A DNA stretch of 42,675 bases. Source: Gemmatimonadota bacterium. Lineage in GTDB: Bacteria; Gemmatimonadota; Gemmatimonadetes; Longimicrobiales; Gaopeijiaceae. A model generated the notes under the pieces. That model did no database searches and was not told the origin of the DNA. It worked only from the letters and a program-made list of their open reading frames with translations. Of the stretch, positions 1 through 42,675 are shown one piece after another. Numbering within the stretch: the stretch's first letter is position 1; each line of letters begins with the position of its first letter. The DNA lies in contig JAJDVT010000076.1 of assembly GCA_022826005.1 (NCBI GenBank), positions 1-42,675 on the forward strand. The letters are read 5' to 3'. Position numbers and translations under genes: made by a program.

Positions 1-302
1 GGCGACGTACCCGCAAGTAATAGCGCTAAGACCCAAGTAGAGGGCGGGTTGCTGGCCGGCAGAAAATGCGGATGGAGCCCTGGTTTTAGGATGGCGGAGA
101 CACAGGGCTTGACCGCTGCACGGATTCCCGCGAATAGTTGCAGGTTTTCCCGCTACGATGACCTGATCGAGTCCGAGGTACGTCCCAGGCAAGAATGGCA
201 GATCGTGCAGTCCTGTAAGAACTTACGTGACTTCTTGCCGTGATCCGTGATTCCTCAACTCTGCCAGCCCGGCGCCTCGACGCCCTCGGTGCGACGCGCG
301 GA
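1..302. other. No gene recognised at left edge
   Basis: This stretch lies downstream of the thioredoxin-like gene that ends at 303 on the minus strand. Short open frames exist on both strands, but none has a ribosome site, a recognisable motif or protein-like composition. A small perfect inverted repeat (GTAAG-AA-CTTAC, about 215-226) is present without a T tract. It may belong to a gene whose main part lies left of the window; I see nothing that can be named. Confidence 0.4.
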
Positions 303-827
303 TTATCCACGGTCTGCCGAACGCAGCAGATCGAGGATCTCCGCGACGACCGCGTTCCCCCTGTCGCGCGCATAGAAGCGGCGGGTCTGCGCGTAGCGGG
401 GCCCGGGTTCCATCTTCATCCCCTCTGTCATCACCCACCCCTGGAGTTCGCTGGGCCTTGGACCCCACCAGCCGCGCTCGCGGAAGTCGTCGTCGTAGAC
501 GATCACGATGGGAATCGACCGGCTGCGTCCGTTGGTGAGATGGGCGTCCATGATGTCGAGGTTCTCGTCCCGGGAAAGGATACGCAGCTCGACGTTGGGC
601 AACTCGTCCACCAGGCGCGAGACGACGGGGAGGATGTTGACCGCGTCCCCGCACCAGTCCTCGCTCAGCGCGAGCAGATGCCAGGTCCCGGGGATGGAGG
701 CCCCCTCCGTCACCGCGCTTGCCGGGAGTCGCACCCGCTGATATACGCCGCGCCAGAGTTCTTCGTTCTTCCGGACTGTTTCGAGGTAGTCGGGGAAGGT
801 GAGGGCGGATTCGAATCGGTCGCGCAT
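303..827 (-). CDS. Thioredoxin-like family protein (WCGD active-site variant)
   Basis: A 174-residue cytoplasmic protein without signal peptide. A thioredoxin-fold core is visible: beta strand WHLLALS, then SEDWCGDAVN at about residues 55-64, where the classic WCxxC has become WCGD, then NVELRILSRDEN and the cis-proline segment SIPIVIVYD. WCGD with a single cysteine is typical of the thioredoxin-like family often called Thioredoxin_9. Family members are poorly characterised and are presumed to act in thiol chemistry or as redox-inactive folds. It starts at an ATG with only a weak ribosome site. It lies 62 bases downstream of the thioesterase on the same strand and may be co-transcribed with it. 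The fold call is firm; the function is not. Confidence 0.8.
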   Translation of the reverse strand: MRDRFESALTFPDYLETVRKNEELWRGVYQRVRLPASAVTEGASIPGTWHLLALSEDWCGDAVNILPVVSRLVDELPNVELRILSRDENLDIMDAHLTNGRSRSIPIVIVYDDDFRERGWWGPRPSELQGWVMTEGMKMEPGPRYAQTRRFYARDRGNAVVAEILDLLRSADRG

Positions 828-889
828 GGGGCGGGAGTCTCGTCGGGGGTGAAATTGTGATAGCTGAAGTGATAACCGGCGCTCGGCGG

Positions 890-1810
890 TTACTGCGCCG
901 GGTCGACGCGGGGCGTCCGCCTGGGCCGGGGCTTGATCCCTGTCCGCAGCAACCCTTCCTGCGCCGCCGACGCCACCAGCTTACCGTCGCGAGTATGGAA
1001 ACTTCCCCTCCCGAACCCGCGGGCGCCATGGGCGACCGGGCTCTGGATGCGGTAGAGGAGCCACTCGTCTGCCCGGAATGGGCGATGGAACCACAGCGAA
1101 TGGTCAAGGGAAGCCGCCATCAGATCCTTGTCGCGCACCGTGCGTCCGTGAGGCTGCAGCGCGGTCGACAGAATCCCGTAGTCGGACGCGTAGGCGATGG
1201 CCGCCTGGTGATGCACGGGATTGTCGCCCAGCGCCTCGGTCGCCCGGAGCCAGATGTGGCGGACGGCGGGGCGCCGGGTGCGGTCGAAGGGCACGTAGGG
1301 CTCCACCGGCCGGAACTCGAGCGGGCGGTCCTGTGTCAGGATCGATCGCAGTTCCTCCGGGATCCTGTCCGACTGGTCCCGCAGGATCTCCAGTTCCGAC
1401 GGCAGGCCTTCCGGGGGCGCCACCGCGGGCATGCCGGACTGGTGCGACAACCCGGACTCGGTCCGGTGGAAGGATGCGGACAGGGTGAAGATCGCGCGGC
1501 CGTGCTGGATCGCGGTCACGCGCCGCGTGGTGAAGCTCCTCCCGTCCCGCGTCCGGTCGACGAAGTACACCACCGGGATGCTCAGGTCCCCCTCCAGGAT
1601 GAAGTAGCCGTGCAGCGAGTGCGCCTCCCGGTCTTCCTCCGGGATCGTGCGGCGCGCCGCCACCAGCGCCTGGGCCAGCACCTGCCCGCCGAAGATCCGC
1701 CCCGAGCCGATGTCGCGGTTTTCGCCGCGGTAGATGTTCCGCTCGATCGGTTCGAGGTCGAGCAGCGCGATGAGGGATTCGGTCGGGTCGTGCATGGGGT
1801 GGAAGATCAT
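890..1810 (-). CDS. tesB: Acyl-CoA thioesterase II
   Basis: Predicted 306-residue double-hotdog thioesterase that hydrolyses medium- to long-chain acyl-CoA to free fatty acid and CoA. Seen: the N-terminal hotdog motif IFGGQVLAQAL, LHGYFILEGD, then the C-terminal hotdog with ASDYGIL (the aspartate corresponds to the TesB catalytic Asp), SLDHSLWFHRPF and AQEGLLR (catalytic Gln). Length is close to the usual 285-290. The frame is open upstream to 2137, but homology begins at the ATG at 1810 (MIFHPMHDP); the ATG at 1795 (MHDPTESL) is an equally possible start. It is transcribed away from the amidase, with about 130 bases between the two starts. Symbol assigned by family resemblance. Confidence 0.9.
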   Translation of the reverse strand: MIFHPMHDPTESLIALLDLEPIERNIYRGENRDIGSGRIFGGQVLAQALVAARRTIPEEDREAHSLHGYFILEGDLSIPVVYFVDRTRDGRSFTTRRVTAIQHGRAIFTLSASFHRTESGLSHQSGMPAVAPPEGLPSELEILRDQSDRIPEELRSILTQDRPLEFRPVEPYVPFDRTRRPAVRHIWLRATEALGDNPVHHQAAIAYASDYGILSTALQPHGRTVRDKDLMAASLDHSLWFHRPFRADEWLLYRIQSPVAHGARGFGRGSFHTRDGKLVASAAQEGLLRTGIKPRPRRTPRVDPAQ

Positions 1811-1937
1811 CGTGGAACGTTGCTGCAGGGCACTCAAAGCTAACGGGGCCGGGTTACCTTTCGAACACTGGCAGTGCGCCGGTAGCTTGCCGACCGGTAC
1901 GAAGTTCACGTCCATGGACCTGTAGTGAGGTAGCACG

Positions 1938-3560
1938 GTGGTTCGACCCATGACCCATCCACCACGAACAAGAAGCGGGATCCGATTGATCGCCCGGCCG
2001 ATCCTGGCGGTCGCGGTCGTGGCGGTGACGCCCGGCGAGAACCGCTCACCCGGCCCCACCGTTGACGTCGTCGAACTCACCGCCGTCCAGGTCCACGAGG
2101 ACCTCCTCGCGTCCAGGTACACCGTCACGGAGCTCACCCGGGCCTTCCTGGACCGGATCGCGCGGTACGAGGACCACTACAACGCGTTCATCTCCATGAA
2201 CCCGGAAGTGCTGCAAATCGCGGCAGCCCTCGATGCGGAACTCGCCACCACGGGTCCGCGGGGCCCGCTTCACGGTGTCCCGGTCGTCATCAAGGACAAC
2301 CTCGACTACGGGGGATTGGTGACGACGGCCGGTTTCGACGGCTTCAGCGCCGCGACGGGCGGTGTGGACATGGTCCCCGGAGACGATGCGGTAGCGGTTG
2401 AGCGCCTCAGGGGGGCGGGCGCGATCATCCTCGGCAAGACCAACATGCCGGACTTCGCGGGGCACGGCACCCGCACCCGCAGCAGCGTTGCCGGGGAGAC
2501 GCTCAACCCGTACGCGGTGGACCGGGTGCCTGGAGGGTCCAGCGGGGGAACCGCGACCGCTGTGAACGCGAGCTTCGCCGTCCTGGGACTCGGCACCGAG
2601 ACCGGTGGGTCGATCCAGAACCCGGCGGCCGCACAGGCGCTGGTCGGGGTCAAGCCCACATTCGGCCTCGTTCCCCTCGAAGGGGTTGTGCCGATGGACG
2701 CGACCTACCGCGACGTCGTCGGCCCGCTCGCCCGCACCGTGCGCGACGCGGCGCTGACCCTGGACGTGATCGCGGGCCCGAGCCAGGAGGACTTCGCCTC
2801 CTACGCCGGGGCGGAGCACATCCCCGAGCCGGGCTTCGCCGCCGGCCTCACCACCAATGCGCTGGCCGGGAAGCGCTTCGGGCTCGTCGGCCCGGGGTGG
2901 CGCGATTCCTTTCTTCCGCTGGCACAGCAGACCGAGGCGCTCTACGAGGATGCGGTGCGCGTGCTGGAGGCGGAGGGCGCGGAGGTCGTCGAGGACCCCT
3001 TCGCCGGAAGCGGCTGGGTCGAACTCTACCGGGAGAGCCCGCGGGCGCCCTCGGGCAGCCACGATATGGCGGTGTATCTGCGCGGCCTTGGCCCGTCGGC
3101 TGCCTTCCGGAGCGTCGAGGAGTGGGAGGCGCTGGCAGGGCGGGACTTCCGGGGTGGCCGCCGGAGGCCTCCGGTCGCGCCGACAGCGACCGAAGAGGGC
3201 GACGCCTTCCAGGCCTGGCGCAGGGAGATGCGGGAACTCTTCCGTGCCGTGATGGAGGAGCACCGGCTCGACGGGCTCTTCTTTCCGCAGGCGGGCGAAC
3301 CCATCCGTCCCCTGGTCGAGGATCCGGAGCGCCCCGAGTACCGTCCCAACAACCACGCCGAGCTGCCGAGCAACATCATCAACGACATCGGCCTGCCGAC
3401 CGTCACGGTGCCCTTCGCCTACTACGAGGACGGCACACCCTTCGTGCTGGCCTTCATCGGCGACCTCTGGAGCGACGCGGAGCTTCTGTCCTACGCGTAC
3501 GACCTGGAGCAGGCGACTCTGGCGCGAGTCGCGCCCACCCTGACGGAGGGGCCGGGATAG
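1938..3560 (+). CDS. Amidase-signature hydrolase with N-terminal membrane/signal segment
   Basis: A 540-residue amidase-signature enzyme that cleaves carbon-nitrogen bonds of amides. The Ser-cisSer-Lys triad is visible: Lys119 in VVIKDN, cis-Ser201 in PGGSSGG and nucleophile Ser225 in ETGGSIQNP; the Ser-Ser spacing of 24 matches the family. It begins at a GTG with GAGG seven bases upstream; the ATG at 1950 is an alternative. Residues about 15-30 (IRLIARPILAVAVVAV) are hydrophobic and follow Arg residues, so the enzyme is probably exported or membrane-tethered, like other periplasmic amidases. Substrate cannot be read from sequence; the gatA reading is unlikely because no gatB or gatC is near and a signal segment is present. 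Confidence 0.9.
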   Translation: MVRPMTHPPRTRSGIRLIARPILAVAVVAVTPGENRSPGPTVDVVELTAVQVHEDLLASRYTVTELTRAFLDRIARYEDHYNAFISMNPEVLQIAAALDAELATTGPRGPLHGVPVVIKDNLDYGGLVTTAGFDGFSAATGGVDMVPGDDAVAVERLRGAGAIILGKTNMPDFAGHGTRTRSSVAGETLNPYAVDRVPGGSSGGTATAVNASFAVLGLGTETGGSIQNPAAAQALVGVKPTFGLVPLEGVVPMDATYRDVVGPLARTVRDAALTLDVIAGPSQEDFASYAGAEHIPEPGFAAGLTTNALAGKRFGLVGPGWRDSFLPLAQQTEALYEDAVRVLEAEGAEVVEDPFAGSGWVELYRESPRAPSGSHDMAVYLRGLGPSAAFRSVEEWEALAGRDFRGGRRRPPVAPTATEEGDAFQAWRREMRELFRAVMEEHRLDGLFFPQAGEPIRPLVEDPERPEYRPNNHAELPSNIINDIGLPTVTVPFAYYEDGTPFVLAFIGDLWSDAELLSYAYDLEQATLARVAPTLTEGPG

Positions 3561-3698
3561 GGATCGGAATCCGGGGCGATTCCGGATCGGTGCCGGCGCG
3601 AGTCGGCATGGTAGCCTACCAGGGTACGAAGAACGACTATTGGCGGGATGGCACCAGGATCATTAGATTATCGAATTGCCTGTGCCCAACCAGACATT

Positions 3699-3736
3699 CC
3701 ACTGCCCCCTGCAAGGGCGCACTGTTATGGCAGTGG
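3699..3736. repeat. 8-bp inverted repeat in the 295-base gap after the amidase
   Basis: CCACTGCC at 3699-3706 pairs perfectly with GGCAGTGG at 3729-3736. No T tract follows, so it is not a clear terminator. The rest of the gap (3561-3855) shows an imperfect hairpin just after the amidase stop and no credible gene. Confidence 0.35.
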
Positions 3737-3855
3737 CCTCGCATGGAGGCGCGCGATCGGAACGGCGTAGCGGGATCCAAGCCCGGGTGCTCGGGCATCA
3801 GGAAAAAGTGGAGGGGGCACAGGATGAGACCAGGCAAGCGGGAACTGGGGGCCGA

Positions 3856-4452
3856 ATGAGCGGCGAACTGATTGCAATGCTCGGCATTGGTGTGGCGCTC
3901 GCCAGCCTCCAGCTCAGGGTGAGTAGCGTGCTTCGGGGCGAAATCGCCGCGTTGCGTAGGCGTCTGAGTACAGATCTGGGCGCGCTGGAGGGCAAGCTTC
4001 GGGGCGAGATGACCGCACTGCGGGATGACATGGGGAAGCTGCACTCGGTTACCCAGGCGGACATGCGGGCTCTGCGCGGGGAGTTGCGACAGGATGTCGG
4101 GTCGCTTCGCGCCGAGATGCGCGGCGATCTGGGAGGGCTTCGCGCCGAGATGCGCGACGATCTGGGAGGGTTTCGCGCCGATCTGGAAGGGCTTCGCGCC
4201 GAGATGCGCGACGATCTGGGAGGGTTTCGCGACGATCTGGGAGGGCTTCGCTCGCAGATGCGCGACGATCTGGGAGGGTTTCGCGACGAGATGCGCGACG
4301 ATCTGGGAGGGTTTCGCGACAAGATGCGCGACGATCTTCGTGGGCTTCGCACCGAGATGCGCGATGGGTTCGCGCGCTTGGACGTGCGCATTCGATTCCT
4401 GGAGGAAAAGGCGTTCCTGGACCCCCGCCCGAAGACGGCTTCAGCAGGGTAG
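3856..4452 (+). CDS. Membrane-anchored coiled-coil protein with 11- and 7-residue repeats
   Basis: A 198-residue protein of unknown function. Residues about 3-20 (GELIAMLGIGVALASLQL) form one hydrophobic anchor. The rest is predicted coiled coil rich in Arg, Asp and Glu. From residue 84 it is nearly pure repeat: 11-residue units of the type LRAEMRDDLGG interleaved with 7-residue units such as FRDDLGG, giving heptad/hendecad periodicity. The tail ends LDVRIRFLEEKAFLDPRPK. The ATG at 3856 is chosen because the anchor follows at once; the frame is open upstream to 3676 but that part does not look like protein. It is monocistronic by position. Such short anchored coiled coils may act as spacers or scaffolds; no enzymatic motif is seen. 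Confidence 0.7.
   Translation: MSGELIAMLGIGVALASLQLRVSSVLRGEIAALRRRLSTDLGALEGKLRGEMTALRDDMGKLHSVTQADMRALRGELRQDVGSLRAEMRGDLGGLRAEMRDDLGGFRADLEGLRAEMRDDLGGFRDDLGGLRSQMRDDLGGFRDEMRDDLGGFRDKMRDDLRGLRTEMRDGFARLDVRIRFLEEKAFLDPRPKTASAG
4105..4377 (+). repeat. Tandem 33-bp repeats with interspersed 21-bp units
   Basis: Nine in-frame units: 33-bp units start at 4105, 4138, 4192, 4246, 4279, 4312 and 4345, and 21-bp units at 4171 and 4225. Each begins CTTCGC or TTTCGC, and most end GATCTGGGAGGG. Copies differ by a few substitutions. All lengths are multiples of three, so gain or loss of units keeps the reading frame. This is a coding minisatellite, not a CRISPR array. Confidence 0.9.
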
Positions 4453-4465
4453 CACCGGCTTTTCC

Positions 4466-4505
4466 GTCAGCTGCTACCGCCCGCAGCTTGCGTTGGGTAG
4501 CTGAC
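4466..4505 (+). terminator. Candidate transcription terminator hairpin
   Basis: GTCAGCT-(GCT)-ACC at 4466-4478 pairs with GGTAGCTGAC at 4496-4505, with a three-base bulge. It lies 14 bases after the coiled-coil gene. No strong T run follows, so it may be only an RNA-stabilising hairpin. Confidence 0.4.
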
Positions 4506-4619
4506 GATTCCAGTCTCACCGGGTCGGAATCACGGAGCCGTGCCGACATCCGTCCGAAGGATGGCGGGGCGGCCTCAGGACCCCTTTGCGCCGGAGCCTC
4601 ATCCGGGTAAGGCACCGAA

Positions 4620-7217
4620 ATGTTCCCTGCACGCACCGTATCGCGATCCGCTCCAAGAACAACCTGCTTCATCCTTGCCATCGCCCTTTCCGTCGTCGCC
4701 GCGACCGCTCCGTCCGGCGCCACGGCCCAGGAGGGGCTGCCCTCCATCGCCGCCAGCACCGAGGGCGCCTCCGCCATGGAGGGCTTCTTCAACCTCTACT
4801 GGGACGACGATGAGGGCGCCCTGTACTGGGAACTCGACCTCTCCATGGGTGAGTTCCTCTACCAGATCTCGATGGGTTCGGGGCTCGGGTCCAACCCGGT
4901 GGGGATCGATCGCGGCCAGTTGCGCGGGACGCATGTCCTGGAAGCCGTGCGGGTGGGGCCGCGCGTCCTCCTCATGGAGCCCAACTACCAGTTCCAGGCG
5001 CGCAGCGACAACGTCACCGAGGTCCAGGCGGTGCGGGACGCATTCGCGCCGTCGGTCTACTGGGGCTTCGACATCGTTGCGCAGACGGGGGACCGGGTGC
5101 TCGTTGACGCCACGCCCTTCTTCATCCGCGACGCGCGGAATGTGATCGGGCAGATCGCGCAGCGCGGCGAGGGGAACTTCCAGCTCAGCACGTCTCGTTC
5201 CGCCATCCACATGCCCGCTACCCGGTCGTTTCCGGAGAACACGGAGGTCGAGGCGCTGCTGACCTTCACAAGTTCGAATCCGGGCGGTCTGGTCAGGGGC
5301 GTCGCAGCCAACCCCGAGGCGGTGACGCTGCGCCAGCACCATTCGTTCATCAAGCTGCCCGACGACGGGTACCGGCCGCGTCTGGCGGACCCCCGCATCG
5401 GGGTCAATGGCCCGACCATCTTCGACTACGCCACCCCCATCGACGAAGACCTCCGCGTCCGCCTTGCCGCCCGGCACCGCCTGCAGAAGCGGGATCCCGG
5501 CCCGGGCCCCTCCGAGCCGGTCGAGCCGATCGTCTACTACGTCGATCCGGGCACCCCCGAGCCCATCCGCAGCGCCCTGGTCGAAGGCGCGATGTGGTGG
5601 GCCGACGCATTCGAGGCCGCCGGCTTCGTGAACGCCTACCGGGTCGAAATCCTTCCCGAGGGGGTGGATCCGCAGGACATCCGCTACAACATGATCCACT
5701 GGACGCACCGGCGGACCCGCGGCTACTCGTACGGCAACACGGTTACCGACCCCCGCACGGGCGAGATCATCCGGGGCGTGGTCAACCTGGGGAGCCTGCG
5801 GCTGCGGCAGGACTACCTGCTGGGGAAGGGGATGGTCGCGCCCTTCGCCGGGACCGTCGGCGGCGATGCGGAGGGTGGCGGGCCGTTCGGCGGGCCCGAG
5901 GCCGGTTCCCGGGAGGCCGCGTCCTGCGAACTCGCCTTCGCCCCCGCGTTCGAGTACCTCGCCGAGGTCGCACAGAGTGCCGATGCGGTCGAGATGGCCC
6001 TCGCGCGGGTCCGCCAGCTCTCCGCCCACGAGGTCGGCCACACGATCGGATTCCCGCACAACTACCTCGCGAGCACGTACGGGCGGGAGAGCGTGATGGA
6101 CTATCCGGCCCCGTACGTGGAGATCGACTCGGACGGCCGTCTCGACCTGTCGAACGCGTATGTCCAGAGGATCGGCGAGTACGACAAGCTCTCGGTGAAC
6201 TGGCTCTACCGGGAATTCCCCGAGGGCACCGACGAGACGGCCGCCCTCGAAGCGATCGTCCGCCAGGGCATGCAGGACGGTCTCATCTTCATGGCCCACA
6301 CCAACAACAATTTCATCGGCGCCGGCCATCCGTATGCGAGCGTCTGGGACAACGGCGCCAACCTGGTGGACCACCTCAAGCACGAAATCCGCGTCCGCAA
6401 CATCGGACTGCAGGGATTTGGCGAGGAGATGATTCGCACGGGCACACCGCTCTCCGACCTGGAATACGTGCTCCTGCCACTCTACATGCACCACCGCTTC
6501 CAGCTGCGCGCCGCGGCCCAGAGCCTCGGCGGGGCCGACTACCGCTACACCGTGAAGGGGGACGGACAGACGCCGGTGGAGATCGTAGCGGGCGAGGAGC
6601 AGCGGGACGCGCTGGAGACGATCCTGTCGGCGCTCACGGTGGACTTCCTGGCGTTGCCGGAGGAGGTGGTGCTGATGATCCCGCCGGCGGCCTTCCGGCA
6701 CGATGAAGGGGAGGTGTTTGCCGGGCATACCGAACAGCTCTTCGACCCGCTGGGCGCAGCCGAGGCCGCCGCCGACTTCACGGTGGGCGAGATCCTGCAC
6801 CCGCAGCGGATGGCGCGGCTGGTCGTGTACGGCAGCATGGGGGACTATCCCGGGCTGGAAGAGGTCGTGGATCGTCTGACGGAAGCGACCTGGGGGACGG
6901 CGGAAGAGACCGGCGAGTACCGCGCAAGGGTGCAGCACGCCATCCAGCGCGCGGTGGTGGACCGCATGATGCTCCAGGCCGGGAGCACGGGGACCATGAC
7001 GGAGGTGCGCGCCATCCTGTCCGACAGGCTCAACGACCTGGCTGGCCGGCTCGAAGCCCTGGTGGGTTCGACGCCGCACCAGCGGCTGGTGGCGGCCGAC
7101 ATCAGGCGGTGGCAGGCCAGGATCGAGAACACCACACCGGGACCGTCGCTGAGGCTTCCCGCAGGCGACCCGATCGGCGGAGGGTCAGCAATGTATGGTA
7201 GACATGACATTAAGTAA
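4620..7217 (+). CDS. Exported zinc-dependent metalloprotease (metzincin-type motif, DUF5117-like family)
   Basis: An 865-residue protein with a signal peptide (residues about 1-37, cleavage likely after ATAQ). The central part carries the extended zinc motif HEVGHTIGFPH: ligands His470, His474 and His480, catalytic Glu471. A candidate Met-turn follows at ESVMDYP (Met493). This layout matches the large exported zinc-dependent proteases common in Gemmatimonadota and Bacteroidota, whose flanking domains carry DUF5117/DUF4953-type names; the domain naming is from memory. The ATG at 4620 has TAAGG about eight bases upstream. A TonB-dependent receptor follows 168 bases downstream on the same strand behind a strong hairpin, so co-regulation rather than one transcript is likely. 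Role inferred: extracellular or periplasmic peptide degradation. Confidence 0.88.
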   Translation: MFPARTVSRSAPRTTCFILAIALSVVAATAPSGATAQEGLPSIAASTEGASAMEGFFNLYWDDDEGALYWELDLSMGEFLYQISMGSGLGSNPVGIDRGQLRGTHVLEAVRVGPRVLLMEPNYQFQARSDNVTEVQAVRDAFAPSVYWGFDIVAQTGDRVLVDATPFFIRDARNVIGQIAQRGEGNFQLSTSRSAIHMPATRSFPENTEVEALLTFTSSNPGGLVRGVAANPEAVTLRQHHSFIKLPDDGYRPRLADPRIGVNGPTIFDYATPIDEDLRVRLAARHRLQKRDPGPGPSEPVEPIVYYVDPGTPEPIRSALVEGAMWWADAFEAAGFVNAYRVEILPEGVDPQDIRYNMIHWTHRRTRGYSYGNTVTDPRTGEIIRGVVNLGSLRLRQDYLLGKGMVAPFAGTVGGDAEGGGPFGGPEAGSREAASCELAFAPAFEYLAEVAQSADAVEMALARVRQLSAHEVGHTIGFPHNYLASTYGRESVMDYPAPYVEIDSDGRLDLSNAYVQRIGEYDKLSVNWLYREFPEGTDETAALEAIVRQGMQDGLIFMAHTNNNFIGAGHPYASVWDNGANLVDHLKHEIRVRNIGLQGFGEEMIRTGTPLSDLEYVLLPLYMHHRFQLRAAAQSLGGADYRYTVKGDGQTPVEIVAGEEQRDALETILSALTVDFLALPEEVVLMIPPAAFRHDEGEVFAGHTEQLFDPLGAAEAAADFTVGEILHPQRMARLVVYGSMGDYPGLEEVVDRLTEATWGTAEETGEYRARVQHAIQRAVVDRMMLQAGSTGTMTEVRAILSDRLNDLAGRLEALVGSTPHQRLVAADIRRWQARIENTTPGPSLRLPAGDPIGGGSAMYGRHDIK

Positions 7218-7249
7218 GGTTTTCTTTACAATGTGACCCGTTGAACGGC

Positions 7250-7284
7250 GCGCGGGTCGGTGCGGATGCATCGCCGACCCGCGC
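7250..7284 (+). terminator. Strong GC-rich hairpin after the metalloprotease gene
   Basis: GCGCGGGTCGG at 7250-7260 pairs perfectly over 11 bp with CCGACCCGCGC at 7274-7284, loop 13 bases. It lies 33 bases after the stop codon and about 100 bases before the TonB receptor. The following sequence (CATAGTCGCAGTTTCG) has only a weak T tract, so termination may need a factor. Confidence 0.55.
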
Positions 7285-7385
7285 CATAGTCGCAGTTTCG
7301 TTACGCGGCCTCCGAAGTCCCCGTTACGTTCGCACGGCATCATGTCCCCTGTGGCACGACCACCCACGTCCAGGGGACTTGAATC

Positions 7386-10196
7386 ATGACGCACATTCTT
7401 CGTGCATCTCTGACACTCTGTCTTGCACTTCCGTGCCTGGCGGCACCGGCTGCCGCCCAGAACGGCGGCTCGACCTCACGGATCATCGGCTACGTGAAGG
7501 ACGCCGACACGGGGCGCCCGCTGGTTAGCGCCCAGGTGACCGTGAACGACGGCACCGACGGCGGCGCGCTGACCGACCTCGATGGCCGCTATGTGCTGGA
7601 CCATGTCCCATACGGGACCGTCAGCGTCACCGTGACGCTGATCGGGTACAGCACCAAGACCGTCACCGACGTGGAAGTGGTGGAGGGCCGGGCCACGTCG
7701 TTGGACCTGACATTGGAAACACAGGCGCTTGAGGTCGGGGGGATCACGGTTTCCGCGGAGCGGGAACGGGGCAGCCAGGCCTTCCTCCTCGATGCGCGCC
7801 GCACCTCCACGTCGCTGGTGGAGGCAGTCGGTTCGGTCGAAATCGGCCGCCGCCCCGACTCGGACGCCGCGGAGATCGCCAAGCGGCTTACGGGCGTGAC
7901 GGTTTCCGAAGGCAAGTACGTCTTCGTGCGGGGACTCGGGGAGCGGTACTCGCAGACCTCTCTGAACGGGTCATCTCTCCCGAGCCCGGAACCGGAGCGT
8001 GAAGTGGTCCCCCTCGACCTCTTCCCGGCGGGCTTCCTGCAGAGCCTCCAGACCCAGAAGTCGTACACCCCGGACTTGCCGGCCGACTTCTCGGGGGGCT
8101 CGGTCAGGATCGAGACCCGGGACTTTCCGAACGAGCGCGTAATTCGTGTCGGCATGGGGACAAGCGTCAACACCGCGAGCCAGTTCCGGGGCGGCTTCCT
8201 CGGCTATGCCGGTGGTGGCCGTGACTGGACCGGGTTCGACGACGGCACCCGCGGACAGCCGGCCACCCTGGAGGAAATCCTCGGGGACGTGAACAGCGGC
8301 AAACGACTGCCCGCTGATCCCGGCCAGCTCCTCGCGATCGCGAATGCCCTCAAGGAGTCGGGCGCCGCCTTCGTTCCCACGACCGGAACCACCCCGCTGA
8401 ACCGGGACGTCAACGCCTCGATCGGCGGCCGCACCGACCTCTTCGGCGACGGGGAACTCGGGTATTTCGTCGCCGGCACCTACGGTGACAACTACTCGCT
8501 CCGCACCGGCGAGGTGGAACGCAAGTGGCGCGTCTCCGCCTTCAACCCCGAGGTCCCGGAGAACCTCCGCACGGCGAACGTGGACTACGAGTTCTCGCGG
8601 GGCATCCGCAACGTGCACTGGGGCAGCATCGCCAACGTGACGGTCAAGTTCAACCCGGAGCAGAAGGTTTCGCTCAGGACCACCGCCAGCCTGAGCGCGG
8701 ACGACGAGGCCCGCAGTTACATCGGCGACAATCGCGAGGACATCGGCGGCACGGTCAGGTCGGACCGTCTCCGGTTCGTCTCCCGGCTGATGCTTTGGGG
8801 TCAGCTGTCGGGCGAGCACTCCACGATCGGCAACTCCCGGCTTGAGTGGCGGGCGACCATGGCGCGCGCCCAGCGCGACGAACCGCTTCTGCGCGAATCC
8901 GTCTACCTCGAGGACGACGGGGAGTTCTTCCTGCACCCGATCGGCGAATCGGGGCGCTACTTCTGGAGCGACATGGTCGACGAGGACATGTCGGTGGCGG
9001 TGGACTGGAGCCTGCCGGTGGGGTTCCTGGGCGACGACGCCTTGATGAAGGTGGGCGGGGAGGCGCGCACCCGTTCGCGCGACTTCGCGGCGAGGCGGCT
9101 GAACTGGGACTTCATCGGGTGCACCATCCCGGATCTCGATTCCGCCCTGCGGGATGCGGCGATAGTCACCAACGCCCGGCGGCGGGGCGAATTCGCCATC
9201 GAGGATGTGGTCGAACCGGGCGACCTCTACGATGCCGGCGACAGCCGGGGAGCCGGGTACATCCTCTTCGACGTGTCGGTCACAAGGCAGATACAGGCGA
9301 TCGTCGGGACGCGGTTCGAGGCCTACGACCTCGGCCTCAACTCCCGCGGCAATTCCCTGCAGGAGATCGACCAGCTCGACATCGCGCCCTCGGTCAACGT
9401 GATCGTGACGCCCCGCGAGGATCTCAAGGTCCGCCTGGCCGGGAGCCGCACGGTCGACCGCCCGGAGTTCCGCGAAATGGCGCCCTTCCAGTTCACCGAG
9501 GCGACCAGCCTGCGCCAGCTCTACGGAAACCCCGATCTGGTCCCGGCAAGCATCACCAGCGGCGATCTCCGGCTCGACTGGTTCCCCGGTCCGGGGGAGA
9601 TGCTGTCGATCGGCGGGTTCTACAAGAGCATGACGGACCCCATCGAACAGGTCTTCATCGCCGCCGCCTCGACCGCCTACTCGTTCCAGAACGCGAAGGA
9701 CGCCGCGGTTCTGGGTTTCGAATTCGAAGCGCGGGTGGGACTGGGGCGGTTCATGGAATCCCTCGTGCCCCTCTCCCTGCAGACGAACTACTCCCTCATC
9801 GGCTCCGAGGTCGAGGTGCGGGGTGGTGAGGGCGGCTTCAACCCGACCAACGAGACCCGTCCGCTGGAGGGGCAGGCTGCGTACGTCTTCAACGTCGGTC
9901 TGAACTACGCCGACGACGCCGGAATCGAGGCGGGGCTCTTCCTGAATCGCTTCGGCGACCGGCTGACCGCCGCGGGCGGGAGCGGCATCCCGGACCTGTT
10001 CGAAAAGGCCCGGAACCAGGTGGACGCCGTCTTCGGCCTTCCGTTGCCGCGCGGGGCCACCGCAAAGATCAAGGCCACCAATCTGCTGGACGCGGACTAT
10101 CGGTTCGAGCAGGAGGCGAACTGTATCACTCACGTCCAGCGCATGTACTCGACCGGCCGAACCTTCTCGGTCGGTCTCTCGTGGGAGTTCCGCTGA
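7386..10196 (+). CDS. TonB-dependent outer-membrane receptor with carboxypeptidase-regulatory-like N-terminal domain
   Basis: A 936-residue outer-membrane receptor importing an unknown ligand with TonB energy. Signal peptide residues 1-25 (ending AAPAAAQ). Residues about 33-120 form a CarboxypepD_reg-like beta-sandwich (IIGYVKDADTGRPLVSAQV, LDGRYVLDHVPYG, VTVTLIGYSTKTV). The plug follows (RLTGVTVSEGKYVFVRGLG, ERYSQTSLNGSSLPSPEP, EVVPLDLFPAGFL), then a barrel ending TFSVGLSWEF with a terminal Phe-Arg. The plug style with LNGxxLPSPEP and VVPLDLFP marks a receptor subgroup usually next to a lipoprotein gene, as here: the FnIII lipoprotein starts 49 bases downstream. The ATG at 7386 is preceded by GGGGACTTG. 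Substrate unknown; peptides are a guess because of the upstream protease. Confidence 0.93.
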   Translation: MTHILRASLTLCLALPCLAAPAAAQNGGSTSRIIGYVKDADTGRPLVSAQVTVNDGTDGGALTDLDGRYVLDHVPYGTVSVTVTLIGYSTKTVTDVEVVEGRATSLDLTLETQALEVGGITVSAERERGSQAFLLDARRTSTSLVEAVGSVEIGRRPDSDAAEIAKRLTGVTVSEGKYVFVRGLGERYSQTSLNGSSLPSPEPEREVVPLDLFPAGFLQSLQTQKSYTPDLPADFSGGSVRIETRDFPNERVIRVGMGTSVNTASQFRGGFLGYAGGGRDWTGFDDGTRGQPATLEEILGDVNSGKRLPADPGQLLAIANALKESGAAFVPTTGTTPLNRDVNASIGGRTDLFGDGELGYFVAGTYGDNYSLRTGEVERKWRVSAFNPEVPENLRTANVDYEFSRGIRNVHWGSIANVTVKFNPEQKVSLRTTASLSADDEARSYIGDNREDIGGTVRSDRLRFVSRLMLWGQLSGEHSTIGNSRLEWRATMARAQRDEPLLRESVYLEDDGEFFLHPIGESGRYFWSDMVDEDMSVAVDWSLPVGFLGDDALMKVGGEARTRSRDFAARRLNWDFIGCTIPDLDSALRDAAIVTNARRRGEFAIEDVVEPGDLYDAGDSRGAGYILFDVSVTRQIQAIVGTRFEAYDLGLNSRGNSLQEIDQLDIAPSVNVIVTPREDLKVRLAGSRTVDRPEFREMAPFQFTEATSLRQLYGNPDLVPASITSGDLRLDWFPGPGEMLSIGGFYKSMTDPIEQVFIAAASTAYSFQNAKDAAVLGFEFEARVGLGRFMESLVPLSLQTNYSLIGSEVEVRGGEGGFNPTNETRPLEGQAAYVFNVGLNYADDAGIEAGLFLNRFGDRLTAAGGSGIPDLFEKARNQVDAVFGLPLPRGATAKIKATNLLDADYRFEQEANCITHVQRMYSTGRTFSVGLSWEFR

Positions 10197-10245
10197 TCGG
10201 AGCTCCGCCAACCATCCATCTTTCCCTTTTGGAGAGAACCGACAA

Positions 10246-12054
10246 GTGAGAAAGCAGACCCGAAGCCCGCTCGCCTTCATCAGTGCCCTGGCGATTGGTG
10301 TCTTCGTCGCTGGTTGCGGCGATGACGCTGACCCCGTCGACCCTCCCGATCCACCACCACCGACCGCCCCGGGAGCCCCCACGGGCGTTACGGCCTCCGT
10401 GGACGGAACCACCATCACCCTCAACTGGAGTCCCGGCACTGGCGCCACAAACCACCGCGCGACGCTGTCCACCCCCGGTGAGACCGCCCGCAACCAGAAC
10501 GGGGAAACCTCGGCAACCTTCACCGACCTGACCGCCGGCGCCACCTACACCGGCCAGGTTTTCGCGATCAACACCGTCGGCGAAACACCGTCCGCGGCGG
10601 TCTCGGCCCAGATCCCCGAAGAGCCGCCGACCTTCGAGGTAGTGACCCAGGACATCCTGGAGAATACGACCTGGACAGCCGACAGGGTGTGGATCCTGCG
10701 GCAGCCCACCTTCGTCGGTGCGGACTGCGGCATCGACGGCACCAGGAGCGGGTGCGTCGAGGCCACGCTGACGATCGAGCCGGGCACGACCGTCCTGGGC
10801 AAGACCGACCTGCCGCAGGGCGTGCGCGGGGCCTACCTGGTCGTGAGCCGCGGTTCGCAGCTGATCGCGGACGCCACCGACGGCGAAGATCGCGCGCCGA
10901 CGGCCGACGAGGTGATCGTGTTCACCTCGGACAAGCCGCGCGGACAGCGCGACAGGGGCGACTGGGGCGGCCTCATCATCAACGGCCAGGCGCAGACCAA
11001 CGCCGGCGACGAAGCGCAGGGAGAAGGCGACTCCGGCTTCTTCGGCGGCACCGACGACATGGACGGCTCGGGCATCCTGCGCGGGGTGCGCATCGAGTTC
11101 GCCGGTGACCGGGTGACTCCTTCAGACGAGCTCAACGGCCTGGCGCTTCAGGGCGTCGGTGCGGGCACGACCATCTCGTATGTGCAGATCCACTACAACG
11201 TCGACGACGGCATCGAGCCCTTCGGCGGCACCGTCTCGGTCGACCACCTGGTGGTGACCGGCATCGGCGACGACTCGGTCGACGGCACCGACGGGTATCG
11301 CGGCTTCATGCAGTTCGTGATCGGCCAGCAGCGGGGCGACGAGGCCGACAACGGCATGGAGCTCTCCAACGACGGCGAGGACGCGAACCTGGCCCCGCAG
11401 TCGACGGCGGTCATCGCGAACGCCACCATGATCGGGGGGGACGAGGACTTCCAGACCGGCGAGATCGCGGGCCCGAACGGCGACCGCGGCGTTCAGTTCC
11501 GCGAAGGGTCCCACTACCGGATCTACAACTCGATCTTCCGCGACTTCGGCGACGCCGGCTTCTGCGTCGAGAACGCGGGAACGGTCGTGGCCGCGGACAA
11601 GCGGCTCGCGGGCAACACCAACCCCGCCGAGACGCTGACGATCGAGGGATCGGTCGTCTGGAACAACGGCGGCGCGGGCGATTCCCGGGAGAACTTCGAG
11701 GGTTGCTCCGGCTACACCACGCAGGAGAACAGGGAATTCTTCATGACGGACGGCTTCGAGAACCTGATCGCTGATCCGATGCTGCGGGAAGGCTACAACA
11801 ACATCGGCAGCATGGAGTCGCCGCCGGACATCGTGGCCTCGGCGGTGCCATCGAACTACGAGGCCTTCGACCTGTCCAGCGTGAACTTCGATGGTGTCAC
11901 TCTCTTTGCCCCGACGGATGGCCGCACGCTGGTCGCCACCGACTACCCCGGAGCCGTGGCGCCGGGGACTGCGCTGAGCGAGGCGTGGTACGCCGGCTGG
12001 ACCATCTGGTCGATCGACGGCAGCGACTCGCGCCCGAACCATACGGGCAACTGA
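10246..12054 (+). CDS. Lipoprotein with fibronectin type III domain and beta-helix-like body, TonB-receptor partner
   Basis: A 602-residue surface or periplasmic lipoprotein. The lipobox is VAGCGDD (Cys24 or so), then an Asp/Pro-rich linker (PVDPPDPPPPT), then an FnIII domain at about 44-125 (APTGVTASVDGTTITLNWSP, SATFTDLTAGATYTGQVFA). The remaining 450 residues include TWTADRVWILRQPTFV, LTIEPGTTVLGK and repeated GG, VDG and ND turns typical of right-handed beta-helix surface proteins that sit beside TonB receptors. GTG start with GGAGAG about ten bases upstream. It lies 49 bases behind the receptor, so the pair is probably one operon. Inference: it captures ligand at the surface, analogous to SusD but not homologous to it by eye. 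Confidence 0.82.
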   Translation: MRKQTRSPLAFISALAIGVFVAGCGDDADPVDPPDPPPPTAPGAPTGVTASVDGTTITLNWSPGTGATNHRATLSTPGETARNQNGETSATFTDLTAGATYTGQVFAINTVGETPSAAVSAQIPEEPPTFEVVTQDILENTTWTADRVWILRQPTFVGADCGIDGTRSGCVEATLTIEPGTTVLGKTDLPQGVRGAYLVVSRGSQLIADATDGEDRAPTADEVIVFTSDKPRGQRDRGDWGGLIINGQAQTNAGDEAQGEGDSGFFGGTDDMDGSGILRGVRIEFAGDRVTPSDELNGLALQGVGAGTTISYVQIHYNVDDGIEPFGGTVSVDHLVVTGIGDDSVDGTDGYRGFMQFVIGQQRGDEADNGMELSNDGEDANLAPQSTAVIANATMIGGDEDFQTGEIAGPNGDRGVQFREGSHYRIYNSIFRDFGDAGFCVENAGTVVAADKRLAGNTNPAETLTIEGSVVWNNGGAGDSRENFEGCSGYTTQENREFFMTDGFENLIADPMLREGYNNIGSMESPPDIVASAVPSNYEAFDLSSVNFDGVTLFAPTDGRTLVATDYPGAVAPGTALSEAWYAGWTIWSIDGSDSRPNHTGN

Positions 12055-12090
12055 TCGCCCAGGGCCCGTTACGTACCCGAATCAACCCGC

Positions 12091-12603
12091 ATGTGGACGA
12101 GAGGGAAAATCGCTCCGCTGGCCGCCGTCCTCTGGGCGGCGGCCAGCGGTGTCTCCTGCGGCGCACCGGGCCCCTCCCACCGGCTTGACAACACCCGCCC
12201 AAGCGCGGAAACCCTGGTCGCGAGCGTACTGGAAGCACTGGCCGAAAGCGACGCCGAGGCGCTCAAGGGCTTCCTGATCACCCGGGATGAATACGAAGCG
12301 GCGCTGTGGCCACAGATGCCGGACGGCGAGTACACTCCGTTCGACTTCATCTGGAGCCTGAACGATGTCAACTCCCGCAAGGGCCTTCGGCAACTGCTGA
12401 GGCAGTTCGGCGGAAACCGGCTGGAGTTGGTGTCGCTACGTTTTACCGAAGCACCCGAATCCTACGAGGACTTCCAGCTCCATTCCCGCGCCGAAGTAGT
12501 TGTGCGGCGCCCGGAGACGGGGGAGACCGGCATGCTGTCCTCCTTCGATGTCTTCGTCGAGCACACCAGCGGCTGGAAGCTGCTGAACTACGACGAACTC
12601 TGA
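12091..12603 (+). CDS. Small exported protein, possibly a lipoprotein, unknown function
   Basis: 170 residues with an N-terminal hydrophobic segment (KIAPLAAVLWAAASGVSC). Cys23 could be a lipidation site, but the lipobox GVSC is poor at the -3 position. The body mixes helices (ASVLEALAESDAEALKGFL) and strands (ELVSLRFTEAP, AEVVVRRPETG) and ends WKLLNYDEL, resembling the small NTF2-like or DUF4440-like fold in size and pattern; this is only a resemblance. It follows the FnIII lipoprotein by 36 bases and is likely the last gene of the receptor operon. Its 3' end overlaps the convergent response regulator by 16 bases. Confidence 0.6.
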   Translation: MWTRGKIAPLAAVLWAAASGVSCGAPGPSHRLDNTRPSAETLVASVLEALAESDAEALKGFLITRDEYEAALWPQMPDGEYTPFDFIWSLNDVNSRKGLRQLLRQFGGNRLELVSLRFTEAPESYEDFQLHSRAEVVVRRPETGETGMLSSFDVFVEHTSGWKLLNYDEL

Positions 12604-13355
12604 CCGGCGCGCCGCGGCTGATTGCCCGCGCTCTCCTGGAACCGGTACCCGAACCCCCTAACGGTCTCGATCCACTCGCCCGCGGCTCCCATCTTGCCGC
12701 GGAGTCGGCGCACGTGCATGTCCACCGTTCGCGTGCGGATCCGGTCGGCCACGGCGGAATCGATCTGCCAGGCCTCGGTGAGCAGCTGTCGGCGAGTCTG
12801 GGTGCGGCCCCGCCGCTCCATGAGGGTGCGCAGCAGCCGGAACTCCGTGGGCGTGAGGTTCAGCTCCTCCCCGTCCAGGGTGACGATGTGAGCCGCGACA
12901 TCGACCCTGAGCGGCCCGACGCGGAGGATCCGTCCGCCTCCGGCGCCACGCTTGCGTTCACCGTGGGCCCGCCTCAGGATCGCATCGACCCGCAGCACCA
13001 GTTCCCGGGGGCTGAACGGCTTCGTCAGATAGTCGTCGGCGCCGAGTTCCAGCCCGGCGATGCGGTCCTGCTGCTCCCGCCTGGCCGTCAGCACCAGCAC
13101 GGGAATGGTCAGCGTTGCCGGGTCGGAGCGAATCACCTGAAGCACCTCATCCCCGGATACTTCGGGCAGCATCCGGTCGAGCACCACGAGATCCGGTCTT
13201 TCCCTGCGGAGCGCATCCAGCGCCGCGGTGCCGTTGGCAACCGTCTCTACCCGGTACCCCTCACGAGTGAGCTGGTAGGCAACCAGGGCGGCGATCTCGG
13301 CTTCGTCCTCGACAACAAGGACCCGCGCCGCCCTTCTCGGCTTGTCGCTGCTCAC
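12588..13355 (-). CDS. OmpR/PhoB-family response regulator
   Basis: About 255 residues. Receiver domain with the acidic pair in VLVVEDEAE, the phospho-acceptor Asp in LVVLDRMLP, Thr in VLVLTA and Lys in LTKPFSP, all intact. A C-terminal winged helix follows (LTPTEFRLLRTL, TVDMHVRRLRGKMG, IETVRGFGYRF), so it binds DNA and activates or represses transcription when phosphorylated. The GTG at 13355 overlaps the stop of the upstream glycosyltransferase as GTGA (the GTG at 13358 is the alternative), so translation is coupled to it. No histidine kinase lies in the window. Its 3' end overlaps the convergent exported-protein gene by 16 bases. Regulating this envelope operon is a guess. Confidence 0.92.
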   Translation of the reverse strand: MSSDKPRRAARVLVVEDEAEIAALVAYQLTREGYRVETVANGTAALDALRRERPDLVVLDRMLPEVSGDEVLQVIRSDPATLTIPVLVLTARREQQDRIAGLELGADDYLTKPFSPRELVLRVDAILRRAHGERKRGAGGGRILRVGPLRVDVAAHIVTLDGEELNLTPTEFRLLRTLMERRGRTQTRRQLLTEAWQIDSAVADRIRTRTVDMHVRRLRGKMGAAGEWIETVRGFGYRFQESAGNQPRRAGQSSS

Positions 13356-14584
13356 CACTCTTGCCCCTCCCTGCCCGCTGCAAGGCGGCGGTAGTGTCCC
13401 ATCAGTTCATCAAAGATGCGTGTCCAGCTTCTGGCTTCGGCAGCCTGCCTCGCCCTGCGACCCATTTCGCGTCGCAACTCCGGAGATTCCGCGAGCTCGC
13501 GCACACGGTCCACGAAACGGTCGTGGTCTGCCACGAACCCGGTGACGCCGTCGTCCACCAGCTCCTGCGGCCCACCGCGGTTCGTCACAACCACGGGCAA
13601 TCCTGATGCCATGGCTTCCATCACGACCTGCCCGAAGGTGTCGTGCTTGCTCGGGAAGACGAAGAAGTCGCACCGGCGGTAGGCCGCCGCGAGCTCTTCG
13701 CCCGCCAGCTTCCCGGTGAACACCGCGCGGTCGCCGAGGTCTGCCTCCAGACCCTCGCGGTGCGGACCATCCCCGACCACCAGGAGCCGCGCGTCCGGAA
13801 CAGCGGCGAGTATCTCGATGAAGCGGTCGAGGTCCTTGTCGCCGCGGTGAAGCCTCCCCGAATAGAGAATCAGCGGTCCGGCCTCCGCAGCGCCAACGTC
13901 CCGATCCCCGGAAACCTCGGCTGCGGACGACCCATCGTGGGCCGGACGGAAGAGTTCCGTGTCCACGCCTCGTCCAAGTATGGAGAGCGGCGCGTCCAGT
14001 CGGGGGCCAATGGCTTCCAGCGTTCGCCGGGTCGGCGCCAGAACGGCCTCGATTCCGTTGCGTTTCGAGTAGAACCGGCGCATGACCCACCATCCGATCG
14101 CCTCCGTGGCGGAAACGGTGGGCGCCTTCACCGCCTCAAGCGACCCGAGCACTTCGGCCACCCGCTTGCCGGCGTACTCGGCGATGCTGGTCGTGTACAT
14201 GGCCACCACCGGGATGCCCAGGCGACGCGCTACCCACACCCCTTGCATTCCCATTGTGCCCGGTGCGATCACGTTGATCACGTCGTAGCGGCGAGCCGCG
14301 GCCGCGCGCAGGATGCGTTGGTCGGGCACGACGTGGCGCAGGTCCTGCGGGATGGTCGGATCGACCCGGACCGGCACGCGGGGCCGCCACCCGAAGAGGT
14401 GGACCGAGCCGTCCTCATCGATCCGGTCGTCATCGGCGTAGCTGTGGAGATCCATCTCCAGACCGCGCTGCCTGCAGTAGCGGATGTTGTAGGAGAGGAA
14501 GTTGCTTACGCCACTGAAATGGCGGTTACCGTAGCCGGGGCATCCGACTTCGGAGAAGACGCCGACACGTAGAGCCTCAGGCAA
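13352..14584 (-). CDS. Glycosyltransferase family 4
   Basis: About 410 residues, GT-B fold. N-terminal acceptor domain starts LRVGVFSEVG, with VSNFLSYNIRYCR (nucleotide-loop region). The C-terminal donor domain has SILGRGVDTELFRP, ARLLVVGDGPHREGL, FFVFPSKHDTFGQVVMEAMASG (GT4 E-x7-E region) and GGPQELVDDG. It likely transfers a sugar from a nucleotide sugar to a lipid or glycan at the inner membrane face, resembling mannosyl- and diglycosyl-lipid enzymes. Homology starts at a TTG at 14584 that overlaps the PAP2 stop by eight bases. An ATG at 14644 would add 20 residues that look unrelated to the family. Middle gene of a coupled PAP2-GT4-regulator set. Confidence 0.88.
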   Translation of the reverse strand: MPEALRVGVFSEVGCPGYGNRHFSGVSNFLSYNIRYCRQRGLEMDLHSYADDDRIDEDGSVHLFGWRPRVPVRVDPTIPQDLRHVVPDQRILRAAAARRYDVINVIAPGTMGMQGVWVARRLGIPVVAMYTTSIAEYAGKRVAEVLGSLEAVKAPTVSATEAIGWWVMRRFYSKRNGIEAVLAPTRRTLEAIGPRLDAPLSILGRGVDTELFRPAHDGSSAAEVSGDRDVGAAEAGPLILYSGRLHRGDKDLDRFIEILAAVPDARLLVVGDGPHREGLEADLGDRAVFTGKLAGEELAAAYRRCDFFVFPSKHDTFGQVVMEAMASGLPVVVTNRGGPQELVDDGVTGFVADHDRFVDRVRELAESPELRREMGRRARQAAEARSWTRIFDELMGHYRRLAAGREGQEW

Positions 14585-15104
14585 ACCAGGCGAAATGGCC
14601 AACGGCCCAGGTGATCGTCGCCAGGCCCCAACCGGAGACGACATCGCCGGGATAGTGGATGCCGAGATAGCACCGGGAGACTCCGACGGCTACGGCCAGA
14701 AGGAGGACCAGTGCGGCGACGCCCGGGGAGAGCACCCCGGCGAGGGGGAGGGCGACGGCCAGTGCCGCCGTGGCATGCCCCGATGGGAACGAGAACCGGT
14801 CGGGCGCCTGAACGATCGACCGGACCCCCACCGGGAGACGGGGACGGGGTCGGATGGCCAGGCGCTTGATGATCTGCACCATACCATGGGAAATGGTCAG
14901 GACCACCAGCGATTCCAGGCCGGCGCGCGCGATGCCCGGCAATGCTCCAGAGGCCAGGACGAGCGCAATGGCGATGATCACCGGAGGCTCCGCCAGCACC
15001 GTCACGGCGCGCATCAGGCGATTCATCCAGGGACGTCGATGCGACAGGAGAGCAAGAAAGAGCCGCTCATCGACTCCGCCGAGCCGAACGTTCCAGCTAG
15101 CCAC
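14577..15104 (-). CDS. PAP2-family membrane phosphatase
   Basis: A 175-residue integral membrane phosphatase with the full three-part signature: KRLAIRPRP (K-x6-RP), PSGH and SRCYLGIHYPGD (SR-x5-H-x3-D). It dephosphorylates lipid phosphates such as undecaprenyl pyrophosphate, phosphatidic acid or a phosphorylated glycolipid on the outer face of the membrane. Four to five hydrophobic helices are visible. The GTG at 15104 is chosen because GGGAG lies eight bases upstream (15113-15117); the frame is open upstream to 15218 but those residues look random. Followed by GT4 in an eight-base overlap. Context suggests recycling or processing of the lipid carrier used by the neighbouring glycosyltransferases. 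Confidence 0.9.
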   Translation of the reverse strand: MASWNVRLGGVDERLFLALLSHRRPWMNRLMRAVTVLAEPPVIIAIALVLASGALPGIARAGLESLVVLTISHGMVQIIKRLAIRPRPRLPVGVRSIVQAPDRFSFPSGHATAALAVALPLAGVLSPGVAALVLLLAVAVGVSRCYLGIHYPGDVVSGWGLATITWAVGHFAWFA

Positions 15105-15214
15105 TACGAATTCTCCCGGTCTGGTCCAAACGGGTGACAATGCTAGTAATATGGTGGGCCCTTGGCAACATTGGCGCGTCAGCGACGTAACCAACGTGCA
15201 ACGCGCTGGCGGGT

Positions 15215-15991
15215 TCACCCACGGGCATCACCCTGTTGCTCGGGAGCGTCGTCGAAGTAGCGGAAGAGCGGTCGCCTGACCTCGCCGAGCAGGATTCGGT
15301 GGAGTTCGATTCCCAACCAGCGTGCCGACGCCCGCACGAAGCCTTCGCTGCGGAAACGGCGCGTCGAGATCACCACGCGCGGCCTGCTCACGAACGCGTA
15401 TCTGCCCATGCGGCTGAGTCGGCGGGCGTAGTCCTGGTCTTCAGCGACGATCACCGATTCGTCGAAACCACCCACTGCTTCGTGCAGTTCTCGCCGGACC
15501 AGGATGAATCCGCCGATCGAATGGGGCCAGCGCAGGCGGGTGCTCAGCCAGAAGTAGCCGGCCGAAACCCAGTGCATCAGCCGCACCCACCATCCGTTGG
15601 AGTCCGGGACGAACCAGCAGCTGAGCGCGTCGAAGCCTCCCGTTTCGGCTATCGCGAGGGCCTCTTCCAGCGCGCCGGGCGGAACAACCACATCGGCGTC
15701 GAGGAACAGTAGCCAACTGCCCTGCGCCTCCCGTGCGCCGTTGTTCCGCCCGACCCCGGGGAGTCCGCCCCGTACCACCCGGCACTCCCGCGCACGGGCG
15801 ATCTCGGCCGTCCTGTCGGTGGAGCCGCCGTCGGCGACGATCACCTGCCTCGGTGACAGAGTCTGGGCCGCGATCGCATCCACCGCCTCCGGCAGGTGCT
15901 CTTCCTCGTTGAGCGCCGGGATTACGACACACACGGATCCCGGACGCTTGCGGTTCGGAGCTCGAACTCGATGCCGTCTACGCCGCGTCAA
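15215..15991 (-). CDS. Glycosyltransferase family 2
   Basis: About 258 residues with a GT-A fold: CVVIPALNEEEHLPEAVDAI, the nucleotide-binding VIVADGGSTDRTAEIA, the metal-binding DAD in WLLFLDADVVV and the acceptor-site ED in VIVAEDQDYARR. After GGF come FILVRRELHEAVGGFDES and a short C-terminal helix. It transfers a sugar from a nucleotide sugar to a lipid or glycan. The start is uncertain: the frame is open to 16279, but the first 90 residues of that frame do not resemble the family. A TTG at 15991 (AGAGG nine bases upstream) or at 16000 fits. It is 110 bases upstream of the PAP2 gene on the same strand, so probably in one envelope-glycolipid operon. Confidence 0.83.
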   Translation of the reverse strand: MTRRRRHRVRAPNRKRPGSVCVVIPALNEEEHLPEAVDAIAAQTLSPRQVIVADGGSTDRTAEIARARECRVVRGGLPGVGRNNGAREAQGSWLLFLDADVVVPPGALEEALAIAETGGFDALSCWFVPDSNGWWVRLMHWVSAGYFWLSTRLRWPHSIGGFILVRRELHEAVGGFDESVIVAEDQDYARRLSRMGRYAFVSRPRVVISTRRFRSEGFVRASARWLGIELHRILLGEVRRPLFRYFDDAPEQQGDARG

Positions 15992-16475
15992 GCCGCCCAA
16001 CCTCTGCAGGACACTCTTCGTAGTTTCGCGATCCCCGCTTGCTGATTCGTCCCGGCCCCTGTCCAGATTGTAGTTGCCCAGCTCACCCGCACCCGTTCCG
16101 AGATGACGATCAGCCAATTCGGGCAGTATCGCAAGGTCGGAGATGAAGCGGTGTCCGCCCGGGGTATAGCCGATGTCGGGACCGTAGGAGCCGGCCCGAA
16201 AGGCTTTGGCGCTTTCCGCGCAACCGGGGCGGTAGTGGTGGCCGACATCTTCACCCGTCCGCTCCCAAAGCTCCGGCATCCGGTCGCGAGCATCTCGTGA
16301 ACCAGAAGTCCAGGCATGGACAAATCGAACCGGTGTCGGGTGCCGGATCGGTAACGGACAGGCACCAAACAGATGTAGTCGGGCGGCCTGCCGTTGACCG
16401 CGGACGTCTTTCGGGTGAGCTTTGTCACAGCTTTAACGGGAGTATGTCTGCGCGGTCAGGACCAATCGAGCTTTG
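15992..16475. other. No convincing gene between GT2 and the cold-shock leader
   Basis: Open frames run through on the minus strand (the GT2 frame extends to 16279, another frame to 16428), but their translations lack recognisable motifs and hydrophobic pattern. The region must hold the GT2 promoter on the minus strand, and part of the promoter and leader for the cold-shock gene on the plus strand. I cannot point to a clear -35/-10 pair. Confidence 0.4.
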
Positions 16476-16514
16476 AACGACGGGCCCCGAACCCATGACG
16501 GGGAGCCCGTCGTT
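16476..16514 (+). terminator. Terminator-like hairpin upstream of the cold-shock gene
   Basis: AACGACGGGC at 16476-16485 pairs perfectly (10 bp) with GCCCGTCGTT at 16505-16514, loop 19 bases, followed by TTGTTTCCCC. It reads as a plus-strand intrinsic terminator, yet no plus-strand gene is seen upstream. It sits about 100 bases before the cspA-like start, so it may be a leader hairpin or attenuator for that gene, or end an unrecognised short RNA. Confidence 0.6.
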
Positions 16515-16615
16515 TTGTTTCCCCGGGTGTCGGGCCGACTCGAACCCAGCCGGGCCGGGCTCGCGAGACAACCGAGCGTCAGGCGGCTCCCCTACACTTC
16601 AGGAGAAGACAGAGC

Positions 16616-16837
16616 GTGCGTACTCAGGGAACCGTCAAGTGGTTCAATGACCAGAAGGGTTTCGGCTTCATCTCCAGGGCCGACAACGGCAAGGACTGCT
16701 TCGTCCACTTTTCCGCCATTCAGGGTGAGGGCTTCAGGACCCTGACCGAGGGAGAGCAGGTGGAATTCGAAGTGGTGGACGGAGCCAAGGGTCCGGCGGC
16801 GGAGAACGTCGTCCGGGTTGCTCCGGCGGGGGACTGA
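16616..16837 (+). CDS. Cold-shock-domain RNA chaperone
   Basis: 73 residues, a single OB-fold cold-shock domain, full length for the family. It starts [16 protein letters not shown] (RNP1 KGFGFIS) and carries RNP2 as CFVHFSAI; the aspartate-valine usually before the phenylalanine is DC here. It binds single-stranded RNA and DNA and melts secondary structure in the cytoplasm. GTG start with AGGAG ten bases upstream (16601-16605). It stands alone, with a 10-bp hairpin in its likely leader. CspA-type, but the exact paralog cannot be told. Confidence 0.97.
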
Positions 16838-16982
16838 ACCCGCGGCAAACATATGGACCCGGTCCGCCGACCATCTCCGGCGGGCCGGCCACTCCCCCGA
16901 CGGACTGCTCCGCCCACGCGATTGACCAGCGGTCCGTGAGTTCGCCCGAATGCCCCCGGGAGTCTGTCCAAGGGGCGCTCGA

Positions 16983-17636
16983 CTAGTCGCCCGCGTCCGC
17001 CACCACGCCCCGGCCACCGGTAGCTTCGGCGACCACGGCTTCCAGTTCCGCGCGGCGCTGGGCGGCTACCAGCACGCGCATCTGGACATCGGTCCCGAAG
17101 GCCTGGTCCGTGATCTCGGCCTCGATGGCCCGGAGAGCGTGTTTCACCCTTGGTGCCATTTCGTACGATACTATCACTAACGCGGCAGTTTGTGTGACTT
17201 TATTCACCGTCAGGCATATCTGTGATGTTCTCTTCACACCGCCCGCGTAGGCGCGTACGAGGCCGCCTGTCCCCAGCTTGACCCCGCCGTAGTAGCGGGC
17301 GCACACCACCACCACCTCTCCCAGCCCCGAGTGGAGGAGTGCGTTCAGCATTGGCCTTCCCGCCGTCCCACGAGGTTCGCCCGCGTCACTCATGCCCACC
17401 TGCGCGGTCGAGCCGGGCGGCCCGGCGTTGAACGCCCAGCAGTAGTGGGTGGCGCCCGGGTGCCGCTCCCGCACCTCCCCCACGAAGCGCGAAGCATCGG
17501 CGCGGTTCTCAGCCCGGCCCAAAACGGTTATGAAGCGGCTCCGCCTGATCACCTCCCGGGTCTCGACCGTGCTCGAGGGGACGGGATAGGGGTCGCCCTC
17601 GCCCCGGGCATGGGCCATGCCGTCAGGGTTACCCAC
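16983..17636 (-). CDS. yigZ: YigZ/IMPACT family protein (UPF0029)
   Basis: 217 residues, two-domain YigZ family: N-terminal domain with RSRFITVLGRAENR, HYCWAFNAG, SDAGEPRGTAGRPMLNAL and ARYYGGVKLGTGGLVRAY (the family signature), then a C-terminal ferredoxin-like domain (ALVIVSYEMAPRVKHALRAI). Family members bind RNA or ribosomes in some studies; the biochemical role in bacteria is unsettled. An ATG at 17618 (MAHARGEG) is an alternative start. It is transcribed divergently from feoAB, and the 174-base gap holds the Fur-like palindrome, which lies on the feo side. Confidence 0.9.
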   Translation of the reverse strand: MGNPDGMAHARGEGDPYPVPSSTVETREVIRRSRFITVLGRAENRADASRFVGEVRERHPGATHYCWAFNAGPPGSTAQVGMSDAGEPRGTAGRPMLNALLHSGLGEVVVVCARYYGGVKLGTGGLVRAYAGGVKRTSQICLTVNKVTQTAALVIVSYEMAPRVKHALRAIEAEITDQAFGTDVQMRVLVAAQRRAELEAVVAEATGGRGVVADAGD

Positions 17637-17739
17637 GCGGGCCGGCTCGCCGGTGGCCGGGCGCCCCTCGCGCGCCGGGGACTCTCTCGGGACTTTCCAT
17701 TTGCTGCCTGTGTCCTTACTCTAGTACGCCGCATCGCGG

Positions 17740-17758
17740 ATTGAGAATCGGTCTCAAT
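17740..17758. promoter_or_regulatory. Candidate Fur-family operator upstream of feoAB
   Basis: ATTGAGA-ATCGG-TCTCAAT is a perfect 7-bp inverted repeat with a five-base spacer, 19 bp in all, followed by a further TCTCAA half-site. The core TGAGAATCGGTCTCA resembles GAGAAT-type Fur boxes in other phyla. It lies about 50 bases upstream of the GTG start of feoA. Binding is inferred; the factor could also be another metalloregulator. Confidence 0.6.
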
Positions 17759-17810
17759 CTCAAACCGTGCCGTTTCAGGCACTCGATGGGAACCACGGAA
17801 GGGCGTTCGC

Positions 17811-18170
17811 GTGGAAGACGGTCAGCGAAGCACTGAAGATACGGGAAAGGAGCGTGCCGAGCGGATGCTCGCCGATGTCCCCCTCGACGAGGAAGTCGTG
17901 CTGGTCCGGATGGACGTGGACGGGGAGGACATCGAAGGACTCCTGGAACGGGGCATCGTGCCGGGTTGCAAGCTTTGTCCCGTGCGGCACGCTCCCGCCG
18001 GGGGGCCGACCGTGTATCGAGTGGACGGCGATTTGATCGCGATGCGAAAGGACATCGCTTCGTGTCTCTGTGTGCAGAGCGCCCTGGCAGCCCGCCGCTC
18101 GCCGTCCGAAGGCCGCAGGGGAGTCGGCCAGGAGGCGCTGGAGGCCGCAGGGGTCGTGGACACCACTTGA
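17811..18170 (+). CDS. feoA: FeoA-domain protein
   Basis: 119 residues. The SH3-like FeoA fold covers about residues 19-92: MLADVPLDEEVVLVRMDV, LLERGIVPGCKLCPVRHAP, PTVYRVDGDLIAMRKDIAS. FeoA is a small cytoplasmic partner of the FeoB ferrous iron transporter. The GTG at 17811 has GGAAGGG seven bases upstream; an ATG at 17865 with AGGAG 12 bases upstream would give the classic size of about 75 residues plus tail. The C-terminal 30 residues (RRSPSEGRRGVGQEALEAA) are extra. Its stop overlaps the TTG start of feoB as TTGA. Probably iron-repressed through the palindrome at 17740. The cysteines in SCLCVQS and GCKLC are unusual for FeoA. Confidence 0.85.
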   Translation: MEDGQRSTEDTGKERAERMLADVPLDEEVVLVRMDVDGEDIEGLLERGIVPGCKLCPVRHAPAGGPTVYRVDGDLIAMRKDIASCLCVQSALAARRSPSEGRRGVGQEALEAAGVVDTT

Positions 18171-20053
18171 CCGGCGCCGACCCTCTGGTGGCGCTGGTGG
18201 GACCCCCGAATGCCGGCAAGTCCACCCTCTTCAATACCCTCACGGGGCTGAAGCAGCGGGTCGCCAACTATCCGGGCGTGACCGTCGAGCGGAGGTCCGG
18301 CGTGGTGGACGAGCCGGTCGGATCGGTTGAGGTGATCGACCTGCCCGGTGTGCACGGCCTGTCGCCGCGCAGCCTGGACCAGATGGTCACCCGCGACGTT
18401 CTGATGGGCAATCTGGAAGGCGGCAGACAGCCGGACGCGGTAGTGCTTTTGCTGGACGCTACCCGCCTTCGGTCGCACCTGATGCTGGCGGACCCGGTGC
18501 TCGGCCTTGGCCTCCCCGCCCTTGTCGTGCTGACGATGGGCGATGAGCTCGGCAGACGCGACGGCGCGGTGGACCCCGCCGCGCTCGCGGCCGAACTGGG
18601 AGTGGAGGTGACGCTGGTCAACGCACGCGACCCATCGACCCTGGGGACCGTGCGCCGCTTCCTGCGCGCTCTCCACACCGGAGGCGAGGAGTTGCGTGCC
18701 TGTCCCGCCATCGCGGTGGCGGACGCCGCTGCCGCCGAGCACCACCCGGGCCGCCCCCTCCCGGTGGTCGACCTCTTCGCCGAGCGGCGCAAGCGGGCGC
18801 GTGCGCTGGGCCGTTCGGCCGACTTCCGCGATCCCCGCCCGTCGCGCTTCACGCAGCGGCTCGACGCGGTGGTGCTGCACCGGTTTTGGGGACCGCTGCT
18901 CTTCCTGGTCGTGGTTGCGCTCGTCTTCGAAGCCATCTTCTCGTGGGCGATCCCGCTGATGGACGCCACCGAAACGGCGATCGGGGCGTCGGGGGCGTTC
19001 GTCGCCGCGCTACTCCCCGACAGCTGGTTCCGTGCGCTGCTCATCGACGGGGTGTGGGCGGGGGTGGGATCGGTAATCGTCTTCCTTCCCCAGATCCTCA
19101 TCCTGTTCTTCTTCATCGCCATCCTGGAGGATTCGGGCTACATGGCGCGCGCGGCGGTGATCGCCGACCGGGTGATGCACCGGGTGGGGCTGCAGGGGCG
19201 GTCGTTCCTGCCGCTCCTGTCGGCCTACGCCTGTGCGGTGCCCGCGGTGATGGCGGCCCGAACGGTGGAGGACGAGCGCGACCGCATCGCCACGATATTC
19301 GTTGCCCCGTTCATGACCTGCTCGGCGCGGCTTCCCGTCTACGCGCTCCTCATCGCCGCCTTCATCCCCGCAGGCGCCCTGATCGGTCCGCTGGGCCGGC
19401 GCGCGGCAGTAATGATCGGCCTCTACGCGCTCGGACTCGTGGCGGCCCTGGTCACGGCGGCCATCCTCAAGGGCACGCTGCTGGGCGGCCGCTCCGCGCC
19501 CTTCGTGATGGAATTGCCCCCGTACCGCCTGCCCAGCTGGCGCTCGATCACAAACCGCCTCCTCGACCGCACGAAGATCTTCCTGCGCCGCGCCGGCAAG
19601 ATCATCCTGACGGTGACCGTGGTGCTCTGGGTGCTCACCCAGGTCCCGAGGGCCGCGGGAGGCGGAGCACCCGAGATCGGAACCAGCGCGTTGGGGCAGA
19701 TCGGGCAGGTGATCGAGCCCGTGATCGAGCCGCTGGGCTTCGACTGGCGCATCGGCATCGGGCTGGTGACATCACTGGCCGCCAGGGAGGTGATCGTCGG
19801 CACCCTGGGCACCATCTACGGTGTCGAGAACGAGGGCGGGGCCGACTTCGAGCTGCAGGCGGCGTTGCAGCAGGACCTCGACCTGGGCTCCGCGGTGGCC
19901 CTGCTGATCTTTTTCGTCTTCGCGCTTCAGTGCATGTCCACGGTGGCGGTAATGCGCCGCGAGACTGGAGGCTGGCGATGGCCGGCGATACAGTTTTCGT
20001 ACATGCTTGCCCTGGCCTACGCGGGGGCCTGGCTCGGCAACGCGCTGCTGTGA
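18167..20053 (+). CDS. feoB: Ferrous iron transporter FeoB
   Basis: 628 residues: an N-terminal G domain, then a membrane domain importing Fe(II). G1 is GPPNAGKST (12-20), G2 Thr in PGVTVE, G3 DLPG (58-61). At G4 the usual N-x-x-D reads TMGD (123-126), so the guanine-reading Asn is missing. The membrane part carries two Gate-type regions, including LSAYACAVPAVMAARTVE and VAPFMTCSARLPVYALL; the family motif GCNVPA reads ACAVPA, keeping the Cys. The TTG at 18167 overlaps the feoA stop by four bases, so translation is coupled. Upstream frame to 17966 is inside feoA and is not protein-like. No FeoC is visible. Length is shorter than E. coli FeoB (about 770), as in many lineages. Confidence 0.95.
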   Translation: MTGADPLVALVGPPNAGKSTLFNTLTGLKQRVANYPGVTVERRSGVVDEPVGSVEVIDLPGVHGLSPRSLDQMVTRDVLMGNLEGGRQPDAVVLLLDATRLRSHLMLADPVLGLGLPALVVLTMGDELGRRDGAVDPAALAAELGVEVTLVNARDPSTLGTVRRFLRALHTGGEELRACPAIAVADAAAAEHHPGRPLPVVDLFAERRKRARALGRSADFRDPRPSRFTQRLDAVVLHRFWGPLLFLVVVALVFEAIFSWAIPLMDATETAIGASGAFVAALLPDSWFRALLIDGVWAGVGSVIVFLPQILILFFFIAILEDSGYMARAAVIADRVMHRVGLQGRSFLPLLSAYACAVPAVMAARTVEDERDRIATIFVAPFMTCSARLPVYALLIAAFIPAGALIGPLGRRAAVMIGLYALGLVAALVTAAILKGTLLGGRSAPFVMELPPYRLPSWRSITNRLLDRTKIFLRRAGKIILTVTVVLWVLTQVPRAAGGGAPEIGTSALGQIGQVIEPVIEPLGFDWRIGIGLVTSLAAREVIVGTLGTIYGVENEGGADFELQAALQQDLDLGSAVALLIFFVFALQCMSTVAVMRRETGGWRWPAIQFSYMLALAYAGAWLGNALL

Positions 20054-20113
20054 CGCTGCGGTCGGCGGTTCTTCGCCGCCCTCACTGCGACGTGGGACCA
20101 GTTGGACCGGACG

Positions 20114-20335
20114 CTAGCCCTTGAAGCGCCGCACCCTGCCCGTAACCTCGACGTCCACCGGGAATCCCCCCGCCCGGCGAAGCAGCCGGGACCGCAGATC
20201 CGGGTCGTCTCTCTCAAGGTAGACCTTGATGCAGGGCTTTCCGCCGCTCGTGCCGATGGCGGTGCCAGAGACACCCTTCATCCCGATGACCCTGCGGGTG
20301 ACGCGGTCGAGCGCCTCTTCGATCGAGCCGCTCAC
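20114..20335 (-). CDS. 73-aa solo propeptide-like domain, duplicate of the N-terminal domain of the adjacent protease
   Basis: A small protein without signal peptide. Residues about 17-70 (MKGVSGTAIGTSGGKPC, IKVYLERDD, VDVEVTGRVRRF) line up with residues about 82-130 of the protease encoded just upstream (MPGVAGTAVGFGPAGLP, VVKVYLDHED, LVTEVTGPFEA). The pattern helix-strand-strand-helix-strand resembles a propeptide or I9-like fold. GTG start three bases after the protease stop, so the two are co-translated. Possible roles are protease inhibitor, folding helper or regulatory fragment; none can be proven here. No signal peptide is visible, whereas the protease has an N-terminal membrane segment, so the two may meet in the cytoplasm only before export. 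Confidence 0.8.
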   Translation of the reverse strand: MSGSIEEALDRVTRRVIGMKGVSGTAIGTSGGKPCIKVYLERDDPDLRSRLLRRAGGFPVDVEVTGRVRRFKG

Positions 20336-20338
20336 GGG

Positions 20339-21469
20339 TCAGTTGCCGTCGATCCTGAGGTCGAAGTGGTCCAGCACCAGGCCGATTGGATTGGCGATGG
20401 TGCTGTTGTTGCTGCCGGCGAAGAGGAGGCCGACCGGGCGCCGGCTGTCCGGACCGCTCCCCCCTGCCACGATGAGGGAACCGGAGTCTCCGGGAGCCGA
20501 GAACCCGTTGCCCGTGATGACGATCTGGCCGGAGAAGCGCGCCGTGTTGTCGCGGAAACCGACGTTGAGGGTCGCGTTCAGGCCGCTGATCTTGCCGTGC
20601 GTGTGACCGGTGGTGCGTCCGTACTTCTGTACCTCCATCCCCAGCTTCGCGGCCAGAACTTCGCTCCGCGGGGTGCCGTAGCCGTTGGAGGGGGTGCTGT
20701 TGCCGAGATTGTCGGTCGTGGTGGCGGCGATGGCGGCGTCGATCTGGTTGGCGGGACAGACGGGGAAGGGGTCGCAGAAGCGGATGGGCATGAAGTCGTG
20801 CAGCGTGCCGATCGCATCTGTCGGGTTGACGCCACCGTCCACCGAGCCGGGCTGCAGGATGTGGTCGCCCTTGTTGGCCTGGTTGCGGTTCGCGTAGACG
20901 TGGTTGTTGCTGAGCGCGAAAACGTCGGAGCCGGAGACGACGCGGGCGCCGATGGTGCCGGCAGTGACGTCCACCTGGCCGGTGGAAACGCCGATCGGCA
21001 CGGGGCGCGCGAAGGACCGCCGCGGGTCGGTGTCGTCGGCCGCTGCCTCTTCCGGACTCGCGGGCGAGGGATCCCGCGCCTCGAAGGGACCCGTGACCTC
21101 GGTAACGAGGCGGTGACCATCCAGGCTGGCTGGTATCCCGGCCACGTCCTCATGGTCCAGGTACACCTTCACCACGGGCAGACCGGCCGGGCCGAAGCCC
21201 ACGGCGGTGCCGGCGACGCCGGGCATGGCCAGCAGTTCCGGGTTGTGACGCTCCTGCACCGCCATGGCGGCGGCGAGGTCCTGGTAGTCCAGCAGGGCCG
21301 GCAGTCCCGCATTGGCGGGTGCCCCAACCGGCCAGATCAGGTAGGCGTCCAGCGCCACCGCGGCCGCCAGCGTCGCGAGGCGCAAGGCCCCGCGCCTGCA
21401 CATGATCGTGTGCCGTTCGGTTCGCGCCTCCTGCGGCTCCTTGCCGCCTCGTGTCCTGGACAGCTTCAT
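20339..21469 (-). CDS. Trypsin-like serine protease with N-terminal anchor and propeptide-like domain
   Basis: 376 residues. A short basic stretch and a hydrophobic segment (about 28-48, ALRLATLAAAVALDAYLIW) make a signal peptide or anchor. Residues about 78-130 form a propeptide-like domain (GVAGTAVG, VVKVYLDHED, EVTGPFE). The chymotrypsin-fold body follows: His190 in ALSNNHVYA, Asp244 in QIDAAIA, Ser329 in APGDSGSLIV, a complete triad. ATG at 21469 chosen because GAGGAG lies nine bases upstream; a later ATG at 21403 is possible. The sequence resembles the NAL1-like bacterial trypsin family. Likely acts in the periplasm or at the surface. Its close partner is the 73-residue protein next in the operon. 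Confidence 0.88.
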   Translation of the reverse strand: MKLSRTRGGKEPQEARTERHTIMCRRGALRLATLAAAVALDAYLIWPVGAPANAGLPALLDYQDLAAAMAVQERHNPELLAMPGVAGTAVGFGPAGLPVVKVYLDHEDVAGIPASLDGHRLVTEVTGPFEARDPSPASPEEAAADDTDPRRSFARPVPIGVSTGQVDVTAGTIGARVVSGSDVFALSNNHVYANRNQANKGDHILQPGSVDGGVNPTDAIGTLHDFMPIRFCDPFPVCPANQIDAAIAATTTDNLGNSTPSNGYGTPRSEVLAAKLGMEVQKYGRTTGHTHGKISGLNATLNVGFRDNTARFSGQIVITGNGFSAPGDSGSLIVAGGSGPDSRRPVGLLFAGSNNSTIANPIGLVLDHFDLRIDGN

Positions 21470-21552
21470 CCTGCTTTGCTCCTCTAACGCCGTACCCGCC
21501 TCACGCCACACTCGCGATCCTGACCGGTTCGCGCGGATCGATCATGCATACC

Positions 21553-22728
21553 TTACCGACGACGCGGCCACAAGGTTTCGTTGTCTGGCAAGAATTCGCC
21601 CTGATGCTCCCCGGCGGCCGGAGGAACACGCCGCAGCGTCGCCCGGCGACCGTCCCACCGCACCGGCATCGGCACGTCGATGTACCCTGCGACGTCCGGG
21701 TGGTCGCGCTTCCGGACCATCCCGGTGGCGGCGGTCTGGGGATCCTCCAGCGCCGAAGCCACCGTGTGAATCGGGGCCGCGGGCACCCGGTGGCTGCTGA
21801 GAAGGTCCAGCAGGGCATCGACTGCGTGCTCGCGGGTCCGCTCTGCGATGCGTTCGGCCAGCCGTGTACTGTTCGCAACCCGCGACGCATTGTCCGCGTA
21901 GTCGGGAAGGCCGGAGAGGTTGAGCCCCAGAGCAGCGCACAGCCGGCGGAAGATGTCGTCGTTACCGGCGGCGATCATCACCGCCCCGTCGGTGCAGGGG
22001 AACGCCTGGTACGGCGCGATCATGCCGATCGAGGTGCCCATCGGCTGCGGCAGGACCCCGGTGGCGAGGTAGCCGGTCAGATGATAGGACATCCACGCAA
22101 GCGAGGTATCGAGGAGCGAGGCGGTCACATGACAGCCCTGTCCGGTGCGCTGCCGCTCCATGAGGGCGGCCATCACGGCGATCGCCGTCCACATCCCCGT
22201 GCCGAGGTCCACGATGGACGTTCCCACCCGGGCTGGATTGCCGCCTGGATCGCCGGTCACCGACATCAGCCCGGAGCGCGCCTGCATGAGCGGATCGTAT
22301 CCGGGGTCGTCCCGCAACGGACCCTCGTTTCCGTAGGCCGTTACCGACACGTAGATCACCGCTGGATTGCCCGCCTTCACACACTCGTATCCGATACCGA
22401 GCCGGTCGGCAGCACCGTGGCGCAACGCCTGGACCACAACATCGGCCTCCGCCGCCAGCCGCCGGCCCAGGTCGCGGTCGGCCTGCTCCTTCAGGTCCAG
22501 GATTACGCTGCGCTTGTTCCGATTCACGACCTGGAAGAGCGTACTTTGCCCGCCCACGAACGGCGGTCCCCACTGCCTCGCAGGGTCGCCTCCGGGCGGC
22601 TCGACCTTCACCACATCCGCCCCGAGATCCCCCAGGATCTGGGTGGCGAATGGACCCGCGAGGTTCTGGGAGAAGTCCAGCACGCGGATCCCGGCGAGCG
22701 GTGCGGGGGGCAACTGCGGAGCGGACAT
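21553..22728 (-). CDS. CaiB/BaiF family CoA-transferase (class III)
   Basis: 391 residues, full length for class III CoA-transferases, which move CoA between carboxylic acids through an aspartyl intermediate. Seen: LAGIRVLDFSQNLAGPFATQ, LGADVVKVEPPGGD, NRNKRSVILDLK, the AYGNEGP segment, and GTSIVDLGTGMWTAIAVMAAL, where the Asp fits the catalytic position. The C-terminal half has TREHAVDALL and VPAAPIHTVA. The frame is open to 23100, but homology starts at the ATG at 22728 (MSAPQLPPAPL). Which acids it uses cannot be read; no acyl-CoA dehydrogenase or ligase is near. Divergent from the HExxH gene, with 108 bases between starts. Confidence 0.92.
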   Translation of the reverse strand: MSAPQLPPAPLAGIRVLDFSQNLAGPFATQILGDLGADVVKVEPPGGDPARQWGPPFVGGQSTLFQVVNRNKRSVILDLKEQADRDLGRRLAAEADVVVQALRHGAADRLGIGYECVKAGNPAVIYVSVTAYGNEGPLRDDPGYDPLMQARSGLMSVTGDPGGNPARVGTSIVDLGTGMWTAIAVMAALMERQRTGQGCHVTASLLDTSLAWMSYHLTGYLATGVLPQPMGTSIGMIAPYQAFPCTDGAVMIAAGNDDIFRRLCAALGLNLSGLPDYADNASRVANSTRLAERIAERTREHAVDALLDLLSSHRVPAAPIHTVASALEDPQTAATGMVRKRDHPDVAGYIDVPMPVRWDGRRATLRRVPPAAGEHQGEFLPDNETLWPRRR

Positions 22729-22836
22729 GACGGATCGGTTTCCGGTGAAGGTGTGGTAGCCCCCCCGGGGCGGCATCCCCGAGCCGGCCAGGGGTGGTCC
22801 AGGCGCGAATTCGGCCAAGGACTGATAGGATAAGAT

Positions 22837-23742
22837 ATGGAGACGATACGCATTCCCAATAGCGCGACCTACTCTCCCGTCGCGCTCACCGACCTGATCT
22901 TTGCGGCGCCGCTGGCATCGCGGCTGCTGATCGGCGCGACGCTTCCGGGACGCATCCTGCAACTGGCTGCCGCGGGCGCCTACGTCGGTAGCGTGGTGGG
23001 CGACTGGGCCAGCCGGCGAGGCGTCCGCAAGATCGACTTCCTCGAGACTTTTTCTTCCGATGTCCAGCACATGGAGGAGACGCCCGAGTCGCAGCGCCAT
23101 GAAGATGTCCGGCGGTTCTCGGAAGAACTCATGGACATCTACACACCGGTGACCCGCACGCGGGACATCCTCGCCGCCGACGTGAACGAACGCCTCACCT
23201 CGTACATGGCGGGGATCACCGGCCAGCGGGTGGAGACCAGCAGCGCGATCCGCAACGTCACCCTCGCGCGCTTCATGATGCCCTTTGCGTCGGGGAGCTG
23301 TGACATCCTTTCAGGGGATATCGCGGTCTTCCGCCCCACCGGCGTCTTCGAGCCGCACATCCTGGCCCATGAATTCTGTCATCGGAAGGGATACCTCAAG
23401 GAGCTGGAGGCCCAGGCGCTGGCCTACCTGTCGCTGTCCGGCTCCCGGGACCCGCAGCTTCGCCAGTCCGCCCTCGCCGAGCGCGTCTACCGCAACCTGC
23501 GCGTCCTGGACGGCGACGACCCCGAGCGATACGGGGAATTGCTGGACGCAACGCCGCTGGCGGACGAGGTGCTGGAGGACTTTCGCCGCCTCCGGCCGCC
23601 GGATCAGCGGACGGGCGCCGTGACGAACGCCATGAAGGAGCTGTACGACACCCGGATGAAGATGACCGGGCAGAACGGACTCTCCGACTACGACCGGGGC
23701 TTCACCAACTTCCTGTACACCTACGAGAAGTCGGCCTGCTGA
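22837..23742 (+). CDS. Putative membrane-associated metalloprotease (HExxH, DUF3810-like)
   Basis: 301 residues. A hydrophobic stretch at about 17-55 (ALTDLIFAAPLASRLLIG, LAAAGAYVGSVVG) suggests one or two membrane segments. The motif LAHEFCHRKGY gives His178, Glu179 and His182, and the following KELEAQALAYL gives a likely third ligand, Glu191. HExxH followed by an EA motif is the pattern of DUF3810-type predicted zinc proteases. The rest is helical. ATG start with AGGATAAG close upstream. It ends YEKSAC. Biological substrate unknown. No co-directional partner is within 100 bases. Confidence 0.7.
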   Translation: METIRIPNSATYSPVALTDLIFAAPLASRLLIGATLPGRILQLAAAGAYVGSVVGDWASRRGVRKIDFLETFSSDVQHMEETPESQRHEDVRRFSEELMDIYTPVTRTRDILAADVNERLTSYMAGITGQRVETSSAIRNVTLARFMMPFASGSCDILSGDIAVFRPTGVFEPHILAHEFCHRKGYLKELEAQALAYLSLSGSRDPQLRQSALAERVYRNLRVLDGDDPERYGELLDATPLADEVLEDFRRLRPPDQRTGAVTNAMKELYDTRMKMTGQNGLSDYDRGFTNFLYTYEKSAC

Positions 23743-23790
23743 GGCCTGCGGAGCGGTTCCACGGGACCGCCGGGGGTCGCGCGGCCCCGC

Positions 23791-24447
23791 CTACCTCAGT
23801 CCGGGAATCCGGGGCACGGGGACGCGGATCGTCAGCCCGATCCCCGACCGACCGACCGTCTCGCCGCTGAAACGGAGCCCTTCCAGAGTCACCGGTACCC
23901 AGGCCTGGCGTTTGGCGAAGCGGCTGATCACGAGGCCCGCGACTGCGCCGACCCCCACGCCTACCGCCAGGCCGCGAAGCGCGACCGCAGCATCGCTCTC
24001 CTGTTCCTCGCACGGGTCCGCGAGCCCCAGTTCCACTGCCGCCTCGTTCGGGGTGCACTCTCCCTTGAGCGCCCAGGCGAAGGTCGCGCCCGCGGCGCCG
24101 AAGACCGAGGTGCCCACTATCAGAGAGCGTGTCAGGTCGCGGACCCGGGCCTGCCGTTCGACCAGCGGCGCGTGGCCAAGGGGGATCCACAGGACCGGGT
24201 CGTCGGCCCCGATGTCGAAGAGCAGGGTGTCGCCGCGCAAGCCCACCGCGTTCCCCTCCAGCGGGATCGGTGCCAGGATGGGTGGGGACTCCGGTCCGCC
24301 CCGCAGGACGGTGGCCCCGGTGATGCGCAGGCGGGTTCCCATGGACAGGACCTCCTCCTGGGCCGACAACGCCGCCGCCACGCCGCCGCCGACCGGAGGA
24401 AGGATGCACGCCACCAGCACCAACGGGATCGTTGCGCTCCTCTTCAT
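23791..24447 (-). CDS. Exported hypothetical protein with hydrophobic glycine-rich segments
   Basis: 218 residues. A signal-peptide-like N-terminus (MKRSATIPLVLVACILPPVG, ending ALSAQE) precedes a strand-rich region (TRLRITGATVLRG, DTLLFDIGADDPVLWIPLG) that looks like a small beta domain. Two hydrophobic stretches follow (LIVGTSVFGAAGATFAWAL; LAVGVGVGAVAGLVI), the second glycine-zipper-like, around a PCEEQ segment with two cysteines (ECTPNE, DPCEEQ). The tail VTLEGLRFSG looks like strand again. ATG at 24447 with GGAGGG upstream; the much longer open frame upstream is antisense noise. Family not recognised; an envelope protein is the best guess. Confidence 0.6.
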   Translation of the reverse strand: MKRSATIPLVLVACILPPVGGGVAAALSAQEEVLSMGTRLRITGATVLRGGPESPPILAPIPLEGNAVGLRGDTLLFDIGADDPVLWIPLGHAPLVERQARVRDLTRSLIVGTSVFGAAGATFAWALKGECTPNEAAVELGLADPCEEQESDAAVALRGLAVGVGVGAVAGLVISRFAKRQAWVPVTLEGLRFSGETVGRSGIGLTIRVPVPRIPGLR

Positions 24448-24548
24448 TCGCCCTCCCTGAGCAGGTTCGACCCGCGCTACGGCCGGGGGCGGCGGTTCCG
24501 GACCGCAGCCCGTGGACAAGACCCCCGCGGCATTCCAGCGGCGGAACG

Positions 24549-26603
24549 CTAAAGATACGGCCAGAGTCGCGGATCCAACGAGAGGATCACCTCCGGCGAG
24601 CCGCCCGGGACGCCCCATGCGCCATCGAGCCGCAGAAGATCGTGAAACAGCGCAACCCCCGCGCCCAGGTAGCCGCGCGGCCCCGGCGACCGCCCCACCC
24701 CCCAGCCCCGGGCCAGGGAGTCCGGCGTGCTCCCCACCGCCCCCACCCCCCCGAGCAGGCGCCCCGTCACCCACCCGGGCACGACCTGGAAGGCCGTCTC
24801 CCCGCGGGCCAGCACGAACCGGCTTCCGCCCCAGGCGCGGTAAGGGTGGCCCGGCAGTGTCCCCCGTCCCCCCAGCAGGAAGAGCAACTGCGGCGGCGTC
24901 CGGCCCCACGCGGCTCCGGCCTCGAGCGAAACCCTGGCGTGGCGGGTCAGGTCCGCGGATGCGGTCCGGCCCTCCAGACGCGCGGTCAGCGACGCGTTCC
25001 CCCTTCCCTCCCACCGCCCCGCCGTCCCGGCGACCGCCGCCTCCGCGCTCCAGTCTCCCAGCCCGCCCCACCGCCGCACCACCGCGGCCCGGGCCCGTGC
25101 GTACACCCCCTCCTCCGGGGCGTTCAGCGCGCGCAGGAGCGCTTCCGAACCCCACCCGGCCGTCCACGCCTCCGCGGCCCCCGAATGTTCCTCGAGCGCG
25201 CCACCGATCTCGATACCGGCCGACTCCCCGAGCCGCCGTTCCAGCCCCACCCGCACCCCGGTCGCGAAGTGGGGATCACTGTAGTCCAGGTTGCGAAAGA
25301 GGGTCGACAGCGTGTTCACGGCGCTCGATGCTCCTGGGCGAGGGCCCGAGTCACGCAACTCCCTGGCGTACAGTTCCAGGGTGGTGGTCGCGGAGGACCC
25401 GGGGAGCGACCAGCGGCCGCGCACGGTCGCATCGGCGGTGCGGCTTCCGGTCGCGAGACCCGCCCTGCCGTCCAGTTTCAGCGTCGGCCGGGGCGAGTAG
25501 GACGCACCGAGCCCCACCCGGACCCCCTCGGCGCGGTTCGCCCTGAGCAGCGAGGAGAAGCGGTCGGTGTAGAAGCGCAGCCGGGGCAGTCCGCTTACCA
25601 CCTGCTCGCGTGCCACCCGCCGCGCTTCCTCGTGGATTCGCTCAAGGCTGACCGGAGAGAGTCCCTCGTCGGCCATCCGGTCCATCAGTCCCACCTCGAA
25701 CAGCGTCGAGTCCGCTATCCCGTAGGGGACCACGGTCACGGGGGGGCCGCGGAAGCGCCACGCGGGCAGGTCCGGGTCGAATTCGTAGTCGGTCACCCGC
25801 AGGGTCGCCCGGATGACCGAACCAACCGGGAGATCGAACTCGGGCATCTCTCGCCGCACCTCCACCACCTGCCGATGAGGGAGATAGTGGCCGCTCTCCC
25901 ACCTGCGGTGCTCGAGCCGCACCGTGATCCTGTCGACCCTCGGGTCCACGTAGGAGGCGGGCGTGAAGCTGAAGCTCATGCTCACCAGGGCGCCGGTCGC
26001 CGCGTCCAGGAATACGCTGCCCACGAAGGCGGGCCGGTCCCCCCGTCGGGGCTGCACCTCGACCTCGTGGACGCGAATCGGCACGTCGAAGCCCTGCGGG
26101 CTGATGCTGACCGAGTCCACGAGCCGGTAGCGATAGTACGACTCCCCGTCGCTGCCGAGCGGGTGGGGGACATCGCTGACGTCCAGCCCCTCCCCGATCT
26201 CGATGAAGTCCCCGAATCCGTTCTGTACCGCGGTCAGGCGGTCGATGTAGTAGTGGAATTCGCGGATCGGCAGCAGGTGTTTCTTCCGTAGTCCGCGGAC
26301 GTCCTGGCGCCGCCGGCCCTCGGAGTTCTGATAGAGGTCGACCACCACCTGATCGACCCGCATCGGGATCGGCTCGCCCCCGTCGTCGCGGTCGAGGAAG
26401 AAGTAGACGTGTCCTTCGGCCGAGGCCCTGTAGGCGGGGAAGGGGTTCTCGGATGGCGGGAGACGCCGGTAGTCGCGCGCCATCCGCACCAGGGCGAGAG
26501 TGGCGGGCTCGTCGAACTCCTGAGCCCGGGCCGTACCCGCACCCGCAAAAAGGGCGCAGAAGGGGATGAAAAGTGTAGCGGCGGCCCGGCGGCGCCGGGT
26601 CAG
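24549..26603 (-). CDS. Predicted outer-membrane beta-barrel protein of DUF5686-like style
   Basis: About 680 residues. A signal peptide is clear (RRRRAAATLFIPFCALF to ARAQEF). The N-terminal half has strands such as HYYIDRLTAVQNGFGDFIEIGEG and VRVHEVEVQPRRGD; the C-terminal half is barrel-like with alternating residues and repeated GRGxL, GLGAS and GRAGL turns. It ends PRLWPYL. No ATG, GTG or TTG lies in frame between the GTG at 26828, inside the bL28 gene, and the signal peptide. The CTG at 26603 (TGA overlap with the rpmB stop, CTGA) is the natural candidate. Translation is thus probably coupled to rpmB. Family by resemblance only. Confidence 0.75.
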   Translation of the reverse strand: MTRRRRAAATLFIPFCALFAGAGTARAQEFDEPATLALVRMARDYRRLPPSENPFPAYRASAEGHVYFFLDRDDGGEPIPMRVDQVVVDLYQNSEGRRRQDVRGLRKKHLLPIREFHYYIDRLTAVQNGFGDFIEIGEGLDVSDVPHPLGSDGESYYRYRLVDSVSISPQGFDVPIRVHEVEVQPRRGDRPAFVGSVFLDAATGALVSMSFSFTPASYVDPRVDRITVRLEHRRWESGHYLPHRQVVEVRREMPEFDLPVGSVIRATLRVTDYEFDPDLPAWRFRGPPVTVVPYGIADSTLFEVGLMDRMADEGLSPVSLERIHEEARRVAREQVVSGLPRLRFYTDRFSSLLRANRAEGVRVGLGASYSPRPTLKLDGRAGLATGSRTADATVRGRWSLPGSSATTTLELYARELRDSGPRPGASSAVNTLSTLFRNLDYSDPHFATGVRVGLERRLGESAGIEIGGALEEHSGAAEAWTAGWGSEALLRALNAPEEGVYARARAAVVRRWGGLGDWSAEAAVAGTAGRWEGRGNASLTARLEGRTASADLTRHARVSLEAGAAWGRTPPQLLFLLGGRGTLPGHPYRAWGGSRFVLARGETAFQVVPGWVTGRLLGGVGAVGSTPDSLARGWGVGRSPGPRGYLGAGVALFHDLLRLDGAWGVPGGSPEVILSLDPRLWPYL

Positions 26604-26839
26604 GTCACGTCGCTCAGCGAAAGCCCGTTTTTCCGCAGGAATGCCCGCAACCCCATCTTGTCGATCGACCGCAGGGCGGAAGTGGACACCTTGATCCGGA
26701 TCGACTTGCCCAGTTCCGGGACGAAGATGCGCTTCGTCTGCAGGTTCGGCAGCTGCCGCTTCTTGGTCTTGTTGTGAGCGTGGGAGACGTTGTACCCGGT
26801 CAGGGGCCGCTTCCCCGTGATGTCGCACTTGCGGGACAT
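26600..26839 (-). CDS. rpmB: Ribosomal protein bL28, form without zinc-binding cysteines
   Basis: 79 residues, full length: MSRKCDITGKRPLTGYNVSH at the N-terminus, then NKTKKRQLPNLQTKRI and STSALRSIDKMGL. A large-subunit protein. It has a single Cys, so it lacks the four-cysteine zinc site of C-plus bL28 and resembles the E. coli form. It follows rpmG by three bases on the same strand. Its stop overlaps the candidate CTG start of the outer-membrane barrel gene. Confidence 0.97.
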   Translation of the reverse strand: MSRKCDITGKRPLTGYNVSHAHNKTKKRQLPNLQTKRIFVPELGKSIRIKVSTSALRSIDKMGLRAFLRKNGLSLSDVT

Positions 26840-26842
26840 CGG

Positions 26843-27013
26843 TTACTTCTCCTCCTTGAAGAGGACGTGCCGGCGCAGGACCGGGTCGTACCGCCTGAGC
26901 TCGAGGCGCTGGGGATGATTCCGCTTGTTCTTCGTGGTGGTGAAGCGGTAGGGACTCTCGGTACTGGACATCTTGATGGTCACGCGGGGACCCTTGCCCG
27001 ACTTCTTCGCCAT
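26843..27013 (-). CDS. rpmG: Ribosomal protein bL33, form without zinc-binding cysteines
   Basis: 56 residues ([18 protein letters not shown], then [20 protein letters not shown] and [17 protein letters not shown]). The [20 protein letters not shown] core is diagnostic of bL33. It has no cysteine, so it is the C-minus, zinc-free form like E. coli bL33. It lies three bases upstream of rpmB in one operon. It is shorter than 60 residues and easily overlooked. The ATG at 27013 is the only sensible start. Confidence 0.96.
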
Positions 27014-27225
27014 GACTCTCCTCGGTTCTGCTTTGCCCCGCCGGCCTCCGCCGGCCCTCCGGCCGGACGCACGCCCCGGGACGGACGCAACAAGATAAGA
27101 TAGCCCGTTGACCGCGAACGTCCAGATGGAATAGGATTAGTGCTCCCTGTCACGATCCCTGTCGACCACCGCTCCAGGCTGCGCGCGGCGATTCCGGCGG
27201 GGTGTTAGAACCCGGAACCCGGCAA
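27014..27225. other. Divergent spacer between rpmG and the bL31B gene
   Basis: The spacer holds both promoters. Around 27041-27064 a GC-rich run CCGGCC-CCGCCGGCC-GGCCGG can fold into alternative hairpins. I looked for an AT-rich Zur-type palindrome and found none. The stretch AAGATAAGATAG at about 27091-27102 is the most AT-rich and could be a -10 region. Confidence 0.35.
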
Positions 27226-27477
27226 GTGAAGAAAGACATTCACCCGAAATACAGGCCCGTCGTCTTTCAGGACGTCTCCACAGGCTACGCCTTCCTGACA
27301 CGCTCCACGATAGAGACCAAGCGCACCACCCAGTGGGAGGACGGCAAGGAGTACCCCCTCGTCACCCTCGAGATCTCCTCCTCATCCCACCCCTTCTACA
27401 CGGGAACACAGCGCCTGCTGGACAGCGCGGGCCGGGTCGAGCGCTTCCAGCGCCGCTACGGTCTTCAGCGCGATTGA
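27226..27477 (+). CDS. rpmE2: Ribosomal protein bL31, type B (no zinc ribbon)
   Basis: 83 residues. [20 protein letters not shown] and [12 protein letters not shown] with [11 protein letters not shown] are typical of the type B (YkgM-like) L31, which lacks the CxxC pair that binds zinc in type A. The GTG at 27226 is chosen because the family starts MKKDIHP; a GTG at 27202 would add eight residues. In many bacteria type B L31 replaces type A under zinc shortage. It is divergent from rpmG and convergent with folE2, 23 bases from its stop. Confidence 0.95.
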
Positions 27478-27500
27478 CGGCGAGCCGCCTGCTGCGGCCG

Positions 27501-28301
27501 CTACCTCTCGGTCGGCTCTTCCACCTGCGCGTAGGCGTCGTGCTCGTGGATCGACTCGAAGTTCACCACGTGCACCTTGAACCAGGTGACCAACGGCATT
27601 GAGCGCAGCCGCAGCGTGACCTCCCGCACCAGATCCTCCACGAAGCGGGGATTGTCGTAGGCCCGCTCGGTGACCCACTTCTCGTCGGAGCGCTTCAGCA
27701 CCGGGTAGAGGTCGCAGGACGCGGACTCGTCCACCAGTGCGACCAGCTCCTCGATCCAGAGTTCCCCCGTGAAACGGGCCCGCACGGTGACCATGCTGCG
27801 CTGGTTGTGGGCCCCCCGGGCGCTGATCTCGCGCGAGCAGGGGCAGAGCGTCGTGACGGGGACCTTCACCGTGAGCACGAAGTCGTCCTCCGCCCCGCTC
27901 GACGCGTCGAAGGCGCAGTCGTAGGAGAGCAGCCCCTCCGAGCCGGTGACGGGAGCCTCCTTGGCCATGAAGTACGGGAAGGTGATGCGCAGGTGAGCCG
28001 TCTCGGCGGACAGGCGTTCGCGCATCGTGCGCAGGATCGCGGGAAGCGCCCCCACCGAGATTACCCCGTCGTGGGAGTTGAGGATCTCCATGAAGCGGCT
28101 CATGTGAGTCCCCTTGAAGTGGTGGGGCAGGTCCACCGACATGTCGATCGTGCCGACGGTGTGCTGCGCGTCCTTCTGCCGGTCCTTCACCGCGATGGGG
28201 AAGCGGATGTTCTTGACGCCCACGCGGCTGATCGGGACCCTGCGTCCGTCCGGGTTGGCCTGTACGTCCGCGAGGGGTGGTGTCTCGACGGTTTCGATCA
28301 T
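27501..28301 (-). CDS. folE2: GTP cyclohydrolase IB (FolE2)
   Basis: 266 residues, full-length FolE2. It makes 7,8-dihydroneopterin triphosphate from GTP, the first step to folate and other pterins. Seen: ISRVGVKNIRFPI, TIDMSVDLPHHFKGTHMSRF, AHLRITFPYF, VPVTTLCPCSREIS (Cys153 and Cys155) and GAHNQRSM (His165), which fit the conserved metal and catalytic region, and DNPRFVEDLVREV. FolE2 is the alternative enzyme that works without zinc, with other divalent metals, and in several bacteria is induced on zinc depletion. The ATG at 28301 overlaps the stop of the MazG-like gene as ATGA, so translation is coupled. Confidence 0.97.
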   Translation of the reverse strand: MIETVETPPLADVQANPDGRRVPISRVGVKNIRFPIAVKDRQKDAQHTVGTIDMSVDLPHHFKGTHMSRFMEILNSHDGVISVGALPAILRTMRERLSAETAHLRITFPYFMAKEAPVTGSEGLLSYDCAFDASSGAEDDFVLTVKVPVTTLCPCSREISARGAHNQRSMVTVRARFTGELWIEELVALVDESASCDLYPVLKRSDEKWVTERAYDNPRFVEDLVREVTLRLRSMPLVTWFKVHVVNFESIHEHDAYAQVEEPTER

Positions 28302-28669
28302 CGTTCTTCCGGTTCGCCGGGTGCTTCCGGCTCGGCCAGGCGTCTCGTGTCTATTCGACGCATCTTTTCCTCCACGGCGCGCGCCAGGTCGATTCCGCGG
28401 CTGTTCGCGTAGTTGAGCAGGGCGATGCAGACATCGGCGGATTCGTCCTCGAAGTCGTCCGCCGCCACCTGCCGTCCCTTCCAGACCTTCTTCTCCAGGT
28501 TCGCAAGCTCGCCGGTTTCGCCGGCGAGTTCCAGTGCGAAGAACCTGGGCGGGCGCTCGGGGAAGGCGGCCTCCTGGTAGCGATGGAATTCGTCCTGAAG
28601 CTTCCGAAGGCCGTCGTAGGAATCCGGCAGCAGCTTGTCGGCGGGATCGGGTTGTATATCGTGGGGCAT
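28298..28669 (-). CDS. MazG-like nucleotide pyrophosphohydrolase
   Basis: 123 residues, an all-alpha NTP pyrophosphohydrolase. The metal site is complete: Glu51-x-x-Glu54 in GETGEL and Glu76-x-x-Asp79 in DESADV, separated by LEKKVWKGRQ. It hydrolyses a nucleoside triphosphate or analogue to monophosphate and pyrophosphate. The ATG at 28669 is chosen; the frame runs open to 28801 without protein-like content. It is divergent from mogA, 130 bases between starts, and overlaps folE2 by four bases (ATGA). That coupling suggests action on dihydroneopterin triphosphate, the FolE2 product, whose pyrophosphate-removing enzyme is missing or unknown in many bacteria. House-cleaning of non-canonical nucleotides is the alternative. 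Confidence 0.85.
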   Translation of the reverse strand: MPHDIQPDPADKLLPDSYDGLRKLQDEFHRYQEAAFPERPPRFFALELAGETGELANLEKKVWKGRQVAADDFEDESADVCIALLNYANSRGIDLARAVEEKMRRIDTRRLAEPEAPGEPEER

Positions 28670-28799
28670 GGTGGGTGCGCTGGGGGTTGCGGTTGGCGGG
28701 CCGGTGTTGCGGGCCTTGCATGCGCCTGGCCGGGGTGCCGCCTGTGTCTCGAAACCGGGCCCAGTGGAAAAATGCCGGAAAGCGCCCATATTGTCGAAC

Positions 28800-29354
28800 A
28801 TGGCCTATTCCAGGAGAGACTCATCCACCGGGCCGGTGCGCGTCGGCATCGTGTCGGTGTCGGACCGTGCGTACCGCGGAATCTACGAGGACCGCGGCGG
28901 GCCGGCGGTGCGCGCGTACCTGGAGGAGGTGCTGTCGACGCCGTGGGAGGGGGTCGCGCGGGTGATCCCCGACGAGGTGGCCGTGATTCGGGACACGCTG
29001 GTCGAGCTCGCGGACGAAGCCGGGTGCTGTCTGGTGATCACGACGGGAGGGACCGGGCCTGCGCCCCGTGACGTGACCCCCGAGGCGACGGCCGCCGTGC
29101 TGGACAAGGAGCTGCCCGGGTTCGGGGAGGCGATGCGGGCCGTGTCGCGTCCCCACGTGCCTACCGCCGTCCTGTCGCGCCAGACGGCGGGGGTGCGGGG
29201 ATCGGCGCTGATCGTGAACCTGCCGGGCTCGCCCAAGGCGGTGCGCGAGTGCCTGGACGCCGTGTTCGCGGCCGTGCCGGACTGTGTGGACCTGATCGGG
29301 GGGCCGTATCTGGAGACGGATCCGTCGCGAGTGGCGGCGCACCGGCCGCACTGA
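28800..29354 (+). CDS. mogA: Molybdopterin adenylyltransferase MogA/MoaB-type
   Basis: 184 residues, MoCF-biosynthesis fold. Seen: VRVGIVSVSDRAYRGIYED, CCLVITTGGTGPAPRDVTPE (the nucleotide/molybdopterin binding loop), VRGSALIVNLPGSPKAVREC. It adenylylates molybdopterin before molybdenum insertion. The ATG at 28800 (MAYSRRD) is chosen; open frame to 28635 is not protein-like. It is divergent from mazG-folE2. MogA and MoaB cannot be separated with certainty from sequence; APRDVTPEAT is MogA-like. Confidence 0.9.
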   Translation: MAYSRRDSSTGPVRVGIVSVSDRAYRGIYEDRGGPAVRAYLEEVLSTPWEGVARVIPDEVAVIRDTLVELADEAGCCLVITTGGTGPAPRDVTPEATAAVLDKELPGFGEAMRAVSRPHVPTAVLSRQTAGVRGSALIVNLPGSPKAVRECLDAVFAAVPDCVDLIGGPYLETDPSRVAAHRPH

Positions 29355-29397
29355 AGGCGTCCGCATGTGGCACTCCCGACAGGTGATATTGACTCCT

Positions 29398-29415
29398 GCT
29401 CGCAGTTCCGCGAGC
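29398..29415 (+). terminator. Short hairpin between mogA and rpsN
   Basis: GCTCGC at 29398-29403 pairs with GCGAGC at 29410-29415, loop AGTTCC. It lies 44 bases after the mogA stop. No T tract follows (ATTAAAGG), so it is a weak candidate and could instead sit in the rpsN leader. Confidence 0.35.
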
Positions 29416-29508
29416 ATTAAAGGCTGGGCGGCCCCCTAACGAGCCGCCGGTTGCCGGTTCCTGCCAAGGTCCCTGCACAGCCGACGACAACCTGCGAAGA
29501 ATCACGGA

Positions 29509-29814
29509 ATGGCGAAGAAGGGCAAACTCCAGAAGAATGAGCGGCGAGCCCGCCTGATCGAAAAGTACGCCGAGACGCGCGCCCAGCTCAGGAGCGTCAT
29601 GAAGGATCCCGACGCCACGCTCGACGAGAAGCGCGAGGCGATGGCCAGGCTCCAGGCGCTTCCCCGCGATTCCGCCGCGGTTCGGTACCGCAACCGCTGT
29701 CAGATGACGGGCCGCCCCCGCGGGTTCATCCGCAAGTTCGGCATCTCCAGGATCGCGCTTCGCGAAATGTCGCTGCACGGGCTGATCCCGGGAGTGCGCA
29801 AGTCCTCCTGGTAG
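29509..29814 (+). CDS. rpsN: Ribosomal protein uS14, long form without zinc ribbon
   Basis: 101 residues: [20 protein letters not shown], then [20 protein letters not shown] and [19 protein letters not shown]. The long form with [12 protein letters not shown] has a single Cys, so it is the C-minus, E. coli-type uS14 that needs no zinc, as opposed to the short CxxC form. It is apart from the S10 or spc operons. Clear ATG start. It precedes the nitronate monooxygenase-like gene with its stop 74 bases from the next conventional start. Confidence 0.97.
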
Positions 29815-29888
29815 GCCCACGCGCGAACAAGCCGCCGGACACCGATCCGGCCTGGGCGACTCCACTCACCGAACACGCGGGCATCGAG

Positions 29889-30935
29889 GTGCCGCTGATC
29901 TGCGGTGCGATGTACCCGTGCAGCAACCCCGAGCTGGTAGCGGCGGCATCGGAAGCCGGCGGGATCGGGATTCTGCAGCCGCTGAGCCTCACCTACGTGC
30001 ACGGCTACGACTTCCGCGAGGGACTGCGCTACATGAAGCGGCTGACGTCGCGTCCGATCGGAATGAACGCGCTGATCGAGCGGGCGTCGCGGAAGTACCA
30101 CGAACGCATGTCGGAGTGGATCGACATCGCGCTCGAGGAAGGGGTCCGCTTCTTCGTGACCTCGCTGGGCAAGCCGCGGTGGGTAGTGGACCGGGTGTCG
30201 CCGCACGGGGGGGTGGTGTACCACGACGTGACGGAGCGGAAGTGGGCGCTCAAGGGGCTGGAGTCGGGGGTGGACGGGCTCATCGCCGTGAACCGCAGGG
30301 CGGGGGGGCACGCGGGGCCGCGGGGGGTGGAGGAGCTGCTGGGGGAGGTGGGGGACCTGGGGGTTCCGGTCGTGTGCGCAGGGGGGGTGGGGACGCCGGC
30401 CGAGTTCGCCCGTGCGCTCTCGCTCGGATACGCCGGGGTGCAGCTGGGAACCCGCTTCATCGCCACTCGGGAGTGCACCGCTTCGGATGCGTACAAGCGC
30501 GCGATCCTGGACGCCCGCGAAGAAGACGTTGTGCTGTCCGAACGCCTGACCGGCGTGCCGGTCTCCGTGCTGAACACGCCCTGCATCAGGCGGATGGGGC
30601 TCAAGGCGGGTCCGATCGCGAAGCGGCTGCTGCGTGGCAACCGCACCAGGCACTGGATGCGGCTGCTCTACTCGGTGAAGTCCTTCTGGCAGCTGAAGCG
30701 GTCGCTGACCCGTGAGGACAATGAGCTTTGGCAGGCGGGGAAGAGCGTGGCCGGGATCTCGGAGGTCGTGCCGGCGGGTGAGGTGGTCCGCAGGTACGCG
30801 GCGGCGCTGCAACGTTCTTCCGGGAAAACCCCCTTGAATCGCGAACCGAACCGGCCTGGACGGGTGTCCGAATCGTCGCAGCGGTTGGTTTCGATCACGC
30901 TTGCTGGCCAGGAAAAGGAAGAGAATGGACACTGA
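29889..30935 (+). CDS. Nitronate monooxygenase / FMN-dependent TIM-barrel oxidoreductase family
   Basis: 348 residues from the first conventional start (GTG). FMN-binding TIM barrel: PLICGAMYPCSNPELVAAAS, EAGGIGI, the active-site loop NRRAGGHAGPRG (His corresponds to the catalytic His of the family), PVVCAGGVGTPAEFARAL, GYAGVQLGTRFIATREC (phosphate grip). Members oxidise alkyl nitronates or reduce enoyl-ACP (FabK). The family's N-terminal block (TPLTEHAGIEVP) lies in frame just upstream of the GTG, with no ATG, GTG or TTG before it; a CTG at 29808, just before the rpsN stop, may be used. The C-terminus carries a Pro/Arg tail. The substrate cannot be decided. Confidence 0.87.
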   Translation: MPLICGAMYPCSNPELVAAASEAGGIGILQPLSLTYVHGYDFREGLRYMKRLTSRPIGMNALIERASRKYHERMSEWIDIALEEGVRFFVTSLGKPRWVVDRVSPHGGVVYHDVTERKWALKGLESGVDGLIAVNRRAGGHAGPRGVEELLGEVGDLGVPVVCAGGVGTPAEFARALSLGYAGVQLGTRFIATRECTASDAYKRAILDAREEDVVLSERLTGVPVSVLNTPCIRRMGLKAGPIAKRLLRGNRTRHWMRLLYSVKSFWQLKRSLTREDNELWQAGKSVAGISEVVPAGEVVRRYAAALQRSSGKTPLNREPNRPGRVSESSQRLVSITLAGQEKEENGH

Positions 30936-31460
30936 GTGGACGGGTAGGAAAGCCGGGGCTGTGGGAGCCGAGCTTCCTGTCGCTGGGTGTCTTTCCCCTG
31001 GCAGGCGAGGCTGACCTGAGATGGCAGATCGTATCACGGGGGGAAACCACACCGTGCAGACCGGGGCCACGATCGTTGCCCTGATGTCCAGAAGATGGCT
31101 CACCGGAGGAGTTGGCCATGACCGGTTTGGCGCCTATCCCGACACCTTGACCGACAGGCTCGGCCGAGACCGGAGACGACTGGAATGTGATAGGCCGCTT
31201 CTCGATTGAGCCGGAACGAACCGGGCAGTGGAGCGACTGCCAAATCTGTTCTTATGAACGGACAATGCGAAAGCTGTTTCCGAACGGTTGCCGGCCGGGA
31301 ATACTACGCAGCGTACGGTACAGTGCGTACCCAACTCAGCCGCGCTCACCAATCTGCGCGAAAACGACTTCAGGGCCGCTCCCCTTGCGTCCCGGCAGCG
31401 CCAGTAGCGTCGGGCTGCGAGATCTGACTCCCTCCATCCCCGTCCGACGGATAGCCTGGC
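30936..31460. other. 525-base gap without a credible gene
   Basis: Several short frames cross it, but none has motifs. At 31118 an ATG with GGAGGA seven bases upstream (31105-31110) opens an 11-codon frame (MTGLAPIPTP, stop at 31148-31150); this could be a leader peptide or chance. No long hairpin, repeat or RNA gene was found. The DUF4015 lipoprotein gene converges from the right. Confidence 0.4.
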
Positions 31461-32903
31461 TCAGCCGCCCGTCGGCTTTCCGACCTTCCCGGCGGCCGCT
31501 CCCGACCCCCCCGGCGGATCCTCGCCCACAATGGCGGTCGTCGTGTCGTACAGCTCGTAGCGTCGCGACACCGGGATCAGCTCGTTCGCGATCCGTACCA
31601 GCGGCTCTTCGGCGAAGCCACCCAACGGCTCCAGCGCCTCTGCCGTATAGCGGCTCCCCGGGTTCCAGAGGATCCATTCATCGATTCCCACATCGTAGGT
31701 CGCCTGGATCTGGGCGCGCACCTCCGCGGCGCCGTAGGGCGGCTTCCCGAGAGTGAAGTCCTGCAGCCAGGGGCGGGTCGCGCCCGCGCCCGGCATTTCG
31801 GCCGACCGCTTCAGCGCCTCCTCCAGCGCCGAGCGCACGATCTCGTAGGGGTAGGCGTTGGGGGTGTTGATGCCGAAGCTGCCCTTCCAATAGTGACTCG
31901 GGTACACCATCGGCAGCGCCACGTCCACCACGTCGATGAACGATTCCCAGACCTGCCCGATCCCCACGTCGTGCGTGGCGGAAGTGGTGACGCCAAAGAC
32001 ATCGGCGGTCACGCGGACGCCCATGTCCGCCAGCCCGTCCCGGCTGTGGGCCAGGAAGTCACGTATGGCTTCGGTCTTGGGCTGGCCGTTTTCGCCGGGA
32101 AAGTGCGTGCGTCCGATCTCCGAGGCCGGCGCATCCGGGAACCGCACGTAGTCCCACTGGATCTCCGGGAAGCCCCACGACGCGACCTCGCGGGCCAGCG
32201 CGACGTGGTAGTCCCAGACCTCGCGCTGGTACGGATTCATCCAGACAATGCCCTTGCCGTCGACCCACACGCCCCCGGCGGTGTCCTGGACGGCCAGATC
32301 CGGCCGGGCCGCGGCGAGGAGCGGGTCCTTCACGATCACGATCCGCGCGATCGGGTAGATCCCCGCCTCCTCCAGCTTGCCGAGAAGGTAGGACAGGCTC
32401 GGAATGCGGATCTCGCCGGTGGCGCCGATGTCCTGGGCGAGCTGCACCTGGCTGGGGTGGCTGACGTACCCGCTCGCGTCCTTGATGTCGATGACGAAGC
32501 TGTTGACCTCGGTGCTGTCGGCCAGCGCGATGAGCGCCGCCAGCCGCCGCCGCGACCCTGCGGACCAGGAGTTTACGTACAGGCCACGCACGTTCTCCGG
32601 ACGCTCGAACAGGAAGAAGTCGCGTTCGGGCGGGTCTGGAGTGGCGGCGGCAGGGGCAATGCCTTCGTCCGGCGGAATGTCGGAGTCCCGCGGCGTGTCG
32701 GTGTCCGGCGGATTCACCGCTTCCGATGCGATTTGCGCGTCCGCCCCGGGATCGGTGGGCGGTGCGGCTTCGACCGCGGGGTCCGAAACGGACTGTCCGC
32801 TGCCGGGGGAATCGGCGGTGCCCGCGGACGAACCGCCGTCGGCTTCGCAGGCCGGGACAAACGCGACGACAAGCATGAACCGAAGGAGATTCCTCATGGA
32901 CAA
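31461..32903 (-). CDS. DUF4015-type putative glycoside hydrolase lipoprotein
   Basis: 480 residues. Lipobox FVPAC (Cys19), then a Pro/Asp/Ala-rich linker to about residue 95, then a TIM-barrel-like domain: VRGLYVNSWSAGSRRRLAAL, EVNSFVIDIKDASGYV, YPIARIVIVKDPLL, GGVWVDGKGIVWMNPYQREVW, EIQWDYVRFPD, RVTADVFGVTTSATHDVG and VALPMVYPSHYWKGSFG. These are hallmarks of DUF4015 (PF13200), a putative glycoside hydrolase family whose substrate is unknown; the acidic residues in DIKDA and WDYVRFPD are candidate catalytic sites. Start at ATG 32903; an ATG at 32897 is an alternative. Expected at the outer membrane or surface. Neighbours are tRNA-Ala and the sigma operon, divergently placed. Confidence 0.88.
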   Translation of the reverse strand: MSMRNLLRFMLVVAFVPACEADGGSSAGTADSPGSGQSVSDPAVEAAPPTDPGADAQIASEAVNPPDTDTPRDSDIPPDEGIAPAAATPDPPERDFFLFERPENVRGLYVNSWSAGSRRRLAALIALADSTEVNSFVIDIKDASGYVSHPSQVQLAQDIGATGEIRIPSLSYLLGKLEEAGIYPIARIVIVKDPLLAAARPDLAVQDTAGGVWVDGKGIVWMNPYQREVWDYHVALAREVASWGFPEIQWDYVRFPDAPASEIGRTHFPGENGQPKTEAIRDFLAHSRDGLADMGVRVTADVFGVTTSATHDVGIGQVWESFIDVVDVALPMVYPSHYWKGSFGINTPNAYPYEIVRSALEEALKRSAEMPGAGATRPWLQDFTLGKPPYGAAEVRAQIQATYDVGIDEWILWNPGSRYTAEALEPLGGFAEEPLVRIANELIPVSRRYELYDTTTAIVGEDPPGGSGAAAGKVGKPTGG

Positions 32904-33013
32904 AGATAGCGGATTCGGTGGACCGGCGTCGGCCGCACAGGCTCCCGGCCCAAGGCTGGCCAGGCTATCTTCATTCCCACTGGCGGGTCCGATCCCGGGT
33001 CCCCCCAGATTTC

Positions 33014-33086
33014 GGGGCCATAGCTCAGCTGGGAGAGCGCTGGCTTTGCAAGCCAGAGGTCACCGGTTCGATCCCGGTTGGCTCCA
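33014..33086 (+). tRNA. tRNA-Ala (anticodon TGC)
   Basis: A 73-base tRNA. Acceptor GGGGCCA pairs with TGGCTCC (one G-U), discriminator A, no encoded CCA. The anticodon loop TTTGCAA gives anticodon TGC, with stem CTGGC/GCCAG. The T arm reads CCGGTTCGATCCCGG. D arm GCTCAGCTGGGAGAGC. All arms are intact. Confidence 0.97.
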
Positions 33087-33146
33087 CTCCATGTAAACGG
33101 TCCTCCCCCTCTCGGCGTCTCACTCTCGAAACCGAACGAGGAGTGC

Positions 33147-33714
33147 ATGCTCTCCGACCGAGAGATCCTGGAGCTGGCCGAAAGGGCAAGGGGGGGAGAA
33201 CGAGAGGCGCTGGGCGGGCTTGCGGGTGCCGTCCGGCCGCTCGTGTGCCGTTGGGCCCTGGTCATGACCGGCGACCCCGACGACGCGGAGGACGTTGCGC
33301 AGCTCGTGATGATGAAGATGATGGCATCGATCGGGGGATTCGATGGTCGCTCAAAGGTCACCAGCTGGCTCTACCGGATCACCAGGAACGCCAGTCTGGA
33401 CCACCAGCGGGGGAAGCAGCGGAACCAGCGGCTGGCCGAGAGGGTGGAGGAGTTGGGCCAGGCGTCGGCACCCCGGCTCGAGGACCCGCTCGACGAGATC
33501 GAGTTGAAGCGGACTCTGCGGCTGATTCGCACCTTCCTGGCGGAGCTGCCCGCCAGGCAGCGGGAGGTCTTCGACCTGGTGGATCTGCAGGGGCTGAAGC
33601 CGGTTGAGGCGGCCGAAGTGCTGGATGATGAACCCGAGCACGCTGCGCGTGCAGCTGATGCGCGCGAGGCGCAGGATGCGCACGGAGATGCTGGCGCGAG
33701 GGGTTGTTGGATGA
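33147..33714 (+). CDS. ECF-type RNA polymerase sigma factor, frameshifted in region 4
   Basis: About 189 residues in two frames. Region 2 is intact (RPLVCRWALVMTGDPDDAED, KVTSWLYRITRNASLDH). Region 4 starts in frame (LPARQREVFDLVDLQGLKPVEAAEVLD) but then must shift by +1 at about 33624: from 33625 the next frame reads MMNPSTLRVQLMRARRRMRTEM, the second recognition-helix half, and stops at 33714. In the unshifted frame the protein continues through DDEPEHAARAADAREAQD, unlike a sigma factor, and ends at 33785, eight bases into the next gene. The ATG at 33147 has GAGGAG upstream. A one-base indel, a sequencing error or a programmed shift could explain it. First gene of an operon. Confidence 0.85.
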
Positions 33715-33733
33715 CTCCAGATTGTAAAGGCGA

Positions 33734-33760
33734 CATGACTTCATGTCATGTTTGCATGAC
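33734..33760. promoter_or_regulatory. CATGAC/GTCATG inverted repeat between sigma and anti-sigma genes
   Basis: CATGAC (33734-33739), five bases, GTCATG (33745-33750), then a third copy CATGAC at 33755-33760, just before the AGGAGG ribosome site. It may be a hairpin that shields the ribosome site, a regulator site or chance. Confidence 0.35.
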
Positions 33761-33777
33761 ACAGGAGGCGAGGGATC

Positions 33778-34215
33778 ATGGATAGGCGAGACGACTGGCC
33801 TGACGGGATCCTGGAGGGGGAACTCGAGGCGGTTTCCGAGCTGGGTGCGGCGGAGCGGCAAAGCGCCGAGCGGATTGCGCGGGACGCGCGGAACATGAAC
33901 GCGGTTCTGGCTGCGATGGCGGAGCGGGTGGGTGAGGGACTGCCCGAGGCAGGTGATCGGCAGGTCGTGCCGTTGCGTCGGCGGTTCGCCTGGGGCCGCC
34001 GGGTCATGGTGCCGCTCGCGGCCGCCGCCGCAGTCGCGGCGCTGATCCTCATCCGTGGCGACGAAGTTGAAGAGGGCGGTGTGCGCCTTGTGGCTGCCGC
34101 GCCCAGCATGGTCAGCGAATTGGAAGTGGAGGCCGATGGGCCATTCGTGGTCTTTCCCACGAGCGATCCGAACATCGCCGTGGTGTGGCCACTCAACCTG
34201 GAGGAGAGCGAATGA
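33778..34215 (+). CDS. Single-pass membrane protein, candidate anti-sigma factor
   Basis: 145 residues. N-terminal cytoplasmic part rich in acidic residues and helix (WPDGILEGELEAVSELGAAE), then a single transmembrane helix at about 76-92 (VMVPLAAAAAVAALILI) after RRRFAWGRR, then a short periplasmic tail (about 50 residues). The architecture, position behind an ECF sigma factor and translation start in AGGAGG context fit an anti-sigma factor, but no ZAS zinc motif (HxxxCxxC) is present. Its stop overlaps the next gene as ATGA. Confidence 0.7.
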   Translation: MDRRDDWPDGILEGELEAVSELGAAERQSAERIARDARNMNAVLAAMAERVGEGLPEAGDRQVVPLRRRFAWGRRVMVPLAAAAAVAALILIRGDEVEEGGVRLVAAAPSMVSELEVEADGPFVVFPTSDPNIAVVWPLNLEESE

Positions 34216-34802
34216 TGATCGAGATGGTAACGAGGAGTCTTGGACGCGGGCTGATCCTTGCCCTGGCACTGGGGATACCCTCGGGCGCCGCGAAGGCACA
34301 GGAGGGTGAGGAGGCCCCGCAGGACATCCAGAACGTGCTGCTGACCTTTCATCTGGTGCAGGCGGATGGCTTCACCGACGACGACCCCGAGATCAGCGAT
34401 GTGGTGACCGAGCTCAGGAGGATCTTCAACTTCCGGGGGTACCGGCTCCTTTCGACCTCGCTGTTCAACGTGGGCATGCAAATGTCGGACTACGATAATG
34501 ACCCCCTGCGGGGCAGCGGATCCCAGCGAATCGTCGTGGAGAACTCGGACGTGGTGCTCATGGTGGACGCGGACCTGCGGGCAGCGCAGCGCTCCAGCAT
34601 CGTCCGCGGCACCGTGAAGCTCAAGGACGTTACCAGGTTCGTGGATCGGGGTTGGGGGGACTACGACGATCTGCCGCCTCTGCTCAAGATCTCGGTAAAC
34701 ATGCGCGATGGTCAGCGGGTGGTGCTGGGATCCGCTCCCAGAACTGCCGAGGAACCCGTGCTGATCCTGGTCGTGACGGCCAGGATCGATCCGGAGTTCT
34801 GA
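34212..34802 (+). CDS. Exported protein of unknown function, operon member
   Basis: 196 residues with a signal peptide (GLILALALGIPSGAAKAQEG). The mature part has a repeated pattern VLLTFHLVQADGFTDDD, DVVTELRRIFNFRGYRLL, then strands IVVENSDVVLMVDADL and ISVNMRDGQRVVLGSA, ending EPVLILVVTARIDPEF. The EIsDVVtELRrIFnFrGYrLL block recalls secretin-like N domains; I cannot name a family. ATG overlaps the anti-sigma stop by four bases, so it is coupled. Six bases separate it from the first propeller. Confidence 0.65.
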   Translation: MMIEMVTRSLGRGLILALALGIPSGAAKAQEGEEAPQDIQNVLLTFHLVQADGFTDDDPEISDVVTELRRIFNFRGYRLLSTSLFNVGMQMSDYDNDPLRGSGSQRIVVENSDVVLMVDADLRAAQRSSIVRGTVKLKDVTRFVDRGWGDYDDLPPLLKISVNMRDGQRVVLGSAPRTAEEPVLILVVTARIDPEF

Positions 34803-34808
34803 GCCGCA

Positions 34809-36077
34809 ATGAAAAGCCGTCACACGCTACTTGGCGCAGGCGTCTTGAGTTTCGTGATGTGGGGCCCCGGCGCGTTGGCCGGCCAGGATCGGCCGCTGAC
34901 CGGCGCCCTCCCTGGCGCCGGCGCGGCGGGCGGGGCGACGCAATCTCCTGCCGGTCAGGAAGTCATCCCTCTACCGGCAGAAGACCGATACCTGGATGCC
35001 GGCTTCGCAGAGGTCTATCGGCTGGGTTCGCGCTTGGGTGACGGCTGGGACGCGTTCGGCCAGGTTCCGGATCTCGGCTTCGACGAGGCCGGCAACCTCT
35101 ACATCCTCGACAGGGGGGCGGTGCGGATCTACGTCGTCGATCGGCAAGGCAACCTGGTGCGACAGTTCATCGGAGAAGGGGAAGGTCCTGGTGAATTCGG
35201 TGAGCCGAGCGCGCTGGGATTCGGTGTCATGACGGATGGGCGGGTGACCGTTTTCGACCCGAACCGCATGGGGTTCGCACTCTTCGATGCGAATGGCGAA
35301 TTCGAACGGAACATCCCCCTGCCAGGACCGCACACGCACTACGCGCTCATCTTCAACCTTCAGGCCTTCCCGGGACGGGATCGGTTTCTGTCTACAACCG
35401 AGGTCGGGTACCTGGGCACAGGTGAGCCGGGTACCGATGACGATGCGCCGGCTCCCTTCCGCTATCTCCTGAGCTACGATCTGACCGTCGACGAAGTCGC
35501 CATCGACTCGGTCGTGGTCGGCTGGTGGCCTCCCGTCCATCCGGACGCGGCCTTTCGGCCGAGGCTCATGGGAGACATGCTGCCAAGCGGGGAGATCGTG
35601 TACACGGACTCCTCCGCGTACGCAATCAAGTTCGCAGTGCCCGGCGGCCCGGTGACACGGATCCTGACCCGTCCGTTCGAGCCCGGACCGGTGACGGACC
35701 GCATCAAGGACGGCGAGATTGAGCGCCGATTGGACGCGCTCGGCGACGGGGGCGGCGACCCGTTCCGTGAAGCGGTGATCGAATGGGAGCGCAACCACAT
35801 CGAGGAGATGGAGTTCTTCCACGAGATGCCGGTGGTTCTCGGCCTGAGAACGAGCTGGAAGGGCACCATCTGGGTCCGCCGCCGAGGTGAGGAGGGTGCG
35901 GGCGGCAACCCCATCGATCTGATCACGGCGGACGGGCGCTACCTGGGCACGTTTGCGCCGGGCACCACCGGGTTACCGGTCGCCTTCGGTCCCGATGGGT
36001 TGATAGCTTTCGTGGAGACGGACGACCTCGACGTGCCCTACGTGGTGGTGAAACGACTGCCGGCCGGGGTGCGCTGA
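34809..36077 (+). CDS. Exported six-bladed beta-propeller protein (first of three)
   Basis: 422 residues with a signal peptide (LLGAGVLSFVMWGPGALAGQD). Blades carry the repeated signature: DLGFDEAGNLYILDRGAVRI, VVDRQGNLVRQFIGEGEGPG, GRVTVFDPNRMGFALFDANG, then YALIFNLQAFPGRD, SGEIVYTDSSAYAIKF, and the closing FGPDGLIAFVETDDLDV and PYVVVKRLP. This is the 6-bladed beta-propeller / NHL-like family, expanded in Gemmatimonadota, exported, function unknown. It shares its C-terminus (DVPYVVVKRLPAGVR) with the next gene (DVPTVVVKRLTGELR), so the two are close tandem paralogs. Six bases behind the exported protein gene. Confidence 0.85.
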   Translation: MKSRHTLLGAGVLSFVMWGPGALAGQDRPLTGALPGAGAAGGATQSPAGQEVIPLPAEDRYLDAGFAEVYRLGSRLGDGWDAFGQVPDLGFDEAGNLYILDRGAVRIYVVDRQGNLVRQFIGEGEGPGEFGEPSALGFGVMTDGRVTVFDPNRMGFALFDANGEFERNIPLPGPHTHYALIFNLQAFPGRDRFLSTTEVGYLGTGEPGTDDDAPAPFRYLLSYDLTVDEVAIDSVVVGWWPPVHPDAAFRPRLMGDMLPSGEIVYTDSSAYAIKFAVPGGPVTRILTRPFEPGPVTDRIKDGEIERRLDALGDGGGDPFREAVIEWERNHIEEMEFFHEMPVVLGLRTSWKGTIWVRRRGEEGAGGNPIDLITADGRYLGTFAPGTTGLPVAFGPDGLIAFVETDDLDVPYVVVKRLPAGVR

Positions 36078-36108
36078 CCGAATTCTACCCCCTGGAAGGC
36101 TGGTCGCA

Positions 36109-37326
36109 ATGCGAATCTCCCTGACGCTCCTCTCCACATGCATACTCACCCTCGCAGCCTGCGGCTACGATGCCGGGTCGGTCGACCGAGACGCCGGGGA
36201 CCGGCCTCTGACCGCGGACTTCACCGAAGTCTACCGCGCGGGCGGGTCGGACGCCCCCGACTGGGCGCAGTTCACCCGCCGAGTTCCGGTGAGCTTCGAC
36301 GGTTCAGGCAACCTCTACGTCCTGGACCCGTTCGCCTCACAGGTGGTCGTCATCGATCCGCAGGGCCGGCTGACCGGAACGATTGGCCAGGCGGGCGAGG
36401 GACCCGGAGAGTTCCGCTTCCCCTACCACCTCGCGGTATGGCCCGACGGTCGCCTGGCCGTATCGGACATCGCGCGCGGCACGATTCACGTATTCGGCCC
36501 CGGCGGAGACTTCGATCGTTCCGTGGGAGCTGGCACGCTTCCCGAGCTCATAAGGCCGGATCCAAGCGCTGACGCTCTCTACGCCCAAGGGTCAGCGGGG
36601 CCAGGCGATGGAATGGACGACTTCAGCATCGGTCGAATCGACCTTTCCGGTGACGATGTCGTCCCCAATCTCGTGCTGCAGGCATGGCGCGCACCCCGGG
36701 AAGACCCCCCCGAAGAAGTATCCGCGGACGACTTCCTGGACAGCTCCGGGAACGTTTCCGCAGCGCGGATGCTGATGATGGGCGGAGCCCTCGAGGGAGT
36801 GTTCTTCGAGCCTGCGCTGCGCTGGGACGTTCTGCCGGACGGCAATATCGCCTACGCCGATTCCTCGACCTATGCCATCAAGATCGTCACGCCCGGCGGG
36901 CCGGAAGTCGAAGTGCTGTTGCGACCGATTCCGCCCGATGCCGTCACCGATCGCCTCCGGTCGGCCGCGATCGAGCGGGAGATCGACAGATACACGGAAT
37001 TGCTCGAAGATCAGGGCGGCATGCCCGACGAGTTCCGGGAGAGGATCGAGGAGCGCGGCTTCTACCCCGAAGTTGCCGTCATTCGAGAGCTCAAATCGAC
37101 CTGGCAGGGGGGGCTGTGGATTCGGCGTCCCGGCGATCAGCCCTGGGACGACCAGGGCCCCATCGATGTCTTCGGCCCTGATCGGCGGTACCTCGGCACC
37201 CTTGCGGCCGGCACCGCCACGATGCCTGACGCCTTCGGCCCCGACGGTCTGGTCGCCTACTGGGAAGTCGACGAGCTGGATGTGCCCACCGTTGTCGTGA
37301 AGAGACTGACCGGAGAGCTGAGGTAA
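36109..37326 (+). CDS. Six-bladed beta-propeller lipoprotein (second of three)
   Basis: 405 residues. Lipobox LAACGYD (Cys at 19), then propeller blades: FTRRVPVSFDGSGNLYVLDP, QVVVIDPQGRLTGTIGQAGE, GPGEFRFPYHLAVWPDGRLA, HVFGPGGDFDRSV, and late blades NIAYADSSTYAIKIVTPGGP and VFGPDRRYLGTLAAG. A tandem paralog of the preceding gene, 31 bases away, but with a lipid anchor in place of a cleaved signal. Location outer-membrane or periplasmic face. Function unknown; a scaffold or ligand-binding propeller is a guess. Confidence 0.85.
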   Translation: MRISLTLLSTCILTLAACGYDAGSVDRDAGDRPLTADFTEVYRAGGSDAPDWAQFTRRVPVSFDGSGNLYVLDPFASQVVVIDPQGRLTGTIGQAGEGPGEFRFPYHLAVWPDGRLAVSDIARGTIHVFGPGGDFDRSVGAGTLPELIRPDPSADALYAQGSAGPGDGMDDFSIGRIDLSGDDVVPNLVLQAWRAPREDPPEEVSADDFLDSSGNVSAARMLMMGGALEGVFFEPALRWDVLPDGNIAYADSSTYAIKIVTPGGPEVEVLLRPIPPDAVTDRLRSAAIEREIDRYTELLEDQGGMPDEFRERIEERGFYPEVAVIRELKSTWQGGLWIRRPGDQPWDDQGPIDVFGPDRRYLGTLAAGTATMPDAFGPDGLVAYWEVDELDVPTVVVKRLTGELR

Positions 37327-37345
37327 CGCCGCCCATGCCCCGCAC

Positions 37346-38536
37346 CTGTCGCCCCAGGAAGCCGTCTCCGTTACCGACAGCGCCGGCGTCCGCATTGTCG
37401 AAAGCAGCGCACCTGCCTGGCCCGCGGACGGCGGATGGCGTATCGGCACCGACCCGATCCTGACCATCGGGGAGGTTTCGGGCGATCTGGACTACATCCT
37501 CGAATGGGTCTCGCATGCGCTTCGCCTTGAAGACGGAACCATCGTCGTGGCCGACCGCGGCCCGAAACAACTCCGCCTTTTCGGCGCCGACGGTGTGTTC
37601 CTCCGGAACCTCGGTCGCAGCGGCGAGGGTCCGGGCGAGTTCGCGATGCTCAGCGAGGTATGGGCGCGGGGTGACACGATTCTGGCTTCCGACAGCTTCC
37701 AGAGCCGGATTTCCGTCTTCGGACGCGGGGGAGACGTGCTGGAGACCATTCGCGTCGAATTGGCCCAGGGAAGGGGAGGACACCGGTCGCCACACACCCA
37801 ATTCGCCGATGGAGCCATCCTGGTCTTGAACCCGCCGTCCGGCGGTGTTCGCCTCGGTGGTGGCGACGTGATCCCCGGAGCCGTCTGGAGGGTCGACCGG
37901 TATTCCCGGGCCGGCCGGTTCGTGAACGAGATCGTCTACGTGGAGGAATCTCCCAGGTGGGAACACGGCATCACGGAGCTTCCTCCAGGACTGTACCTGC
38001 CCTTTTCCCTGGGACTGCCCCTGTTTGCGGCGAGCGGGAACCACGTGTACGCCGCAGAGGGAACCGAGGCCGGCATCCAGCGATGGAAGAGCGACGGTGA
38101 GCTGTCCCACGTATTTCGGTGGTCGGTTCAGGAACGGCGGGTTTCCCGGGACGACAGAAGACGGTGGCGCGAGGCCAATTCCGCCGCGCCCCAGGGGTAC
38201 AGTCCCGCCGCGTGGGCACGCTACGTGCGAGAGATTCCCTTCCCCGAGCGTATGCCCCTGTTCCGGCGCCTGCTGGCGGACGCGGAGGGCAATGTCTGGG
38301 CCGAACGCTTCTTGCCCTCGTGGGAAGAGGACACGGCCTGGTACGTGTTCAATGGAGATGGCGTGTGGCTTGGTGAGGTGGGTGCACCGCCCGGTCTCCA
38401 CATCTTCGAGATTGGCGTGGACCATGTGCTCGGGCTGCGCCGGGACGAACTCGGTGTGCCGTTCGTCGTTCTGTTTCCGCTGGACCGGGGCCGCGGGGCC
38501 CGTCCGCCGGCGACTAATAGCTCCGTGGGCGGCTAG
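37346..38536 (+). CDS. Six-bladed beta-propeller, third paralog, missing a conventional start and signal peptide
   Basis: The frame is open from 37322, directly over the stop of the second propeller, to 38536. Homology begins near VTDSAGVRIVESSAPAWP (about 37370), the family N-terminus after a signal peptide. Then DGTIVVADRGPKQLRLF, NLGRSGEGPGEFAML, TILASDSFQSRISVFGRGG and LADAEGNVWAERFLPSWE follow. No ATG, GTG or TTG lies in frame until GTG 37547, which would cut a blade; CTG at 37346 is the only near-cognate codon at the right place. No signal peptide is seen. It may be a 5'-truncated copy, or start at a rare codon. Its TAG (38534-38536) overlaps the convergent DUF5916 gene's stop in CTAG. 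Confidence 0.6.
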   Translation: MSPQEAVSVTDSAGVRIVESSAPAWPADGGWRIGTDPILTIGEVSGDLDYILEWVSHALRLEDGTIVVADRGPKQLRLFGADGVFLRNLGRSGEGPGEFAMLSEVWARGDTILASDSFQSRISVFGRGGDVLETIRVELAQGRGGHRSPHTQFADGAILVLNPPSGGVRLGGGDVIPGAVWRVDRYSRAGRFVNEIVYVEESPRWEHGITELPPGLYLPFSLGLPLFAASGNHVYAAEGTEAGIQRWKSDGELSHVFRWSVQERRVSRDDRRRWREANSAAPQGYSPAAWARYVREIPFPERMPLFRRLLADAEGNVWAERFLPSWEEDTAWYVFNGDGVWLGEVGAPPGLHIFEIGVDHVLGLRRDELGVPFVVLFPLDRGRGARPPATNSSVGG

Positions 38537-40863
38537 AACCGGTACGTATAGCTCGCCTTTACCGCCCCGCCTCGCGACAGCGTAATCAGGTCCCGGTCGT
38601 TCAGGATGTCGGCGCCCAGGTTGCGCCAATTGTGGGTGTAGACCAGGAAGACGTCGTTGCCGGGCCGCACGATCCAGCGCATCCGGGCAAATAGCCCCAC
38701 GATGTCGCTGTCGTTGTCGTAGCGGACCTGGTTGGTGACGCTGACCCACTGGTTCGCGTTCCACTCGCCCTCCACTTCGTACACGTCGGCGGTGAAATCC
38801 CCCCGCGGGAGCGTCACCTCGTTGTGCTCGAAGTTTGTCGAGATGCTCACGCCGGGGTTCGGCCTGAAGGAGATGCGCGCGTTCATTCGCGTCCGGTCGC
38901 CGTCCCAGAAGCCGCCCCGGTTGAAGCTGGCACGGCCGGACACCCGGCGGTGGCCGGCCGTCCGTGCCTGGAGACCCCACTCCCAGGTGGTGTATTCGCC
39001 CGCCAGGATGTCGATGCCGTCGCTGACCTCGTACCCGTAGTCGAGGAACTCCATGGTGCGGGTGGCCTCGATCTCGATGTTGTCCCCGCTCTCGAAGTCG
39101 ATGCCGAGGAGGTCGAAACTCCACTCGCGTTCCTCGACAACCCCGGTGTGCAGGTGCTCCAGGTGCCGGAACTGGACCCCGAAGTCGAGTTGCCGGATCC
39201 AGTCGATGTTCGCCGGCCTGGGTGCCCAGCCGATCCGCGGCTCCACCCTGCGGAACCCGTTGCGCGCGACGAACCCGAGCGACGGGCTGTAATGGTCGCC
39301 GAACTCCCGGTAGGAGATGTGTCCCGACCAGATGTCGTTGGGGAAGTTGAGGCGGAGCCCCCGCGCGGTCAGGTCGTTCAGGGAGTGGTCCACCGAGGGG
39401 TCGGGGTTGGAGTTCCAGACGAAGAACGCCTCCAGTTCCATGCGATTGCCGCCCATGAAGTGGCGGGTGTTGAACTGAAGGTCGATGCCGGCGGTGTGGC
39501 CATCGCTGGCCGGTTCGCCGTCTGGACCGGGCGAGGCCGCGCGGCGCGTGTAGATGGCACCGATGCTCGACTGCTCGAAGATCGAACGCTTGACGCGCGC
39601 GACGGTGAAGGTCTCCCTCGGAATGGTCCTGTCGGTGGCGGACCCGTCGAGGCGATACGAGTGTTCCGCTGTACCGATCTGGTAGAAGCCAAGCTCGTAG
39701 CGGCCCGCCTGGCCGGTCAGCCGTGTGCCGTACTGAATCGGGATCTGCTGTCCGGACTGCAGGCCGATCCTTCGCGAGAAGAACGGGGTCGGTCCGCTCC
39801 TGGGTGCGAAGCTGAACACCCCCGATCCCTCCAGGAAGAAGTCACGCCGCTCGGGGAACCGCTGGGGGAACCGGGTCAGGTTGACGCGTCGCTGGTCGCT
39901 CTCGACCTCCGCGAAATCGGTGTTGACGCTGGCTGACGCGCGCAGGCTGGAGGTGAGGCTGTAGTTGACGTCCAGGCTGATGTCGCGCGGGAAGGTCGTG
40001 GGATCGGCGTGCTCCGGGACGTTCTTCCAGGTCGCGACGGCGGAGGGCCGGGCCTCCAGCCCCAGGCCTTGTGAAAGATTTCTCAAGCCGGACAGGCGCC
40101 CCGCGTAGACCGGTCGCCAGAGCCCCTCGTTGCGGCGGAATCCGCGCCACAGTATCTCTTCGTTCCTGCGCCGGATCGTGCGCTGGAAGTTGATCCCCCA
40201 GGTGTCGATGTTCGGGTTGAAGTTGAGCGTGCGGAAGGGGATGCGAATCTCGGCCGACCAGCCGTCCTCACGCCGTGCGGTGCGGGCTTCCCAGATGCCA
40301 TCCCAGGCCTTGCTGACGCCGCCACCGCCGCCGCCCCCTCTCCCGCCGCCTCCCCCCAGGAGCCCGTCGCCCATCAGCCCCGCGGGGTTGATCTCGAAGA
40401 AGTAGCCCGTGCGACCGTCGAGGAAGGTGTCGAGGATCCACATGAAGCGGTCGTCGGTGTTCAGGCCCGCGTCGCGCTGGCGCTGGTAGGCGAGGATCCC
40501 GTCCGGATCGTCGTAGAGGATGGCGCCGATGTACAGGTGGTCGGTGTCGAAGATGACCCGGATCTCGGTGCGCTCCGACGGGGCGCCGCCCTCGACGGGC
40601 TCCTGCTGGGTGAAGTCGGTGATCGGCGTGGCGGATTGCCAGATGTCCTCGAGGATTCGTCCGTCCAGGTCGATGGAGGCTGATGTGGGAAGCGGTAGCG
40701 CCTCCAGGACCGGAGACGCGCCGTTGTCGCCGTTGACCTGCTGCGCTACGGCCGGTCCGGGCAGGGCCACCAGCGCCGTGGCCGACAGCAGAGTGGAGGT
40801 CTGCCACAGGCGGGCGAGATCGCGCTGCGGACCGGGGTTAAAACGGCTGTATTGCATCGTCAT
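38533..40863 (-). CDS. DUF5916-type outer-membrane protein with N-terminal carbohydrate-binding-like domain
   Basis: 776 residues. Signal peptide to about residue 41 (ATALVALPGPAVAQQ). The N-terminal domain is CBM9-like (ASIDLDGRILEDIWQSATPI, TEIRVIFDTDHLYIGAILYD, DRFMWILDTFLDGRTGYFFE, WSAEIRIPFRTLNF, WGINFQRTIRRRNEEILW), then the DUF5916 barrel (DFAEVESDQRRVNLTRFPQR, FPERRDFFLEGSGVFSF, FFSRRIGL) and repeated barrel strands to a terminal Phe (ASYTYRF). A glycine run of about 13 sits at residues 170-182 between them. Large barrels of this type are common in Gemmatimonadota and Bacteroidota; substrate unknown. It is convergent with the propeller operon, sharing CTAG. Confidence 0.9.
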   Translation of the reverse strand: MTMQYSRFNPGPQRDLARLWQTSTLLSATALVALPGPAVAQQVNGDNGASPVLEALPLPTSASIDLDGRILEDIWQSATPITDFTQQEPVEGGAPSERTEIRVIFDTDHLYIGAILYDDPDGILAYQRQRDAGLNTDDRFMWILDTFLDGRTGYFFEINPAGLMGDGLLGGGGGRGGGGGGGVSKAWDGIWEARTARREDGWSAEIRIPFRTLNFNPNIDTWGINFQRTIRRRNEEILWRGFRRNEGLWRPVYAGRLSGLRNLSQGLGLEARPSAVATWKNVPEHADPTTFPRDISLDVNYSLTSSLRASASVNTDFAEVESDQRRVNLTRFPQRFPERRDFFLEGSGVFSFAPRSGPTPFFSRRIGLQSGQQIPIQYGTRLTGQAGRYELGFYQIGTAEHSYRLDGSATDRTIPRETFTVARVKRSIFEQSSIGAIYTRRAASPGPDGEPASDGHTAGIDLQFNTRHFMGGNRMELEAFFVWNSNPDPSVDHSLNDLTARGLRLNFPNDIWSGHISYREFGDHYSPSLGFVARNGFRRVEPRIGWAPRPANIDWIRQLDFGVQFRHLEHLHTGVVEEREWSFDLLGIDFESGDNIEIEATRTMEFLDYGYEVSDGIDILAGEYTTWEWGLQARTAGHRRVSGRASFNRGGFWDGDRTRMNARISFRPNPGVSISTNFEHNEVTLPRGDFTADVYEVEGEWNANQWVSVTNQVRYDNDSDIVGLFARMRWIVRPGNDVFLVYTHNWRNLGADILNDRDLITLSRGGAVKASYTYRF

Positions 40864-41053
40864 CCTCTTCCGCCCCGCGTCCCCGCGGATTCAGAGATTG
40901 AAAGGTGCCCTACCGGGGAAAGACACCTGTAGCACGCGCTTCGTTGGCCGTGGCATGCGGGCAGGATAGGCTCCCGGCGGCACGGCCGAATGACCCTTGG
41001 GAGGATAGCGGGAGTGTCCTAGGAGAACCACCGCTGAAGGGTGGGAACCGGCT
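40864..41053. other. Promoter region of the DUF5916 gene
   Basis: This stretch contains the minus-strand promoter of the DUF5916 gene and no visible gene. No clear -35/-10 pair can be assigned. Confidence 0.3.
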
Positions 41054-41089
41054 GGCTGCCCGCGGCTGGCATGCCGGATGCGGGCAGCC
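41054..41089 (+). terminator. Terminator-like hairpin upstream of the HhH lipoprotein gene
   Basis: GGCTGCCCGC (41054-41063) pairs perfectly with GCGGGCAGCC (41080-41089), loop 16 bases, followed by TATGTTTT. It lies about 70 bases before the lipoprotein ATG with no gene upstream on this strand. Attenuator or end of a short RNA are possible. Confidence 0.55.
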
Positions 41090-41157
41090 TATGTTTTCCG
41101 CGTCGGGGGGCGTGGCCTTTCGCCTCCCCGTTGTACCTTCCCGAAACGGAGAACACG

Positions 41158-41868
41158 ATGTTCCGGATCCACAATCGCACCCCCGTTGCCCTTTCCCTCC
41201 TTCCGCTACTGGCCCTGGCCTGCGGCGGCGACCAGTCGGAGTCAGCGGAAGCCGGATCCCCCGCCGAGGAGGGCGCGCAGCCCATGGCCACGATGACGGC
41301 CGCTGCCCCGGCCACGATGGCCGGCCTCCTCAACCCCAACCTGGCCAGCGAGGAGGAGCTTGGTGCGGTACCCGGGCTCGGTGATGCGGTCGGCGCGATC
41401 GTCGGGGGACGGCCGTACCTGCGGGCTGCCGACCTGCACGCGGTCCTGATGGACGCCGTGGGCGAGGAGGCTGCGCTGGTGGCCTACGAGCATCTCTGGC
41501 TGCGGATCAACCTCAACGATGTCACCAACGACGAGGTCCTCCTGATTCCGGGCGTCGGCGACCGAATGGCGCACGAGTTCGAGGAGTACCGGCCCTACGA
41601 CGACATGGACGAGTTCCGGCGTGAGATCGGCAAGTACGTCGACGAGGACGAGGTCGCCCGGCTCGAGCAGTACGTGTATCTGCCGATCGACTTGAACACG
41701 GCCACCAGCGACGAGATCATGATGATTCCCGGCATGACCGACCGGATGGTGCACGAGTTCGAGGAATACCGCCCGTACACCGACCTCGACCAGTTTCGCC
41801 GTGAGATCGGCAAGTACGTCGACGAGGGGGAGGTTGCGCGTCTGGAGCGGTACGTCACGCTGAACTAG
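41158..41868 (+). CDS. Lipoprotein with three helix-hairpin-helix repeats
   Basis: 236 residues. Lipobox LALACGG (Cys22), acidic linker, then three HhH-type units. Unit 1 (about 58-112, degenerate) carries NLASEEELGAVPGLGDAV; units 2 (117-172) and 3 (177-232) are near copies: LNDVTNDEVLLIPGVGDRM / LNTATSDEIMMIPGMTDRM, then HEFEEYRPY, FRREIGKYVDE and VARLE-YV. IPGVGD is the HhH hairpin seen in DNA-binding and ComEA-like proteins, but here it is in an exported lipoprotein. GGAG precedes the ATG. A PepSY membrane protein follows 69 bases downstream on the same strand. Function unknown; protein-protein scaffold or DNA contact are both open. Confidence 0.85.
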   Translation: MFRIHNRTPVALSLLPLLALACGGDQSESAEAGSPAEEGAQPMATMTAAAPATMAGLLNPNLASEEELGAVPGLGDAVGAIVGGRPYLRAADLHAVLMDAVGEEAALVAYEHLWLRINLNDVTNDEVLLIPGVGDRMAHEFEEYRPYDDMDEFRREIGKYVDEDEVARLEQYVYLPIDLNTATSDEIMMIPGMTDRMVHEFEEYRPYTDLDQFRREIGKYVDEGEVARLERYVTLN

Positions 41869-41937
41869 GAACCGGCGGGCGTGGCGGGGGCCGGGTTCCC
41901 TCATGCATGAACGCCGCCCGGCACCGGTGACCTGCAA

Positions 41938-42675
41938 ATGATCCGGAAGATCGTCTTCAGGCTTCACCTGTCGGTTGCGGCGGCTATCGGGGCGGTCGTA
42001 CTCATGCTGGCCGCGACCGGGGTGATCCTCTCGCTTGAAGGGACGGTCACCGGGCTGGCCGAGCGGCGCCACTTCGTCGCAGTCGCGGAGACCGCCCCGC
42101 TTCCCCCCACGGCCCTCGTGCAGGCGGCCGAGGCGTGGGGCGCGGCGCGGGGAACCCCCCTCACGGCGACCTCCCTGCGCTACCGGCCGCACCCCCGCGC
42201 CCCCGTGCGCGTCGACGCGGGCCGCGAACTGCACGTCTACGTCGACCCCTACCGCGGCGAGGCGCTCGGCCACGGCCCCGGCGCCCTCGAGCGCTTCTTC
42301 ACCTTCGTCCACGACCTCCACCGCTGGTTCGCCGTGCCGAGCGGGTCGGTGCGGCGCGCCCGCGCGATCACGGGCGCGGTGAACGTCGCGTTCCTGTTCC
42401 TGCTCGTCACCGGGCCGTTTCTGTGGCTGCCGAGCCGCTTTACGAAACGCGCGCTGGCGAACGTGCTGCTCTTTCAGCGCGGCGCGCGGGGTGCGTGGCG
42501 CGATCTCAACTGGCACCAGGTGATCGGCATCTGGACGGTGGTGCCGTTGGCGGTGATCGCGGTGACGGGGGCGGTGACGTCGTATCCGGCGGTGGCCGAC
42601 CGGGTGTATCCGGTGGTCGGGCAGGTGGTGTCGGGGGGGAGGTGGGGGGGTGAGGTGGGGGTGGGTGGGGGGTGG
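41938..42675 (+). CDS. PepSY-associated membrane protein (partial, cut by window edge)
   Basis: At least 246 residues, open at the right end. The N-terminal transmembrane helix (VAAAIGAVVLMLAATGVIL) is followed by a periplasmic PepSY-like part (GRELHVYVDPYRGEALGHG, LERFFTFVHDLHRWF) and further helices (AITGAVNVAFLFLLVTGPFL; VIGIWTVVPLAVIAVTGAVT). The Val-Asp-Pro-Tyr-x-Gly and HDLHRW motifs mark the PepSY-associated TM family, whose members are often found beside TonB-dependent iron transport. Starts at ATG 41938, with no strong ribosome site. The C-terminus is not in the window, and the last 40 bases are a G-rich run. Confidence 0.85.
   Translation, partial: MIRKIVFRLHLSVAAAIGAVVLMLAATGVILSLEGTVTGLAERRHFVAVAETAPLPPTALVQAAEAWGAARGTPLTATSLRYRPHPRAPVRVDAGRELHVYVDPYRGEALGHGPGALERFFTFVHDLHRWFAVPSGSVRRARAITGAVNVAFLFLLVTGPFLWLPSRFTKRALANVLLFQRGARGAWRDLNWHQVIGIWTVVPLAVIAVTGAVTSYPAVADRVYPVVGQVVSGGRWGGEVGVGGGW
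42632..42675 (+). repeat. G-rich terminal tract
   Basis: Almost pure G and T with several runs of four to seven Gs, in frame with the PepSY gene. It could form a G-quadruplex, but it lies at the window edge and could be a low-quality contig end. Confidence 0.5.

What the first reader, a model, noticed from the sequence alone, without database searches (positions are those of the whole stretch)
20114..21469. Trypsin-like protease with a separately encoded copy of its own N-terminal propeptide-like domain
The 73-residue protein (GVSGTAIG, IKVYLERDD, VDVEVTG) aligns along its length with the N-terminal domain of the protease three bases upstream (GVAGTAVG, VVKVYLDHED, VTEVTGPF). The protease has a full His-Asp-Ser triad and a membrane segment; the small protein has no signal. 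A solo copy of a propeptide next to its parent is the layout of a dedicated inhibitor or folding helper. I know of no described system of this kind in this phylum.
Basis: partly seen in the sequence, partly recalled or inferred. Interest (0 to 1): 0.72.

Follow-up and report, generated by a model that had tools for sequence, protein, structure and literature searches.

The report
Protease paired with its propeptide-fold partner
A bacterial trypsin-like protease related to the rice leaf-shape protein NAL1 is almost always encoded beside a small separate protein that is an ancient sister of the protease's own front domain and probably blocks or helps fold it; this two-gene arrangement recurs in at least three bacterial phyla and I found no published description of it.

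Summary
The 73-aa gene (20114-20335, -) starts three bases after the stop of a NAL1-like serine protease (20339-21469, -) and matches its N-terminal domain (pairwise E 2e-6; profile E 2e-8). The pairing is strongly conserved: 99 of 112 near-full-length Gemmatimonadota proteases have the small gene beside them (downstream, or upstream in one family). Pairs also occur in 21 Krumholzibacteriota and 11 gammaproteobacterial loci. Three corrections. (1) It is not a fresh copy: small proteins and N-domains form nearly separate lineages, so it is an ancient paralogue. (2) "No signal" holds only in the window's lineage and some others; in most other Gemmatimonadota and Krumholzibacteriota pairs both partners are lipoproteins. 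(3) The N-domain is retained in solved NAL1, so it is not a classical discarded propeptide. The predicted fold matches NAL1's N-domain and, modestly, the C-terminal half of the alpha-lytic protease pro region, a known inhibitor and foldase of a protease whose catalytic domain resembles this one. Best reading: a dedicated trans-acting partner, most likely an inhibitor (confidence 0.5), less likely a folding helper or adaptor. Binding and inhibition are untested. New variant of a known kind (propeptide-like inhibitors beside their protease).

The parts
20114..20335 (-). solo domain gene, 73 aa, GTG start, alpha-beta-beta-alpha-beta fold, no signal sequence
20339..21469 (-). NAL1-like trypsin-like serine protease ORF, 376 aa; likely true start Met23 at 21403
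21332..21385 (-). hydrophobic membrane anchor, about residues 29-46, with an Asp in the middle as in relatives
21080..21268 (-). N-terminal domain of the protease, residues 68-130, paralogous to the solo protein
20342..21007 (-). catalytic domain, residues 155-376, with His190, Asp244, Ser329
20336..20341 (.). junction: TGA stop of the protease plus 3 bases before the GTG of the solo gene; in frame here, any frame in relatives

Best explanation
The small gene encodes a dedicated partner of the adjacent NAL1-like protease. It is an ancient paralogue of the protease's own N-terminal domain that folds independently. The most likely action is to bind the catalytic domain near its active site, as the C-terminal half of the alpha-lytic protease pro region does, and to hold it inactive. 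In lineages where both are lipoproteins this would happen at the cell envelope. [quoted passage not shown] Shown: the genes, homology, conserved pairing, purifying selection, predicted fold, signal types predicted from sequence. Inferred: physical binding, the site of binding, inhibition, and location in the cell.
For: Pairing: 99 of 112 near-full-length proteases in 395 Gemmatimonadota genomes (94, 5 more). In the window's genus 21 of 23 genomes have both and 2 have neither. The partner lies upstream in family f7 and head-to-head with the protease in Krumholzibacteriota locus L197, so this is not frozen synteny. Independent lineage: 3 label changes on a 162-row tree against 54 for shuffled labels. 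Fold: the solo model matches NAL1 (8pmm_C Z 6.0; 8pmg_B residues 88-172 Z 4.8) and the alpha-lytic pro region (4pro_C 87-166, Z 5.6, 70 aligned, 3.4 A; 3pro Z 5.3; 2pro Z 5.2); only 11 of 1000 chains reach Z 5. The catalytic domain is closest to streptogrisin and alpha-lytic protease (Z 20-21) after NAL1 (Z 27.4). The alpha-lytic prodomain is needed for folding and inhibits the enzyme (PMC2605481). Signals: in Gemmatimonadota lipoprotein proteases mostly pair with lipoprotein solos, and anchored proteases always with signal-less solos. Chain ends: 52 of about 104 solos end exactly 5 residues after the conserved Gly, consistent with, but not proof of, a product-like tail.
Against: No binding or inhibition data. 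The alpha-lytic pro-region match is at Z below 8, a range where common arrangements occur, the top hit is a designed binder, and Foldseek alone puts KH domains and MamM first. Sequence profiles show no link to the alpha-lytic prodomain family. The N-domain stays attached in solved NAL1. In the window's lineage protease and partner should meet only before or during export, and in gammaproteobacteria the protease has no signal while the partner often does.
Confidence: 0.5

Rival explanations
1. Folding helper: the small protein catalyses folding or keeps the protease export-competent, then leaves, as the alpha-lytic pro region does, with inhibition only incidental.
For: Fold resemblance to a foldase pro region; genes nearly contiguous in the window lineage, which suits co-translational meeting; signal-less form suits action before export.
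Against: The protease already carries its own N-domain; related proteases in Ignavibacteria and Bacteroidota have no solo gene, so the catalytic domain can fold without one.
Confidence: 0.2
2. Adaptor or structural subunit: the small protein replaces or joins the N-domain in an oligomer or recruits substrates.
For: The N-domain is an integral part of solved NAL1; the same domain also occurs at the C-terminus of a beta-propeller lipoprotein and fused to PEBP, i.e. as a portable module.
Against: No direct evidence; signal types differ between partners in two lineages.
Confidence: 0.2
3. Protease toxin with immunity protein: the protease acts on other cells and the small protein protects the compartment at risk.
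For: Opposite predicted compartments in the window lineage and in gammaproteobacteria; long envelope lipoproteins with CARDB repeats in other lineages.
Against: The catalytic domain is well conserved rather than polymorphic; usually one pair per genome; no defence-family match.
Confidence: 0.06
4. One protein made by stop-codon readthrough or frameshifting, giving a protease with the domain at both ends.
For: In the window and several relatives the genes are in frame with a single TGA between them.
Against: The relation is in any of the three frames, gaps run from -4 to beyond +20 nt, other stops occur, own start codons are kept, and in other lineages the partner has its own signal peptide or lies upstream.
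Confidence: 0.01

Closest known systems
Spi beside the C10 protease SpeB (Streptococcus), and staphostatins beside staphopains
   Same: Small protein co-encoded with an exported protease and thought to act in the cytoplasm on prematurely active enzyme (PMC3462683). Spi resembles its protease's propeptide (own knowledge).
   Different: Cysteine proteases with unrelated folds. Here the enzyme is a trypsin-fold NAL1-like serine protease, and in most other lineages the partner is an exported lipoprotein.
Bacteroides Bfp/Bfi and Btp/Bti C10 protease and inhibitor pairs
   Same: Lipoprotein proteases with small inhibitor genes either upstream or downstream (PMC3462683).
   Different: Those inhibitors are staphostatin-like, not paralogues of a domain of the protease.
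Alpha-lytic protease and its pro region
   Same: Catalytic domain of similar fold (Z 20) and a pro-region half of similar fold to the solo (Z 5.6); folding and inhibition by the prodomain.
   Different: Pro region is encoded in the same gene and cleaved off (own knowledge); no sequence-level match to the solo.
NARROW LEAF 1 (NAL1) of rice
   Same: N-domain plus trypsin-like domain arrangement, Z 27.4 over 290 residues.
   Different: Solved NAL1 is one chain with its own N-domain; no separate partner gene was found in the literature searched.
I9 and I29 solo propeptide inhibitors (yeast PBI2, CTLA-2)
   Same: Stand-alone protein homologous to a protease propeptide (own knowledge).
   Different: Other protease classes; not tied to one neighbouring gene (own knowledge).

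Membership tests
NAL1-like serine protease | Nal1_C sequence profile | tested here: met
   PF25819, 29.7 bits against cut-off 26.1; NAL1 chains by phmmer E 5e-6
NAL1-like serine protease | N-domain plus trypsin-like domain in NAL1 arrangement | tested here: met
   Model residues 10-323 align to NAL1 92-446, Z 27.4, 3.3 A, 290 residues
NAL1-like serine protease | His-Asp-Ser catalytic residues | tested here: met
   His190 and Ser329 invariant, Asp244 nearly invariant in 22 relatives
Propeptide-like inhibitor beside its protease (kind, not sequence family) | Homologous to the N-terminal domain of the neighbouring protease | tested here: met
Propeptide-like inhibitor beside its protease (kind, not sequence family) | Conserved genetic linkage to the protease | tested here: met
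   99 of 112 proteases; other phyla
Propeptide-like inhibitor beside its protease (kind, not sequence family) | Parent domain is removed on maturation | tested here: inconclusive
   Retained in solved NAL1 chains; unknown for the bacterial enzyme
Propeptide-like inhibitor beside its protease (kind, not sequence family) | Inhibits the protease | not testable with these tools
   needs biochemistry
Alpha-lytic protease prodomain (PF02983) | Sequence profile match | tested here: not met
   No match in Pfam scans of the solo or of 54 relatives
Alpha-lytic protease prodomain (PF02983) | Same fold | tested here: inconclusive
   4pro_C Z 5.6, 70 aligned, 3.4 A; under the Z 8 caution level
Staphostatin or Spi | Sequence or fold membership | not tested
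   Compared by arrangement only; their targets are cysteine proteases

The most novel reading that the evidence does not exclude
An ancient two-gene protease control system, built by separating a paralogue of the N-domain of NAL1-type proteases, is kept across several phyla as lipoprotein-lipoprotein, anchor-cytosol and cytosol-exported variants. By extension the N-domain of plant NAL1 would be a built-in regulator of the same origin.
Probability: 0.4. Interest if true: 0.75.

Novelty: new variant of a known kind. Interest (0 to 1): 0.6.

Why it matters
NAL1 affects leaf shape and flowering in cereals, and how it is regulated is of wide interest. A bacterial version with a separately encoded domain partner gives a simple two-protein test of what that domain does. 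The solo family matches no Pfam model above its cut-off, yet occurs beside its protease in Gemmatimonadota, Krumholzibacteriota and Gammaproteobacteria. The coordinated change of export signals (both lipoproteins, or anchored protease with signal-less partner) is an unusual natural experiment on how a protease and its controller change compartment.

Tried and rejected
Readthrough or frameshift fusion: rejected because all three frames, variable gaps and swapped order occur. Recent tandem duplication of the parent's domain: rejected by the tree. Spurious ORF: rejected by dN/dS about 0.22 and conserved starts. Known family for the solo: no NCBIfam match, and only a sub-threshold Pfam DUF6767 hit at E 0.011. 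Defence system: no PADLOC match. Sequence link to solved proteins: none significant for the solo profile. Complex geometry: a pseudo-complex was predicted by reading the stop between the genes as Trp in the window and in in-frame relatives (pLDDT 89, pTM 0.78), but coordinates and error maps are not available, so nothing is claimed about docking. An alignment mixing all proteases and solos appeared to place solos on the N-domain and was discarded. An alignment using four-letter codons was made but not submitted for prediction. Foldseek alone gave no hit below E 0.001 for the solo. Literature searches for a prior description found none; the library lacks most subscription papers.

Full report
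Observation. The two genes lie on the minus strand exactly as described, with a TGA stop, three bases and a GTG start between them. The small protein matches the protease N-domain by BLASTP (42% over 36 residues, E 2e-6), and a profile of small proteins matches it along nearly the whole domain (E 1.9e-8). The protease matches Pfam Nal1_C above its cut-off and rice NARROW LEAF 1 in the PDB. His190, Asp244 and Ser329 are conserved. The small gene evolves under purifying selection (dN/dS about 0.22 for close relatives).

Conservation of the pair. Of 25 relatives found by the protease in public genomes, all seventeen Gemmatimonadota loci (L008-L023, L026) carry the small gene directly downstream. 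In 395 Gemmatimonadota genomes there are 112 near-full-length proteases. 82 have a listed solo downstream and 12 upstream on the same strand, and reading the loci adds five more: L106, L113, L116, L144 and L146. In the window's genus, 21 of 23 genomes have both and two have neither. The distance and frame vary (-4 to above 20 nt in the short-spaced forms, all three frames), so this is gene coupling, not readthrough. Pairs also occur in 21 Krumholzibacteriota loci, sometimes head-to-head, and 11 gammaproteobacterial loci. Seven genomes of outside relatives were searched whole: the Ignavibacteria and Bacteroidetes genomes and one Krumholzibacteriia genome gave only the domain inside protease-sized frames, and the gammaproteobacterial one gave a solo.

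Origin. On a 162-row tree of the domain, stand-alone proteins and protease N-domains are nearly separate, needing 3 label changes against about 54 for shuffled labels. Only 72 columns are available, so deep branches are weak, but the window's two copies clearly belong to different lineages. The solo is therefore an ancient paralogue kept beside the protease.

Export signals. In the window's lineage and in family f7 the protease has a hydrophobic anchor without a lipobox and the solo has no signal. In most other Gemmatimonadota families both carry lipoprotein signals, and several of those proteases carry extra C-terminal CARDB domains. Krumholzibacteriota mostly have two exported partners. In gammaproteobacteria the protease lacks a signal while the solo often has one. 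These calls come from simple sequence rules, not a trained predictor.

Structure. The solo is predicted as alpha-beta-beta-alpha-beta (pLDDT 86.8). Among aligned PDB chains its best natural matches are NAL1 and the alpha-lytic protease pro region ending at residue 166 (Z 5.2-6.0). These scores are modest, and a designed protein ranks first. The N-domain plus catalytic domain matches NAL1 at Z 27.4, and the catalytic domain matches streptogrisin and alpha-lytic protease at Z 20-21. The alpha-lytic prodomain is required for folding and inhibits its enzyme (PMC2605481). About half of the solos end exactly five residues after the conserved Gly, which would suit a tail that enters the active site but may only mark the domain end.

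Mechanism. I favour a trans-acting inhibitor (0.5), with foldase (0.2) and adaptor (0.2) as rivals. For the cytosolic form, Spi and the staphostatins are the precedent: small proteins co-encoded with exported proteases and thought to act on prematurely active enzyme in the cytoplasm (PMC3462683). For the lipoprotein form, Bacteroides C10 proteases, themselves predicted lipoproteins with inhibitor genes upstream or downstream, are the precedent in layout (same paper).

Verdict. Function is unproven.

Noticed in passing
L133 2339-4003, L134 2057-3739, L136 315-1850, L137 1748-3616: The same domain, with two Cys, sits at the C-terminus of a six-bladed beta-propeller (DUF5128/NHL) lipoprotein in several genomes of the window's genus, away from the protease.
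   Followed up: partly
L141 1348-2367 and L144 1941-3770: The solo domain is in one open frame with a phosphatidylethanolamine-binding protein (PF01161); that family includes the yeast carboxypeptidase Y inhibitor (own knowledge). In L144 it lies beside the protease.
   Followed up: partly
L107 1851-5792, L111 1373-6067, L125 1344-5183: Proteases of related families carry long C-terminal extensions; CARDB repeats (7-9) were identified in L107 and L111, suggesting envelope or surface enzymes.
   Followed up: partly
L146 1900-3251: Genome G166 has a second, divergent protease-solo pair without export signals; the whole-genome search flagged an in-frame TGA in its protease match.
   Followed up: no
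window 21332-21385 (-): The anchor segment of the short proteases keeps an Asp in its hydrophobic core (LDxLFF, ADLLIF) across relatives; reason unknown.
   Followed up: no
L098 1004-2519 and 2687-4450: Two tandem proteases precede one solo in G101; the first appears broken by a frameshift.
   Followed up: no
window 17966-20053 (+) and 21553-23100 (-): Neighbours are a FeoB-like iron transporter (convergent) and a CaiB/BaiF-like CoA transferase; assigned by eye, with no evident link to the pair.
   Followed up: no

Follow-up and report, generated by a model that had tools for sequence, protein, structure and literature searches.

Among described all-alpha NTP pyrophosphatases, dCTP pyrophosphatase 1 (DCTPP1, or RS21-C6) has the same fold and EXXE...EXXD site as the MazG-like protein analyzed here, is its best Foldseek match, and is matched at the profile level with an E value of about 2e-6. 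The two proteins differ in that they are ~30% identical, the loop between helices is shorter in the MazG-like protein, and the latter has an extra invariant E47, a RFFALELAGETGELANLEKK block, and coupling of its gene to folE2. Bacillus YpjD and Bacillus MazG (2gta and 5ie9) carry the same metal motif and give the highest VIA-align Z scores (9.6 and 9.5), but identity is 26-30%, and a second, standard MazG encoded by the same genome looks closer to that type. Cyanophage S-2L MazZ (7ody), a purine-dNTP pyrophosphohydrolase that is paired with a biosynthetic enzyme, also has a MazG-like fold, but its sequence match is weak (E 0.1) and its partner is another one. FolQ/NudB is similar in its reaction, which is the one proposed here (triphosphate to monophosphate plus PPi), and the gene studied here adjoins a GTP cyclohydrolase gene; in contrast to the MazG fold found here, however, FolQ/NudB proteins are Nudix proteins, and the folate pathway was not found in this genome. 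Most bacteria have no known gene for the removal of pyrophosphate from dihydroneopterin triphosphate (PMC1971073), and our literature search found no paper that mentions MazG together with either dihydroneopterin triphosphate or folE2.

The window (the whole stretch of DNA analyzed, 42,675 nucleotides) is contig 45 of a 4.85-Mb Gemmatimonadota assembly (143 contigs, 96.8% complete). It contains a MazG-like gene and folE2 as a coupled pair (Table 1), and the ATGA overlap between them, which a first-pass annotation of this DNA had reported, is confirmed in the sequence. The purine-rich GGAAGA just 5' of the folE2 ATG may be folE2's own ribosome site, and the true start of the divergent mogA gene may lie a few bases upstream of the listed one, at a conserved ATG.

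Table 1. Features of the MazG-folE2 locus (positions within the window).
Feature	Position	Strand	Evidence
MazG-like all-alpha NTP pyrophosphohydrolase gene (predicted), first of coupled pair	28298..28669	-	123 aa; translation; PF03819, 19.7 bits; AF2 model; orthologues
folE2, GTP cyclohydrolase IB (zinc-independent type), CPCS motif	27501..28301	-	266 aa; PF02649, 317.8 bits (cut-off 25); NCBIfam FolE2 model NF010200, 288.6 bits (cut-off 215)
ATGA overlap of the MazG stop with the folE2 start	28298..28301	-	sequence; RTGA overlap in 20/21 family genomes
Conserved divergent promoter block (putative) between mogA and the pair, CCATGTTCGACAATATGG ... GGCATTTTTCCAC	28764..28803	.	alignment of 20 intergenic regions
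mogA (molybdopterin adenylyltransferase), divergent neighbor	28803..29354	+	NF006932, 261.8 bits; position shared by most Gemmatimonadota loci
rpmE2, type B (cysteine-free) ribosomal protein L31, convergent neighbor	27202..27477	+	NF002462, 137.3 bits; conserved position
rpmG, cysteine-free L33	26843..27013	-	ORF sequence; conserved position
rpmB, L28 without zinc-ribbon cysteine pairs	26600..26839	-	PF00830; conserved position
rpsN, S14 without zinc-ribbon cysteine pairs	29509..29814	+	NF006477, 133.5 bits; conserved position in most loci

The metal site that the first-pass annotation had described as complete (E51xxE54/E76xxD79) is present, and its four residues do not vary among 20 close orthologues or among 44 relatives drawn from several phyla; E47, N57, E59, K60, W63, N86, N89, and K102 are also invariant in the 44 relatives. 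The only Pfam match of the protein, PF03819, scores below the cut-off of 22 bits, so the family call rests on fold and relatives, 38 of the 44 relatives matching PF03819 at E values up to 0.1 (best 1.6e-6). An AlphaFold2 model built from these 44 relatives (mean pLDDT 90.8) has a MazG/dCTPP1-type fold and most closely resembles dCTP pyrophosphatase, YpjD, iMazG, and HisE-type proteins (Foldseek probability 1.00 to dCTPase; rmsd 1.9 with 83 aligned for YpjD). The predicted membership of the protein in the MazG / all-alpha NTP pyrophosphatase superfamily is weak by Pfam and firm by fold. The protein does not show a Nudix (FolQ/NudB family) fold: the sole Pfam match is MazG, and the model has a MazG fold. 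The standard MazG (L161:6374-6712, contig 14) was the only other MazG-like match of the search in the window's genome (G000); a QueE gene lies close by (both genes within L161:3846-6712).

In a phylum sample of 298 genomes, FolE2 is encoded by 35 and a strong orthologue of the MazG-like gene by 21; these 21 coincide exactly with the FolE2-encoding members of the window's family (18 from one genus and three others). In all 21, the MazG-like gene immediately precedes folE2 on the same strand, and an ATGA or GTGA overlap recurs in 20 of these genomes, which places the overlap beyond chance. In the lone pair without an overlap (L055, G234), the MazG TAG stop precedes the folE2 start. Both MazG and FolE2 are absent from a congener without FolE2 (G174) and from the FolE1 members of genus g4. 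A broader scan of an 84,980-species collection showed that Tectomicrobia and Nitrospinota also carry the pair, with a gap in place of the overlap and metH downstream. The pairing that the first-pass annotation had seen in a single genome is thus conserved in relatives, both within the family and in these two phyla. Its contexts vary: the pair is divergent to mogA, precedes metH in Nitrospinota and Tectomicrobia, and, in another genus, lies directly behind queE (G162 contig 11, L192:7124-9085).

In a phylogenetic tree, 35 of 35 folE2-linked MazG proteins form one branch (support 100/99), and 16 homologues (47-57% identity) that are found beside unrelated genes, and not next to folE genes, fall outside it. 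This single shared origin of the linkage means that its occurrences are not many independent events. Pairwise dN/dS values are 0.14-0.33 for MazG and 0.05-0.16 for FolE2. As judged from these sequence comparisons, the MazG-folE2 pair is old, has been retained through context changes, and is under purifying selection. The genomes closest to that of the window are Gemmatimonadota/Longimicrobiales metagenome genomes; as far as can be judged from record names, several of them, including members of the window's genus, come from sponge studies.

Comparison of the MazG-like protein with phage and plasmid records gave no match. Viral contigs L119-L121 contain queC-queD-queE-FolE1, a phage 7-deazaguanine cassette, with a distant MazG relative directly after it. 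With 38-47% identity and three contigs only, this viral FolE1-MazG neighborhood is a lead and no proof.

A natural comparison case is provided by a MazG deletion in the sister family f7, in which eight genomes (loci L017, L018, L020-L024, and L026) have FolE2 proteins that branch inside the clade of the window's family (99/93), a nesting that suggests transfer between families. All eight lack MazG, and in the f7 loci examined folE2 adjoins mogA; alignment with MazG-bearing relatives shows a scar in which the promoter region and then the leader and first codons of MazG run directly into the MazG-folE2 junction, with ~350 bases gone. Because MazG is deleted and the f7 FolE2 genomes gave no FolE1 match, FolE2 works without MazG in this family.

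The window's genome gave no match to FolB, FolK, or FolP, using searches that do detect these enzymes in relatives and control genomes (FolB was searched in the window's genome only). FolK was absent, and FolP gave no match above cut-off, in G017 and G058 (one contig each), G053, G059, G070, G161, and G162; FolK is found in none of the MazG-containing family genomes tested, and within the family MazG tracks FolE2. A complete folate pathway had been inferred for Gemmatimonadota across environments in a published survey (PMC10581226); the lack of detectable FolK and FolP in genus g1 (G000, G017, G058, and others) differs from that inference. The genome was also searched for a NudB homologue, a check that the first-pass annotation had suggested, and none was found (best 27.3 bits versus a cut-off of 103); its four Nudix proteins are NudC-, MutT1-, NudE-, and CoA-pyrophosphatase-like, none of them near the NudB cut-off. 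One FolK-containing relative (G034) has a PTPS-FolK-FolP folate operon whose PTPS contains CExxHGH, the motif of PTPS-I/III hybrids, which serve folate as well as queuosine synthesis (PMC5041015). Since a PTPS-I/III type enzyme needs no pyrophosphatase, this relative would bypass that step. In Nitrospinota and Tectomicrobia, FolK is present in 8/10 and FolP in 5/5 genomes tested.

FolE1 is present in 261 of the 298 genomes; within the window's genus, genomes with FolE2 lack it, apart from one weaker case (G058). In a FolE1 relative (G086, L158:5328-7787), the gene order is PTPS, FolE1, SDR, Trm112-like; in the window's genome (contig 62, L154:3845-7619) and in G017 it is PTPS, SDR, Trm112-like with FolE1 gone, and in G058 it is PTPS, SDR. 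FolE1 is thus part of the PTPS-SDR operon in the relative, whereas FolE2 genomes have this operon without it, so FolE2 probably supplies a biopterin-type (or queuosine) route in which the triphosphate is used as such. The PTPS of the window's genome has the sequence CANPNWHGH, and CxxxxxHGH is the motif of biopterin-type PTPS-II (PMC5041015); QueE is encoded as well. One genome with the pair (G161) has no PTPS-family match, and no biopterin-dependent aromatic hydroxylase (PF00351) was found in the FolE2 genomes tested. PTPS and QueD both take the intact triphosphate, so they would face competition from a dihydroneopterin triphosphate hydrolase translated together with FolE2.

Our preferred reading, which we hold tentatively and put somewhat short of an even chance, is that the MazG-like protein is a FolE2-partner NTP pyrophosphohydrolase at the GTP/dihydroneopterin-triphosphate node, and not for folate here. 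The predicted MazG/dCTPP1-type enzyme would cut a nucleoside-triphosphate-like substrate to a monophosphate and pyrophosphate; as a long-standing translational partner of FolE2 it would most likely have a triphosphate of the FolE2 node as its substrate, candidates being dihydroneopterin triphosphate and GTP-derived intermediates or side products, with a role in trimming or salvage. In this organism FolE2 has taken the place of an ancestral FolE1, which in this reading fed a PTPS/sepiapterin-reductase-like pterin route, and perhaps QueE, rather than folate. This reading is favored by the presence of MazG and FolE2 together and adjacent in all 21 family genomes and by the lack of both in FolE1 relatives. 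Counting against it are the expected competition with PTPS and QueD, the f7 genomes that keep FolE2 after the MazG deletion, the 47-57% identical homologues away from folE genes, and the activity of the nearest solved relatives on dCTP and other nucleotides. A rival reading is that of a general house-cleaning NTP pyrophosphohydrolase (acting on dCTP, dUTP, or damaged nucleotides), with folE2 only sharing its transcript. In favor of this role, the solved structures nearest to the protein are those of mouse/human dCTP pyrophosphatase and Bacillus YpjD, homologues in other phyla lie beside unrelated genes, and f7 lost the gene without losing FolE2. We consider this role about as likely as that of a FolE2 partner, but the genome already has a standard MazG, and the pair persists in several gene contexts and three phyla while MazG is absent from FolE1 relatives.

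The first-pass annotation had put the protein forward as a candidate for the missing pyrophosphatase that acts on dihydroneopterin triphosphate in the folate pathway of this organism. Its recognition of a FolE2-coupled pyrophosphohydrolase-like gene stands, and that gene is conserved and selected; the folate role here does not, as the genome lacks detectable FolB, FolK, and FolP. The coupling to FolE2, the lack of a NudB-type protein, and the missing gene assignment for this step in most bacteria are in its favor, but FolK and FolP proper were not found even in single-contig congeners and all MazG-containing family genomes tested lack FolK. Gene content therefore nearly excludes this role, and we regard it as very improbable. 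An improbable reading, though one less remote, is that the clade provides folate synthesis in Nitrospinota and Tectomicrobia with a non-Nudix pyrophosphatase for dihydroneopterin triphosphate and was inherited by or transferred to Gemmatimonadota, where it would serve another pterin product. The MazG-folE2-metH order, the presence of FolK and FolP, and the single clade shared with the Gemmatimonadota proteins are consistent with it; however, it leaves retention in folate-less Gemmatimonadota unexplained on its own, and the survey of folate genes in those two phyla covered FolK and FolP. More broadly, the MazG-fold clade, previously undescribed, could be a non-Nudix pyrophosphohydrolase whose substrate is dihydroneopterin triphosphate or a close triphosphate derived from FolE2, serving folate in Nitrospinota/Tectomicrobia and a non-folate pterin in Gemmatimonadota symbionts, a proposal that we consider possible but rather unlikely. 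Inherited together with a GTP cyclohydrolase gene in three phyla, the MazG-like gene offers a concrete candidate, cheap to test, for an enzyme at the dihydroneopterin triphosphate node.

The neighborhood of the pair was not used in the first-pass annotation. In the alignment of intergenic regions, the segment between mogA and the pair contains a strongly conserved CCATGTTCGACAATATGG followed by GGCATTTTTNCAC, a block that we read as putative overlapping divergent promoters. This block occurs once in the window and is thus not a box common to the ribosomal genes there; no Zur box of the ATGTTATAACAT type was found in the window. The four ribosomal proteins encoded around the pair (L28, L33, L31B, and S14; 26600-29814) all lack zinc-ribbon cysteine pairs. 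Because these four forms lack such pairs and FolE2 is zinc-independent, the cluster of four ribosomal genes, FolE2, and mogA looks like a zinc-sparing set. The order of these genes is kept in most Gemmatimonadota loci.
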